A DNA stretch of 64,000 bases, from NCBI GenBank assembly GCA_002049455.2, contig KV918788.1, positions 372,001-436,000 of the forward strand. Reading direction: 5' to 3'. A program made the position numbers and the translations under genes. The notes below the pieces were generated by a model that was not told where the DNA came from, did not search any database, and saw nothing but the letters and a program-made list of their open reading frames with translations. This stretch comes from Porphyra umbilicalis. Taxonomy: Eukaryota > Rhodophyta > Bangiophyceae > Bangiales > Bangiaceae. Of this stretch, positions 1 through 64,000 are shown in pieces. The stretch's first letter is position 1; each line of letters starts with the position of its first letter.

Positions 1-2193
1 AAGGCGAAGCACCTACGTATGCCAGGTGCAGGAGATGAGGCAGAGCACATATTCAGTGCTGGAAGAGTCGGAAACCAGGGGGGGCGGGGGGGGAACAGGT
101 AGGGGAGCGCAGACAATGGCAAGAAAGGAGCACAGCGTTTACCACACTAGCAAAACATTGCAGCCACGAAAGAGCGGAGACGTCCGTTCTCGGAGGACTG
201 AAGGCCGGGAGGATGGTGTCCGCGAGAGGAAACAGAGCGGTGACGACCAGGCGTTGCCGATAAAGACAGGCCGCGCACTCGACCACAGTCAAGTGCGGGG
301 TGCGCAAGAGGGCGTGGCCGAGCAAAAGACGCCTGGAACCAGATCAAATCCGGAAACTTTACCCTAGGGCTTCTGTCAACAAGGTCCCACAAGTCCGAGG
401 AACAACCCCATTTCGAGGCCACGATCGTCGTGTTTTGCTGTCCACAAACAGTTACTTGGGCGCCAGCATCAACGGCCGAGGCGCTGTTCTTTGATCACGA
501 ACACTTTGCTGGTCTAATTCGAGGCGCGTGACTGTGTGTCTCACCACTCCCGCCTCCCCCTGTGCCCATCCCCCCTCTGTACGCATCCAACAACTCTATC
601 TTTCATGGAAAACGACCGCCCCCCCCCGCTCGCTTGACCCTGCAGAGACGTCGTCGACACGCGAGAACTATGCGGGCTTGCTCGCGCTGCTCGGCTCGGA
701 CGTGTCCAACCCTGAAGTTGGAGGTCCCCCAAGTGCTGGCGCAGACGATGGTGGCGATGGTGCTGGACGCGCCGCGGGTACCGGTGAGGTGACTGGTACA
801 GGCACTTCATTGTCATGTCTTTGCCGCTCTACGAGCGGGACAGAAGCACAAAGACAAATGTGCGGCTGTCGGCACCGGCACGGGGTTGCCGAAGCAGGTA
901 CGGCCGTGGCTCGCGTGTTCCCGCCGGCAGCCATACCCACCGCGAATACGCCCCCCTCTTGACCAGGCCTCACCAAGAGTATTTCGGCAAAGGTATCGCC
1001 CGAGTATATTTTTCGGGTATATACTCGTACCCGCGGGATATTTCGACGCGTCGCCCATACTCATACTCGGCGAATGGGACGTCCCCAGATACTCGCGACA
1101 TCGGATCACGAAGGGTATCCATGAGTACTACTCATATTCTCGAGTCTGGCGAAGCCGACACCCTTGACAGCATCCTGCAGTGCCGCGCCGTGACCACGTG
1201 AGCCGTCTGACAACTAAATACGTCCCGAAAACACAAGGTAACTACACGATCCGGATTGTAATTCCAGCAAAAAAGTATACGCGCACCCGCGCGGAGAACA
1301 AACAAAGATACCGACAGCCCAGAATTTCAAGGGTATGTACCCTTGATACCCGCTCCGTCAGGTTTGGGAGATACTCATACTCGGACGTCTGAAAGTCAGT
1401 CGCACTGTCAGCCAATACTCAGTGGCTGGATCCGAGCCGAATATCGTACTTGTGGCCAAAACTGATACCCTTGATGAGGCCTGCTCTTGACTCGCTCCGT
1501 CGGCTGCTTCGGAAAGACCAGAGGGCTATTCACAGTTCCGGGTACTTGTGCTCCGGGAATCGGCTTCCTTGACCTAATCCAGCGGGATCACACACACAGT
1601 TGTGTGAGATCCTGGAACGCCGACGAGAGGTCTTCCAGGATCTGTGTGTGTCCCGCACAGAAAATTTCCAGTCGTGTATTGAGGCGGCAGGCTGGTCCAT
1701 CCATTTCTGGCAGTCGATGCGCATTCCGTCCGGACTCGATTGGTGTCTCGCGTCCAAGAAGCTGGCACAGGATCACGGCCGGGCACGACTCGCGCGGCGA
1801 CGAGTTGCAAGCGCCGTCGAGTCGCGTTCCGCACCGACCGACCGCCCCCTACCCTCACAGCGCCCGGGTTCTAGGCGGCTGCCCACCCCCCCCCCCCCCC
1901 CAGGATTCGCACGTCGTGGCCCCATTGATCCACCGGGCACGCGCACTATCCAGTCTCATCGAGGTAAGCACATTTGGGTTTGAGGAACAACATCGGGCGT
2001 GAACGCTGTTCGAAGCGCTTCTTTAGAGGCCTATCTGCTCCGCCTTTCTAACACCATTGTCAGCGTCACGAAAATTCTGTGGATGATTGCCTGCCGGCTC
2101 CCCTAGTCTGTACTCTACCTTTCGGCTGGACCCACCCCTCTTCTTTGGTGACGGTCGGCTTAGTCAGGTCGAGCCGACGGAAGGTCGCTGGAT
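1..2193. other. Intergenic region, no supported gene
   Basis: No convincing coding sequence was found. Short open frames occur (one around 660-800 reads as an alanine/glycine-rich peptide), but none has a recognisable domain or a plausible start. The stretch holds degenerate repeats built on ATACTCG/GGGTAT between about 980 and 1,490, a long hairpin at 1,582-1,656 and a run of about 14 C near 1,888. It may contain the left end of the downstream Harbinger-type element, but no terminal inverted repeat could be recognised. Confidence 0.5.
1582..1656. repeat. Imperfect hairpin with GT/CA arms
   Basis: The outer arms are GCGGGATCACACACACAG on the left and CTGTGTGTGTCCCGC on the right. The inner arms AGATCCTGGAA and TTCCAGGATCT pair perfectly. 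A TTGTGTG bulge lies on the left side and about 14 nt form the loop. It lies 0.5 kb upstream of the Harbinger-type transposase ORF. No function is known. Confidence 0.7.
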
Positions 2194-4120
2194 ATGGACT
2201 CTCTTTTTTCCGCCCGTGGGATGGATCCTGATCTGGATGACGCCATTTTGGCTCTCGTGGTCGCCCAGTCTGCCGCCAAACTCGGGAGCTCGTCCGTTGC
2301 AGACGACGGTTTCCATGCCTGGGCGGTCGGCTTACTCGACCTGATCGCCGGGCTTGAGCCGGCCGCAGCGACGAACTGGTGTGTTGTTCGTCGTGCTCTT
2401 GGGGCACTTGTTTCTACTGCGGGGATGGGGGAGGGCCACCGCGACGCCGCCGAACTCCTTGAGTTGGTTGAGTTGGCAGATCTGGTTGATGTATGCGGAC
2501 AGACAAACCGCGCCCCACCCTTTGCTCGTGACCTCGTCGGCCGGTTCTTTAAGAAGAGCGTGACGCAGGGTAGCTTTTTTAGGGATGTGAGAATGACCCC
2601 TGCACATTTCGATGAGCGTGTTGCCTTGACCTCACCGCACCCCCCTCCCTCTTCTCGTGGCCCTTCCACCATGCCTTCGGCCTATCGCATTTTTTCGGTA
2701 CTGTTTTGGCTTGCTCAGGGCGGCAGGCAGCGCGTTGTAGCACGGGCGGTCGACGTTGCCGAGTCAACGTTTTCCAAGCACTGTGAGCCGGTCATTGATG
2801 CTCTGCTGGCGGGCTTGCCCAAGCCCGACTGGCCTGGACCGGTGGAGCGCCAACAGATTGCGAGAGACTTTGCCCAGCTGACGGGTGGCAACCCCGTCGG
2901 ATGGAAGGGACTGTACGTTCTTGTTCCGGTTTCTTTGCATTCGGCTGAGCGATGGCCGGCCTAAGGTGTGCGAATGCAGGCCGACAGGCCAGTGGGTGTC
3001 AGTGCGAACCAAGATAACCACCATGCATTAGGGAAACGTGGGGACGGCATCTTCGTTAGCTAGCCCCACTCTCGTGTTCGGTATTCGAGTACGTGAAGCG
3101 CTCACAAATTCTGTCACGTGTCGTCCTGGATGAACTTTACGCTTCACGGCCACGAGGCTCGTCGCTGTGCTTTTGCTATCGGTTGCGACATGAATGGTAT
3201 CTTTTCGTCACAGATGCGGAGCTGTCGATGGTTGCCTGACACCCATCCTTACTCCATTCGGGGAGCACAAGGAAGACTTTACCGACCGGAAAGCCCAAAG
3301 CTCCCTTCTGCTCATCCCTGTGTCTGACACACGACGCTTCCGGTACTTTGTCGGCGGCTTCCCTGGCTCTCGGGGCGACTCGCTTGCATTCTGCGGTCGG
3401 TCGTGGCATCAAACTGCGGCGGATCCATCGCTACGAAAGTATATCCTGGGCAACAACGAGTTCGTCCTGGGAGATGCGGGCTTCGCGCTGACGCCCTTCC
3501 TCGTACGTTTTTGCTCAATCTCTTTCCGTTGTCTATGTGCTGGTTAGCCGCCAGTCTAAGAGCAACGAAAGCGCGTTGGGGACAGCGGTGGAGAGCTTTC
3601 ACGAATCTGGTGGACATGCAAATGCTGCACCGAGCTCAGATACCCCAGTTCCCAGACAGCTACTTAACGTAACCGACGTTGCCTCGACGCGGCACCCCAC
3701 GCCGTCACCTGTTGCCCTTCTCTTTTTACTTCGCTACAGATTACCCCCTTCCGGGAAGTTGACATCTCGGGTCCCAACGCGTCCTCTATGCGGAGGTTTA
3801 ACCACCTGCACGCAAAAATGAGGGTTGTTGTTGAGAACGCATTCGGGCGTCTCAAGAGCAGGTGGAACGTCCTGCGGTTTATTGCCGCCCACCCTGTACT
3901 TGCGGCGGCGGTGCAAGAGGTCACAGTGGCCCTCCACAACTTCTTAGAGGCGAGGGACTCTGAGTACGAGGCGGAGTGGGAGGAGGAGGAGAGCTCTGCC
4001 GACACGCCTGTTATTGAGGAGGGGGTTGAGACAGACGATGCGCGACGTACAGCGGGTGCCACCCGCCGCGTGCAACTCGTGAAGGCCCTTGGGCTTCCCT
4101 GGGTGGACGGCGAGGAGTGA
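2194..4120 (+). CDS. PIF/Harbinger (HARBI1-like) transposase, three exons
   Basis: This is a DDE transposase of the Harbinger superfamily (DDE_Tnp_4 type), which cuts and pastes its own element. The best model joins 2194..2912, 3214..3502 and 3740..4120. Both introns have GTACGT donors (2913, 3503) and CAG acceptors, and all three exons join in frame to give 462 aa. Residues 1-190 form a helical N-terminal region with a helix-turn-helix-like block before the core. The catalytic core shows CGAVDGC (D245), FPGSRGD (D295), the conserved LGDAGF block, and VVENAFGRLKSRW (E368). The C-terminus is acidic. The first splice junction falls exactly at the start of the GAVDG motif, which supports the model. 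No stops or frameshifts interrupt it, so it could be functional. A partner-ORF remnant lies convergently downstream at 4437-5174. Confidence 0.85.
2913..3213 (+). other. Intron 1 of the Harbinger-type transposase
   Basis: The donor is GTACGT at 2913 and the acceptor TCACAG ends at 3213. Removing it joins codon 240 across the junction (CT|A) and restores the GLCGAVDGC motif. The intron has stops in the coding frame. Confidence 0.8.
3503..3739 (+). other. Intron 2 of the Harbinger-type transposase
   Basis: A phase-0 intron with donor GTACGT at 3503 and acceptor CTACAG ending at 3739. Splicing joins TPFL to ITPFREVD, the expected spacing before the glutamate-containing helix of the DDE core. 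Confidence 0.8.
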
Positions 4121-4436
4121 GCGGCTGCTAGTTTCTGAGTGAATGCGGGGGTGTGGTGCGGAGGGCGGAGTATGAGAAAACAACATGTGGGGGGTTGCCA
4201 TGGGAAGGGGGTGGCTGCCGTTGTGTCGTGCGCGAGTAGGGGCTGTGATGTCGAGCAACGACAACGAAGAATAAGGGCCACATCTCAGGACAAGACGTTG
4301 GCGCCACGCTGGAATTTACAGTGACGCGTGACGTGTGCAGAAAAGGTCCTCGACCACACATCCATGTATTGTCCGCTTTTTTTTTACTAGAAAAACATCA
4401 AACAGAGCAATGCAATAGCGGACACGAGGTGATCAA

Positions 4437-5230
4437 TCACTGGCGACGGGCCTTCTCGGTAATCGCCCGGATCATGTCAATCACAGCAACGCGAATGTCG
4501 TTGTCGTTCACAGAATTGGCCGCCTGGCCCGACCCCGGGTGCCCGCCGTTATGCCGCTCGGCAAATATGACGCGCTCCCGCTCGTTCTTGGCGTGCAAGT
4601 ACTCGCTGACGGCCGCCGAGGTGCTCGCCTTTTTCGCCTTCTTTGAAATCTTGTGCGCCTCGGCGGCCGCAAGGATGTCAACGGCCTTGGGAGTGTCTTG
4701 CTCGCCGTCGCTGGCACTCGGGGTACCACTGCCGTCGCCCAGCGTGTCGCCCGCCCCATTGTCCGCCACAGCACCGCCTTCACCAGCCGTGTCAGCTGCC
4801 TCTGCGGCAGATACAAAGACGGAGACGCGGCCAGGGGCGTCAGGGATACCGTCGCCTACACCCGCCGCCGTTTCCAAAGCGCCGTAAGCGGGTGGGGCTG
4901 GGCCGCCAAGCGCCACAGGCTCGCGCCCGGTCGACTCGTTGGCGACAGATGATGTCTTGAACGCCTCGCGAGCCAGCGCGTAGAGCTCCGCGCCACCAAA
5001 CTTAATGAGGATGTCCTCCCTCTGGGAGGTACTAAGCCCTGTCTTACCAAGTTGAGCTCGTGCCGCCACAAACCTGGTGCGCGTGTCCTTGAGCTTGCGG
5101 TCTACCGAAACGGCCGACCGCGTGCGAGCCACCGCACGATTGGCCGCCCCTGTTGCCGCGACAAACGCTGCCACGAGCCCGTCGCCGGTGCGACGAGTCT
5201 TGTCATGCGTCCTGAGGTCAAGTCTCCTTG
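4437..5230 (-). pseudogene. Probable Harbinger accessory ORF, 5'-truncated or missing an exon
   Basis: An open frame ends with TAA at 4437. It has no ATG at its 5' end: the apparent start near 5174 is GTG, and the frame runs on upstream to a stop near 5235. The about 245 visible residues are basic and helical near the N-terminus, alanine/glycine/aspartate-rich in the middle, and have a lysine-rich helical stretch (KISKKAKKAST) and an acidic/basic tail. In Harbinger elements the second ORF, convergent with the transposase, encodes a Myb/SANT-like DNA-binding partner. Position and orientation fit this, but the Myb part is not seen, so an upstream exon is missing or lost. Identity is inferred from context only. 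Confidence 0.45.
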
Positions 5231-5311
5231 AAACTGGTTATTCACAAGAAATCGACTCCTCGATCTGGAACAGCATGGTGGGCTGCAGCTGTATTTGATG
5301 GGGGGCTACCG

Positions 5312-5386
5312 AGGGCGCCTAGGGCGCTGGGGGCGCTGGTAGGCGCTGTGAAGGCGCTCATAGGGCGCTAATACGCTCAGCGCCCC
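5312..5386. repeat. Cluster of GGCGCT motifs at helical spacing
   Basis: GGCGCC at 5314 and GGCGCT at 5323, 5332, 5342, 5353 and 5364 are spaced 9, 9, 10, 11 and 11 bp apart. They are followed by the inverse AGCGCCCCC at 5379. Regular spacing near 10 bp puts the sites on one face of the helix. Possibly subterminal transposase-binding sites of Harbinger element 1; this is inferred. Confidence 0.5.
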
Positions 5387-5390
5387 CAAA

Positions 5391-5787
5391 ACAGGGGCTC
5401 ACATAACAACCCTGGGCACGGTGGACAGAGTGCTCTTATCTCCCTTGTGTATTGTCCTGTCTGGCTGTTCACAAGACACCTCGTGCAAAAGGCACAATTG
5501 AGAAAACGGCAATGGCGTTCTTGCAGTGCAGTGATTTCTAGAGATTGGATCGGGCGTAATTTCGGAGGACCCTTGTGGTTTTTCATTTTCACCCCCGTCC
5601 AGGGATTGGAAACGCAGCTCTGGAAATGATCTTATGGCCGGCAGTCTCATATCGGGATATCAAAGTGTGGCGAAGTTTTTAAAAAAATTACTTTGAGAGT
5701 ATCTCAATGAAATCGGCGGTGGAAGCGACTTTGGTGTGCGCCAGATCCGTGAGGTGCCACGTGTGTGCCTTTCGATGGACCGCCGCC
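5391..5787. other. Intergenic region upstream of the phosphoesterase gene
   Basis: This stretch is less GC-rich than its neighbours and has no supported ORF. It probably includes the promoter of the gene that follows, but no clear TATA box was seen. Confidence 0.4.
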
Positions 5788-8375
5788 ATGGTGGTACCAG
5801 AGCGCAGCGCAATGGAGACTGCACCGCGCCCGCCTCCCGCCCACGGTCCTTCCTCCCCCGCCACCGCCACCGCCACCGCCACCACCACCGTCACTCCCAC
5901 CTGTCGGCATCGTCGCCGCGCCTGCGCCGCAACGGCGCCACGGTCATCCCGGGACCGGCACGACCCGGTGGCCCGGCGGCCCCGGCGGCGCGCCCCCGCC
6001 GCACCCTCGTCGGGGCGGCGCCCCCCCCCCCCCCCCCCCGTCACTGCGGCGCTCTCCACCCCCCCCCCCCCGGCGTCTCCGTGGGCGGCCACCGCCGCCC
6101 CCCCACCATGCTACAGCGGGGGCGCCCTCCCCCCCCCCCCCCTTCCCCCCCCGTCCGGGGTGCGCTCCCTCGCGCTCCTCGGCCTCATCTACGCGGCAGC
6201 GTGGGGCGTCCCCATTGCGTTGTTTGGGGGCCACCGGGGGGTCACCCTCTGGGGCACCCCCCCCCCCCCCCCCCCCTCGCGCCACTGCCGCCCGGCACGG
6301 CCGACGCCCCCCTCCGCCCATTTATCCACCTCACCGACGTGCACGCGTCGGCGGCGACCGGGTGGGCGTCGGTCGCCCACCTCCGCCGCGCCGTCGCCGC
6401 CAGCCTCGTTGCCGTCCAGCCCGCCGCGGTGGTGCTCACGGGCGACGACACGCACGCCGAGGGGCACCCGGGGGGCGCCCTCCACCGCCCCCCACCGCCG
6501 GGCGGGGCCGTCGGCGCCGTGGCGGCGGCCGCCCTCGGCCGCCCGTCGGCGGCCGACGCGGCGGAAGCGGCGGCCGTGGACGCGGCGGTCGCCCCCGCAA
6601 CCGCCGCGGGCGTGCCCGTCCTCCGCTCGCGGGGCAACCACGACGTGGCGGGCGCCGCCGCGCCCGCCGCCGACGGCGCGCCCGCGTCGGCGGTGGCGGC
6701 GGCGGCGGCGGCGGCGGGCGCCGCCGGCGCCAGTGCCGCCGCCGCCCCCGGCGTGACCGTCACGACCGCCGCCGGCGTGCGGTTTGTGGCCCTCGACGGC
6801 GCCCTCGGCCCGCCGTCGCCGCGGCGGCCGCTCAACTTTTGGGGCGCCCTCCGCGCCGCCGACGTCGCCGCGCTCGCCGCCGCGCTCGACGACGCGGCGT
6901 CGTCGAGCGTGCCCGCCGTCATCACCTCCCACCACCCGCTCGGGACGCTGGCGGGCGCGCCGCCGCCGCCGGCGGCCCGCTGGTGGGCGCCCCCCCCCTC
7001 GGCCGTGGCGGCGGCGGGCCGCCACTCTGACTTGGTCGCCGCCCTCACCGCGCCGGGCCGGGCGGGCGCCGCCGCGTGGCTGTGTGGGCACCTCCACCAC
7101 CTGCACGGCGTCGCGCCGGGGGGCATGACGTCAGTGCTTCGCCGCCGGGGGGGGGGGGGGGCGCCGCCCACCGCCCACCTGCAGCTCCGCTCCCTCGCGT
7201 CGGGCCCCGCCGCGCCGGCGGTGCGCGTGTTGGCCGTGTGGCGCGGGGGGTTGGCGTGGGCGACAACGTCCGTGGGCGCCCTCGAGGCGGCCGCGTCGTC
7301 GCGCGGCCGCCCCGCCGACGCGCCCGAGGTGGTGCTGCTGCTCGCGTCGCGGGGGGGGGGGGGGGGGGGTCGGCGGGGCTGCCTGCTACCGTCGGGGCTG
7401 GGGGGGTGTCGCTCGTGCTGCTGGGCGGCGGCAACGCCAGCCGCCCTCTCGCCGCGTCGCTCGGCGGGGTGGGGGGGGGGGGGTGACGTCCGCGCCGCCG
7501 CGGGTGCCCGTGACCCTCCCGTGGGCGGCGCCGCCGGGGGGGGTGCCCCGCTCTTGGGGCACCGCCGGCGTGCGGCTGGTCGTGTGCCGCCTCGACGGGG
7601 GGGGCGGTGGGGGGGGGGGGGCGGGTGCGCCCTCTGCAGCCAACGGCGGCTGCGACGGGGTCCCCCTCCTCGACGAGCGCGTGCGGGTGGCGGGCGACGG
7701 CGTCGCGTGGGCGCCACCCGCCGCCGCCCCCGGCCCGCCTGGCGACCGCGCCGTCGCCGCCGCCGCCGCCGCCGCCCGCACGGTCGCGGCGGTGGGGGCG
7801 GCGACCGTTGCCCTCTCGGACGTGGCGACCATCTTTCCCCTCCTCATTGCCGGCGGCGTGGCGGCGCTTTGCGGCATGGCCGCCTCGACGGTCGGGGCGG
7901 GGGGTGGCACCCCCCCGGCGGTCACCGCCGCGTCGGTCGCCCTCCCCATCGTTGCGGCGGCGCTCGCGTCCCCGCGCGTGCCGCTGCTAACGGCGGGCAA
8001 CCTGTTGGCGCCCGCCGGCGGCACGGCCTATGCGACGCACCTGGTGCCCGCCGGCGGCGGGGCGGCGGCGGCGGTCGGCCCCGCCCTCGAGGGCCTTTTT
8101 TTGCTCGTTGGGTGGCTGTGGCGGGCGGCGGTGCCCGTCGGGTGGGCCCTCGCCACCCGCCGCTCGTCGCCGTGGGGCGTGCGCGCCGCGCTGGCGGCCG
8201 CGGGGGCGGCGTGGGCGGCCGCCTGGGTCGCCGACGTGGCGGGCGCGCACGGCGTGGCGGCGGTCGGCGCGTCGCCGGGGGTCGGGTTGGCGGCCGCGGT
8301 TGTGGGGGCGGCGGCGCTCGTGGCGGTGGGGGGGAGGGGGGGGGCGGCCCGCGGCCGCGCGTCAAGCAAGAGTAG
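5788..8375 (+). CDS. TMEM62-like membrane metallophosphoesterase (frame broken at homopolymers)
   Basis: A calcineurin-like metallophosphoesterase of the TMEM62 type: a dimetal phosphoesterase domain followed by several membrane spans. The start at 5788 has a gccgccATGG context. A signal-anchor-like helix (LALLGLIYAAAWGVPIALFG, about 6,170-6,230) is followed by the metal-binding motifs: HLTDVH, LTGDD, RGNHD (about 6,632), TSHHPLG and CGHLHH (about 7,085). The segment RRPLNFWG matches a TMEM62 signature. About five hydrophobic helices follow (7,800-8,330). The coding frame moves 1-0-2-1 (position mod 3) at poly-C/poly-G runs near 6,256, 7,350 and 7,480, and possibly again near 8,335 before the end at 8375. 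These may be sequencing errors or real indels. The substrate of the TMEM62 family is not established. An AATAAA signal lies downstream. Confidence 0.75.
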
Positions 8376-8546
8376 CGCGATTCGGGCTGGAAGGGGGGGG
8401 GGGGGGGGGACACAACCAAGCGGAAGACCGTCTGGTCAGCATCACGTGGGGGGTGTACGCGCCAGTGGCAGGGCGTCAGGCGCTGGCCGACTTTTTTGGG
8501 GGCATGTCACCTCCCAGCACTTGTGTTGTGACGGCGCTCGTATCCC

Positions 8547-8552
8547 AATAAA
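8547..8552 (+). promoter_or_regulatory. Polyadenylation signal AATAAA
   Basis: AATAAA followed by an A-rich run lies about 170 bp after the probable stop of the TMEM62-like gene. It fits its 3' end. Confidence 0.5.
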
Positions 8553-9027
8553 GAAAAAAAAGGCACACTCTTCCATTAGCGGTGGTCACACGCACCCAGA
8601 GGCAAGAAACACAACAAACCCGTTTGCAACAAGCAGCGCGCCACTGCCGTTGGCGGCTGACCAGACCCACCCCACCCGCCCCTCGCCCCGTGCAAGCCCG
8701 ACACGGACGTACGCCGCCATACACGACCCACACACGGCCCGTACGGCCCGTCGCCCGCCACTGACACGGGCGGCCAGCAGGGGCCCACACGCGTCGACGG
8801 GAGCCCTCCCAACACCTCCCCTCCGCGCCGCCCGACGGCGCCGCCCCGCGGGGTAGCAGCGACACCCGTGAGGGACCCGCCTCACCTTAACGCTCTGGGC
8901 AGACGCGGCTGCCGGCAATGCCAGCTGCCTTGCCGACGACGCGGTCACACACACCCCCACACCCAGCCGCAGCGAGCAGCCTGCTCGCCTGGCTCCTCCC
9001 GCCTCGACTCCCCCACCCCCCCCCCCC
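8553..9027. other. Convergent intergenic spacer
   Basis: This is the spacer between the 3' ends of the TMEM62-like gene (+) and the coiled-coil protein gene (-). It holds C-rich and CA-rich sequence. Long open frames here are extensions of neighbouring frames past frameshifts, not genes. Confidence 0.5.
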
Positions 9028-10808
9028 TCAGGACCGCCGCCCGCCCGACCCGACGTACGACGTGGGCGGCGGGGTGCGCTTAAAGGCGCTCCCCGGCGTC
9101 GACAGCCCGACGGCCGGCGACCCGTCGGCGGGCGATGCCCCCCCCCCCCCGATCCCCGGGAGCCGCTGCCCCGCAGCGGCGACGCGCCGCGCAGCAGCGA
9201 CGCGGTCGTTGGCGTCGGCGGCACGCCGCCATTGCCGACGGCGGCGGCGCCGCCCGCACCCGCCGCGCCCCCATCGTCGGCAAAGCGGGACTGCTGCCAC
9301 GCCGAAATGAAAAAGGCGACGAGGGCGCCGAGGCAGAGCGACACGACGCACGCGGTGGCGGTGCCGAGGAGGCCCCGCAGGTCCTCGTCCTCGTCGCGAA
9401 AGCCCGAAGTGGGGGCGCCGCCCCAGCCGCTGCCGCCGCCGCTGCCGCCTCCGCTGCCGCCGCCGCTGCCGCCGCTGCCACTGCCGCTGCCGCCGCCGCC
9501 GCCGCTGCCACCGCTGCCGCCGACGTTGCCCCAGGCGCTGCTGCCGCCGCCGCCGCCGCCCATCTTTTGGGTGATGGTCTTGACCTTGGCGCGGAGGGAC
9601 TCGGTCGATGCCGCCGCTGCGTCCCGCTGCGCAAGCGCGTCGCGGAGTTGCCGCTCAATGGCGTTGGCCCGCTTCTCGGCGGCGAGCTCCATGTGCGCCG
9701 CCTGCTGCTCCAGCGCCGCCGCAATGGCCTTGGACGTTGCCTCTGCCGCCGCCGCGCCGCCGCCGCCGCCCCCCCCCCCCCCCCCGCCGCCCGACCGCGC
9801 CGCGCTCGACGACGACTCGGCCGCCTTCATGGCCGTCGACATGGCCGCGTCCCGCTCGTGCACCCACTCCCCCAGCGCCTTGATCTCTGCCTGCCACGGC
9901 ACGTGCTCCCGGTGGGCCTCCGCCACCCCCGCCTCGATGCGGTGGAGGGCGGCCGTCCGCTCCGTCACCGCCGCGAGCAGCAAGTCGATGCGCTCCTTGA
10001 CCGAATCGTACACCTCAGAGGTGTTGCCGACGGCGGTGGCCCAGCGGAGCTTGTCCGACACGCGCGCGACTTCGGCTTCGGCGGCGGCGCGGCGCGCCCG
10101 CTCCGACGCCACCTCCGCCTTGAACGTCTTTTCCCACGAGGCGCGCGTGCCCGCCGCGGCGCGCAGCTCTGCCGCGACGCGGGTGGCGGCTTCAGCGGCC
10201 GCCTCGGCGGTGGCCGCCCGCCGCTCTGCCCGCCGGATGGTGACGGTCATTTTTTCCACGACCGACCCGCAGCGGTCCCGCGCAATCTTGTCCACCGACG
10301 TCCACGCGTCCATGAGCAGCGCGTTGATCTGTGCCGACGCGTCGTTGGCGTCGGCCGACGCGGCGGTGACGCGGGAGGCAAGGTCGGTTAGGCGGCCTTG
10401 GGCGTTTTCAAACATGCTCCGGATTTGCTCGGCTTGGGCGGCCTTGAAGGCAGCGTCCATGCCGTCTCCGTCCTCAGACGTGGTGGTGGTGGTCGTCGTC
10501 GTCGTCGTCGTGTACTCATCGCCCTCCTCGGTCGCCGACGTCGTCGACGTCGAGGATGATTCGCCCGCCGCGCCGCCACCGCCGCCGCTGCCGCCGCTGC
10601 CGCCACCCCCCGACTCTGCCGAGTGGGCGCCATGCAGGTGGACGGCGCCGGCGGCAGCAGCAGCAAGCTGCTGCGCCGCGTCGGTGACCGACTCGGCAAC
10701 CGACTCGGCCGCGCCGGTTGGCGGGGCAAGGACCGCAGCCGCGAGCAACGCCACCGCCGCGGCGGCTGCCACAGCGGGCAGCCGCATCGAGCGGGTACGG
10801 AACACCAT
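9028..10808 (-). CDS. Secretory-pathway coiled-coil single-pass membrane protein, unknown function
   Basis: I do not recognise the family. The ATG at 10808 (or the next at about 10787) starts an N-terminal signal peptide (RLPAVAAAAAVALLAAAVLA). A low-complexity Gly/Ser/Thr region with 11 consecutive threonines follows. Then come about 280 residues rich in Ala/Glu/Arg/Lys with strong coiled-coil character (roughly residues 120-410), a Gly/Ser/Trp linker, and one transmembrane helix (TATACVVSLCLGALVAFFISAW, about residue 485). A short tail ends the protein. The tail reads best if the frame changes at the run of C at 9139-9147; it then ends at 9028. Predicted topology: long luminal or extracellular coiled coil, one C-terminal membrane anchor, short cytosolic tail. 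Convergent with the phosphoesterase gene. Confidence 0.65.
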
Positions 10809-13800
10809 GAAGGGACGGTAGAGGGACGGCCAAACGGGGGGGGAGGGGAGGGAGCCGCAAGGGACGGACGACACCGCGAGCGACACCGTCGGGCGCGTCA
10901 CGGGGGCTCGGCCCGGCTGCCGATGCATCGATGACGCGCGCGGTGTCGTCGGCCGTCGCGCGCGGGTGGCCGAGGCGGCAAGGCATGGTCTCTGGATGCG
11001 CGGACCGGCAACAGCAGACACGGCTCTAACCTCGAGATTTTCGATCTAGTAGCACCGCTACGATTGCGAATAAGAAAACTGTCGGGCCTTACTTCTCGTG
11101 CGAGTCTCAAGTCCAAGGTTCGGACCTGTGGTGTCGTTTGAATTGCATTGTCCCGCTGCTGGCCCAGGAGTTCGTCGTCCCACGCCTTCCCTGACACGAT
11201 ACGTTCCCGCTGCGGGAGCGTCCGCCTCCGCGACCCCAGCGACCCCAGCGACGAAGGCCCACGCACCATGCACGTAGGATAATCGGATACTGAGACGAAT
11301 TCCTGTCCAGTCGTTACAACTCGAAAATTGTAACGACTGGCTACCACGGCTTCCTCAGGACGGCTCTCAGCCATCCTTGTAACGATTGGATATGCGTGCT
11401 CCACGTGCATTCACTCTGATCCACCAGTTATCCGCGTCCCACGACACATTGATATATTTAAGCCATTCCAAAGCTGGCTCCGATTTCAACCCCTCTTCAG
11501 TGCATGTGTAGCGCATGTCCTTGATTATCTGCGAGATTTTCATATGGGATTTTATGACTTCCGCCCTTGGTACCTAAAGGCATCAGTACGAACCCCAGAT
11601 GAGTTCTAAGGAACTAATACTCTCTGGCGATTCAGGCCCCAGGGCATCACGCCCTCAGGGTGCCCCCCCCAGCGGTGTGCGGCCGAACAGCCTCGTCAAT
11701 AAAACACTTCTCCCGGCCTCGTCCCATTTCTATGCTCACCCACATCCCTTTCCCACCGACGGCGCAATTCCAAGGACACTCGTGATGTGTCTGTGCTTGT
11801 TGAAAACGCCGCGATTAAACCCCGGCGTTGCGCACGCTACCTTGCATCGAAGGTTTCGACACTGTGCATCTCTTTTCTGTATACTGCGCGCACGTTCGTG
11901 TATCCAGTTTGCACCACCCCACCACGAGAAAAGTGAACATTCTATGGTGTACGATCAACAGGTACCAACGCAGAAATCGCGCCGTGCCGCCAGTCCGCGC
12001 TTCATCATGCCCCCAGTCCACGCTTGTCTGCGAGGCCGCCGTGTTCGGAACAGTCATAGTTAAGACAATCCGTAGCATTTAGGGTGACTGAACAATAGTT
12101 TATTCGTGGTCCAGAGGGCGCATGACAAATACGTAATTCTAATACTTTCTTGGTTCTGGGCCGATGCTGTCATCGCCGCTGTCAGGGTGGGTGAAACGTC
12201 TCGCATGTCGGCCCGTGTGGCCATATTGTTGGTATATCGGTAAATTTGATCGGTGAGGGTCTCGGTATCCCGATCAATAGTCGGTATCGTCCATTTTCTC
12301 AATGGTCGGTACAGGTCTGTAAGGTAATAATATTCGTATTTAATCCTGGGAGAGCTCGACCGACGCCACACACCGGGCGAGGCACTCACCGGTCCCATTA
12401 GTCGCCGACCAGATAGACCAGCAAAACAGCCACGATGCAATATTGATCGCACAAGACACCCGCGTCTAGTATGCAGGCCCTCCTGCTTCAGTCCAGCTCG
12501 CCTCCTCTGCCCAAGCAAGCGTGTCCTCTGCCCTGTCAAAAGATGCCTGGGTATCCCCAAGAGGTAGTGTTGCGGCTGCGGAACTTCCGCGCCACCAAGT
12601 TTCCTTTGCGTCATAATGTTGGTAGCAGAGTGGGCGAGCGGTTTGTTGTCGATGTATGTGCCTTGATGTGTGGGGAATGTATGGCGCGCTGTGGTACGCA
12701 GGAGTATTATTGGTGGGGAGGCGAAGGGATGGATCCGAGCTTGCCCAGGTCAGACACAGTCGAGGCCGTGGTGCTACTTGGGTTGAGTGCAGAGGCGGGA
12801 GGTTGGTATGGTCGGGGTCATGCGGTGGTCGTTGCACTGTGTGGATGAGGGTGCGGACGCGAGTGTGGCTCTAACCACATATGCCACAAAATCGGAAATT
12901 TTATGAATCGTGAGACTACCGAGATATCGGTACAAAATCGATAAATCAGTATTCCGATTGGGAAAGAGCATTCATCGCAATGTTCGGTAAATGCCAACCT
13001 TAGTGGCCACGCCCTGACGGTCCAGAAACACAGAGCGACGGGACAGCTACGCATCGCGCGTCTGAGATGAGAACGTCCGCGAGATGCCATTGGCAACACG
13101 CCAGGTCTGACGTCATACTGTCATGTGAACTTTCATCCACCTCATCCAGCCTGATACTGTGCATTCTATTCCGCGTATTTTGCAAACGACTTCGGCAAAT
13201 GAAGTATTATACCTTTGCGACATTAGGAATGTAACCCCCGCATCCTCATCTAAGAAAGACAGACGTTTCTAACTAAACTCCTAACGCATCAGCCGATGAA
13301 AGACGGTATGAAAATAAAAGAAGACAACAGTGACCAACTCCGTAAGAGAGGCTCACAAATAAAAGCGCTACTGATCCGTGTTCTCCACAACCCAGCTTAG
13401 TACCAGTCGCCAAAAATTGGAACGTGATCGGCCGGTAGGAAGAGCATGAGAGGAAAAGTTGCGAGCCCACTCACTGGCATAGAGTTACTGTGCAAGTGTG
13501 CGAAAGATTTTCTCCATTTGCAGGCTCCAGTGAGGTGCCCAGAGCCCCTATTTCGAATTGTGAAATAATTCGCCGGATAGTGAAGTGGCCCCCACCCTTC
13601 TCTCTCGGTCGAATTCAAATGCTGAATAACGCTACGTGCATGAAACATGGGCCGCGACGAACACATCACCGTTTTCGCAACGGCGCCCGCCAGCCACACC
13701 GCCGGGCGGTGCGTCTCGATTTCAGTGCCCTCCAACGCCGCGCGTGCGACGGGGGACCGCCTATGGGGCTTGCATGACAGTTCACTGTTACGATATGGGT

Positions 13801-14268
13801 GCGTGGTGGCCTGGATGACGGCGCCGCAAAGAGGGACCCGCGGTGTGGCCACCGCGCACACGGCGGGGATTCATCGGCGCGGGCACTGACGAAGTGGCCG
13901 TTGGTTGCACACGGCGGGCGGTGATCGGCCTTGCCGCCCGGTGCGCCGTGACCGTGGCGTCGCTGTGCCCCTCGCGTTTGCGTTGCCTCGCCGATGCCGT
14001 TGCCGCGCCTGGGTGGAGCCACGCTGCGAGGCCGCCAGTGACGGACCGCTGTTTGCTTGCGGGGCAGAGCCCGTCGCCCTCGGTCGCTCGCGTGGCGCAC
14101 CCGGCGTTCCCTCTTTTTCTTTTCTTGTCTCACGTCCGACGGGTCGGCCCCCCTGCTCTATCTTCAGGGACAGCTCCGGCCGCGGGTACACACCTCGACC
14201 ACCTCCCTCTTCCCCGCACCCCCCCCGACACGCCGCACGACGTCATTGCCGCCACGGGTCGGCGCGCT
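10809..14268. other. Intergenic region, 3.5 kb
   Basis: No gene could be supported. The region is more AT-rich than the flanking genes and holds the TTGTAACGAYTGG palindrome at 11,307-11,340 with a third half-site at 11,377, plus degenerate TCGGTA/TATCGG repeats around 12,225-12,330 and 12,880-12,960. It separates two divergently transcribed genes and must include both promoters. Confidence 0.5.
11307..11389. promoter_or_regulatory. Palindrome CCAGTCGTTACAA / TTGTAACGACTGG plus a third half-site
   Basis: Perfect 13-bp arms (11,307-11,319 and 11,328-11,340) flank an 8-nt spacer. A third copy, TTGTAACGATTGG, lies at 11,377-11,389. The spacing and perfection suggest a dimeric protein-binding site upstream of the gene at 10,808 (-). 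The function is inferred only. Confidence 0.5.
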
Positions 14269-14659
14269 ATGGCGGTTCATCCCGCCCCCTCGCCGGCGCC
14301 CCGCCGGCGCCGCTGGTGGGTCCCCCCGCTGCTCGGTTGCACCCTGCTCGCGGCCGCCCTCGTGCCCGTCTCCGTCGTCCGCACCGTCTTCCCGGCGGGC
14401 GTCGACCCGTCGGCCGCCGCGTCGCGGCGGGTGGCGCCGCTGGCAACGGCGGCGGCGGCGGCGCCGCCGTCGCCGCCGGCAGCCTCGGCGGGGGGCGTGC
14501 ACGCCCGCGGGGCGGCACCACCGCCGCCGCGGCGGTCGCCGCCGCGGGCGCCCGTGCCGCGCCGCCACCCGCCGCCGGCGTCGGCGCGGCCGCGCCGTGC
14601 CGCGCCGCCGGCGGCGGACCCGTCGCCGCGGGTGCCCCGCGGCCACGGCGGGGCGCCCG

Positions 14660-14696
<37 letters not shown>

Positions 14697-16512
14697 GCCG
14701 TCAACGCCGACCACCCGCCGCCGCAGCGACGGCCGCGGCGCGGCCGACGCGGCGGCCGCCGCCGACGCGGCGGGCGCGTCGACGCGGCGGTGGCCGCCGC
14801 GGTCGTCGGGGTCGGCGGCGGGCGGGACCCCCCGACGGCCGCCCTGGGGCTCCCCCCCCCGCTGCGCGGGGCCCCCCCGGCTCGCGGTACCGGCGGCTCA
14901 TGGCGCGTCGGCGGTCCGAGGTGGCGACCGACGGTGCGACGGCGACGGAATTCTACCTCGCCGAGTGCCTCGTCGTTAAGCGCGGCGGCGCCGCCCTCCG
15001 CGAACACATTGTGCGCAACAGCCTCGCGGGCGTCGACGCCTTTTTCGTCTATGACGACAATGAGCCCGCCGCCGGCAACCGCAGCGGCGGCAGCGGCGAC
15101 GGCGGGGGCGGCGGGGAGGATTTGGCCCGCCTCCTCGCCCCGTTTGGCAACGCCGTCACCCTCCGCCGCGCGGTGCCGCGCCGCGTCAGCGCCGCGCCCG
15201 TGACGGACCACCCGCAGGTGCAGCGGCGGTGCTTTTACGACTGCGTCGTGGCGCACGGGCACCGGGCGACGTGGATGGCGCTCCTCGATTCCGACGAGTT
15301 TTTCGAGGCCGCCGCCCCGACCGAGTGGGCGGCCAACGCGACCGCCTTTGCGCACACCCCCTTCCTCCGCCCGTCGCTGCGGCGGCTCCAAGGCGCGACG
15401 CCCCTCGTGCCCGTGCGCTGGTCGACGGCGCTGACGAGCGGGCGGCTGCTGCCGCCGCCTCCGGGGGGGGGGCACACCCTCGCCTCCTACCACCCGACGA
15501 CGTGTGCGGTGCGGGGGAACCCGCGCGAGTTGGCCGACTGGAAGAGGTACGTTTGGGCGCCGACCCGCCGGGGGGCGGGGGGTGTGGCGGCGGGACCGTG
15601 GCCCGCTGCGGCGGGCGTCGTGCGACGCGCCCACGATCGTGGGGGCGGGGGAGCGCGCGACTGACCGCCATTGATCCGCCTCGGTTGCGGCCCCGCGCGC
15701 GTTTGGGTTGTTGTGCCGTTGCTCGTGTCTGTGCTTGCCGGCCGCGCAGCATCTTCCAGCCGGCCGCCCTCGACATGCGGCCCGGCAGCGCCAACCACGT
15801 GGCCTTTTTCGTGCACGGCGCGACCGACGTGCGGCACCCGACCAACCGCTCCGCCGTTGCCGGCACGGCGGTGCGGGCGGCCTTCCTCCCCCCCTGGGAC
15901 CGCCTCACCGCCCTCAACGAGTCGGCGATGCGGCCGCCGCGGGGCCCCGACCACGTGGTCGTCCACTACTGGTCGCGGGACTTGCTCAGCTACGCGCGCA
16001 AGATGGCGCGCGGGCGCCCAAACGACGGGCGGGGCGTCGGGGGCCCCCGCTCCCTCCGCACCCTCCTCCGCCGCGAGGCCGCGTGCGCCGCGGGGGGGGC
16101 CGCCGCCCCGTCCCCGTCGGCGGCGGCGCGCCACGCAACCGTCGCCGCCTACTTGGCCGACCTGCCGCCCGTGGCCGAGGGCGGCGGCGCGCCGCCGCCG
16201 GCGGCGACGCGGTCGGGGGGCGGCGCCGGCGGCGGCGCCGGCGCGCGCGCCGGCGGCGCCGGTGCGCCCGCCCCCGTCGACGGCGACGCCGAGGTGCCGG
16301 CGGCGCTCGGGCGCACCGACGGGGCCAAGGGGGCGGAGCTCGGGCGGCGGCTGCTGGCGGGCCAAACGCTCGCCGCCGACACCATGTGCGCGCGGGGCGT
16401 GGTGGCCATGTGCACGCCGCCGGGTGGGCGGGGCAAGTACCCGTGGCCGTGGGCGCGGTGGCTCGCCGACCCGTCGCTGCGCGCGGGGGAGGCGCTGTGG
16501 AAGCGCATTTGA
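14269..16512 (+). CDS. GT92 (DUF23) glycosyltransferase, type II membrane protein, two exons
   Basis: A family-92 glycosyltransferase, presumably Golgi-located. The ATG at 14269 opens a short cytosolic stretch and a signal anchor (WVPPLLGCTLLAAALVPVSV). A long Ala/Pro/Arg-rich stem follows. The catalytic domain starts near 14,950 with AECLVVKRG, then FFVYDDN, a DxD-type LLDSDEF, and CAVRGNP. The intron 15547-15749 (GTACGT...CGCGCAG) splits an AGC codon in frame. Exon 2 (15750-16512) carries SANHVAFFVHG and the diagnostic HYWSRDLLSYARKMARG. The N-terminal anchor and the catalytic domain are in different frames. The change probably happens at the C runs at 14,828-14,878, so this is either an error or a broken allele. 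The acceptor sugar is unknown. Confidence 0.8.
15547..15749 (+). other. Intron of the GT92 gene
   Basis: The donor GTACGT at 15547 and acceptor CGCGCAG ending at 15749 join the two conserved GT92 blocks in frame. Confidence 0.8.
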
Positions 16513-16648
16513 GGCGCCCCCGCACCGGGGGGGGGGCACCGCCGCCCCGCGCGGGTCCGCGCAGGGGGCCCCCCCGCGGGGCCACGCCGGTCGCGCATCG
16601 GCGGCATTCTCCCCCCCCCCCCCCCCCCCCCGCCCCCCGCCCCCCCCC

Positions 16649-18212
16649 TCACAACTCCAACGTGCTCGAGGTGTCCCCGTCGCTGGTGGCCCAGCCGCCC
16701 CCCCACGCCGCCACCGCGTCGGCGCCAAAGCCCGCCCCCCCGACCCAGTCCCCCGTCACCGCGTCGACGCCCGCGTCCCCGCGCCCGCCGCGCCCGTCGT
16801 CGCGCCACGCGCCTCCTCCCCCCCCCCGACGGTGGGGGCCTCCCCCACCCCCCCCTCCTCGCGGCGGCCGCCACTGCCGCCGCTCGACGAGCTGCCGTCC
16901 CGCTCGTGGGGCGGCCGCCGCGCGCCCCGCCGCCGCCGCCATCGCTCGCCGCCACCGCCGCCGCCGCCGCCGCCGCCCCGCCCCCCCGACGGCGCGTAGC
17001 GGAAGCGGGGGAGCCCCGCCACGCCCGCGGCGAGGAGGACGAGCTCGGGGTTGCCCCCGCCGGCAGACGCCGACCCACGGGCGGCGGGGACGACGCCGAG
17101 GGCGGCGCCGAGCAGCGGCGCGCGGAGCGCCACAGAAAAGTGCACGACGGGTTTGACGCGCGGCGACGGCGGCGGCGGCGCCGCCGCCGCGCTCCGCGGG
17201 GCGCCCGCCGCCCCCCCGCCGTCGGCGTGCAGCCCGCACGTCCCGTCGTCCGTGTCCGTGTCGCCGCCGCTGGCACCGTCCCAGCGCAGGGGCGGCGCCG
17301 CCGCCGGCAGCGGCACGTAGACGCCCGACGCGGCGGCGGCGGTGGCGCGGGGCGTGACGCGCCCGCCTGCGGGCGGCCGGGGGGTTGGCGGCGTCGAGCC
17401 GCCGCTGCCCCCCCAGCCCGCCGGGCGGGTGCCCCAGCCGAGGACGGCCACCCGCCCGTCCTCGGCGGCAACGGCGGCGAGGCTGCCGCCGTCGCCGAGC
17501 GCCACGGCGGTGATGGGGGAGGCGGCGACGGCGGCGGTGGCGACGGCCGCCCGCCGCCGGACGGCGTGGAGCGTCACCGTGCCGCCCGTGGTGCCGGCGA
17601 GCACCAGCCCGTCGGGCGTCACGGCGAGCGCCGAGACGGCCTCGTCGGCCGCCGCCGTGGCCGCGGCGGCGACGGACGTTGGGGTGCTGCTGCCACCGCC
17701 GCCGCCGCCGCCGCCGCCACCGCCACCGCCGCCCATGGCACCCAGGGGCGCGCCCCACGGGGCAGCGGACGCCGCCGCCGCAACCGAGTAGACCAGCCGC
17801 ACGTCGTAGGCGCCAAACGGGTCGGCCGGCGACCGCGGGGGCGGCGGCACGTGCCCCCCCCCGCCGCTGCCATCCACCGCCGCCGCCGCCGCCACCGCCG
17901 TCGCCGTTGCCGCCGTCGGGGCGTCCTCCCCCTCCCCCTCCATCGCCGGGGTGATGCGCCACACGGCGAGGCGGCCGCCCTCGTCGGCGCCCGCCAGGAG
18001 CTCCCCGCAGCCGCTCAGCGCCGTCACGGGCGAGCCGCCGAGGTGGCCGAGCGCGAGCACCCGCCGAAAGGCCCCGTCGGCGGCAACGGCCACCCCGTGC
18101 ACGGTGCCGGCGCTGGTGCCGAGGAAGAGCAGCGGGCCACCGGGGCCGGCGCCGGCCGTGGCAATGCCCCGCGCAAAGAGCGGGGGGGGAGGGACGGCGT
18201 CGCTAGCACCAC

Positions 18213-18302
<90 letters not shown>

Positions 18303-19114
18303 CGGTGCCACCACCGGTGCTTGCCCCCGCGGGGGGCCTGCTTTCGCCACGACAACCGCCGCCGCCGCCGCCGCCCGCCTCTTGGCCGCCGTCTGTCACG
18401 GGGCTGCCGCCGCCCCCCCCCCCTCCGCGCGGCTAAAGAGGGAGCCCAACCACCGCGACGCGGACGGCGCCAACCCCGACCCCCCCCGGCGGTCGGCGCG
18501 CCCGCTGCGGCGGCGGCGGACCCGCCCCCCCTCTGCGGTCTTGCCGCCCCCCCATCCCCCGACTTGCCGTCTGCCCCCCCACCCCCCGCCTCTGCCGCCG
18601 CCGCCTCGGCCGCGGCGGCCGCCAAGCCCATCCGAAAGACGCGGCTGCCGCTCCCCCGACACACGTTCCACACTTGGACGTCCCCCCCGCCCTTGCCCGG
18701 CTCGCCCGACGTGGCGACGACGAGGAGCGGCCGCGGGTGGCGGCCGACGGCGCCGACCCACCAGCCAACGTCGGTCACGGGCGGGCCGCCCTGCGGCAGC
18801 GCGAGCGCCGTATCCACGCCCGCGGTGGGGGCGGCGGCGTCCGCGCCAACCTCCCACCCGCCAGCGCCAAAGGCGAGGAGCTCGTCCTCAAACGCAGCCG
18901 CGTCACTGGCGTCGGGCGGCTCGGCGGCGGCGGCCGCCGCCGCCGCCACCCCGGCCCCATTGGGCGCATCGGGCGGACGCCGGACGATGCGGACGCCGCC
19001 GCCGCCGGTGGCATAGGCGTAGCGGCCGTCGCCGTCGGCAGCAAGCGCAGAGGAAGACCAGTTGGCGGAGGACGTGGCAAAGGTGGGGATGGGCGGCGCC
19101 CGCGCCCACGGCAT
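16649..19114 (-). CDS. WDR54-like WD40-repeat protein (frame broken at homopolymers)
   Basis: A beta-propeller protein resembling WDR54. The ATG at 19114 starts MPWARAPPIP. Blade segments include VTDVGWWVGAVGRHPRPLLV, LFARGIATAG...GTSAGTVHGVAV, VTALSGCGELLAGADEGGRLAVW, VSALAVTPDGLVLAGTTGGTVTLH and ITAVALGDGGSLAAVAAEDGRVAVLGW. The order and wording of FARGIA, VTAL and GGRLAVW follow WDR54. The tail reads to a stop at 16649 (DGDTSSTLEL). A (GGC)n tract encodes about 27 glycines around 18,222-18,302. The frame shifts at C/G runs near 18,412-18,424 and about 16,820. The gene is convergent with the GT92 gene, about 137 bp away. WDR54 is a poorly characterised scaffold; the role here is unknown. 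Confidence 0.7.
18204..18303. repeat. (CCG)n / poly-glycine trinucleotide repeat
   Basis: About 27 uninterrupted CCG triplets, plus imperfect flanks, encode poly-Gly on the minus strand within the WDR54-like gene, between the N-terminal blade and the rest of the propeller. Confidence 0.9.
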
Positions 19115-20171
19115 GGCGCGTCGACGGAGCGGCGCGCGACGGACGGGCAAGGGTGGCGGGCGCGTGGCGCGTGTTGCCCAACCGACCGATCCGTCGAGGG
19201 GCCCGTCCAGTAAAGGCAGCTTGCACACCACGAGTGGTGTCGGGAACAAGGGGCCGAGCGGCGGGGAGTGCAGAGCACTGCCCACCCTGTGCCAACTTCC
19301 CGCCCCGCCACCGGCCGGCCGACGCGGTCGGGCCGTCACCGGCCGCGGCCGACCGGTCGGTCGGCGGCGGCGCCTCGAGGCAGCGGCCGCACGTGGATTG
19401 CCGTCATTGCTCCAGCGCAAGGGGGAGGGCAGGTGGGTCAAGCGGCGCGCCGACGCGGGCCAAGTCATCGCCGCGGCCCGCGGTCGGCGCGACCGACAGC
19501 TGTCGGGCGCGGCACAGCCGCGGGCGGCCGCCCGCGGGTGTGTGCGTCCGACCAGTGGCGGTCGCGGCGGTCGTGGTTGCTTCGCTGCCGCACTCGTGGA
19601 CTGTGGCAACACTCAAACTACTCAATCACATGGTCCGCATCCATTACATCGTCATGTGCCCCCATCTGCCATCATGGTCCCATTTACAGCGCTTCACGGC
19701 CACGAGGATGTCAGACCCCTTTCGCAGTTCCTTTGGTCGAATGCGCCGACAGTACAGCGCCGTGGTCACCCAGCGCGGCTTCCTTACAGCACCGCATCCG
19801 ACCATCGACAGTGGCGGGCCCACGTGCATCCCGATCTGCCGCATGCCCGGCCCGTATCTCCCCCCTGCGATTTCACCGCGGCCGCCACAATATTGGGCAG
19901 GGCCGCCGCCATATTGCGCGGGGCCCACAGTCGCTACAGGTGCCTACAGGGCAGTCCCAAGCGGACCCTGGCCGCATGGTTTATTACGGATACGAGCTTG
20001 GCCCGGCTGTCGGCTCCCCGCCACAGGCCGCTTCAGGGTCACTCTCCAATCAATCCACTGAGATACTACAAGGATATCGTGGGGTGGCGGTTCTGCGTCC
20101 TGTCGCGTGTTCAGTATTCTGACCAATGACCGCGCGCCTACACCCTTCGATTTTAGCGCCTGCGGCGCCCC
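19115..20171. other. Intergenic region between the WDR54-like gene and the KDZ element
   Basis: It holds the promoter side of the WDR54-like gene. A 33-nt sequence at 19,715-19,747 recurs inverted at 30,847-30,879. Open frames here have no recognisable domain. Confidence 0.45.
19715..19747 (+). repeat. 33-nt repeat, inverted partner at 30,847-30,879
   Basis: It begins ACCCCTTTCGCAGTTCC and matches the reverse complement of 30,847-30,879 at 32 of 33 positions. It lies outside the long inverted repeat of the KDZ element, 424 bp from it on this side and 140 bp on the other. It may mark older or true outer ends of the element. Confidence 0.7.
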
Positions 20172-20822
20172 GCCGATCAGGACAGTCGGCTGCAGTCCGG
20201 CTCTTTTGGGCGCCACCGTCGCCGATCGGCACCCCTCTGCACCCCCCCCGCACGCCCCAAGGGGGGGAATCTGGGCGGTCGCCCACCCGTCTGCCCGCCC
20301 GCACCAACCGCCACCCCTCTGCACCCCCCCGCCGGGGGGGGATCTGGGCGGTCGCGCACCCATCCGCCCGCGCCCGCACCGACCGCCACCCCTCTGCACC
20401 CCCCCCACGGGGGGGGATCTGGGCGGTCGCCCACCCGTCTGCACGCCCGCACCAACCGCCACCCCTCTGCACCCCCCCCCACGCGGGGGGATCTGGGCGG
20501 TCGCCCACCCGTCCGCCCGCCCGCGCCCGCCGCCGTCGTCGGCCCCGTCGTCGTCGTCCGCGCCGCCGCCGTCGGCGGTGCTCCGCCCCCGCCGGCACGT
20601 CCGCCGGCACCGCCGCTGCCGCCGCGCTGCATGGCGGTCGCCCCCGCTCTCCCCGCCCCCCACACGCCGTCGACCGCCGTGCTGTGTGCGTGGGTCCGCG
20701 GGGGTGCTCGGCCACCGTCGGCGCTCCTCCATCCCCGCCGGCACGCCCACCGGCGCGCCTACCGGCACCACGGCCGGCTCCCCCCGCCGCACCGCGGTCG
20801 CGCCCCCTTCCCCCCCCGGCAC
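20172..20822 (+). repeat. Left long inverted repeat of the KDZ element
   Basis: It starts GATCAGGACAGTCGGCTGCAG and is a close inverted copy of 30,065-30,706. It includes four tandem units of about 75 bp at 20,230-20,525, then a GC-rich unique part up to about 20,822. Confidence 0.8.
20230..20525 (+). repeat. Tandem repeat, 4 x about 75 bp, inside the left inverted repeat
   Basis: Units begin CACCCCTCTGCACC at 20,230, 20,312, 20,387 and 20,460. Each has a C run, a G run and then ATCTGGGCGGTCGC, so each can fold into a C/G hairpin. The same array occurs inverted at about 30,393-30,665. Confidence 0.85.
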
Positions 20823-21016
20823 CGCGCCATTTGCCGGCGCGCCGGGACCGTGCCGGTAATCGGTGATGGCATTTCTGTTGCTGCATCTCTTTTTTAGTCA
20901 CCCATCCCTGCTCGCCCCCCCACCCACCCACCTTCTCGGCTCTTCCCCTCTCGCAACGGCTGCGTTCGTGTGCATGTGGAGCATTGGAGGGAGTTTTTGT
21001 GGATGGACGGCTTGCC

Positions 21017-24000
21017 ATGGGGGAGGCTTGCTGCGTGGAGGATCTTGACGCGGTTTGTGGGGAGGCACAGGATGGGGAGGGCGTCGACGTGCCGTACTTT
21101 GCGGCTCTCGGCGCGGAGGCGCTTGGGTTCTACCCGCCAGCGGAGCTGTTGCAAGCTCTGCTGCAGCACCGTGGCGCGGGCTTGAACGTGCGCGCCGAGC
21201 CGATGGTAGGGACGCGCGGTCCCGACGGTACTCGGGCAGCTTCTCCCGACCCGCTTCCATCGGGCGCTTCCCGGGCTCGGTCGCGGGGGGTGGGCGCAGC
21301 GCAACAGGCGTTCGACGTGGAGGGGCGGGCGGCATTCGTTGCTGCCCTTTCGTGCCAGCTGCTGGATGCTCTACTTGTCGGGCTCGACCTGGTGCTGCCG
21401 GACGTCGAGCTGATGGGACGCAAGGGCCCGGTCATCGTGCCGGTGCCCGGGGGACGGGCCGTGTTTGTGCGGAGCGCCACCGAGGCCCCTTACGTGGTTT
21501 GGGCGGCGGCCACCAAGACGAGCGTCTGCACGTTTTGCTCGTGTGGGACGGCGAGCAAGGACGAGAACGTCGGTGCGCGCGTCCGATCGAGCAAGTCCTC
21601 TACGTGCATGCACGCCGAGGCCTATTCTCAGGCGCTGCAGCAAGCCGTCAAGCATTTTCTTTGTAGCACCACCCGGGCCTTGCTGAGGCTCTATCCCGCC
21701 ATCGACAACTTCTCGGTCAACGCGCTGCACGTCGACACCTTCATGATGCAGCCGCTCCCCGACGGCGCGGCGATCCATGTGGTCGGGTACAACCACATCT
21801 GGTGCATCGTGCACACGCCTGGGGCGCGCACGCGCAAGACCCGGCCCGTGTGCCAGCACGTGCCGTGTAGGACGCGGAACAGTCGCTGCCTTCACTCTTT
21901 TGCCGTCAAGCCACCGATTGGCGGCTACGGCGGCTTCAACAACCCGGCCAAAGAGGGAGCGGAAAACAAAGGCGACGACGACGGCGGCGCTGCGAGCGAG
22001 AACAGCGACCAGAACGGTGGCGCTGAAGGTGAGGCACGGACGGCCCCGCCGCCGGCTGCTTCCACTGCTCCACGGCGGCGGCGCCCAGCTGCTCACGCGG
22101 CCAAGAAAAAGGGCCAAGAGCGTGTCTATCTGGACACAGACTACCGGCGACGGGCACGCAACCTGCTGCCGTGTGCGTCGGAGACACGTGTTTGCCTCGT
22201 CTGGGACGGCGTCGCGCGTGGGACCCCGCTGCCGGCGGACGTGGGTGAGGATCTATACGAGTTGAAGTGTCACAAGTGCGGTACGGCGGCGGGCGTCCTG
22301 GGACCGGCCGTCCTCGGCGACCTGTACACGCTGAGCGGGCCGACCAAGATCCGCACCCGACAGTGGCTGTGCCCAGACAAGGAGTGCGCCGAGATTGTCC
22401 GGTTCGACGGCTCAGACTACGGGCTGTTTGCCTACAACGCCGAGACGATCTACACGCGCACGCTCCTCGATGTCATCCTGTTTACGATTATCTCCACCAA
22501 GAGCAGCATCTCGGCGGCGACGGCGGTCTCGGCCTTCAACCTCCACTGCAGCGGGGCGGTCCACGCCAACGACTCGACGCAAACGCGGCAGGAGTTGTCG
22601 TACGCGACCGACCAATACTCGCGCACCCTCATCGTGCCGCGGTCGTTGTACCGGTGCGTCGACTGCTACCACTGCAGCGAGACGCCGTACGCGGCGGTCG
22701 TCGCCGACGGCCAGACCATCGGCATCTTCCGAGAGGCATCGTTCCCGTTTGAGAAGGACACAATCAACGTGCCGACAATTCCTATCTCAATCAACGACGC
22801 GTGCGCCGCGTTCGACCCCAAGGTGCGGTTGTGCGTGCGGCAGCGCCTCAAGGCTGGCTACTCAGCCGAGGTGACGTTCAACAAGGCCGAGCAAAAGGCG
22901 CTGTCAACCTTTGCGTCGCTGAGCGACGATGCACCCGCTCTCGGCGTCCACACCGACGCGGAGCACCCCAAGAAGGCCGGCTCGTGGGCGGCCAGCATCT
23001 TCTGGTGCTCTTTTTTCGCCACCACTGCCGAGGCGCAAGGCGGGAACGATGACGAGGAGCTGACGGACGCCTCGAGGTCTCCACCGGGGTCGCCGCCGCC
23101 CCCCAAGGCTTTGCTCTCGCCGTCCGTCCCCCCCCCTGCCATCAATAACACGTCGTCAACATTTAAGCCAACGCTGCGAGGTGGGGGCGTGGCGGATGAC
23201 GCGAATGGAGCGGTGCAGAGCACGGCCGGCTTTCGCTTTTGTAAGGTAATCCCCGAGGCCATTGGAGGGGATGACGTGCTGCCGATTGTGCGTCGGGAGC
23301 GGTGGTGCATCCTATTTGATTTTTTTTCGACCTTCGTTGCCGAGCCGGTCATCGGCATTTTTTCGGGGTGCAACGTAGACGAGCTGACGGAGCTCAGCCA
23401 AGCGTTGATTGACGGCAAGAAGCAGGAGCAGTGGAACGAGAACACCACGGGCATCCAGTCGCTGCACGTCGTTTGGCCGGCGCTCGACCTGCTGGCCGAC
23501 AGCATGGACGACGACGTGGAGCTCTCCCGTGCGATGGGCGAGCTGATCCTGTTTGCGGTGCACACGGACCTCCACATGGAGGCCCTGTGGCGCTGTCGTA
23601 TGAACGCCGAGGCGCTCCGCTTCGAGGCGGACTGGACCGATACCGACGCGGCCAAGTTCAAGGAGTGGCAGCTGCGCCAGCCGGCGCCGGCAGAGCCGCG
23701 TTTGCCATCTGGCCTCGTGTCCAAGGCGGCGTCGGCCGGCAGGGCAGACGACCAAGCTGCTGAGATCAGGTCGGGCGTGGTCATGCCCGACCTGGACCAA
23801 GTGCGCCCGCACCCGACGGACAACGTGGCGGCGGCGGCGGCGCGCGCCGCCCGTGACAAGGAGAAGCAGACCAACCCCACCAAGAAGACGAAGCGCAAAC
23901 GGGCGGATATGGAGAACGGCGGCTTGGGCGACGACGACTGCCGGCACGCCTTCATCACCCACAATGTCTTCACGCCTGGCGTCGTGTCTTACCTCTGCCC

Positions 24001-24508
24001 GTGCGGGGTGCTCATCGGGTTCGAGGTCCTCGAAACCGCCGAGAGCCCGGCGGGCATCGTGGCTGCCTTGGCGGCGCGCTTCCCCCGCTTGCCCAAGACG
24101 GTGTATTTTGACACCGCCTGTCAGTCCTCCCGCAATGCTACCCGCCGAATGCCGTGGCTTGTGCGGCTGTCCGAGACGTCGTGGGCGCTCGACCGCTTCC
24201 ACGCGGTCGCTCACAAGTGCTCTCCCTTGTTTGATGCCAACAACTACCCCGAGCGGTCGGGCCTCCACAAGACGTCGGCGGCCGAAAACCGCCATTCACT
24301 CAACAAGCCGCTGAAGTCGCACCTAACCTACTTGGGGCAAGACCGCTTCGTCGTCCAAATGCGGTTGATTGGGGCCATCAACAACCTGCTCATCTTGTAC
24401 CGACGTACAATAGGCAAGTCAGACGTGCGTCATCGCCCCCTGCCGTCCTTTTTCCATTCTCACTTGGTGTCTCAGTGCGAGCGTGTGGTGTGTGCATGTC
24501 GTCAGTAA
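21017..24508 (+). CDS. KDZ transposase, SWIM and zinc-cluster containing
   Basis: A large transposase of the KDZ class, 1,163 aa from the ATG at 21017. The frame is open further upstream, so an extra 5' exon is possible. Near the N-terminus is a SWIM-type CxC...CxH zinc site (C174, C176, C197, H199), then a second cluster CQHVPCRTRNSRCLH. A Zn-ribbon-like unit follows (CHKCG ... CPDKEC). The RNase-H-like core shows CVDCYHC then VVADGQTIG (D564), VYFDTAC (D1032), ALDRFHAVAH (D1059) and SAAENRH (E1090), the KDZ pattern. A 450-residue insertion between the first and second acidic residue contains Gly/Pro-rich and basic linkers (KKTKRKR, nuclear-signal-like). No internal stop occurs over 3.5 kb, suggesting recent activity. 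The end after NNLLILYRR may be altered by a small terminal intron. Confidence 0.85.
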   Translation: MGEACCVEDLDAVCGEAQDGEGVDVPYFAALGAEALGFYPPAELLQALLQHRGAGLNVRAEPMVGTRGPDGTRAASPDPLPSGASRARSRGVGAAQQAFDVEGRAAFVAALSCQLLDALLVGLDLVLPDVELMGRKGPVIVPVPGGRAVFVRSATEAPYVVWAAATKTSVCTFCSCGTASKDENVGARVRSSKSSTCMHAEAYSQALQQAVKHFLCSTTRALLRLYPAIDNFSVNALHVDTFMMQPLPDGAAIHVVGYNHIWCIVHTPGARTRKTRPVCQHVPCRTRNSRCLHSFAVKPPIGGYGGFNNPAKEGAENKGDDDGGAASENSDQNGGAEGEARTAPPPAASTAPRRRRPAAHAAKKKGQERVYLDTDYRRRARNLLPCASETRVCLVWDGVARGTPLPADVGEDLYELKCHKCGTAAGVLGPAVLGDLYTLSGPTKIRTRQWLCPDKECAEIVRFDGSDYGLFAYNAETIYTRTLLDVILFTIISTKSSISAATAVSAFNLHCSGAVHANDSTQTRQELSYATDQYSRTLIVPRSLYRCVDCYHCSETPYAAVVADGQTIGIFREASFPFEKDTINVPTIPISINDACAAFDPKVRLCVRQRLKAGYSAEVTFNKAEQKALSTFASLSDDAPALGVHTDAEHPKKAGSWAASIFWCSFFATTAEAQGGNDDEELTDASRSPPGSPPPPKALLSPSVPPPAINNTSSTFKPTLRGGGVADDANGAVQSTAGFRFCKVIPEAIGGDDVLPIVRRERWCILFDFFSTFVAEPVIGIFSGCNVDELTELSQALIDGKKQEQWNENTTGIQSLHVVWPALDLLADSMDDDVELSRAMGELILFAVHTDLHMEALWRCRMNAEALRFEADWTDTDAAKFKEWQLRQPAPAEPRLPSGLVSKAASAGRADDQAAEIRSGVVMPDLDQVRPHPTDNVAAAAARAARDKEKQTNPTKKTKRKRADMENGGLGDDDCRHAFITHNVFTPGVVSYLCPCGVLIGFEVLETAESPAGIVAALAARFPRLPKTVYFDTACQSSRNATRRMPWLVRLSETSWALDRFHAVAHKCSPLFDANNYPERSGLHKTSAAENRHSLNKPLKSHLTYLGQDRFVVQMRLIGAINNLLILYRRTIGKSDVRHRPLPSFFHSHLVSQCERVVCACRQ

Positions 24509-27039
24509 ACCTGTTTCCTTGTCACATCCTCTCCTCTATGGTACCATCGACAGCTTCACTGTACCCGTCGATACCTGGCCCGCGTCCGTTGCCCTTAGAA
24601 GAATCAGCAGGCTCCCCACTAGTATACATCCCTTTGCAGAAAGTCAACGGTAGCCTCTGTTGGTGACAACAGCCGGGCGTGCGCGTCCGTGCGGCCGGCG
24701 TCGCTGTTGTAGCCGCTGCGGCCGCCGTCGCTGCCAGCTGGGCATTGCACCGCCGCCACCAGCCCCAACTGGACCGCTTCCCCGCCCCTCTCGACGCAGC
24801 AACGCCGCTGCTCACAGCGGCGACGATGGCAGCCATGCTGTTCAGTGCCAGTAGGGCCGCCACTGGACAAAAAGATTGAGTGGGGCGGGGGGGGAGGGCA
24901 ATACGGCCCATCGCGTGACAGCGGCTGCGGGAGCAGCCGTCGCCGCCGCTTCACCACAAACTGCCCGATACTCTCGTCGTCGCCGCCTCGCACCGCACCC
25001 AGGACGTGCTCTGCCCTACTGATGGCGCCACTTACGCATATCGAAAGACTGGTGACTACGGGCAGCCAGGCCAAACCAGGGCGCGGCCCTCCCCTGCTCA
25101 CGTGTTGGATGCCCGCTGAGTACTACCACCCGTAGCCACTGCCATCATACATTGCCATGCACCGTCCCACGGCCGTTACCTGTTTCCCGGGCCAACATAT
25201 GGACCGCGTCCACTCTGGCGGTTGTCTCCCAACCACAACCCCCCCACAGCCGCTCGCCACTTTCACTCTGGTGAGCTCCACCGCCCCTGCGCTTCGGTTC
25301 CTCCCCATAAATCACTGTGCCATACCACGGCTGCTCGTGGCGCGCTGGATTGCGCAGAAAGGGGTACCAAAAGGGAGACGAGGGAACGCCTTTTACCGGA
25401 CAGGTTCAGGCCGGGTGTCTCAGTGACCCTTTCAGACAGTATGGAAGACGCCACTTTCTTTCTAACCCGCACCGAGGGGGAAGAACTGCGCTGCGAAGCT
25501 CACCACAGATGGGCAAGCGCACATTCGACTGTATTGCTTCTATGCGTGGCACTTGGCATGACATACACGAGTAGCAGCCCCCCCCACCTGCCCCAGCGTC
25601 CCATCCAGTCCCTATCGCCAGACGGACACCACACCAGTCTACCATAGAAAGAAAACCGGCCGCCTCCCATCCATTTACTCTACAGATTCCACACAAAGCC
25701 TTTCCCGCCGAAGCCCCAGCGTCTGTTGTCAAAGAGAGTTGGTAGGGGCCGCATGTGGCGGATCTCATGGTCATCCTACGGCGTGCCACAGTGGTCCCCT
25801 GGGTGCGGGGGCCAGCCGCTCCGCCGGGACACAGCCAGCAGCCCGCGGGAGCAGGACCATTGACGGCGCCTGGAGCAGCGGCACTGTGGACGTCTCGTGC
25901 GAGCAATGCGGGCGGGACAAGCGCGGTCCGGCTGCGCAGCCAGGGAGCGCAGCCAGAGCGGCGGGTGCATAGCCGGCGAGGAGCGGCCCCACACAGCAGC
26001 AAGCCGCCGTTGTGGGAACGCCCAACAGACCAACACGGGCGGGTCCAGCACCGCCCAACACGAGTCATGCTTGCCGCCTCTTGGGCGTGCAAATGGTGAG
26101 CATCAATGACTGAACTTTCGCCAGACGAATTTATCAAATACACACCGTAATTGACAAGCTCCCGAACCGCGACCCCCCTCAGCACCCTTTCCAACGCGGA
26201 CACCGTGAAGAATGTCCGATTCAAATATGATTTTTGACATTTTATATGGTTTAGATATGGATTAGATATGACTCTGTTACAGAAGCTTCAGTTTTAATAA
26301 TATTTTCACGTAATACGATGCGAAAGCACAGCTGTTGAGCAGAGGCGGCTCGCGCCCACATCGCCTGATCCACCGGATTTGGGCCACGATTCCGCCTTGT
26401 TAAAACGGCCGCATGTGAGCATGGACGGTGCATTGGATCTGCCACTCCATTTCGCTGCCATATGTCGTCTCTTTCGCGATTCTTCTGTACGGGTATATTT
26501 TCCGAAAGGATGTCGGTCGTTGTGTCGGTTGACAAACTGGTATTCTCTCGTTCTGTATTCATGTTGTCGGATGGGCGCTGTGCAGCTGCCTGACACGGGG
26601 CCCGTCGAGCGTTTACGGATCTCATTTGGGTCTCTCGAAAGTAGAAGACGCATCGTTTTCGATTTGGTTTGGGTTGGTACTTTACGACAATCGAGTGTTG
26701 CCATGGCCGTTGTGTCCATATCCCTCCCCACTGGAGTGCCTCCACTGCAGTTTCTCCACCGCAGCAGCGCCCCAATGCCGCCGCCGGCGTGGCCGCTATC
26801 TCTGCCGTTGTGTTCCTCACGTGCGGCAGCGGCTGGGGTGGATGGGGGGGGGATGGGCAATTGGTCCGTGCGGGACTGATTGCGACGGCGATAGCGGCAA
26901 TGGGCAGCGACGGGGGCTGTACCATCAGCCCGCGCCGCCAGGGGGTGGGCGCCGTGCTGGCGTCACTGCGAGCTGGCCTACTCTCTTTGTCTCTTTGCGC
27001 GAGTGTGCAGGAAGTGTATTCGAGTAGTGTGGTTTACTG
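24509..27039. other. Non-coding middle of the KDZ element
   Basis: The 2.5 kb between the two convergent genes has no supported ORF. It includes AT-richer stretches (26,100-26,330, 26,480-26,700). It could hold the 3' ends of both transcripts or remnants of captured sequence. Confidence 0.5.
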
Positions 27040-29775
27040 TTAGCTCTCCATGGCGTCGGCGCCGCCTAAAGCAAACGACCGGTCAGCGGCAGCCCGTGCT
27101 GCACGCTCCTCCCGGGCCTCCTGCTGGGCAACCCCGTCACGCACAACGCTGGCAGCCATTTCTAGACGCACGGCACTCGCATCTCCCGCCTGCACCTTCG
27201 ACTTCTCCTCACGTAAAGTGTGCCAAACAAAGGAGAAAGCGTACGCCCCACAGCTGGTTGAGTCGGTCTGCGAAGGAGCCTTGATTTTTTTGTGCGACCA
27301 GCTTTTCTTTGCCCCCTTGTCTTGCTCGCCCTCGCCCTCGCCCCCCACCGACCCAGCCACCCTCGCCTCCTCAATCGACTTGCTCATCGCCGCCTCGTCA
27401 AAGAGCACGCGCAACCGCTTGCCCATAGCCTTGACGCGCACCACCGCCTCGGCAACATCAGGACGCAGCGTTGCAAAGTGCTGTCCCGAGTCGTACAGCG
27501 TCACCGTCTTGCTCGGCAGGTGGACGGCAAAGGCGACCCAGTGCGAGTTGTCAATGTTGCATACGCCGGCCAGCTGCTCGACAATGCCCGCCAACCGGAA
27601 GGCCTTTTGGGCGGCCGCGTCAACGGCGGCCGCTACGGCAGCGGCGTGGGTGGGGCCCCGCGGCGGCTGCAGCAAGGAAACGAAGAAGGAGCACGGCAAG
27701 GCGTACGACGTTGGCTTGTTTTTCTTCAGCCACCGTCGAAGAATGGTCTGGTTGACCGCCAGAAAGTCGTCCGACATCCAGACGTCGCCGAGGTTGGCGA
27801 CGAGCCGGTTGGCCGTCAGCCCCGCGTCCTCCTCCGCCGCGTCCTCCGGCTGAGCGTCCGTGCGCCAGACCGTCGCGTTCGGGTTGCTCTTGAGCACGAC
27901 CTGCATCACCTCCGTGCCCAGCTCGCCGGTCGTCGACTCCTTGACCCCGTAGAAGGTAGAGACCCGTGAGTTGTACAGGACGGCCGCCTCCCGTACCCAT
28001 GCGACAACGCCGCGGAGGGCCTGCAGCCGCTCAGCAGCCAGGTGGAGCTCGCCCATGGCGACGAGCGATGCCATGGACACACGCACCGTGTCGCCCGACT
28101 CAAGCGCCTTGAACTTTGCGGTGATCTTGCACTCGTCGTCGACGTCGACCTCACCGCCAACCCTCATTGCCGCCGCCTTCTCCATCAGCTGCTTTCGCGC
28201 CGAGCGCGCGACCTTGTCGTCAAGCACACACTCCAAGAGCGTTTGCGACTTGGTGAAGGCCGACCAGTCGCTCACCGCCACCGTCTCAATCACAATCTCG
28301 TCGTCGACGACAAACACGACGGGAGGGCACCAGTTGGTGGCCAGCGAAAAAAAGGTGTGGTCCGCCAACAGCGCCGGCTCGGCGTGTAGTGGCAAGCACA
28401 CCACGTCCTCCGATGCGTCGAGTATCGGCAGCTCCAGATCCACCGCGCTCCGACGTGCTTGACCTTTCGGCTTCTTAGCAGAGGGCTGCGCGGTTGCGTC
28501 GGCGCTCCTCTTGAGCGACGCACGAGCGGCCGCCGCCTGTGCCTTGGCGAGGCGATCAGCGGCAGCAGCCTCTCTTCCGGCGGCACCGGCTGCACGACGA
28601 GCGGCCATGCGCGCAGCGGCCAGAGTAGACATGTCGGCGCCCGGCGCGCCATTGGCGGGGCTAGGGGACCCGGTGGGGGACCGGTACGGCGGTGTCGACG
28701 CCGTGGAAGGTGTGCGGGGCGTGCCGGGGGCCAACCCGAAGCCGTCCGTCAATCGGTGATCGTTAATTGTCAAGCCCGCCACGGCCTCTGACGACACGGA
28801 GAAAACGGACGGGTCCAGCTTGACGCCGAGCATTGCAAGACGGTCACAGATGGCAACCCTGACACCACGCTCCTTGTCAAAGAGTAGAAGCAGCACCGCC
28901 ACGACCAGGTTGAAGTCGGGCGTCTTGGAAGTGCCAATCTCCACCAGGGTGACCATCGCCTCCTCGACGTTGTCCACGTCCCGCGTCCGCTCGCCCGTCG
29001 GCAGGTGCCGTCGCTGCACGGCGACAGGGAACGGGAAGTGCATGCACCTCACGGTGCCACCGACGTCCGCCGATGCCCTCGTGTTGCCCATATCGACCGG
29101 CCACCATGGCAGCTTGCCTTGGATGAATGCTCGGCACGACACGCCGTACTTGTGGAGCAACGCGTTGCGCGCCACGGTGACCGTCTCGCGGACGGGACCG
29201 ACCCAGCCCTTTTGAACAGCTGTGAAGAGCGCCTCCATGACCCAGATGCCGGCTTCACTGGGAAAGTGGATGTCCGGCCGCTTGAAAAAAGCAAAGGTTG
29301 GCTCGAGCACGGGAGGCGACAGACCCACGGCGGCGGCGGGAGGAGCATCAGCGGCATGGGGACGAGCACCGGGGGCAGGTAGAGGAGCGTCGGCGGCAGG
29401 GGGAGGAGCACCAGCCGCGTCTCCTTCTGGATCGAAGGCGAGAGCTTGTTGGACCGCGTCTTCCGTAGAACCCCGCGGTGCGACGTCGGCGGTAGCATCA
29501 GCGAAGGCGCTCGCCACCAAGGAATCACCGTCACCGTGCGCCGTAGAGCGGTCCTCGTCCTCCCGGGGGGCCGCAGGTACACAGCCCCTCTCACGCAACG
29601 ACCGCCGAAAAAGTCCGGAGGTAGTTGTCATCGACAGCTCGGAGTGAATGTGGGTGTAGACCGTTTGGATCACACGCTTGGCGTCCTCGTGCGCCGAGAG
29701 CGCCGCGTCGTACAGGACGACGAAATACGCCTTGCCCGTCGCCTTGGATACGCCGACAGGTGGAAGTGACAGCAT
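27040..29775 (-). CDS. Ulp1/C48-type SUMO protease-like protein of the KDZ element
   Basis: 911 aa from the ATG at 29775; the frame opens a little further upstream with GTG. The C-terminal third is a Ulp1 cysteine protease domain: NSHWVAFAVHL (H745), TLYDSG (D762), SQTDSTSCGAYAF (Q836, C842), a complete catalytic set. Ulp1 proteases remove or process SUMO-type modifiers. The N-terminal two thirds lack a known domain. They include a Pro/Ala-rich part, a WPVDMGNTRASADVGG segment and basic, Ala-rich helices with nuclear-signal-like KRSADATAQPSAKKPKG. The gene lies inside the KDZ element, 0.3 kb from the right inverted repeat and convergent with the transposase, so it is best read as an element-encoded accessory protein. 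Its target is unknown. Confidence 0.85.
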   Translation of the reverse strand: MLSLPPVGVSKATGKAYFVVLYDAALSAHEDAKRVIQTVYTHIHSELSMTTTSGLFRRSLRERGCVPAAPREDEDRSTAHGDGDSLVASAFADATADVAPRGSTEDAVQQALAFDPEGDAAGAPPPAADAPLPAPGARPHAADAPPAAAVGLSPPVLEPTFAFFKRPDIHFPSEAGIWVMEALFTAVQKGWVGPVRETVTVARNALLHKYGVSCRAFIQGKLPWWPVDMGNTRASADVGGTVRCMHFPFPVAVQRRHLPTGERTRDVDNVEEAMVTLVEIGTSKTPDFNLVVAVLLLLFDKERGVRVAICDRLAMLGVKLDPSVFSVSSEAVAGLTINDHRLTDGFGLAPGTPRTPSTASTPPYRSPTGSPSPANGAPGADMSTLAAARMAARRAAGAAGREAAAADRLAKAQAAAARASLKRSADATAQPSAKKPKGQARRSAVDLELPILDASEDVVCLPLHAEPALLADHTFFSLATNWCPPVVFVVDDEIVIETVAVSDWSAFTKSQTLLECVLDDKVARSARKQLMEKAAAMRVGGEVDVDDECKITAKFKALESGDTVRVSMASLVAMGELHLAAERLQALRGVVAWVREAAVLYNSRVSTFYGVKESTTGELGTEVMQVVLKSNPNATVWRTDAQPEDAAEEDAGLTANRLVANLGDVWMSDDFLAVNQTILRRWLKKNKPTSYALPCSFFVSLLQPPRGPTHAAAVAAAVDAAAQKAFRLAGIVEQLAGVCNIDNSHWVAFAVHLPSKTVTLYDSGQHFATLRPDVAEAVVRVKAMGKRLRVLFDEAAMSKSIEEARVAGSVGGEGEGEQDKGAKKSWSHKKIKAPSQTDSTSCGAYAFSFVWHTLREEKSKVQAGDASAVRLEMAASVVRDGVAQQEAREERAARAAADRSFALGGADAMES

Positions 29776-30064
29776 AGCGACGGGCACCGCTCCTCCAGGT
29801 CGACCAAGGTCTGAACGAGCACGCTAACAAGTCCATTGACGTCGGAAGGGAGCGAGGAAACACCCAGCAGCACGCGTAATAGCGCCCGCAGCCTAGTAGC
29901 CCGCAAAGTCGACTGGGGGACCGGCGCCATGCGACCAATGCAGAGCGGCAGCGCCCGTCGCAAACGGAGAGGCGGGGAGAGCCGCCGAGCGTCGCAAACC
30001 ACAAGGGCACATGGACAACCGGCGGCAACGGCAACGGTGTGCACGCAACTCGCGGAGCCGACGG

Positions 30065-30706
30065 GGCGGTGGGGCGGGGGGAGGGGGAGCGACCTCGATG
30101 CGGCGGGGGGAGCCGACCGTTGTGCCGGTAGGCGCGCCGGTGGGCGTGCCGGCGGGGATGGAGGAGCGCCGACGGTGGCCGAGCACCCCCGCGGACCCAC
30201 GCACGCAGCACGGCGGTCGACGGCGTGTGGGGGGCGGGGAGAGCGGGGGCGACCGCCGTGCAGCGCGGCGGCAGCGGCGGTGCCGGCGGACGTGCCGGCG
30301 GGGGCGGAGCACCGCCGACGGCGGCGGCGCGGACGACGACGACGGGGCCGACGACGGCGGCGGGCGCGGGCGGGCGGACGGGTGGGCGACCGCCCAGATC
30401 CCCCCGCGTGGGGGGGGTACAGAGGGGTGGCGGTCGATGCGGGCGGGCGGATGGGTGCGCGACCGCCCAGATCCCCCCCCGTGGGGGGGGGTGCAGAGGG
30501 GTGGCGGTCGGTGCGGGCGGGCGGATGGGTGTGCGACCGCCCAGATCCCCCCCCGTGGGGGGGGGTGCAGAGGGGTGGCGGGTGGTGCGGGCGGGCAGAC
30601 GTGTGGGCGACCGCCCAGATCCCCCGCCGTGGGGGAGGGGTGCAGAGGGGTGCCGATCGGCGACGGTGGCGCCCAAGAGAGCGGGACTGCAGTCGACTGT
30701 CCTGAT
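30065..30706 (-). repeat. Right long inverted repeat of the KDZ element
   Basis: An inverted copy of 20,172-20,822, ending CTGCAGTCGACTGTCCTGATC. It includes the inverted tandem array of four about 70-75-bp units at about 30,393-30,665. Similarity stops at about 30,065 inside and about 30,706 outside. Confidence 0.8.
30393..30665 (-). repeat. Tandem repeat, 4 x about 70-75 bp, inside the right inverted repeat
   Basis: Each unit contains GCGACCGCCCAGATCCCCCC, a G run, and TGCAGAGGGGTGGCGG. These are mirror copies of the left array. Units differ in C/G-run length and by point changes. Confidence 0.85.
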
Positions 30707-31406
30707 CTGTCGGAGACCCAGAAACCCCACGGACCCAGATTTGTGCTCATCCGCCACCATCTGGCTGGGACCCTGGCCCGGCCCGGCGTGCCCGGGCCGG
30801 GCCGGAGGCCCGGCCGGACGCAGCTCTCATCGTCGCTAGAGAACCAGGCGCATCCGACCAAAGGAACTGCGAAAGGGGTCCTCCTGGTCGACGGCCACTG
30901 CCGGCGGCGTCGCCGATCGGTGCACGCCCCCGCGCGCCGCTCGGCGGGCGACTGGAGGGCCCGCTTTAGCGAAACTGCCCCCCCCGGCGGTGGGTGCGGT
31001 GGGGGGTGCGGCAGCTCAGACCGCCACCCTCCTCGCCCGCCCCGCGTGGGGAGCGTGACGCGCCGCCGACCCCGCGAGCGAGCCGCGCTGCTGGCGCGGC
31101 GGCCGCGCCGCAGCACTCCACGGCGGACCCGCCACGGCGCGCGGAAAGTACAGCAGGGTGCTCGCCCGCGCTCGCTCGCCCGACACCCCCCCCCCCCCAC
31201 GCCCCGAACAGCGGGCGTGGTTGTGCTGCCAAGGCACCCCCACGTTTGGCAGCGGCTGGCACTGCCGCTGGTGCGCGTGGGCGGGGGTGAACCCCCGTCA
31301 CCCGTCGCCCGCAGTGGGAAAGAAAAGGGGACTGAGCGCCGCGGCGGTGACGGGCGTGGCGCACCCAGGCGTCCCTCGTGAGCCGCGCCCGTCCAAGCTG
31401 GCAGAT
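30707..31406. other. Right flank of the KDZ element
   Basis: No gene is supported. A 12-bp-arm hairpin (GGCCCGGCCCGG / CCGGGCCGGGCC, 30,775-30,803) and the 33-nt inverted repeat partner (30,847-30,879) lie here. The rest is GC-rich sequence with G and C runs. Confidence 0.45.
30847..30879 (-). repeat. 33-nt repeat, inverted partner of 19,715-19,747
   Basis: Reads GGCGCATCCGACCAAAGG on the plus strand at its left. One mismatch to the reverse complement of the left copy. Confidence 0.7.
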
Positions 31407-32433
31407 GTGGGATCGTCTTCTTTAGATGAATCGCTCATCAAGGCACATCAAGCCCCATCGGCCATCGAGATGTGGAATCGATGGGCATTATTGACCCCAT
31501 CAAGAAGGCGCGTCGACAGCCATTCTCGATGGCGGTTGAGTGCTCGAGCGCAGAAACAACTCGATGAGCGAAGAGTGCCAAGTTACAACTGACTTATATT
31601 TCTGACGCGAGAGAGCTCTTGCGAGAAGACTGTTATCAGGATCTCATTGGGCCAGCACAGAACGGAAGAATCAGAAGTGGCGACTCACGAGGCTTGCGCA
31701 ATGCTGTTTCGTTAACACAGACCAATGGCATCCTCTTGATGGAAGATGTGTCATTTTCGCCATCAACGGAGATAGACTTGAATGCAAGACAAGCAGATGG
31801 AGCGTGATCGTGCACTTCTCTAACAAATCGATGTGGTAATTGAGCACCCCGACGTCGCTGCGACCGCCTGACCACTCCGTCTTCTTCCGGGGAACACACG
31901 ACCACCCTGTTCCGACTTAAGACTGAAAGGCGGCGGATCTCCGCGTCCCTCGCAGCGCGGTCTGGCTAGAAGCATGGAACAAGGGACTCTGATAATGCAA
32001 CAAATTCGCTATATGCACAGTCATTGAGTAGGTGAAGAGCCTTCCATTTCCATTCGGATCGCCCGCACGCAATGAGCACGTCGTTCCCGGCTGCTCAGCT
32101 TCATCGGAACTCGGCCGGAGCAGTGTCGAACAAGACGACGCCGTCACGGCGGTTGCGTGGTACTTAGAGAAAGAGTCGTGTACTGACCATAGAGTAACCG
32201 CATCAGATATGAACAATCGCGCCCTAGCTGGTTGTTAGTGTGCTGAGACACATGACTCTCCCGAGATCGAATCAATATACAAACTCTTGTTTCGATGGCA
32301 AATCAGCTCATCGAGGCCAGAACTCATCGAGATCGCATCGGCATTGTATCGAGAACCCCTTTGTATGGCCTGGCCAGGGCCCATCGAAACTAGGCCTTGA
32401 TGGGGGTTTCATCGGAAGGAGACGATACCACGC
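31407..32433. mobile_element. MITE-like non-coding element with imperfect terminal inverted repeats
   Basis: A 1.03-kb, relatively AT-rich segment. Its ends pair as imperfect inverted repeats of about 38 bp: left GTGGGATCGTCTTCTTTAGA, right (reverse complement) GTGGTATCGTCTCCTTCCGA. Both continue with GATGAA...CATCAAGGC. CATCGA/TCGATG motifs are dense near both ends. It has no supported ORF and no clear target duplication. The superfamily is unknown. Confidence 0.5.
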
Positions 32434-33535
32434 GCCGCCCAATGAGCGGCCGGCAGTCGCCGGCGCGCCGGGGTTCCCGCCGCCGCGTTGCTTGCACCGC
32501 GCCGCCGCCGAGGGTGGTGCCCACCCCGGGGGGCGGCAACCAATCGGCACCCGCCTGTCAGGCTGCCCCGCGCCCACGCACCGTTGACCCGCTGCGGCCG
32601 GCGACGGCGCTGACCCCGCCCCCCAGGCGGGGTCAACGCGGCATTTCCCGCAGCGGGGGGGGGGGGGACGGGGGGGTGCCCCGGCCACGGGCGCGGGGCG
32701 GGGTGCGCGCGCGCCCCCCCCACCACCACGACCACCCCACCCCCCCCCCATTCCCGCCGCCGCCAGCGCGGTGGCGTCAGCGGCCGCGGCGGGCCCGTCA
32801 TTACACTGCGTGGCGGTCGAGGCGCGGCGCGGCGGCGCGGCGCGGCTCGCGCTGTTGACCGCCGCGCCTCTGGGGACCCGCCGTGGCTGTGCCGCGCCGC
32901 TGCCCGCCCGCAAGATCGACGCTGCCGCGGGCGCTGCACGCGCGGCTGTCGTCTGTGCGCCGGCGGCGGGCGCGCGGCGTGGCGGCGTGAACCCACGCGG
33001 GGATGCGCCAGTGGCAGCGGCGGGGAGGGGAGGGGAGGGGGGGGGGGGTCGCGGCTACGCTCAACGGCCAACCCTGGCACCGCCACGCGCGTGCACGCAT
33101 CGTGCGGGCAGAGCTGGGCCGGTGGGGGTCGTACTGACGGGCCGGGCCGCCCGTGGAAGCCCGCACGCGTGGCCGCCGCCCCGCCCACGGGCTCGCCCGC
33201 GGGCCGGCCGCCACTGGTCGGGTAGGTGTGCGCCGCGCTACTTGAAGCGCCCACTGAGCGGCCAGTGGATCGGCACACGCCGCCCACGAACCGCACGCGT
33301 CCACCGCACGCGACGCCGCTGCACATATACGCTCCCCCTCACCCGCGTGGTCATCATCCGCCCACCCCCTCACCGCGACCGCCATTCGCGCCGACGCACT
33401 TGCTGTCGCGGTTCCGCCGCACCCTCTGCCTGCTCTTGCCCGGACTTGCTTCCTTACCCAACTCTTCCGCGTACGCGTACGCGCGTCTGCCACCCCGCCC
33501 CGCGAAGCCGACCTCCCTACCCCGCCCTCGCCGCC
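32434..33535. other. Upstream region of the Kazal-like gene
   Basis: GC-rich sequence with G runs (32,657-32,668, 33,041-33,049) and a pyrimidine-rich stretch from about 33,330 to 33,530 just before the ATG, as expected for a 5' UTR/promoter. The long open frame through it is not supported as coding. Confidence 0.45.
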
Positions 33536-34324
33536 ATGGCACCTGCCATCCGAACGGTCGCGGCCGCCGCCGCGCTGCTGCTACTCGCCGCCGCTGTCGG
33601 CGCGCCGTCGGGCGTGGCGGCCGCCGCCAAGGCGACGCCGCGCGCCACCCCCACCCCCGTCCCTGATTGCACCGGCTCCCGCTGCACTGCGTTTGGCCCA
33701 GGCGCGCGGTGCACGCTCGACAGCCCCAAGGGCGATTTCGTGACCACCTGCAAGACCTTTGCTGGCTTCAATGGCACCTGCGAGGCGATTGCGTCGGCGT
33801 GCGTCACAAATGAGTGTGACCGGTCGAAGGTGATCTACGGCTCGGATGGCAACCCCTACTGCAACTGGTGCACCCTGACGGCCGCCTCGTGCGAGTCGGG
33901 CTTCAAGCTGTACAAGGTCGCCCGGGATACGACGACGCCCACGCCATCGTCTAAGCCCGGCAAGACGCCCCCGGGTCCTAGCACCGTGCCGGCGCCGTCG
34001 AAGAAGCCTGTGACGCCTGCGGCGCCAGTCTTGCCGGGGCCAGACGGGTGCACGCCGCTCGCCGCCGGCAAGGCCGTCCGCCAGGCCTTCCCCCCGTACT
34101 CGGACCTCGCGTGCCCGGAGGACTATACGCTCTGCGAACGCAACGCGGATTGCGGGAGCGGGCCGGGCGACAAGCAGATGGTGTGCGCCTTGAAGGCGGG
34201 CTGCAGCTCGTCCCGGTGCAGCCGCATGTCCGTGTCGAAGGACCGCAAGCTGTGCGAAGGCACAGGCCGCTGCACGCGCGACTGCCGGCGGGGGCAGGGC
34301 GTGTGCACGCCAGTTTTCTGCTAA
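33536..34324 (+). CDS. Secreted cysteine-rich protein with Kazal-like domain
   Basis: 262 aa, single exon. The ATG at 33536 has a gccgccATGG context. Residues 1-30 are a signal peptide (AAAAALLLLAAAVG). Residues 45-125 form a Cys-rich module with a Kazal-type core, VIYGSDGNPYCNWCTLTAASC at 99-119, the signature of Kazal serine-protease inhibitors. The usual VCG is replaced by VIYG, so one expected cysteine is displaced and inhibitor activity is uncertain. A Pro/Ser/Thr/Lys linker (130-168) leads to a second Cys-rich module (172-262, 12 cysteines) without an assigned family. It is probably secreted to the cell wall or extracellular space. Confidence 0.8.
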   Translation: MAPAIRTVAAAAALLLLAAAVGAPSGVAAAAKATPRATPTPVPDCTGSRCTAFGPGARCTLDSPKGDFVTTCKTFAGFNGTCEAIASACVTNECDRSKVIYGSDGNPYCNWCTLTAASCESGFKLYKVARDTTTPTPSSKPGKTPPGPSTVPAPSKKPVTPAAPVLPGPDGCTPLAAGKAVRQAFPPYSDLACPEDYTLCERNADCGSGPGDKQMVCALKAGCSSSRCSRMSVSKDRKLCEGTGRCTRDCRRGQGVCTPVFC

Positions 34325-35001
34325 TCGGATGTGATTGAGATGAGTGGGGGCAGGGGGGGGTAGCGGGGGGTGATGGGGGTGGCGTCAATGCTTAGAAGTG
34401 ACTGTTTTGGTAAGGCTCTGTGAGCGGGCTGGGAGGTAGGGGAGTCGTGTTCCCGTATTTATTGCTCTGTAGCGCCGCCCTTTTTTCTATCGGACCAGCA
34501 AACTTTTTTTGTGGACAGCTGTTGAAGTCACTTGGAACGGAGGATCACCGGCTGACCTGCGCCCATGCACGATACACAACAGGTCGGCCTGCTGGAGAGT
34601 AGCATTGCACAGCACTACGGAGCACTTGGCAGAAAGAGCGCTGCAGGCGCAAACGCGGCAGAGACATGGACACGTATAACCAGGACAGCGATGCGGCGGC
34701 ACCGGCACATGGTGCCCCGGGCAACCCAGCTGCACCTCACCGCGTGGCGAGTCGGCCGTTTCCAACTAAAGACGCGAAACATCAACCTTCGTCTACCCGA
34801 AAAATGTGGGTGCCCGACTGGCCAAGTGAGAGAGAGCCAAGCAAAAACGGTGACCGTAGCCGATGCAGCCGACAACCTCCCACAGATTAAGTGCATAGCC
34901 TCCCCCGCAGACACAGCCGGCTCCGGTTCCCCTCTGTACAAAACGGGGTGCCGAGCCACAACGTGACGTCTACTCCGTCTCACCGCCCGACGACGTCGGC
35001 C
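34325..35001. other. Convergent intergenic spacer
   Basis: Spacer between the 3' ends of the Kazal-like gene and the Mbb1/HCF107-like gene. No ORF with support. Confidence 0.5.
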
Positions 35002-37722
35002 CTACTCAAACCGCTGCTGGATCAGCTTCGCGTCGACCCCTTCGGCGGGCCTGACCGCCGCCTGCGGAGGTCGCTCCGGCACCTCCGTTACGGCCATCAG
35101 GTGTAGGGACGCGGCAACGACCAGGAGGGAAATGCCCGCTAGCGCGCTCGTCAGCGCAGCGCGGTTGGCGAGGCTCTCCGCCAGGTTACCGAGCCAAACC
35201 ATCACCCACACGGCTTCGCGAGTGGTTTCCTCCGTGTAGAGGCGCTCGTCAAACTCGGCTAGCGTCATGCGAGAAGGCGCCTCTTTCAGCCGCAGCCACT
35301 CGACGGGCTTCTCCACCACCGCAGCGCCCACCTTGACGGGTGTCGTCGCCGGCTTGCGCGCGGAGCGGGGGATGTCTAGCCCAAAAACGTACACGCCGAT
35401 GCGGCGGTCTTCCTCGTAGCGGCGGGCGACCCAGTCGGAGAAGGCGTTGACGTCGTTGGCCGAGCGGCGGGCGGCCCACTGCATCAGCTTTTGCGAGTCG
35501 GCTTCCCCGCGCCGCGAAAGGCGGGTGAAGAGGGAGGCGTCCGCCTGTGCGCGCGAGTCGAGCCACGCGAGTAGGGTGCGGGTGTCCTCGTCCGTCCGCT
35601 GGCCAACCAGTTTCTTGAGCATCCGCAGGTTGGTTGAGATGTTTGACAATTGTGTCGCGTGGTCCTCGTCTGCGTGTCCCGTCGCCGGCGGGGAGGCAGC
35701 AGACGCCGCTGCTGTAGGTGTCGCAGTCGAAGCCGACGCCGCGGGCCGAGCCGTGGCTTCAGGCCGAGACAGAACGTACGCTTCGACCGAGTCGTCGGTG
35801 TCCGACGCGTAGCTCATACGCGTCTCAGCGTCGCTCGGCGTCCCTGGCTGAGAGCCCGATGTGGCTTGTGCGCGCAAGTGGTCGCTGGCAGCCGCCGCAG
35901 CCGCAGCGGCCGCATCCGAGACCGGGAGGACAAGCCGAGATGCGTCGCTGTGGTGATGCTCGTCGTGGTCGTCACGGCGGTGATGCCGCTGGTCGATGTG
36001 ATGGTGCACGTCGCCACTGGCCGTGTGGCGTGCGGCACTGGCAGCACGGTCGCCACCCGAAGCCGCCACATCCCGCTGCCCACTGGACGCCCCCCCTTGC
36101 CGAGAGGTTGACGCCGTCGACGGCCGCTTCCGCCCGCCTCCCCGAGCTGCCGCCCCCTCCCCCTCCAGAATCTTGAGCCCCTCCCGTTGCGCACGCAGGC
36201 GCTCGTTGCGGCGCTTGCGCGCCATGTCCCCCTCGTCGGGGCGGGGCACTATCCACTCATCGTCCTTGCTGATGTGCCCGAGCTTAGCTTCCATAATCGC
36301 CCACGCACTGATGCACGCCACACCCCCAGGGTCGTCCCGCACGCCCGCGTCGTACAGCTCCCGCGCCCGGTCATAGTCACCGAGGCCTTCTTCCATGCGG
36401 CCCCACGCGTGGTAGATAGCAACCCCGCCACCGACGTCCAGGGCACGGCCAAACAGCATCCGGGCCCGGTCGACGTCCCCGCGGCCGGCTTCCGCCAACC
36501 CCCACGCCTGGTAGGTTGGCGCCGACGGGCGGAGGGCAATGGCGGTCTCAAAGAGCGTCGTCGCCTTGTCGACATCCCCGCTGCGCGCGGCGGCAATCGC
36601 CCAGCCCTGCCAGCTCCGCGCGTGGGACGGGTCACACTCCACCGCGCGCTCGTACAACCCAGCAGCGGCGCCCGGGTAGCCGCAGCGCGCTTCCATGGCG
36701 CCCCACGCAGAAAACAGATGCGCACTGCCGCCGTCGACTTGGCCGCCCGCCCCAAACAGCTCCCGCGCGCGTACCGTGTTGCCGCTCCGCTCCTCCACCA
36801 GCGCCGCCGCTTGGTAGACGAGCACATCGGAGGGGGCGGCGGCGAGCGCACGGGAAAGCAGCTCCCGCGCCCGCGGATACCGCCCCGCCGACGACTCGAA
36901 GACGCCCGCCGCGTGCAGGAGGTACGCATTGTCAGGACACGCCGCGAGGGCGGCGGTGTAGACCGACCGTGCGGCGGGGCGGCCGCCGCCCAACGCGACG
37001 GGCGCGCGCGCCTCCATCCGCGCCCAGCCGAGCCACAACCGCCCGTCCGACGGGGTGTCGGCCACTCCGCGGCGGTACACCTCGCGGGCCGAGCTGTATT
37101 GGCGGGACCGCGCGAGGTCGGCGGCCACTGCCGCCGCCGATGACCGGCGGTGGCGTTGGCCAGACGCGCCGGCGCGGGCGTCGGCAACCGCCGACGGCGG
37201 TGGGGCGGGGCGAGCCGTCGCCGGCGACCGCTGTCGCCGGGCGCCGACGCCACTGGCACTGCCATGGCCACTCCTTCCGGGTGGGGAAGACGACGCAGCC
37301 GACCGGGGCGGCCGCCCAGAAGCGCGACTGCGTCGCCGGAGGGACGCCCCTGACGTCGACTTTGCATCAGTATCACCGTCGCTGGCGGCGGCGGCGGCAG
37401 CGCTCTCGCGCGCCGCCGCCTTGGCGCGGCGGGCACGTGCCCGCGACGCCCGCCGCACGTCGACACGGCCGTCGACGCCCGGCACGGGTACCGCCGTCGC
37501 GCCACCGCCATCAACGTTACCGCCGTCTGCCGCCGACGCCGACGAGGCCGACGCGTGGAACGCGACCAGCCGCAGGCGGGGTGCGACGGCCAGGGCGGCG
37601 CCGCCGCCGATGCGGTTGCATGCTGCGACGGCCGCGGGGGAGCGTCGCCAAGCGCCGCCCACCGGTAGCGCCCGTGGGAGGAAGGCGCCCAAGAAAGCGG
37701 GCGTCAATGGAGAAGGTGCCAT
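35002..37722 (-). CDS. HAT/TPR-repeat protein, Mbb1/HCF107-like plastid RNA factor
   Basis: 906 aa from the ATG at 37722. The first about 60 residues are basic and Ala/Ser-rich (MAPSPLTPAFLGAFLPRALP...), typical of a plastid transit peptide. From roughly residue 205 to 480 there is a run of half-a-TPR repeats, each with a WxxWA-type core: LWLGWARMEAR, AHLFSAWGAMEARCG, RSWQGWAIAAARSGD, TYQAWGLAEAGRGD, IYHAWGRMEEGLGD, ISAWAIMEAKLG. This matches the Mbb1/HCF107 family, which binds and stabilises psbB/psbH transcripts in plastids. A low-complexity middle part follows with a His/Asp-rich patch, then a conserved-looking helical tail and one transmembrane helix near the C-terminus (LTSALAGISLLVVAASLHLMA). 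It is longer than the about 650-aa plant and Chlamydomonas proteins as I recall them. Confidence 0.8.
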   Translation of the reverse strand: MAPSPLTPAFLGAFLPRALPVGGAWRRSPAAVAACNRIGGGAALAVAPRLRLVAFHASASSASAADGGNVDGGGATAVPVPGVDGRVDVRRASRARARRAKAAARESAAAAAASDGDTDAKSTSGASLRRRSRASGRPPRSAASSSPPGRSGHGSASGVGARRQRSPATARPAPPPSAVADARAGASGQRHRRSSAAAVAADLARSRQYSSAREVYRRGVADTPSDGRLWLGWARMEARAPVALGGGRPAARSVYTAALAACPDNAYLLHAAGVFESSAGRYPRARELLSRALAAAPSDVLVYQAAALVEERSGNTVRARELFGAGGQVDGGSAHLFSAWGAMEARCGYPGAAAGLYERAVECDPSHARSWQGWAIAAARSGDVDKATTLFETAIALRPSAPTYQAWGLAEAGRGDVDRARMLFGRALDVGGGVAIYHAWGRMEEGLGDYDRARELYDAGVRDDPGGVACISAWAIMEAKLGHISKDDEWIVPRPDEGDMARKRRNERLRAQREGLKILEGEGAAARGGGRKRPSTASTSRQGGASSGQRDVAASGGDRAASAARHTASGDVHHHIDQRHHRRDDHDEHHHSDASRLVLPVSDAAAAAAAAASDHLRAQATSGSQPGTPSDAETRMSYASDTDDSVEAYVLSRPEATARPAASASTATPTAAASAASPPATGHADEDHATQLSNISTNLRMLKKLVGQRTDEDTRTLLAWLDSRAQADASLFTRLSRRGEADSQKLMQWAARRSANDVNAFSDWVARRYEEDRRIGVYVFGLDIPRSARKPATTPVKVGAAVVEKPVEWLRLKEAPSRMTLAEFDERLYTEETTREAVWVMVWLGNLAESLANRAALTSALAGISLLVVAASLHLMAVTEVPERPPQAAVRPAEGVDAKLIQQRFE

Positions 37723-39157
37723 AGCGGTAATGTGGGGCAGGAGGCAGTTGGCGCCGGTGTGGCTTCGCATGTGATGCATCGAGGGACAGGGGGGGGGGAC
37801 GAACTGGCGGTACAGCCAGCCGACCGTGCGTGAACGGATGCAGGCGGCACGCGCACCGTGAGCGGCATCCGACAGGAGTGAGGGGGGTGAAGTGGTTTGG
37901 AGAGGTGTGGGCAGTGGAGTTGCCAATGGGTGCACGTTACCACCGCCGCCTGCCCGCATCAATGCCGCTCGGACGGCCGGCACAGGGTCCATTTCGGCAG
38001 GGTTGAACTCTGTTGGCAGCCGCTCGCGCGGATGAGCGACGAAGACACCGCGCCGTCACGCCGACGCCACGGAGCAGGCGCGGCCACCGCAGGCAAACAC
38101 AGTCGCCGACGGATGCGCGCGGGGCAGCTGTGGGCGTGCAGCAGCGCTGACCGCTCGTGCGGGCGGCTGCGGGGGGGGGGCGGGTCGAAGGGTCGGGCGA
38201 CAGCGCGGCCGGCGGCCCGCCAGCCGCCCGTCGGCAGCAGGCACACCTCGTTCCCTCGAACAGCGAAGGGGCGGTCCTCGACCGACCCGCGCTGGCTTCC
38301 AAGGAAGAAACCACTTTCCACTGGTTGTGCGGTCCACAGTTCTGTGGCCGCGGTGGAGCGGTGGTGGCGGCCTGCGGCCGATGTGTGGCCGTGCCAGACC
38401 CAGTGGTGGACCTGAGATTTCGTCATAGATTTTCTCAGGCACCGCACACCGCTTCCACCGACCGTGGCCACTTCAGTGGCAGGTTGGGAGGGTTGTGTGG
38501 TCACGCGGGTCATTCCGGCACGAGGTGGGATATCTCCCCGGGGATACGAGATGGACTCACAACGGGTGGCTGCTAGTCGTCGACGTTCCGCGGGTTCGCA
38601 GGCTTCCACGGGGTGTCGCTCTGGCGCTCAGATTGGGAAGGTCTGCGCTTTGGAAAAACGTGCAGACTGGACGCGAGCGAGCGGTCTAGTAGGCCGAACG
38701 GGTTTGCACATCAGATTCCATGCGAGCATGATCCCTTGAATCTGTGCAGTCTAAAAAAGTCGAGCTGAAATTGTGGATGATTTCGATATTTCTTGAGGCA
38801 TCTGGCGGCCTCCGCTGTCGACCTCCCCCTGCGTGTGGCGGCGCGCCGGGTGCTGTGCTTGTTTGCTTTGCTGACCATTGCTTTTTACTGAGAACTATAC
38901 GACAAAGATGAAGATATAAAATGGGGACCGACAATGGGGACGCGACAACTGGAGAAGAGAAAAAGACACAGCGACAACTGGGGAAGAAAAAAGGGACCCA
39001 ACGCAGTACACGTGGCACCTCTTGGACGGTGTGTCCGACGCGATCGAAGTGCCGCCACGTATTGACATGAAGGGGAAAACGTTCAGTGTGATACAGTCTA
39101 CACGCTACACAACACAGACAAGCCACGACACGCACCTACATCAAAAGATATGTACTA
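37723..39157. other. Intergenic region
   Basis: Upstream region of the Mbb1/HCF107-like gene and downstream region of the next minus-strand ORF. No gene is supported. A stretch around 38,920-39,010 repeats GGGGA...CGACAACTGGGGAAGA-like words. Confidence 0.45.
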
Positions 39158-40096
39158 CTAGCGCTTCTCACTTCGAATACACGCAGCCTCAGTCTCACTC
39201 CGAAGGAGCGAAGCCTCACGTACAACCATTGTGCGCAGTGCCTCACGCCGCGCAACCTCATCGGGGTCACCGCGCCCACGCTCTTGTTCGTACCACGCGG
39301 GCCCCCCACCACCACCACCCCACTTGCCCCCGCCGCCGATGACTTTCTCATCCTTCTCAACCTTGACGTGTGCCCCCGGCTCAACCTTCACGGTAAATCC
39401 CGTGAGGTTCTTCGCGATGGCCTCGGGAGAAGACAGAGTGGGTGCCATTGGCTCGACCTTGAACTTCATAGTGTTCATACGCTGCAAGAACAACGAGGAA
39501 GCCCTCCCGGTCCCGGGAACGCACACGACCGGATTCTGAACACGGAGGGGAGTGGCGCGCGGGACGGGTGGTAGCAGCCCCGTGTCAACAGCCACGTTGG
39601 CAGCCCCTGTGCCAGTCGGGTACAGTAGGGCGCAAGCTGCGGCCCACCCAAATGTGTCGAACGACCGCGCGCCCTCGCCGACCACAGAGTTTGTCGGCGA
39701 CGCCTCCGCCGCGGCCGCCGGCATTCGCCGCGTCAGCGCGTCGCATGTCGTGGACGCGGCCTTGCGCCGCCGCATGCGCCGCCGCCGCCGTCGCTCACGC
39801 GCGGCGACTCTCTTGGTCGCCCACATAGTGGCGACCTCAAAGTTGCTCGCGGCGGCAGCGAGCTTCTGCTCCTTCCGACGTCGTCCGCGCTTGCGCAAGG
39901 TAGACTCGGCGGCAGCAAGGGCGACCGCCGCCTGCTCGTCGCTCGGGTCGACCGCGGCTGCGACTGCCGCGTTCCTCACAAGGAAGACTAGCTTCCACTC
40001 CCCGTCGGACAGGCCGCACCCCATCCCGGACGAAGAGGTGTCCGAAGGCTCCGTGGACTCCCAGTCCGAAGCCGTCGGGGACGTGGACGACGACAT
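39158..40096 (-). CDS. Unknown basic protein with three SUMO-consensus motifs
   Basis: 312 aa from the ATG at 40096. The family is not recognised. The N-terminus is Ser/Thr-rich and acidic, the centre is helical and strongly basic (RKRGRRRKEQK, RERRRRRRMRRRKA, likely nuclear signals), and a segment SFDTFGWAAACALLYPTG follows. The C-terminal part carries FKVEP, VKVEP and VKVEKDE, each fitting the psi-K-x-E sumoylation consensus. A Gly-rich spacer and a basic/acidic helical tail end it. Probably nuclear. It is divergent from the ORF at 41270; both flank a repeat-rich spacer, so they might belong to one transposon, but this is unproven. Confidence 0.6.
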   Translation of the reverse strand: MSSSTSPTASDWESTEPSDTSSSGMGCGLSDGEWKLVFLVRNAAVAAAVDPSDEQAAVALAAAESTLRKRGRRRKEQKLAAAASNFEVATMWATKRVAARERRRRRRMRRRKAASTTCDALTRRMPAAAAEASPTNSVVGEGARSFDTFGWAAACALLYPTGTGAANVAVDTGLLPPVPRATPLRVQNPVVCVPGTGRASSLFLQRMNTMKFKVEPMAPTLSSPEAIAKNLTGFTVKVEPGAHVKVEKDEKVIGGGGKWGGGGGGPAWYEQERGRGDPDEVARREALRTMVVREASLLRSETEAACIRSEKR

Positions 40097-40249
40097 GGTC
40101 ACCCCTACACGGTGTGCCGGTGTCGTGCCGTAGCTCGCGCGCAAGTCCGCACCACACAAGACGACACGGTGCCTCGCGGCGCACCGCCACCGCTCCGCTG
40201 CCACAACCACCCTCCGCCACCGCTCCGCCACCACAGCGGCCGTGGTCTG

Positions 40250-40485
40250 ACGCGACAGCGTCGACGCGGCGGCCGCGACGGCGTATGTCACGGGTACACG
40301 GAAGCAACGCCGACAGCGGCCGTACAGCGGCCGCCGGACGCGCGCGGTCGTCGCGACAGCGTGCGCCACAGGCGCACAGCAAGATGTGACAGCGTCGACA
40401 CGGCGGCCGTACAGCGGCCGCCGGACGCACACGGAAGCGACACCCACAGAGGCGGTACAGCGGCCGCCGGACGCGCGCGGTGACC
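40250..40485. repeat. Short GC-rich interspersed repeats
   Basis: CAGCGGCCGCCGGACGC occurs at 40,325, 40,412 and 40,458, alternating with GACAGCGTCGACRCGGCGGCCG at about 40,254 and 40,389. It is a small degenerate minisatellite in the divergent spacer. Confidence 0.7.
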
Positions 40486-41269
40486 CGCAACACACGCCGC
40501 ACAGCGACTGCAATAGGCCAGTGTGCGACCACAACACGGACCACATGGCGCCTGACACCGTACAGCCGCCCGCTTCACGCGGTGTGCGCCTCCCCCATCC
40601 ACGCCAACCAGTCGCCTTCATCCTGTGCAGGTGCCTGTCCGCACGCAGAGCCCCACCCGTGACGGGTGACGGAACGGGTCGGTCCTCGGCATCGCGTCGG
40701 CGAGGCATTCGGCACACTCAAGTCCCGGCGCTTTAGGATCCCCTCTGTCCGAGCAGCGGTCGCACCATAAATGACATTCGGTGGCCTGCGTCGTGGCGCG
40801 ACAAAATAATGTGCTTGCTGGGGGGCACCCAATATGCGACGATGGGGTGGCCATTGCAGCCCCCACCGCAACGGTCAGTCGCGTCGGCCAGAGGCAGCCC
40901 TCGCTCGTTGTGGGTGGAAATATACAGCATCCTCCAGTTCCCAGGGCTGTTGGGGGAGCACTTGCTAAATGTTTTGGCGGCACACGACGCGTCCCGGTGC
41001 CGGCGCCGGTGATCACACAGCCAGCCCGTGTTCCGCTGCTACCCGTCGGGACGCCTGACCGAGACCAGCGGGTGCATTGTCTACAGACACGCACGTCGCA
41101 TGACCCCCCCCCCCCCCCCGCTCCCCCATCCTTCTGCCCCTCGCATAGTCGGTCCACCCGTCACCCACCCACCAACACACACCACCGACCCGCCCCCTCC
41201 ACCCACGAACCCACCCACCAACCCCCCCTCCCCGTACCACCCGCTCGTCGACAGACGTCGACCGTGAAA
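40486..41269. other. Spacer upstream of the 41,270 ORF
   Basis: No gene is supported. A C-rich run and ACCCACC repeats lie just before the ATG (41,100-41,240). Confidence 0.4.
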
Positions 41270-42082
41270 ATGCCCGGTCGCCGGCCTCCAGACGAGGCTA
41301 TCCGCACCTGGGGTGCGGGCGCCAAGCGTATGCGGCGGCAGAGAGTGCAGTTTGAGACGGCATGGTCGGCGATGCAGACGGCGACGGCCGAAACGCACTC
41401 GTCTCGCATTCGGGACTTGCACGACACTTTGCGGCGGCTGCAGGACACTCGGGGCGCACTCCTTGCCTTTATCCGCGCGGCGCCACCCGGCCAGCCCGGA
41501 CGCGGCAACGCCGAAGCCGCGGCCACCAAGTTCGCCCTGTTTGTGGATGCCTGTGTGGCCCATGTTGGGACACTCCAAGTTGGCCACCCCCCCCACGCGA
41601 CACCATCCCCAGTGGTTGGCGAAGGGTCTGGCGCCCCCTCCGCCGCCTGCGTACCGGCAAGAGGACTGGTGGGTGTGCCGGTGGTGGACGGTGAACCGTC
41701 GCAGCGTCTACCGGCGGCGACCGTCCATGCTTGTGACGACCCCACGGAATGCGCGCGAGACTATGGCACGCCGGCAAGGGGAGCGGGGACCGTATGTTGG
41801 GCGGCCGCCACTCCTTCTAATGTGCCTACCGTAGCGGGCGCGTCGTGGGTAGGTGGGGCGGACGACGGAGATGCGTCCCAAGTACGGGCCGGGGGCGCTC
41901 CATCGTCGCCATCCGGCCAGTCGCCACCGGGTACACCTGGTGTGGGCGAGGGACAACCGGTGGGCGTCATCAAACGGGTGGCGCTTAGAGCATTCCCAAC
42001 AATGTCGGGCCAACGCCATATTGGGCACACGTTGCAGAAACGTGTCTCAAATTCGCCGTTGGCCAGTTCTCGGGGCGGGTAA
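41270..42082 (+). CDS. Unknown basic coiled-coil protein, 3' end replaced by a Harbinger insertion
   Basis: 270 aa from the ATG at 41270 (gtgaaaATGC). The first about 90 residues are basic and helical (AKRMRRQRVQFETAWSAMQ, RIRDLHDTLRRLQDTRGALL), probably a coiled coil with a nuclear signal. The rest is Ala/Gly/Pro-rich. The reading frame enters the left end of Harbinger element 2 at 41988, so the last 31 residues are transposon-derived. After conceptual removal of the element and one TTA, the same frame continues in the right flank from 51,650 to a TGA near 51,829, giving about 55 different codons. The gene is therefore likely interrupted. The family is unknown. Confidence 0.5.
   Translation: MPGRRPPDEAIRTWGAGAKRMRRQRVQFETAWSAMQTATAETHSSRIRDLHDTLRRLQDTRGALLAFIRAAPPGQPGRGNAEAAATKFALFVDACVAHVGTLQVGHPPHATPSPVVGEGSGAPSAACVPARGLVGVPVVDGEPSQRLPAATVHACDDPTECARDYGTPARGAGTVCWAAATPSNVPTVAGASWVGGADDGDASQVRAGGAPSSPSGQSPPGTPGVGEGQPVGVIKRVALRAFPTMSGQRHIGHTLQKRVSNSPLASSRGG
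41988..42016 (+). repeat. Left terminal inverted repeat of Harbinger element 2
   Basis: GAGCATTCCCAACAATGTCGG and onward. It differs from the right copy at a few positions over 28 bp and is preceded by TTA. Confidence 0.9.
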
Positions 42083-42167
42083 CAATGTCGAACGTGCACG
42101 CGGCGTTGCCAACGGAGGTCAAGCGAGTTAAAACGCGAATGTACTTGCGCCCGATTCGGGGTCGGAG

Positions 42168-42238
42168 CCGTTGGCCCCAGGGCCAACGAGTTGCCAACGG
42201 AGCCTCCGTTGGCAACTTGTTGGCCCTGGGGCCAACGG
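42168..42238. repeat. Near-perfect 71-bp hairpin in the left subterminal region
   Basis: Arms of 34 bp (42,168-42,201 and 42,205-42,238) pair at 33 of 34 positions around a 3-nt GCC loop. The arms contain CCGTTGGC/GCCAACGG at both tip and base, so the hairpin carries four Myb-type cores. Confidence 0.95.
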
Positions 42239-42839
42239 GTTCTGTGCTCTGATTGGTCCATCGCGGTTTCACGGGGTTAAATGAGTGACAAGTGGCAGTT
42301 CATATTGTCCTCAGATTGCCCAATTTATCATATTTTTGTTTCGACAGCCACCCACGGATGGAATATTGTACCTCTCGGAACTGGACGGCCGCATGCCATC
42401 TCGACCCCAGAGCCCGGATCGTTGAAGTGTGTCACGTATCTTTCGTGCGGTGGCGTGTGGCCGAACGCGCTTGCGGGCCTGTCGGACACGCGGCGCGATC
42501 GCACCGACACTGGTAAAACAACTGGATCGGAGCGCTCGTGCGGGCACACGAGGCGGGGCCGGGCCACAGTCCCGCGCCCGGTCGCCAAATGGCCGCACCT
42601 GCGGCCACGTAGTGAACTGAGCAGAACCCTCCACCCTTGACAGCACCCCAGGGCACCCCTGACAACCGCCACACCCCCACAGCAACCCACAGCCCACACA
42701 ACACAGACGCCTGGGCGGCCAGAAATACCGCCCTTTCTACCACCCACCACCGCATCCCGCGCGCGCGCGTACTGCCCCCCCACCACGCCACCCGCGCACA
42801 CCGGCACCCCCGCCGCCGCCCCCACGTCGCCGCCGCCCC

Positions 42840-45110
42840 CGCCGACCGTTGCCGCCACCCACGCCACCGCCATCGACCGCCGCAGGCACCCACGCTACCG
42901 TCCCCGTCGTCGCCGTCCGCCCCCCCGCCCCCGCCGATCGCCGCCGCCCCCCGCACCGGCCGCTGTTGACGCCGCCCCCGCCGACCGTTGCCACAACCCG
43001 CGCCCACGCCACCGACCACGACCGACGCTCGCCCCCCCGCCCCCGCCCATCGCCGCCACCCCCGCCCCCGCCAACCGTTGCCGCCACCACCGCCGCCACC
43101 GCCGACCGTCGTCGCGGCCCGCCTTCCCCCCCCCGCCCATCGCCGCCGCCCCCGCCCCCGCCAACCGTTGCCGCCGCAAGCGCCGCCACTGCCGACCGTC
43201 GTTGACGCTCGCCCCCCCCGCCCCCGCCCATCGCCGCCACCCCCGCCAACCGTTGCCGCCGCCCGCGCGGCCACCGCCGACCGTCGTCGCGGCCCGCCTT
43301 CCCCCCCCCCGTCCATCGCCGCCGCCGCCGCCCCCGCCAACCGTTGCCGCCACCACCGCCGCCAGCGCCGACCGTCGTCGCGGCCCGCCTTCCCCCCCCC
43401 CGCCCATCGCCGCCGCCCCCGCCCCCGCCAACCGTTGCCGCCACAAGCGCCGCCACCGCCGAACGTCGTCGCGGCCCGCCTTCCCCCCCCCGCCCATCGC
43501 CGCCGCCCCCGCCCCCGCCAACCGTTGCCGCCACAAGCGCCGCCACCGCCGACCGTCGTTGACGCTCGCCCCCCCGGCCCCCGCCCATCGCCGCCACCCC
43601 CGCCAACCGTTGCCGCCGCCCGCGCGGCCACCGCCGACCGTCGTCGCGGCCCGCCTTCCCCCCCCCGTCCATCGCCGCCGCCGCCGCCCCCGCCAACCGT
43701 TGCCGCCACCACCGCCGCCACCGCCGACCGTCGTCGCGGCCCGCCTTCCCCCCCCCCGCCCATCGCCGCCGCCCCCGCCCCCGCCAACCGTTGCCGCCAC
43801 AAGCGCCGCCACCGCCGAACGTCGTCGCGGCCCGCCTTCCCCCCCCCCGCCCATCGCCGCCGCCCCCGCCCCCGCCAACCGTTGCCGCCACAAGCGCCGC
43901 CACCGCCGACCGTCGTTGACGCTCGCCCCCCCGGCCCCCGCCCATCGCCGCCACCCCCGCCAACCGTTGCCGCCGCCCGCGCGGCCACCGCCGACCGTCG
44001 TCGCGGCCCGCCTTCCCCCCCCCGTCCATCGCCGCCGCCGCCGCCCCCGCCAACCGTTGCCGCCACCACCGCCGCCACCGCCGACCGTCGTCGCGGCCCG
44101 CCTTCCCCCCCCCGCCCATCGCCGCCGCCCCCGCCCCCGCCAACCGTTGCCGCCACAAGCGCCGCCACCGCCGACCGTCGTTGACGCTCGCCCCCCCGCC
44201 CCCGCCCATCGCCGCCACCCCCGCCAACCGTTGCCGCCGCCCGCGCGGCCACCGCCGACCGTCGTCGCGGCCCGCCTTCCCCGCCCCCGACCATCGCCGC
44301 CGCCCCCGCCCACGCCAACCGTTGCCGCCACAAGCGCCGCCACCGCCGACCGTCGTTGACGCTCGCCCCCCCCGCCCCCGCCCATCGCCGCCGCCCAAGC
44401 CGACCGTTGCCGCCGCTCGCGCCGCCACCACCGACCTTCGTTGCCGCTTGCCTCTCCCGCCCCCACCAATTGCCGCCGCCCAAGCCGACCGTTGCCGCCG
44501 CCCGCGCCGCCACCGCCGACCATCGTCGTTGCTCGCCCCCTCTGCCCCCGCCCATCGCCGCCGCCCCCGCTGACCGTTGCCGCCGCCCGCGCGGCCACCG
44601 CCGACCGTCGTCGTGGCTCGCCCCCGCCGCCCCCGCCCATCGCCGCCGCCCAAGCCGACCGTTGCCGCCGCCCGCGCCGCCACCGCCGACCATCGTCGTT
44701 GCTCGCCCCCTCTGCCCCCGCCCATCGCCGCCGCCCCCGCTGACCGTTGCCGCCGCCCGCGCGGCCACCGCCGACCGTCGTCGTGGCTCGCCCCCGCCGC
44801 CCCCGCCCATCGCCGCCGCCCAAGCCGACCGTTGCCGCCGCTCGCGCCGCCACCACCGACCTTCGTTGCCGCTTGCCTCTCCCGCCCCCACCAATTGCCG
44901 CCGCCCAAGCCGACCGTTGCCGCCGCCCTCGCCGCCACCACCAACCGTCGTTGCCGCTCGCTTCTCCCGCGCCGGCCGATTGCCGCTGCCCAAGCCGACC
45001 GTGGCCGTAGCCCGCGCCGCCACCACCGTCCGTCGTTGCCGCTCGCCCCCCCCGCCCCCGCCCATCGCTGCTGTTCTCGCCAACCGTTGCCACCTGCGCC
45101 TCCGTCCCCG
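42840..45110. repeat. 2.3-kb minisatellite, about 88-bp units with higher-order repeats
   Basis: About 26 C-rich units of 84-90 bp. A variant marked GTTGACGCTCG recurs at 43,201, 43,558, 43,915, 44,180 and 44,355, that is at spacings of 357, 357, 265 and 175 bp. This is a higher-order repeat of 4, 4, 3 and 2 units. Nearly every unit read includes (A/G)ACCGTTGCCGCC. It lies between the left terminal repeat and the transposase. The plus strand is extremely C-rich. Very long open frames on both strands here are a by-product of repeat units whose length is often a multiple of three. Confidence 0.95.
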
Positions 45111-45489
45111 TCGTCGCCGTGCACCTCCCCGGCGCCACCGACCGCCGCCGCCGCCACCACCCGCCGGAATCACCGTCCCCGCGGCCGACGGCGGCCCTCG
45201 CCGCCCGCCGTCGCGTCACCGACCCCCGTCCTCGCCATCGCCGTGTGGCCCGCGACGACGCCGGTCGCCACCGACTTGTGCGTTTCCCATTCAATCGTTT
45301 TCGACAATGCGTTGCACTTGTGTGTGCGGTGTACCGGGTGTTGTGCGGGGGTGTACGCCAGCGAGTGTGGTTTCGACGTGGGATGCAGCGTCTGACATGA
45401 AGTGCCGTGTCACCGCGATTCTGTGCTTCCTGTGGCATTGTTGGTCGGTGCGTTCCCCTACAATCCTTATTTCTTTGTTGATGCAGACC

Positions 45490-47352
45490 ATGAACGTCCA
45501 CGACGAGGAGCACGGCGACGACATGGGGGGTGCTGTGGACCAGGACGACCTCTCCTCGGGCCTCGCGATGGCTGTGAGCCACCATCTTCGGCTGCTGCAG
45601 TTGGCGCGGCGGGTCCGCGGTTGTCAGCGCCTGCGGCGACGGCACCGCGGGTCGGTTCGTGGGCGCGCGCCCAACAAGAAGCGCGACTTCAACCTCGGGC
45701 TGCGCAACATTTTGCGCGACTACTGGGGTGTGGACGGGGAGCCGCCCGTCTTCGACGAGGCGGACTTTGAGAGCCGGTTCCGAATGCCACGCGCTGTCTT
45801 CATGCGCGTCTACAATGACATAAAGGACGAGCCGTTTTTCCGCCAACGCGTCAACGCCACCGGGCGACCCCAGGCGCATCCGCTTCAGAAGGTCGTCGCC
45901 GCGCTGCGCGTTCTTGGCAACGGCGAGGCCGCGGACCGCCCCGATGAGTACGTCCGGTTGTCGAAGTCGACCACCAATGCCGCCGTCAAGAGCTTCATCG
46001 AGTTCATCGTCAACAAGTACGAGTCGACCTACCTGCGCGCGCCGACGAACGAGGACATCACGCGCATCCTGGCGTTCAACAAGGACCGGGGCTTGCCCGG
46101 CTGTATCGGCAGCTTGGACTGCAGCCACTGGGAGTGGCACGGCTGCCCGAAGTCGGCGGCGGGACAGCACAAGGGCAGGTCGGGCAAGCGGTCCATTGTC
46201 CTGGAGACGGTGTGCGACCACGACCTCTGGGTTTGGCACGTCTTTGCCGGCTCGCCAGGAAGCAACAACGACATCAACGTCCTCAAGCAGAGCCCTTTGT
46301 TTTCTCGTGTCGTGCGCGGCGAGTGGCGGCCACGTGACTTTTCTTTTGAGGTGAACGGGCGGAGGTACACGTATCTTTACTATTTAGTCGACGGTATCTA
46401 TCCCTCTTACCCCTTTCTAGTTCGCCCCCACCAGAACCCCGGCACCCCGGAGGAGCTTGAGTTCAACGCCGTACAAGAAGGCGCTCGCAAGGAGGTCGAG
46501 CGCCTGTACGGCACCATGTACCAGCAATTCAAGGTGGCTCTCCACCCCGCGCGCCACCACAGCGTGGCGCACCTCATCCTCACGGCCAAGGCCGTGTGCA
46601 TCTTGCACAACATGGTCGTGGAGGCGCGGCGGCCATCATTCGTCCACAACATTCGGCGGCATGGCGCAGATGTCGACATTGGTGGTCACGGTGGCGGCGT
46701 TGCGGGCGACGGTGAGGGCGCGGGCGCCGGTGCCGCCAATGGCGGCGACGGCAGTGACGTCGGCGGCGGTGAAGATGGTGGGGATAGTGGCGTCGGCGGC
46801 GGTGGCGGCGGCGGGGATGGTGGCGCAGGCGGCGGTGACGGCGGCGGCGGCGGCGGCGGTGGCGGCGGTGGCGGAGGTGGCGGCGGTGGCGGCAGTGGCG
46901 GCGGTGGCGGGCACGGCGGGGGTGGCCCCGCAGCCGTGGGCGGTGGTGACGCTGGCGGCGCTGGCGGCGGGAATGGTGGCGACGGCGGTGAGGATGCTGG
47001 GGAGGGTGGCGCCGGCGGCGCTGGCGGCAGCGATGGTGGTGGTGCCGGCGGCGGCGGTGGGGATGGTGGCGACGGCCACGGGAGCGCTCGGGGTGGTGGC
47101 GCCGGAGACATTGGTGGCCGAGGTCGTCCGTCTGGGCCATCACGCGGACGTGTTGGTCGGGCCGCTGACGGTGTCCCAGCTGACCCTGCGCTCCAAGTTA
47201 ACCAGGGCATGCTTCCTCCCCCCGGTTCCTTCTCCGACCTGTTTACTTGGGTGCAGGCGACGGACCCGGCCGTCGGTATGAACTTGAGAAAGGATCTCAC
47301 TGCACTTGCGTGGGCTCGCCGTCAGGCACGGCGGTCACGCGCTGGCGAGTAA
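45490..47352 (+). CDS. PIF/Harbinger transposase (Plant_tran type) of element 2
   Basis: 620 aa from the ATG at 45490. A pyrimidine-rich tract plus GATGCAG just upstream looks like a splice acceptor, so a small 5' exon may exist. The N-terminal helical region has KKRDFNLGLRNILRDYWG and FESRFRMPRAVFMRVYNDIK, typical of plant-type PIF transposases. The catalytic core is GCIGSLDCSHWEW (D210), GSPGSNNDIN (D261) and RKEVERLYG (E337), ending with CILHNMVVE. A roughly 145-residue Gly/Asp-rich low-complexity segment follows, then a C-terminal tail (FSDLFTWVQATDPAVGMNLRKDL). It is intact, and convergent with the Myb/SANT-like gene 0.57 kb away. Confidence 0.9.
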   Translation: MNVHDEEHGDDMGGAVDQDDLSSGLAMAVSHHLRLLQLARRVRGCQRLRRRHRGSVRGRAPNKKRDFNLGLRNILRDYWGVDGEPPVFDEADFESRFRMPRAVFMRVYNDIKDEPFFRQRVNATGRPQAHPLQKVVAALRVLGNGEAADRPDEYVRLSKSTTNAAVKSFIEFIVNKYESTYLRAPTNEDITRILAFNKDRGLPGCIGSLDCSHWEWHGCPKSAAGQHKGRSGKRSIVLETVCDHDLWVWHVFAGSPGSNNDINVLKQSPLFSRVVRGEWRPRDFSFEVNGRRYTYLYYLVDGIYPSYPFLVRPHQNPGTPEELEFNAVQEGARKEVERLYGTMYQQFKVALHPARHHSVAHLILTAKAVCILHNMVVEARRPSFVHNIRRHGADVDIGGHGGGVAGDGEGAGAGAANGGDGSDVGGGEDGGDSGVGGGGGGGDGGAGGGDGGGGGGGGGGGGGGGGGGSGGGGGHGGGGPAAVGGGDAGGAGGGNGGDGGEDAGEGGAGGAGGSDGGGAGGGGGDGGDGHGSARGGGAGDIGGRGRPSGPSRGRVGRAADGVPADPALQVNQGMLPPPGSFSDLFTWVQATDPAVGMNLRKDLTALAWARRQARRSRAGE

Positions 47353-47921
47353 TGAGGGCTCGTATGTGCCTGTGGGTGTGTGTGCATGTGTGTGTGTGTT
47401 TGTTTGTCAATGACTTGTTCTTTCGTCAAAGCCGCATGGCATGTTCTGTGTACCAATCGAAGTCCCCATGTCGGAGTCACGACTAGCGGCTCATGCGAAT
47501 GCTGGCGGCCTGCGCCCTCGCATCGCGTATGACAAACAAGGTGTTTTGCACCTACAATGCGCAACTGATGCGCTTTCCATCTCATAGGGCGTTGCCAAGA
47601 CAGACTTTACCCGTGCTTGACTCACGTGCGGAACGCGCCCGGCCATGATGAACAGCAGTGCGTCGCATCTGATGGCGCATACTGCAAGAAAACACACAAC
47701 AAAGCTAACAAAAGGAGCACCGCTTGCGACGCGCTAGCTCCAACACAGGCATGCGACTGCACGCGACCACACTAAACAAGGACAATGTGGGTGACCTGCA
47801 ATGTCTCCCATCCGTCACACATGCACGTCCGCCGCACTAGAGTCACTGGCACACAGCAACGTCCTGCGGCATGCGTCTCACAATCACTCCAGCGGTCAAA
47901 CCCTCCGCACCCCAAAGGTCC
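47353..47921. other. Convergent spacer inside Harbinger element 2
   Basis: Contains a short TG/GTTT microsatellite (47,377-47,406) and the 3' ends of the two element genes. No ORF. Confidence 0.5.
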
Positions 47922-50345
47922 TCACTCGTCCTCTTCATCATCAGTGACCTCCTTGTTCACAGCACCGTCGGTTCGCGCAGACACAGCGCCCGTCGTCCGG
48001 ACCGTACGGCCCGCGCCGCGACTGCGCATGTCGCCACGCGCGGTAGGCGCCGTGACGCTGCTTTCGCCTCCCACGTCCGGCCCAGTGAGGTCAATGGCTG
48101 CCTGGTTCTTGTCGATGCGCGCCTGCCCCACCTTGGACTTGGCCGCCATCGCGTGGCGGCCGCGCGCCAGGCGCACGCGCTCTGCAGAGCCTCTCTTGTC
48201 CAGCCCCGACGCCTCGGCCACATTGGTGGTCGTGTCGCTGTCGTCGCTTGATGCGACGACCGGCTCCTTGCCGCCCCCCGCGGCCATCGCGGCCGACGCG
48301 GCCGCAGCTGCGCTCGCGCCCGCTGCAGTGGCCGACTTGGTCGATGGCGACGCGCCCCGCACCGCGACCGCACCGCTGGCCACGGCCGCCGGCGCCGTGG
48401 CATTGATGGCCGCCATGCCGATGTTGAACATGTCCTTCCGCATGGCCTCAAAGAACGTCTTGGCCTCGTCCGTGCCCTTGTTCTCGGCCAAGTTGAAGAA
48501 CGCGGCCGCCGCGCGCTTGGACTCGAGCTGCGTCCGCTTGGCAGCCCCCATAACCATCGCCTCCATCGTCTTTCTCGAGCGCACGAGCTCCACACCGAGG
48601 ACGCCCGCGCTCTCTTGCATGTCCTCTTTGTTGTCGCGCATGCGCTTGGCCGCCTTGACGCCCATGTCCGGTCGCGGCTGGAGAGCGCGACGCTTCCCGC
48701 GTGAAGGCTTGTCGCCGCCGCCGTTGCCATCATCGCCGCCGTCAACGTCCAGCTGACCACCAATGCCGTGAAAGCGGTCGGCGACGGCGTTGGCGTCGGC
48801 CGCCGCCCCGCTGAACTTGTCCATCTCTCTCAGCACGCGCCACATCGGGATGCACGCGCACGTCACCACGTGACCGGTCCGCTCCGCCCGCGCCTTTCCC
48901 TGCCGCTCGCGCTCGTCGTCCGAGCACGCGTCCTGCCGCACGGCTTGGTACGCCGACACGCCAGAGAAGAGGCCCGCGGCGGCGCGCACGAGGTCCTCCT
49001 CAGTCAGCCCCCCCGTCAGCTGCTTCTTGTCGGACACCACCTTGAAGAAATGTGCGAAGCGCTGCACGTCGGGCGCGATCTTGCGCTCAAACTGCGTCTG
49101 CATGGAGCCCGCCGTGCGCTCGCTCCATCGGCCCTTCAGGTCACTGGGCTTCAGGCTCTTGGGGATGCGCTGCACAAAGTCCTCCTTAATGGTGTCCCAG
49201 AGACCGTCCTTCGACCAGTCCGCGCCCATGTCCGACCGCTGCGCCACCAACTTGAACGCCTCACAGAGAGCCACCTGCTCGTCGACCGTCCACACCTTTC
49301 CCTTGCCGTTGCCTGGGCCCTTCTTCTTGGCGCCTGCGCCACCCCCGCGGCGAGGACCGCCGCTCGCGCGGCGCCCTTTGTGCTGCGGCGTCGGCGCACC
49401 GCCGGTGCTGGATGATGCGACGCTCCCGCCCGAAGACTGGTTCCACTCGCTCTCGTCACCGCCGCCAGCCCCACCAAGGTTCGACATTGTTGGTCGCGGC
49501 ATCGCTCCCCGTCGGGTGCCGGCTGCTCGCTTCTCACGAGCACGGGTACGTCCCGACTTGTCCGACTCTGTGTCGCTTGGTGGACCGCGGCCGACCGGTG
49601 CGCTCTTGCCGGGCGCCCCGCCAGCACCGGCGCCAGCCTCTGACCCACTTGTGCTTCCGCGGGCAACCGGCGTGGCGGCCACCAATGTCGGCGCCACGGG
49701 GCCCGCTCCACCGGCGGAGCGCTCGTCCGAGGTAGCACGAAGGGCGCCAGAAGCAGCGGCTCCTCGAGGCTTGTACGGCACACAGCGGTCAGACAAGATG
49801 GGAGGGTTCGGCGGAGGAGTCTTGCCAGAAGCGAGCGCGTCTTTCACACGACACGCGTGCAAGCGCCGGACGAACTCCTCGACACCGAGGTTGCTGGCGC
49901 GCCGCAGGCCCGCCAGGTGCGGGCGCCGATCAGTCCGCGCCTTCTTCGAAAGCGTTGGAGCCGCCTCGTCGACCCCAATAACGTCGCCGCCACCCAGAGC
50001 GGCGCCAGACTTGGCCGGCGCTACCGCGTCCACACCGGTGGTCGCTGCCGACGCAGGCAGCGACGCGCAACCGCCGGCAGCCGTGGTCGTCCCGCCCGTC
50101 CGGGACGTCGCCGCTGCAGTGTCAGCGCCTGCTGTCGCGGACGGCAGCCGCAGTGCCGCTCGCACCGCGGGAGGCGCGGCCACGCCCGTGCCACGGGCCG
50201 TAGCAGGCTCGAGCCCAGGGGGGGGAGAAGACTCGTCCAACAGGTTGCGCACCCGCTGGTTGCGAAAGCCAGGAGGTAGAGGGGGGAGTGGGGGAAACGG
50301 CGGGGCGTCGCCATCGGCCGACTTTGAAGGGGGGGAGTCGGGCAT
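47922..50345 (-). CDS. Myb/SANT-like partner protein of Harbinger element 2
   Basis: 807 aa from the ATG at 50345 (MPDSPPSKS). The N-terminal half is Ala/Gly/Pro/Ser-rich with basic patches (RTRAREKRAAGTRRG). A Myb/SANT-like helix-turn-helix lies at about residues 345-430: KVWTVDEQVALCEAFKLVA, GLWDTIKEDFVQRIP, DLKGRWSERT. It continues into helices resembling the NAM-associated/trihelix partner proteins of PIF elements (FPMWRVL-like PMWRVLREMDKF). A basic region (RGKRRALQPR), an Ala-rich part and an acidic tail (TDDEEDE) follow. Harbinger Myb-like proteins bind subterminal DNA and help bring the transposase to the nucleus and the ends. The element is rich in CCGTTG, a Myb-type core, which this protein may recognise. 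Confidence 0.85.
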   Translation of the reverse strand: MPDSPPSKSADGDAPPFPPLPPLPPGFRNQRVRNLLDESSPPPGLEPATARGTGVAAPPAVRAALRLPSATAGADTAAATSRTGGTTTAAGGCASLPASAATTGVDAVAPAKSGAALGGGDVIGVDEAAPTLSKKARTDRRPHLAGLRRASNLGVEEFVRRLHACRVKDALASGKTPPPNPPILSDRCVPYKPRGAAASGALRATSDERSAGGAGPVAPTLVAATPVARGSTSGSEAGAGAGGAPGKSAPVGRGPPSDTESDKSGRTRAREKRAAGTRRGAMPRPTMSNLGGAGGGDESEWNQSSGGSVASSSTGGAPTPQHKGRRASGGPRRGGGAGAKKKGPGNGKGKVWTVDEQVALCEAFKLVAQRSDMGADWSKDGLWDTIKEDFVQRIPKSLKPSDLKGRWSERTAGSMQTQFERKIAPDVQRFAHFFKVVSDKKQLTGGLTEEDLVRAAAGLFSGVSAYQAVRQDACSDDERERQGKARAERTGHVVTCACIPMWRVLREMDKFSGAAADANAVADRFHGIGGQLDVDGGDDGNGGGDKPSRGKRRALQPRPDMGVKAAKRMRDNKEDMQESAGVLGVELVRSRKTMEAMVMGAAKRTQLESKRAAAAFFNLAENKGTDEAKTFFEAMRKDMFNIGMAAINATAPAAVASGAVAVRGASPSTKSATAAGASAAAAASAAMAAGGGKEPVVASSDDSDTTTNVAEASGLDKRGSAERVRLARGRHAMAAKSKVGQARIDKNQAAIDLTGPDVGGESSVTAPTARGDMRSRGAGRTVRTTGAVSARTDGAVNKEVTDDEEDE

Positions 50346-51440
50346 GGCGGCTTGCTGTGTCGCGAGACGTACGGCACAGCGACAGCAGTGGACACACCGT
50401 CCGTCGACGGCGAAAAAGGGCGGATGCACCGCCGTTGTGGAACGGGCCGCAGAGAGCGGGCACGTTCAACGTACACCTTCACCGGTGCGGTCCCCGCAAG
50501 CATACAGCCGAAAGCACAGGACCTAAGTCGACTGACATTGTTGGTTGCTCCCATGCTACCTGCCAACGACGACTGCGGCACCGCCCCCAATGGCCCTCCC
50601 AGGCGCACTCAGAACGGTGCGACCGGGACACAAAAGTGTGCCGGACCCCACAAACGGCGTTCGTAGACTGCCTGATCGGATGTCCCGAGAGGCTCACACG
50701 AGCCGTCCGTTCACAGGCCCGATGCCCCACGAGACCCGTGACCCAGAGGGAGGCTGACGGTCGGTTTCCTCGACAGGCGTGCACCGTACCTCTCGATCTC
50801 GGCGCCGGACACCTGGGGGCCCGCCGTCAGCCATCACGCACTCGCGAGTGAGTGGACGGTCGCACTGAGATATTGTTCACGAGGCTGTCAAGGACACCGC
50901 CCCGAAAGCCCTGGCACTGGTCCCCACGTCCCGGGGGACACACCACGGACGCTCAGGTGGACACACACGAGTGCCAATGAGACCGCCAGCGCGATCCATT
51001 TCTCAATTCTGGCCCGTCCTCGGCCCTCTGGAGGCACCCAAGGCGTCACAGGAGGAGTGACTGCGCGGTGCAATCGGTCTGACTCAGCAGATGGGGGCAG
51101 GCACGCAGCAGAGGTGCACAGGGGCGCAGCCCTTGTGCCACGCGCATGGCTCTCGAGCCACCCGTTTGCGCGGTTGTCAGGCCACTGTGGCCGCTGGCGA
51201 CGGTTCGACCGCCATGATTCAGGCTCCAACACCTTCCACAGCCTGGGGCGGTGCGACCGCAACACACGTCACGCACTCGAGCGGATTCGATCCAGATTGG
51301 TACCGAAAGGCCTCCACGTGTCTCGCTAGATTGCCTTGATTTGGGCGGTTTGGGCTCCGTTCACACGCTTTCCGTGACATGTTCGGCACGTATTCGACGG
51401 ACGCCTCTTCATTTCGATACTGGCGACGACGCTGATACAT
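50346..51440. other. Right internal non-coding part of Harbinger element 2
   Basis: The 1.1 kb between the Myb-like gene start and the right subterminal repeats. It should include the promoter of the Myb-like gene. No ORF is supported. Confidence 0.5.
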
Positions 51441-51646
51441 GTCGTCCGTTGGCAACCACGAAGTGCGGCCAACAACGTCGAGGCCAACGGCGCTCAGATC
51501 TTCGAAAGGTAGCCCACTCTGTTTCACCCATTACATTGCCCGTTGGCAACGCGTTGGCCCGTTGGCAACTGACCACTCGCAGGGCCACACGTAGCGGTTT
51601 CATTTCACCGTTTCAGACCGTTGGCTCGACATTGGTGGGAATGCTC
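51441..51646 (-). repeat. Right subterminal region and terminal inverted repeat of Harbinger element 2
   Basis: CCGTTG or CAACGG cores occur at about 51,446, 51,493, 51,542, 51,560 and 51,619. The inverted repeat ends ...GGGAATGCTC at 51,646 and is followed by TTA. Confidence 0.85.
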
Positions 51647-51647
51647 T

Positions 51648-51653
51648 TATAAA
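51648..51653 (+). promoter_or_regulatory. TATAAA overlapping the right target duplication
   Basis: The right TTA duplication is part of CTTATAAAGAGAGGGG. Either the element targeted a TATA box, or the match is chance within the interrupted ORF. No downstream gene was identified. Confidence 0.3.
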
Positions 51654-52606
51654 GAGAGGGGCTAAGGGGCAACTAGCGGCACCGTGGCTGCTGGACGAAA
51701 AACGAGAAAAATCACCTTCCTTCCATGTCCCGACCAACCAACCAACCGCCCGGCCACGCCAAGTACACCGACCACAGGTGTGGCGGCCACCACACCGCCA
51801 CATGGCGCCACTCTTGCGCAGGGGTTGGTGAGGATAAATCCTTGGAGGATATATCCGCACAGGATACTCGTATCCATCCGGGATATGGGCTGAGGCTGGA
51901 AGCTCGTAATGTACTCAACACGGAGGGAAAAGAGTAGAGCCGTCCGTATCGGAGCCCTTGTGCTAGAATAGACAGTACTCAGATCGGACTTGGGACACTC
52001 CGCTTTATCCGGTAAGCATATCAGGGAAAACGACAGCGGCAGTGGCGCCTAGATATTCATGTGCAGGCGTGCAATCGAATCGTCAAACAAGCCACCTGTC
52101 CCATTTGTGCGAGCACAGTTAGTCCAGTCTCCTAAAATTGGGCCGATCCCGACGAGAAGAACTGTGCTGAACAGATTTACGGCAGTCATCCATTGCGCCG
52201 GATACGAGCTCTCGGCAAATCAGCAGTTGTGCGGACTGCAGGATGCGCTTGCTCCCATGGTCCAGAATTGATCAGATTGCAATACGTATCTCGACTGCTG
52301 ATGCGACGCTCTGAAATGGGGCCAGCGAGAACTGCGTCCAGCCTCCAGCACACGTGTTTCTGACAGTCCAGCCGAGGGCACCAGATGGCGACAGAACCAG
52401 GGCAGTCGCGTCTCCGGCCGATCTTTCTTTGTTCGCCATTCTGCTCGCGATGCCAGGACAATTGCGATCTTATCGAATGTCGCAATCGGATTTTATCCTA
52501 GATCGTTGAAAATGCTCAATCCGATATGACTCGTGATCTCCTCCAGAAATTCTCATCTATTCCGTAATTGAGTTTTCGCTATTGTCATGAGTCTGGTATG
52601 CAATCA
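51654..52606. other. Right flank of Harbinger element 2
   Basis: The continuation of the interrupted ORF may lie in 51,650-51,829. At about 51,846-51,890 a GGATATATCC/GATACTCGTATCC stretch resembles the degenerate repeats at about 1,010-1,060. The rest is AT-richer and without a gene. Confidence 0.45.
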
Positions 52607-53296
52607 TTATGTATTTCCATTGATTGTATCAGAGTTCTGATGAAATCTCAGACTCCACCAATCCCTGCTCTTGCGCAGCTTCAGTCGCGGCGAGGTCCCT
52701 CTCCGGCGGCACCAGCCGACGAGGGCAGATCTTCGGGTCTCTCGAATGTCCCACCCCATGAGGCACCAGCTGGCGGTGAGGATAGTGATATGGGAGAGGG
52801 CTTCAAAGAGCTCCACCTCCCTTTCGTCGGCCAACGCGCCGAGAAACGCAATGCACACAGCAACCATCATGACCACCTACGTTTCGAGCTTGCTAACCCG
52901 CAGCGAGAGGGACAGCAGGCGGAATTGCTGGAAGTACAAGAGCAGCGCCGCTTTGGACGTAAACTGCGTGCGAAGAATCTGCGCGAAGAAGCGGTAGACC
53001 TCCGTTTGGTTAAGCTCCTCGTCGGGGCTGTGGAAGAAAGTGGCGAGCGGCGAGGCGCCAAGGACGATGGTCATCTGCTTGTGTGCTGTGTAGATGGCCA
53101 GGACGCTGGCGATGAAAACGTGGCTCCGCCCCACAAGCGCCAGAAGGTCCCGCACAAACGTCAGGATGTCGCCAATAGGGGGGACGCCTGCGCTGCGCAT
53201 TGGCGGAGGGGCCCCCGTCGCTAGCGGAGACACCACCGGACGTGGTGGCTGCGTGGACGCCCGCATTGGTGGCGGCGGCGGTGGCTCCGCCGCCAT
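52607..53296 (-). pseudogene. Unknown helical protein remnant, one in-frame TAG
   Basis: The ATG at 53296 opens 139 codons ending in TAG at 52,877-52,879. The same frame then stays open to 52,607. A proline-rich N-terminus leads into ILTFVRDLLALVGRSHVFIA, then a long helical stretch, and after the stop VVMMVAVCIAFLGALADERE. The alternating helices faintly recall a Pho80-type cyclin box, but I would not name it. Best read as a decayed gene; splicing over the stop is also possible. Confidence 0.4.
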
Positions 53297-53715
53297 CACT
53301 TCCGGCGGCTACTCTCCGCACGACCACGCCGACGGCCCAGGGGGCGCGAAAGCCCAGAATGGGCAACTACCACGCCGTGTCCGTGTTGCCAGGAGCGCCG
53401 ACGCGAGAAGCGCGCGCCCCTGCTTGACAACCGGCAGCCGTCGAACACCCAGTGTCGCGAGCGGCGGCGCCCTGCCGTCCCGAACCACGCCGAAGACGGG
53501 GGCGGCGTCGGCGTCGCCGTCGGCGGTGCACCTTCCCCCCCCCCCCCCTTCACCCTGCGGCTGTCCCCTGTCTGCTTTTGCCGCCGACGGGTGGCCCATT
53601 CGTCTTCTGGGGCGGAACGGCTCGCGCCTGTCAGCTGGCTGCCTAAGGACGCTCCGAATGAGACACGCGGCGGCGGACGACGGCCACCCACTGGTGCATT
53701 GCGTCGGTCTTGCGG

Positions 53716-55125
53716 ATGCATGCGGTGAAGCTGGAGGACGTCGTCATCGGCCTTGTGTCCGAAGAGTATGCATCCATCCGTGCAAATGCTCCGTATGTGC
53801 GGACTCACCACAAGATCGGGTACCTTGCCTATTGGCTTGGCGCCGCCGTGGCGTCGCCGTTGCCTCCGGCACCGGCACCGGAGCCTTGGGGCTCTGGCCG
53901 CGCGGCGCCGCCTGTGCAGCTGCACCATCTCCGCATGCTGTCTTTCTTGTGCAGAGTCGATGCGGGTGATGTGGCAGCGCTGGTGGTGGCCGCCCCGCGG
54001 CTGTCCAGCCTCTGCTTCCACTGCGCCATTGGGGAGGGTGCTCTGATAATATTGGCTTTGCCGGCGCTGCCTCAGCTTGACTAGCTGGAGCTCGATGCCG
54101 CCATTCAGGTCGCCCACCTCCGCCTCGAACTGCCGTTGGTGCTGGCCGATCGGCCACCGCTGGACCTGTTTTGGCTTACGGCCGCAGACGACACAAACTA
54201 CGACGCGATTGCGGCCGGGGGATGGCTTTGGGGGCCAGGAATGCTGTGGGGAGGCGAGAGCTCCTCCGTTGCCATACCATGTGAGCTCGTCGCGTCAACA
54301 GTCGATGAGAACAACGTCCCGTGGGTTAACGACGACACCACCGTTACGTGGGCGTGGTGTCAGGGGACGTCGCCATCTGTTACTGCCGGCGCGGACGGCA
54401 TTTTTGGGTCTGTGCCAAGGGCAAGTGCCACCATTGCGGTGACGGGGGTGCAAGAGTGGGCCCCCGCCATTGGCCTGCGGTACTTGACCATTGCGCTCGA
54501 TCCGACCGCCACCGATTCAGCGGTAGCATCGCTGGCCACGCTGCCGGCATTGAGTACCCTCCGCCTGGAGTTGACCAAGGCCATCAACGTGCGGCTGTTG
54601 TCGCGGCCAACCTTCCGCTCACTCACGCGCTTGGCGTTGATGATGTCGATGACCCCCGCCGATGGCGGAGTAAGCCCCACCGCTGTGGTGGCCGCCCTCT
54701 CCGCCCCCCCGTCAGCAGCATCCGCGGCGCTCGTGGACCTGCGAATGGTGGTGCATGGGATCCAGGGCCGTGCGCGGGTGAGCTGGCCCGTGCCCAGCGG
54801 CGAGGCGCGCGGGTGGTTTTGTGTCCCCCCTGACCTGTACCCGCTCGCGTCGTTGACGCGCTTGCGGACGCTGACGTGGGAATCGGGGGCGTGGCCGGAC
54901 AAGCGCCACCCCGACTGGTTGACCGACCCAGGCACCCGCAGGGATATGGCCATTGTCACAACAGTCCGACGGGTGGCCGCGTCGCTGCCGCGCATCGCCA
55001 CGACGGTTTGCTTAACGCGGCGCGGTGACCCGTGGGGTCCCGAGAGGCTCTACCGATCCAACACAAGTGATAGCCACCCTGACGGGGGCGAGCCAAACGA
55101 CGCGGTGGAGGCGCAAAGTGTTTGA
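53716..55125 (+). pseudogene. Leucine-rich-repeat-like ORF, one in-frame TAG
   Basis: One frame runs from the ATG at 53716 to the stop at 55125, interrupted only by TAG at 54,082-54,084. It would give about 470 residues. Segments such as LHHLRMLSFLC, APRLSSLCFHC, LPALSTLRLELTKA, FRSLTRLALMMSM and YPLASLTRLRTLTWE show the spacing of irregular leucine-rich repeats, as in F-box/LRR-type proteins. No F-box was identified at the N-terminus, where the frame is unclear. A nonsense mutation or an unrecognised intron breaks it. Confidence 0.5.
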
Positions 55126-57509
55126 TGGGGGCGGCGTGGGCCGCCCACGTGTTTGGCCCCCACAACTCCAAGCGGGGGCCACTACCTCCTGGCGGGCCGA
55201 AACTCCCCCGCCCGTCTCACCGGGAGCCCCCCCCCTTCCGGACCGGCTCCCGTCGCCACCACCACTCCCAACCCCACTGCCGCCCTCTGCGTCCCGCCGT
55301 CGCAGGTGGCCCCCGCCATGGCCAGCGACGGCACCGTTGGTGGGTGGTCGGGGAACAGCGGGCGCGGCGCCCTCCCGGACGGCGTGGTCGCCCCCGCCGG
55401 CGACCGCGGCGGCGGTGGCGCCGCCCCGCCGTCCCGCCCGAAGCGCGTGCGGAGGTCGCCGGCGCGGTCGGGCGCCACCCACCCCCGCCACTCCGCCCGA
55501 GTCCACCGCCGGTGGCGACGTGGCGGCGGTGGCACGGCGCCGCGCGGTCCGCGCCACCGGCCCCGGCGGCGGGTGGCGGACGCGGCGGCAGAGGGCGACG
55601 GCGTGGACGCGTGGGTGGGGTCGCCGCGAAGGGAGGGGGGGGGGGTGGCAGCGGCGTCGGCGGCGGCGGCGGCGGCGGCGGCACGTCGGGCCGCGCTGAC
55701 CGTTGCCATGTGCGCAAGAACGCCCAACTGCCTTAGCTGCATTCAAGGAGGTTGCTTTGCTGGTTCTTTGTCTTCCACAATGCGCCCCCCCGTCCTGAAG
55801 GCGGCAATTGAGGCATGAAGCATATAATCGCAACGTCTCTGGACGGACCTGGTACGCGGCCCACAGGGCTACAGGACTACATTTTTTCAATGCAACTGTA
55901 TAAATGCAATGCAGCAAGACTTTTCAGACTCTGATGGACGCACAACCTCTCCCGTCAAGCGTCTGGCGTCTCTCAGTTGAAAACAACGTCAGAGGGGTCG
56001 TTCTCGTCACTTCTTGGCTCCTTGAATTCCCGTGAACGATCTGCTGACGCCTTTAGATGACTTGAGAGGTGAGGACATGAATGTCCATACCTGCATTACC
56101 CTCTGCTACGCCTCGCAGGGACAATAGGGTGCTCTGCATACACACATCGAAGGCGAGGCGGCCCACCTATGCCCATCTCTGCCTCCGCGTTTGTGCCCGA
56201 CTGTGCATTCTCTTCTTGTGCATGCTTTGTGCGCGTCTCTGTACCGTCCCAGTGCTCGTCGAGGCCCGCATCACTGCCATAGAAACGCTCAGTCGTCATC
56301 TGGCATTGAGAAGCGCATGAGATCGAGTTCAACAACTACAAATGAACTGCAAAATAATCACATTGAAAATGTATCAATTACTACATGTAATTTAATATCA
56401 GTTCGGTCAGCACTGGGTTGTCGATTCTATTTCTGGCCGCGAGTGCTTAGCGTATACGTCAGAAAGGCATACACCACCGACGTTCTGCCTTGAGGCGGCG
56501 CAACGTGATGGCTTCTCGCAGCATGTTGTGGTTCTGTGGTTGGGCAGCGTTTTGGTGGAAGCCAAAAGGGCCGCGCGAGGCGGCACGGTCGAGAGCCCGG
56601 TGTAAAAAGAGAGACGTGGTGGTTGAACTTGTGAGGCTGACATTGCCATCCGCGATAGATGACGTGCTGCCAGCATGCTGCGGTGGCGTCCCGTTGCCAT
56701 CCTGGCAACTTGACGCCACCGCAGCGGTCGCCGTCGACGCCGGCCAGCATGATGCTGGCCGGCGTCGGGTGCCCGCCCGCCGACGGCGACCCTCGACAGG
56801 CAACTAGGGAAGCCAGAGTGTAGGGAAAGGCAGGGTTGGATCCACATTAGTAGGGGTTGGATCCATTAGTAAGGGTTGGATCGGGTTTAAGTAGGCTGGT
56901 TAATACAGCATCCCAGCTGTCAGCTGTTTGGATTGAATCCTCGGGCTGTCAGCGCGGCCACACGTGGGCGGGGCGGTACAGGCGCCACGTGCCGCCGCGA
57001 TGCGACCGCCCTGATGCGACCGCATCGACTGCGCCGTGTCCACGCCATCGCCTGCCTTGCGCGCGTCGTCACCCCGGTGGGCCCATTACGGGCCGGCTTG
57101 CCGGTCCTTACGGTACCAATGCACGATGGGGATGCCCTTCCCCCCCCCCACGCCGATGCGATGAAGTCGCCCGGAGAGAGTGTCGACGGCAAAACCGCCG
57201 GCAGCGGTGGTGCGGCGCCATCCCCGTCGTCCTCGCGGGACCCGAGACCGATCAACCCCACCGCACTCTCACCCTCCAACTCCTCGGTATGTTGCCCCCC
57301 CATCCCCCCCCTCCCCTCCCCCCCCCCCCACAACATCACTCCCCCCCCGCCCCCGCCGACTCCCCCCCCTTGTTGTGCCTCCCGCGGCCCCACCCGCCTC
57401 CCGGTGGACCATGTGCCAACCCCACCTCGCACGATGTTGCCACCAGAGAGCTCTTTACCTCTGCATCCCCATCGTGCTGGCAGGCGCCCTCCCAAGGGCG
57501 CAACCGTAA
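55126..57509. other. Intergenic region with hairpins and short repeats
   Basis: No gene is supported. 55,200-55,700 is extremely C/G-rich and open in all frames. 55,800-56,500 is AT-rich. Hairpins lie at 56,677-56,767. GGTTGGATC(C) repeats three times at 56,834-56,884. Pro-rich open frames at 56,930-57,500 might be a 5' exon of the KDZ pseudogene. Confidence 0.45.
56677..56767. repeat. Two adjacent perfect hairpins
   Basis: Hairpin 1 has arms GCTGCGGTGGCGTC / GACGCCACCGCAGC (56,677-56,690 and 56,712-56,725), with an inner GTTGCCA...TGGCAAC. Hairpin 2 is a 33-bp palindrome with 16-bp arms CGACGCCGGCCAGCAT around a single G (56,735-56,767). Flanking GGTCGCCGT / ACGGCGACC extend the second hairpin. 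Confidence 0.9.
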
Positions 57510-60500
57510 AGCGGCCTAGGGTCACCGCCACGCTGCCCTCCAAGAGCCGCTGCCCCCGGTCTTCGCCACCTCCACGTTCAACACAGGCGGAGGCGGACGA
57601 GACCTGCTCGCTTGCAGCGGGTCCGGCGAGCTCCTCCCGCCCCCAAGGAGTTTGCTGCCCGCCGCCTCCACGAGCGCTGCTTCAAGTCGCCGTGTCTCCC
57701 TCTTTAACGGCTTTTTTGTGAGAAGCGCTCACTACCTCAACGGCCGGTCCGACCCCCCGTTCCTGCGTCTGGCCATGTGCGCCGGGTGGCCACCCACGAG
57801 CCCCGTGTCATGCCGGTTGCTGCCGTGTCGCGTGCCGCCTATGAAGACGCTGGGGTGGCTACGGGTGAGGGCCCTTCGGGTCCCGTTGGGGCTTCCGGAT
57901 AGAAGCGCACGGGAGGTCGGGTAGGAGGGCCGGGGCGGCCGGCGGACACCCGCCGAGATACGTGGCGGACGCTCGGCCCCGGCATGCGTCGTGCTGTTTG
58001 TGCGGTCCTGCTCAACCACGGCATTGAGCCGGTGTTGCTCGGCCTTTTCGGAAAGCAGCCGCCAACGGAGGCGCAGGAGCGCATCATCGATGGCCTCAGC
58101 GCCAGCGCCCGGGAATACTACCGCGGCGAGGTGTGGCCTCTGAGTGGAATTTTTGGTGTGCTGTCGCGCTTCCCAGCCGGTCTGGTTGATGCAGGCCGCT
58201 CCAAGCTCACGCCAAAGGTGGTAACGACGTGGTTGACCGAGAGCGGCACCGTCGAGTGCTCATGCGTCGGACGGGTGGCTTACGTGGCTCGCCACGGGGA
58301 ACCGCCCACTGACGCGTCATGCCAGCACGCCCGGACATTCCGCGGGGCGATCGACCATGTCTCGTCGCGGCTAGGCGTGTCGCTGTCGACGTTTCGGCGG
58401 GTGATGCCGCGGCTGTTCGGCGACGACGGCGCTGAGAGGGGCGGCGAGAAAACGGCGGCCACAAGCTCGGACCGTGCGGAGGACTGGGACGCGGAGGGCC
58501 CCATTGAAGCGTTTCGCACGGGACAGACGGCGGGGGCCGTTGTGCTGTCGGGCACTGCGTCGTGCCGAGTGCCCGCTCCGGTCAAGTGCACTCGCAAGAC
58601 GAGCAGCTGCGAGTTTTGTGACAGTGCGGCTGGCTTCTCGTGCGGGCACGCCGTGCGGGCGCGCAGCGTACGACGTGGCGACGCGCCCAAGGAGCCCTTG
58701 GCCAACGACGGCGGAGCCGACGGGGGCGTCGCTGATGATGGCGCCGCCATAGACGACGCGCGGTCGACACTACCCCTCCCGCTTTTCAACTGCCCCAGGT
58801 CCATGCGTGCCGACATCAAGGTGTGCCGGGCAATGGAGGAAGGGGAGGTCGTCGTCCTGGAGGCGCCGTCAAGCTGCCCGACGTGCGGTTCCAAGCGGAC
58901 CGAGGGTAACACAAAGGTCGAAAAGGGGGAGGTTTTATGCAGTTTGGGCTACGCCGCCATGTCGATGCAATCGTTCTACTGCGACGACGAGGATTGCCAG
59001 CGGTGGATCTTCCCCGACGACCGCGACGCCGGCCTAGTCATCCTTAGTTGCACGACGGCATCCACGCTCGTCATCATGCGGGACATGGCAAGGGAGATGG
59101 CGGCTAGCGGCTGCACCTTTCGGTCGCGCTACGTGCACTGGGTCGGCCAGTTCCTGGACCGACGCGACTCGGGCGCGTTCCCCGACATGTCGTCGGTTAA
59201 GATGAGGTCACGGAAGACTATTGCGTCCATGTTCTTCTTGACGCTGCAGCTGATGATCAAGAAGCCGCCCCTGTGAGCGTTCAAGTGCGCCACGTGCCAG
59301 GACGAGGACGGCCGGTTCCGCGTCGTGACAGCCGACGGGATCTGGCTGGGCTACCTGAAGCGGTTGGCATCTCGGCGGTACGTCAACCCCTCCGAGATGT
59401 GCTCCTCCGTGCGCGAGACGGTGAACGCCGCGTCAATACACCCGTCGGAGTGGGTGCGGCGCTTTTTGAGAATGACAGTCAAGCAGCCGACCAAGCAGGT
59501 GGTCATCAAGGGCGACAAACTAATCAGCGCCAAGCGCGCCCTGTCGTTCTTATGCCCTGCCGCGCTTCCATTCATGGTAGAAAACTTGCTAGCGGCGGAG
59601 CAGAGGCTCCACCTTGTCCGCTTGCGAGCATTGTTGTCGAGCCTGTGGGATCTGGACCGCGCGTCTGTGTCCTTGGCCAACGCCATCGTCGTGCACGTGA
59701 AGAAGCGGCTGACGGCGCGCAATCCTCTCGCCGCGGAGGACGCGGCGGCGCATCAGCTCACCCTTCGGCTCTTGCATGTGTGGCTGGTGCACGTGGAGCA
59801 AGGACCCAATGGCGGGGCCGCGGCCGGAGGAGTGGGGGTGGTTGTTGGTATCGGCGGCGCGGGCGATGCTGCGGGTATTCGCGGTGGCGGGGCGGTCGTT
59901 GGCGGTGCAGACGGCCTTCAAGATGCCGCAGAGGGCGGGGCGGCCGGTGGAGCAGCCCTTAATGGTGCGGGCATAGCAGCTGACGCGATTGGCGAGGACG
60001 TGCAAGGCGCCAATGGAGCGGGACGTGAAGCAGGTGTTGCCGCTCCCGCAGGCGCTACAGCTCGTGGTGGCACGCTTGGTGGCGGCGGCGCCGCCGGTGC
60101 TCGCGCTGACGGAGGGGCGCGGGCTGGTGGAGCCAGAGGAGCCGTGAGGGCAGCTCGTGGCCCCGCCGCCACCGCGCGGCGGCATCACATGGACAGGACC
60201 ACGAACGAGCCGCTAGACCCACGGCGCTTGCGGCCCCACATCAAGGCACTCGGCGAGACGGTCTTCCGCGACATCCTGTCGTTCACCATTATCATCACTA
60301 TTGACCCCGTGGTCAACGCTTTTAAGCCGCGGCACTGCACGGCCTTGACCAATCTGTCGACCATTTTGCGGGCGGCCAATGGCCGTGACATCATGCAGCA
60401 GTTGAAGCGGCTCGTTACGGTGGCGCCCGGTGTGGAGCCACCCCCTGACGCTGCATATGTCGCACCACCAGGCAACGACGCTGTCGTCCATCCACCCCCG

Positions 60501-61655
60501 GCCAACGCGGCGGCGCCACCAGTCCCTAATGCAGAGGGGCTGGAGCCGCAAGCGCAGGCGGACGTGGGGGACCAGGCGGCCGCGGCGGACCTGCAGCGAC
60601 TCCCAGGACAGCCGGAGCCAATGGACCTGGCTGGCGTCGTGGTCCTGCTCAAAGAGAGCCGGCTGCTCTTTTCGTTTTTGGTCGCCATTTCCGGGACGCC
60701 GCGGACCTTTCGCTCTTTGGCGGTGCCTGCGGCGGGCACGTTGGAGGCCGTGCGCGCGTCGGTTGAGAACTACTTCAAGGAGCGCGTCGGTAAGGACGGG
60801 ACCGCGGCCGCGTATCAGCAGCGGTGGGGCGACGGCCGGCTCACCCCCGAGGAGCTCCGTGCCCGGTTTGTCGGCGACTACCCGCTGGCGTCTGACGATG
60901 CCTCCGTCACTGGGTCGTGGTTCCCGGGCATGCTCATGTGCCGCCCTGCCGCTTTTACGCCAGCTGAGGAGGTGGAGCTCGGCACGTGCGCCAAAAACTA
61001 CGAGGAGGCGCATAAGTTCTTCTCTCCTGGCACCTTCACCATTTGCTGCGCGTGTGCACATCCCAAGATGCTCGGGTTCGTCGTGCTCGACAAGCGTGAG
61101 GGGCCTCCCGCTATGCTCAATGCCCTCTTGTCGTACTTTGCTTTATTACCTCTCTACGTCGTTTATGACTTTGCGTGTGGCGCCCTGCGCTCCTCCATCG
61201 GTAAGCTGCCCTTCTTTGTGGCTATGGTTGTGCTTGTAGCCGACCTTTTTCACATCGTCAACCACCTGTGTAGCGACGCTCTCCACCCTCGGTCGTACAC
61301 CCCCCTGGACAAGGTCAACACTGTCGCGCATGAGCAGCGCAACGCGCCAATCAACCTGCTGCGGAGGACGCTGCGCGCGGTTGGGCAGCGGGAGTACATA
61401 TATGTGCTCAATATGGAGAACGTCGTCTTCAACGTCATGGCACAGGCGAAGAGCACCTGCTCGTACGAGCTGCCGGAGACGTACAACTACCGGCAGTACT
61501 ACTTTTCTCGCACGCCCTGCTTCTGTGGCTGCGACTACCACCCCGACGCTCCACCCCAACCGCCTCCTCCCCCACCCGTCCCCGACGCGCCGGACCCTGA
61601 AGAGGAGGGGCCCCCGGCATGGGCGGCGGCCGATGACATGCCATTGGATGAGTAG
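57510..61655 (+). pseudogene. Second KDZ transposase, broken by in-frame stop codons
   Basis: One reading frame runs from about 57,510 to 61,655 with stops at 57,705 (TAA), 57,900 (TAG) and 59,274 (TGA). The first ATG after the second stop is 57,984. The core has a SWIM-like CSC...CQH (ECSCVGRV...DASCQHART), a CEFCDSAAGFSCGH cluster, CPTCGSK...CDDEDC, then FKCATCQDEDG and VTADGIWLG (D at 59,334), VVYDFAC (61,167), VADLFHIVNHLC (61,242) and AHEQRN (E at 61,332), the KDZ catalytic set. The TGA sits only 20 codons before the first catalytic aspartate, so translation would lose the whole core. The copy is probably inactive. No partner Ulp1 gene is visible nearby. It belongs to the same class as the element at 20-30 kb but is clearly a different family. 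Confidence 0.75.
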
Positions 61656-62900
61656 CGTTATGTTGCCGGTTGTGGTGATGGGTGTATCCACCGTCCAGTG
61701 GGATGGGTGGGAGTGCGCATGCGTGCGGTCGCGCGGGGGCGGGCATCACGGTCTTGGAGACGATCGGTGCGGTGCGGGCCTGCCCGATTGGGTGGGCATG
61801 GACGCTAGTATGCTTGTGGTCGTGAGGGGGAGGCGCCTATGTCGTTGCGTTCGCAATAGGTATGTAGCAATGGCCATGGCTCGGGTTTTGGACAGAACGT
61901 GTTCCAGGGAAGGTTGTGCCTGGTAAAGAGCAGTGCTTGGTCTACACATCTTCCGTACGGATGCGTCTTTGCAGGGAGGGGGAGCCGCCAGAACAGGAAG
62001 ACATCGAAAGGTGCCGCACCGAGGGACCTAGCTGTATCGGACTTCTGTACGATGAGTCTCACCACACGCGATGGTGGTGAGGGTACCAGGTGTCCAGAGT
62101 GAGTGGGGCATATGTGCACGGTTCTAGACGGGAAGCCCTTCAGTGGTCGTCGCACGTTTTCGGTGTCGACAGCCATGCTCGGGCAGCCCAGCCCACAGGT
62201 TGACCTCATGGGACTGCACAGGTTTCCGCACCGACTGCATCGCAGCGGGGAGGGTGACTACTCGTCGGCACGGCAGGGGTGGGGAGGAGACGGGGCGGCG
62301 GTGCCAATGCGGGCACGGGTGGGGCGCGCGAGAGGGAGCCGTTGTATCCCGAGCCAGCGTCACCAATGCGCTACGGTGCTCCTTGTGCGTACTCGTTCCA
62401 TGTCAAAGCGAACTGCACCGTATCTCAGGTGGCCCACCTGACCCAGTGGTCGGCCCCAGAGGCGGTAAAGGGGGATGAATGGGTGGGGATGGGAGACGCT
62501 CATTCATGAGAGGCTGGATGCTGCTGGGTGGTCGAACTGTGAAGCTTCAAACTGCAGGACGTGAGTGGACACGCTGTACAAACATGAATGAACCCTGTTC
62601 GTTGTGTTTGCATCTTGGGCAGAGCCAGTGAGTCTCCTGTATAAGCTACGTGGTCATGTTGTGGAGCGTGCCCGTAAGCGACTAGGGGCTACTCGAGGTG
62701 CTCGTTCCTGTGTCGAGTGAGCATGGGTGAGCGCGCTGCAGCCAGAACAAACAGATTTCCCGGCGGTGAGGACACCTCGCACACGGCGGTGGGGACAGTC
62801 TGCAGAAGTGCGCTGGGGACGGGGCGGCAGCCCCATCGCGACCACGATGCGGAGGGGGGGAGCGAATGCCACCCCCGGTGCATCCTTTTCCCATATCTGC
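61656..62900. other. Downstream flank of the KDZ pseudogene
   Basis: No gene is supported. No inverted repeat partner for an element end was recognised. Confidence 0.45.
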
Positions 62901-63266
62901 ACAGCCAACGCCAGCGCCGCTGCACGCGAGCGCCGCCGCAGCCGCCGTCCCGGTCACCGCCACGGATGTCAGCCTGCAGCAGCGCGCCCTTACGCCCCCG
63001 CTATCTGTCCGGCCGCGGGGCCATGCAGGGGGGGAGGGGCGCTCGCATGGCTCACACACGACTCTAGCGACGGAGGTGATTGCACAGCCAACGCGAGCGC
63101 CGCCGCATGCGAGCGCCGCCGCAGCCGCCGTCGCGGTCACCGCCACGGTTGGCAGCCTGCAGCAGCGCGCCCTTACGCCCCCTCTATTGGTCTGGCCGCG
63201 AGGCCATGCAGGGGGGGGGGGCGCTTGCATGGCTCGCACACAACTCTAGCGACGGCAGTCATTGCC
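62901..63266. repeat. Two-copy 183-bp tandem repeat
   Basis: Copies start ACAGCCAACGC at 62,901 and 63,084. Both contain GAGCGCCGCCGCAGCCGCCGT, CAGCAGCGCGCCCTTACGCC, CATGCAGGGGGG and ACTCTAGCGACGG. The copies differ by scattered substitutions. Confidence 0.85.
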
Positions 63267-63961
63267 CGGCCAGTCCGTGATGGCAGCGAGGACGGCGGCG
63301 GAGGCGATCGAGGTGGGGCCGGCGATCCGGCGGTCGACGCGGGAGAGGCGAGGACGCCACAAAGACGTGTCCAGGCAAGCTCAACAGCCCGGTTGAAAGC
63401 CTTCGTGGGACCGGAACTGGCCTTGTCAGCCGCAATAGATCACGCTGACAGCGGACTGGCGACGGGGGAGATGAAATCACCCAAGAGCTGACATATATAT
63501 TTCCAATGAGAAGTTAATATCTTTTCAGGCCTGCATGCCATTGGCTCAGGCCCTCCCGCCACGTCACCAGGCATATGGAGAGAAGACGCATGCCGTTTTT
63601 GGCGCCACAGCTCGCGCACTGCCGCTTGTCCTGGCGGCCTCGCTTCGTTCCCGTGACCTAGCGCGTGACCTCCCCTGCCCCCGCGCACCCGCCGACTCTC
63701 GCTGCACCTTTCCTCCTGCTCGCAGCCATCGTCACGTCTGCACATGTTGGAGCCCCCCTTTTCCTTCCATTCTCATCCGCTCGGCCGCCTTTCGTAGCCT
63801 ACTCCCACCTATCGGCCTCCTCCGTTCTCCCTCTTTATTTTCTTTGCCACCTGCACTTGTCCGTCGCGCGCGGCTCCCCTCGCTGCTTTCCGCCCCGGTT
63901 CCCCCCTCCCTCTGGGCCTGAGCTACCCGATCCGTTGCTCCGTACCGTGCCCGTCGCCATC
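63267..63961. other. Probable promoter and 5' region of the last gene
   Basis: The last 350 bp become pyrimidine-rich (TCC/CTT), as upstream of the Kazal-like gene ATG. No ORF is supported. Confidence 0.35.
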
Positions 63962-64000
63962 ATGGCTTTTGATCTTGACGCGTCGCAGCAGTCCGCGTGG
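63962..64000 (+). CDS. Possible start of a gene, cut by the window edge
   Basis: The ATG at 63962 in a gtcgccatcATGG context opens MAFDLDASQQSAW to the window edge. The pyrimidine-rich sequence before it resembles other 5' regions here. Only 13 codons are visible, so identity cannot be judged. Confidence 0.3.
   Translation, partial: MAFDLDASQQSAW

Follow-up and report, generated by a model that had tools for sequence, protein, structure and literature searches.

The 64,000-bp stretch of the Porphyra umbilicalis genome that we analysed (contig KV918788.1, hereafter called the window) carries a transposase gene and a protease gene that face each other. The question raised by this locus is whether the two genes travel as a single mobile unit and, if so, what a protease would do for a transposon. 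An earlier note on this DNA had described a KDZ transposon between positions 20,172 and 30,706, carrying its own Ulp1-type SUMO protease and bounded at both ends by long inverted repeats.

Ends and Copies of the Element

The genome contains three copies of the element, 99.67-99.75% identical, and their comparison shows that they are alike up to exactly positions 19,704 and 30,890 of the window, beyond which they differ. The complete transposable element (19,704-30,890) is therefore 11,187 bp long. The window copy is flanked by a perfect 8-bp target-site duplication, ACGGCCAC (19,696-19,703 on the left and 30,891-30,898 on the right), and the two sister copies by CGCTGGCC and GGTGGGTC. The ends were located for these three copies and for the diverged C117 family. 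The C117 element starts and ends at the bases corresponding to the ends of the window element and its 8-bp target-site duplication is AAAGGTGG, which makes perfect duplications at 4/4 insertions with located ends. A 34-bp inverted repeat begins 10 bp inside the element ends (19,714-19,747, plus strand; 30,847-30,880, minus strand), with 33 of 34 positions matching between the two arms. The terminal 26-bp core motif, searched genome-wide with up to three mismatches, was found only at the six ends of the three copies, and the reversed control gave no occurrence. Since the duplications are perfect at all four insertions and the 26-bp motif is limited to the six copy ends, chance is excluded.

The long inverted repeats are present, as the earlier note had claimed, but they do not lie at the ends. 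The left arm (20,175-20,828, plus strand) and the right arm (30,063-30,707, minus strand) are identical in 614 of 656 alignment columns. Both contain tandem units of about 74 bp that share a core, which is found at three sites in the left arm (20,341, 20,416 and 20,490) and at four in the right (30,386, 30,459, 30,533 and 30,607). The element ends 0.47 kb (left) and 0.18 kb (right) outside these arms of about 640 bp, which are thus subterminal, not terminal. That the arms are the longest inverted repeat of the element could suggest that they are the true termini and that the outer DNA is host sequence. We regard this reading as virtually untenable, because the outer 471 and 183 bp are common to all three copies, with the perfect duplications lying outside them, and because in the diverged C117 family, too, the ends fall on the equivalent outer bases. 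The boundaries at 20,172 and 30,706 were rejected on the same grounds of shared outer DNA and duplications.

Gene-less copies of the ends, against which the earlier note had set its claim of a two-gene element, were sought and not found. The terminal pattern (up to three mismatches) revealed no short non-autonomous derivatives or solo ends in the genome, and neither did the 471-bp left end used as genome query (7/7 candidates scored); with the arm as query, no gene-less copy or solo end was seen among the best 40 of 128 candidates. The arm search also gave many matches of 68-82% identity, which covered the GC-rich repeat units only. No relatives of the element were found in viral contigs, in a search that may omit records of the window's own genome. 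The element is a recently active DNA transposon that has moved to three sites. Both genes are present together in the three copies, inside the 8-bp duplications, and the convergent transposase and protease genes are a genuine two-gene mobile unit, as had been proposed.

The Transposase Gene

The plus-strand frame (21,017-24,508) encodes 1,163 amino acids and is open in the window copy, in agreement with the earlier description, and in one sister copy; it is broken in the other sister. Its assignment rests on homology to proteins that match KDZ; the profile PF18758 itself gives no match to the window transposase up to E 1. A relative of about 35% identity (C145) matches PF18758 weakly (18.1 bits, E 0.0023). 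The transposase of another locus, C162, also a weak KDZ match, reaches 24.3 bits as protein (cut-off 26.6) and 27.4 bits in the genome search, and aligns with the window transposase with an hhalign probability of 100 over 654 columns. The protein contains a CxC-x20-CxH motif (C174-H199) and a CxC4-like region (residues 418-504). The latter matches the Pfam CxC4 profile with E 1.3e-5 and 25.5 bits, just under the cut-off of 26.9, and the transposase of the C4 family gives 26.0 bits against the same cut-off. Residues D564, D1032 and E1090 are invariant in 5/5 aligned transposase sequences and also line up in C162 and in a further relative, C181; reading the alignment by eye, we take them to be the putative D-D-E catalytic residues. 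A search of the PDB by sequence returned no match for the transposase. In five comparisons, limited to well-aligned codons, dN/dS was 0.11-0.24. As judged by homology, the plus-strand gene is a KDZ-type transposase.

The Protease Gene

The protease gene lies on the minus strand, and the two genes are transcribed toward each other as had been noted; a 2.5-kb spacer (24,509-27,039) with no frame over 272 amino acids and no assigned gene separates their stop codons. In the window copy the frame of 911 amino acids runs from an ATG at 29,775 to a stop at 27,040. This frame is open, as claimed before, but it is not intact at its N-terminus. Relatives align with it only from residue 7 or 8 onward. 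The conserved N-terminus, which is kept in the diverged families, is found in the window copy in another frame (29,672-29,930, minus strand), separated from the main one by a length difference of a single base near 29,752. The two sister copies read through this region and encode a 963-aa protease from a start codon corresponding to 29,930, with respect to which the first seven residues of the 911-aa frame are out of frame.

In the profile search of both proteins, Peptidase_C48 exceeded its cut-off. It matches the protease with E 4.6e-8 and 33.6 bits (cut-off 20.7), over profile positions 90-207 of 217 only, and it is matched at E 0.1 or better by 3/4 members of the in-genome alignment A2. The H-D-Q-C set reported earlier is complete within this domain (27,250-27,543, minus strand): H745 (27,543), D762 (27,492), Q836 (27,270) and C842 (27,252). 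Outside the catalytic part the protein is mostly without Pfam match, and NCBIfam gave no meaningful match. The PDB searched by sequence gave for the protease a single match, at the level of chance (E 0.65), and none for its profile, without any match to SENP or Ulp structures. The partial C48 match and the lack of a meaningful PDB match make specificity for SUMO tentative and leave the N-terminal half of the fold unrecognised. From its sequence, the gene is predicted to encode an Ulp1-type isopeptidase, whose substrate would be SUMO or a SUMO/ubiquitin-like tag. For three protease pairs dN/dS, calculated on well-aligned codons only, was 0.25 (0.21/0.87), 0.31 (0.30/0.98) and 0.35 (0.46/1.30), and on this measure both genes of the element look constrained.

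The Convergent Pair in Diverged Families

The convergent transposase-protease pair was found at 8/8 loci, including five diverged families, and the transposases of these loci share about 55% identity or more (55-61%, but 80% over the final part of C117). Outside these eight loci, the search of the genome with this protease gave a single match, a weak one of 24 bits. The possibility that the protease is an independent host gene, against which the earlier note had weighed its own reading, thus found no backing, and a host-gene origin at the window site was rejected because no close host counterpart was found in the genome (42/42 candidates scored). The catalytic H, D and C can be seen in each of the six families, in some of them across broken frames, and C117, C4 and C392 have frame breaks in one gene or both. 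The Q is at the usual spacing from C in 4/6 families (window, C31, C222 and C117); in C392 and C4 no Q is found at that distance, and a Q pair lies further off. These data show that the two genes have been jointly inherited across six families.

Other KDZ-Ulp1 Arrangements in the Same Genome

In another KDZ branch, a same-strand place matching C48 lies within 4 kb downstream in 37/51 loci, as compared to a mean of 0.7 and a maximum of 6 in 2000 random placements, related loci not being independent of each other; the remaining 14/51 lack one over that distance. In the branch of the window element, C48 is upstream on the same strand in 13/38 loci and no protease is seen in 17/38. The C48 profile PF02902 misses diverged forms, which bears on the negative counts of both branches. 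The protease is thus not universal across KDZ loci in either branch.

Two individual loci differ from the window element in the position of the domain. C162 has a homologous transposase core (28% identity over 405 amino acids) and C48 in the element gene, but here C48 is the C-terminal domain of a single 1,072-aa frame and scores 92.7 bits to the profile, far better than that of the window. In C181 the two halves of the transposase are 27% and 38% identical to the window protein, whereas C48 is nested between them, with the first putative catalytic D ahead of it and the second behind, in the place of the linker of the window transposase (residues ~668-755). The occurrence of the pairing in differing positions suggests that Ulp1 activity matters to this type of transposase.

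Discussion

The Zisupton superfamily takes its name from a zinc finger and a SUMO protease. The fish element carries its Ulp1 domain as the C-terminal part of a many-exon gene, in one splice form. Zisupton as described by Bohne et al. in 2012 reportedly is about 11 kb long and has subterminal inverted repeats and a SUMO-protease domain of the Ulp1 type, features that the window element shares: its 34-bp repeats start 10 bp inside the ends and are joined by the arms of about 640 bp. It differs from Zisupton in that its arms consist of GC-rich repeats and its Ulp1 domain is encoded not inside the transposase gene but by a gene of its own, which lies on the opposite strand and converges with the transposase gene. 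Because KDZ and Ulp1 are commonly found together in this same genome and Zisupton is named for such a pairing, the capture of an Ulp1 protease is in itself less surprising.

Zisupton of platyfish and others also resembles the window element in its 8-bp target duplications (PMC12730594) and, as far as homology and a CxC4 match just under its cut-off indicate, in having a KDZ-type transposase with cysteine-rich motifs. The same paper gives 8 bp for a Dileera-lineage element and 7 bp for Kyakuja, so that the 8-bp duplication at our four located insertions does not single out Zisupton; it also describes fungal KDZ elements that carry a chromatin-related accessory enzyme, which in that case is a TET/JBP dioxygenase and not a protease. 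An F-box in one isoform of the fish element is mentioned in PMC12062965. Ulp1 domains in other DNA transposons, to which the earlier note had referred, are documented in PMC2836005 and PMC13317346 for Ginger1 and for plant Mutator-like elements (KIU/VANDAL), whose transposases belong to superfamilies other than KDZ. In the open-licence literature searched, no paper was found that joins a KDZ transposon with Ulp1 or Zisupton with a SUMO protease, nor one on Zisupton in Porphyra. The pairing of KDZ and SUMO protease is already known, and the two-gene convergent layout appears to be new within the literature searched.

We consider it fairly probable that the element is an autonomous-type, cut-and-paste transposon of the KDZ superfamily, in which the Ulp1-type partner relieves a tag-based restraint of transposition. 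The transposase would bind the 34-bp repeats, the repeat arrays of the long subterminal arms, or both, and would cut through a D-D-E site of the RNase H type. The isopeptidase may work in trans, either on the transposase or at the site of the element, and strip SUMO, or a SUMO/ubiquitin-like tag, from the transposase, from silencing chromatin or from repair proteins, where the tag would otherwise hold transposition back. The separate protease gene would then stand in for an Ulp1 domain which in other KDZ branches of the same genome is part of the transposase gene. Against this reading weigh the partial C48 match, the lack of a Q at the usual distance in C392 and C4, the loci of both branches in which no protease was seen, the frame breaks in the window protease, in the transposase of one sister copy and in C117, C4 and C392, and the missing PF18758 match of the window transposase.

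A different role, which deserves attention even if we think it rather improbable, is that the protease protein binds the repeat units of the arms and locally removes SUMO-dependent silencing, affecting the expression of the element and not the transposition reaction, in a manner comparable to the VANC proteins of VANDAL elements, some of which carry an Ulp1 domain. The ~74-bp units fit this idea, with three core sites in the left arm and four in the right, and the largely Pfam-free part of the protease could be a targeting region. VANC proteins recognise tandem motifs in the non-coding parts of their own family (PMC5735166), and VANC genes bearing Ulp1 exist (PMC13317346), but the arm repeats may be binding sites of the transposase instead. 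An unlikely reading concerns the enzyme itself, which might have another specificity (ubiquitin or NEDD8) or be a non-enzymatic binding module: the partial C48 match, the PDB set without SENP/Ulp match and the displaced Q of C392 and C4 go in this direction, and related members of the clan cleave ubiquitin, while the retention of H, D and C in all six families speaks against it. We give little credit to the idea that the protease is a captured host gene hitch-hiking without a role in transposition. Capture of Ulp1 with unknown function is on record for plant Mutator-like elements (PMC13317346 and PMC2836005), but here the protease is kept in the same orientation at every pair locus despite the divergence of the transposases, its dN/dS is well below 1, and no close host counterpart was found.

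Relief of a tag-based restraint remains the reading that we prefer. A bolder and quite doubtful extension starts from the three positions of Ulp1 in one algal genome (C-terminal fusion, nested between catalytic residues, and separate convergent gene), the last of which was perhaps acquired separately. The convergent form might then be a dedicated factor that targets the subterminal repeat arrays of its own element and undoes SUMO-based silencing, a counterpart of VANC outside land plants.

Ulp1 or other ubiquitin-like proteases are carried by transposons of different superfamilies. With the protease as a gene of its own in a compact element, the two activities can be separated in one experiment, unlike in the fused forms, and the three arrangements within one genome offer a natural comparison.

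Ends, copies and state of the element

The earlier note had described long inverted repeats around the convergent pair of genes, a transposase on the + strand and an Ulp1-type (C48) protease on the - strand, and these are real: the left arm (20,175-20,828) matches the right arm (30,063-30,707) at 614 of 656 columns. In the 83.8 Mb of genome searched, where the window is 372,001-436,000 of contig C28, three full-length copies were found (the window, C187 and C419), with pairwise identities of 99.67-99.75% across about 11.19 kb. Their similarity runs past the arms as far as 19,704 and 30,890, where they abruptly diverge, and each is immediately flanked by a perfect 8-bp target-site duplication, distinct in each copy (ACGGCCAC, CGCTGGCC and GGTGGGTC). 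Therefore, the transposon spans 19,704-30,890 (11,187 bp). An inverted repeat of 34 bp (33 matching) starts 10 bp in from either end of the element. When up to three mismatches are allowed, the 26-bp core of this repeat is present at six genome sites, all of them ends of these three copies, as compared to none in a reversed control. No derivative lacking one gene was found by the terminal core (≤3 mismatches), the end-sequence search or the arm search (best 40 of 128 candidates). In that arm search, with its best 40 of 128 candidates, the arm units were 68-82% similar to many other genome places. The left flank carries a long GCC trinucleotide tract (18,213-18,296) inside a long open frame.

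Among the three copies, 53 alignment columns vary. The arms, about 1.3 kb in all, account for 21 of them, the transposase and protease frames for 10 each, and the rest of the element for 12. Such an excess in the arms could mean that they change faster or that their GC-rich repeats were poorly assembled. Of the three transposase frames, that of C187 is broken; those of the window and C419 are open. The two sister copies, C187 and C419, each have a protease of 963 residues. The conserved N-terminus of the window protease (start 29,930) is out of frame with the remainder, with a switch near 29,752 that may be a sequencing error or a mutation. Both frames are open in one of the three copies. The ATG at 29,775, from which the protease had previously been read, and the seven residues that follow are not the natural start, since the conserved N-terminus lies in another frame; homology to relatives sets in at residue 7 or 8 of the window frame, and the relatives read extend upstream with the same N-terminus.

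Features of the two proteins

Pfam analysis of the transposase gave CxC4 alone, slightly under its cut-off (E 1.3e-5). The KDZ profile PF18758 gave no match up to E 1, and the protein is classed as KDZ-type by homology, because it is related to the protein at C162, which carries both KDZ and C48 domains (E 2e-37 over 405 residues; hhalign probability 100 over 654 columns for the alignment of window-type transposases). The KDZ score of the C162 protein is 24.3 bits as protein and 27.4 bits in the genome search (cut-off 26.6). D564, D1032, D1059, E1090 and a CxC-CxH motif are common to the five transposase sequences aligned.

The protease matches Peptidase_C48 with 33.6 bits (cut-off 20.7; profile positions 90-207 of 217), and H745, D762, Q836 and C842 are all in place. 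All five diverged families with a convergent pair show H, D and C, split across broken frames in C117 and C4. Q stands at the window-type spacing in C31, C222 and C117; in C392 and C4 there is just a Q pair, at a greater distance from C. In C31 and C222 the protease is one frame, of 1,186 and 1,209 residues, respectively, with a long Ala/Lys-rich insert separating D and Q. A PDB sequence search with the protease gave no meaningful match.

Association of transposase and protease

Related transposases were found at 38 loci or more (47 rows merged), a lower bound, since the best 40 of 588 first-look candidates were scored. By identity to the window transposase these comprise the three copies, five loci at about 55-61%, and others lower; the last part of the C117 transposase reaches 80%. 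Two loci with transposases about 35% identical (on C145 and C122) have no C48 place within 8 kb, and this branch is apparently without protease.

In the genome search with the protease, which scored all 42 candidates, matches fell precisely on the eight loci whose transposases are most similar to that of the window, plus one weak match of 24 bits on C141. At all eight, the protease lies downstream of the transposase and is convergent with it. The C141 match (46409-50227), also a PF02902 place, has no window-type transposase detected near it. Of the five diverged families, C117 is the one with element ends mapped. The C117 element (104,573-115,724) is flanked by a perfect 8-bp duplication (AAAGGTGG), and its ends are 71-72% similar to those of the window element, so that the pair is enclosed within one element; in C4, inverted repeats about 960 bp long (89%) were found.

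Substitutions were counted with our own Nei-Gojobori procedure, restricted to codons in stretches where local identity reaches 40% or more, a restriction that biases dN downwards. The protease gave dN/dS counts of 0.21/0.87 (C31-C222), 0.30/0.98 (window-C117) and 0.46/1.30 (window-C31), and five transposase comparisons gave ratios of 0.11-0.24. Both genes look constrained, the protease less than the transposase.

Ulp1 domains beside KDZ transposases

The genome contains 114 PF02902 places, 54 of which adjoin a detected KDZ-type transposase place and 60 of which do not. Scoring of the best 61 of 262 candidates gave at least 51 loci related to C162. A C48 place lies within 4 kb at 37 of the 51, in every case downstream and on the strand of the transposase, and the other 14 lack one at that distance. 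In 2000 trials of random uniform placement, the mean was 0.7 and the maximum 6. Because related loci are not independent, the observed 37 shows linkage rather than 37 separate events. A single frame with both KDZ and C48 was read in C162 only. PF18758 and C48 occur together at 20 loci; at 14 of these, the tables for the two domains list the same open-frame length, which suggests one frame carrying both. At C162 (96001-101500) and 36 other loci, KDZ and Ulp1 are fused or closely linked, some in long open frames, which suggests a large KDZ population.

The window branch (at least 38 loci) comprises the three convergent copies, 13 loci where C48 precedes the transposase on its own strand and 22 loci where PF02902 finds none. 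The window protease detects five of the latter, namely the diverged convergent families, so that 17 remain. Of the 13 upstream loci, C181 (22001-29500) was read, and nesting was seen there: the first frame contains transposase residues 146-667 followed by C48 and the second residues 756-1163, placing the Ulp1 domain between the first and second putative catalytic D of a two-frame KDZ transposase; the two frames may be joined by splicing or yield two proteins. Between C162 and C181, the Ulp1 domains score 82 bits, as compared to only 28 bits between the window and C181. Judged from these sequences, the window protease may have split off long ago or been acquired separately.

Known elements and possible role of the protease

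The name Zisupton reportedly rests on the combination of KDZ and a SUMO protease. KDZ elements are present in green algae (PMC8226300) and in brown algae, where giant KDZ, EnSpm and Sola-1 families often carry additional genes (PMC12477816); Zisupton elements are described in nematodes (PMC9297572), and Ulp1 is carried by Ginger1 and Mutator-like elements (PMC2836005). As far as our incomplete literature search shows, the protease as a separate convergent gene and the three KDZ/Ulp1 arrangements in one genome are new. Twelve phycobilisome-linker matches in this genome, of which four are on C665 (probably the plastid) and the remaining eight on further contigs, would indicate a red alga or another eukaryote with phycobilisomes as the host.

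From the anatomy of the element, the transposase would cut and paste at its ends. The protease would probably strip a SUMO-like tag from some restrainer of the element, with the transposition reaction, the transposase or silencing as alternative targets. An attractive comparison, because the arms hold repeated units, is the VANC system (PMC5735166 and PMC13317346), and the protease may act in a similar way. Retention of the protease, together with the varied positions of such domains among KDZ branches, argues for a role; the branches that lack one show that it is not required by all.
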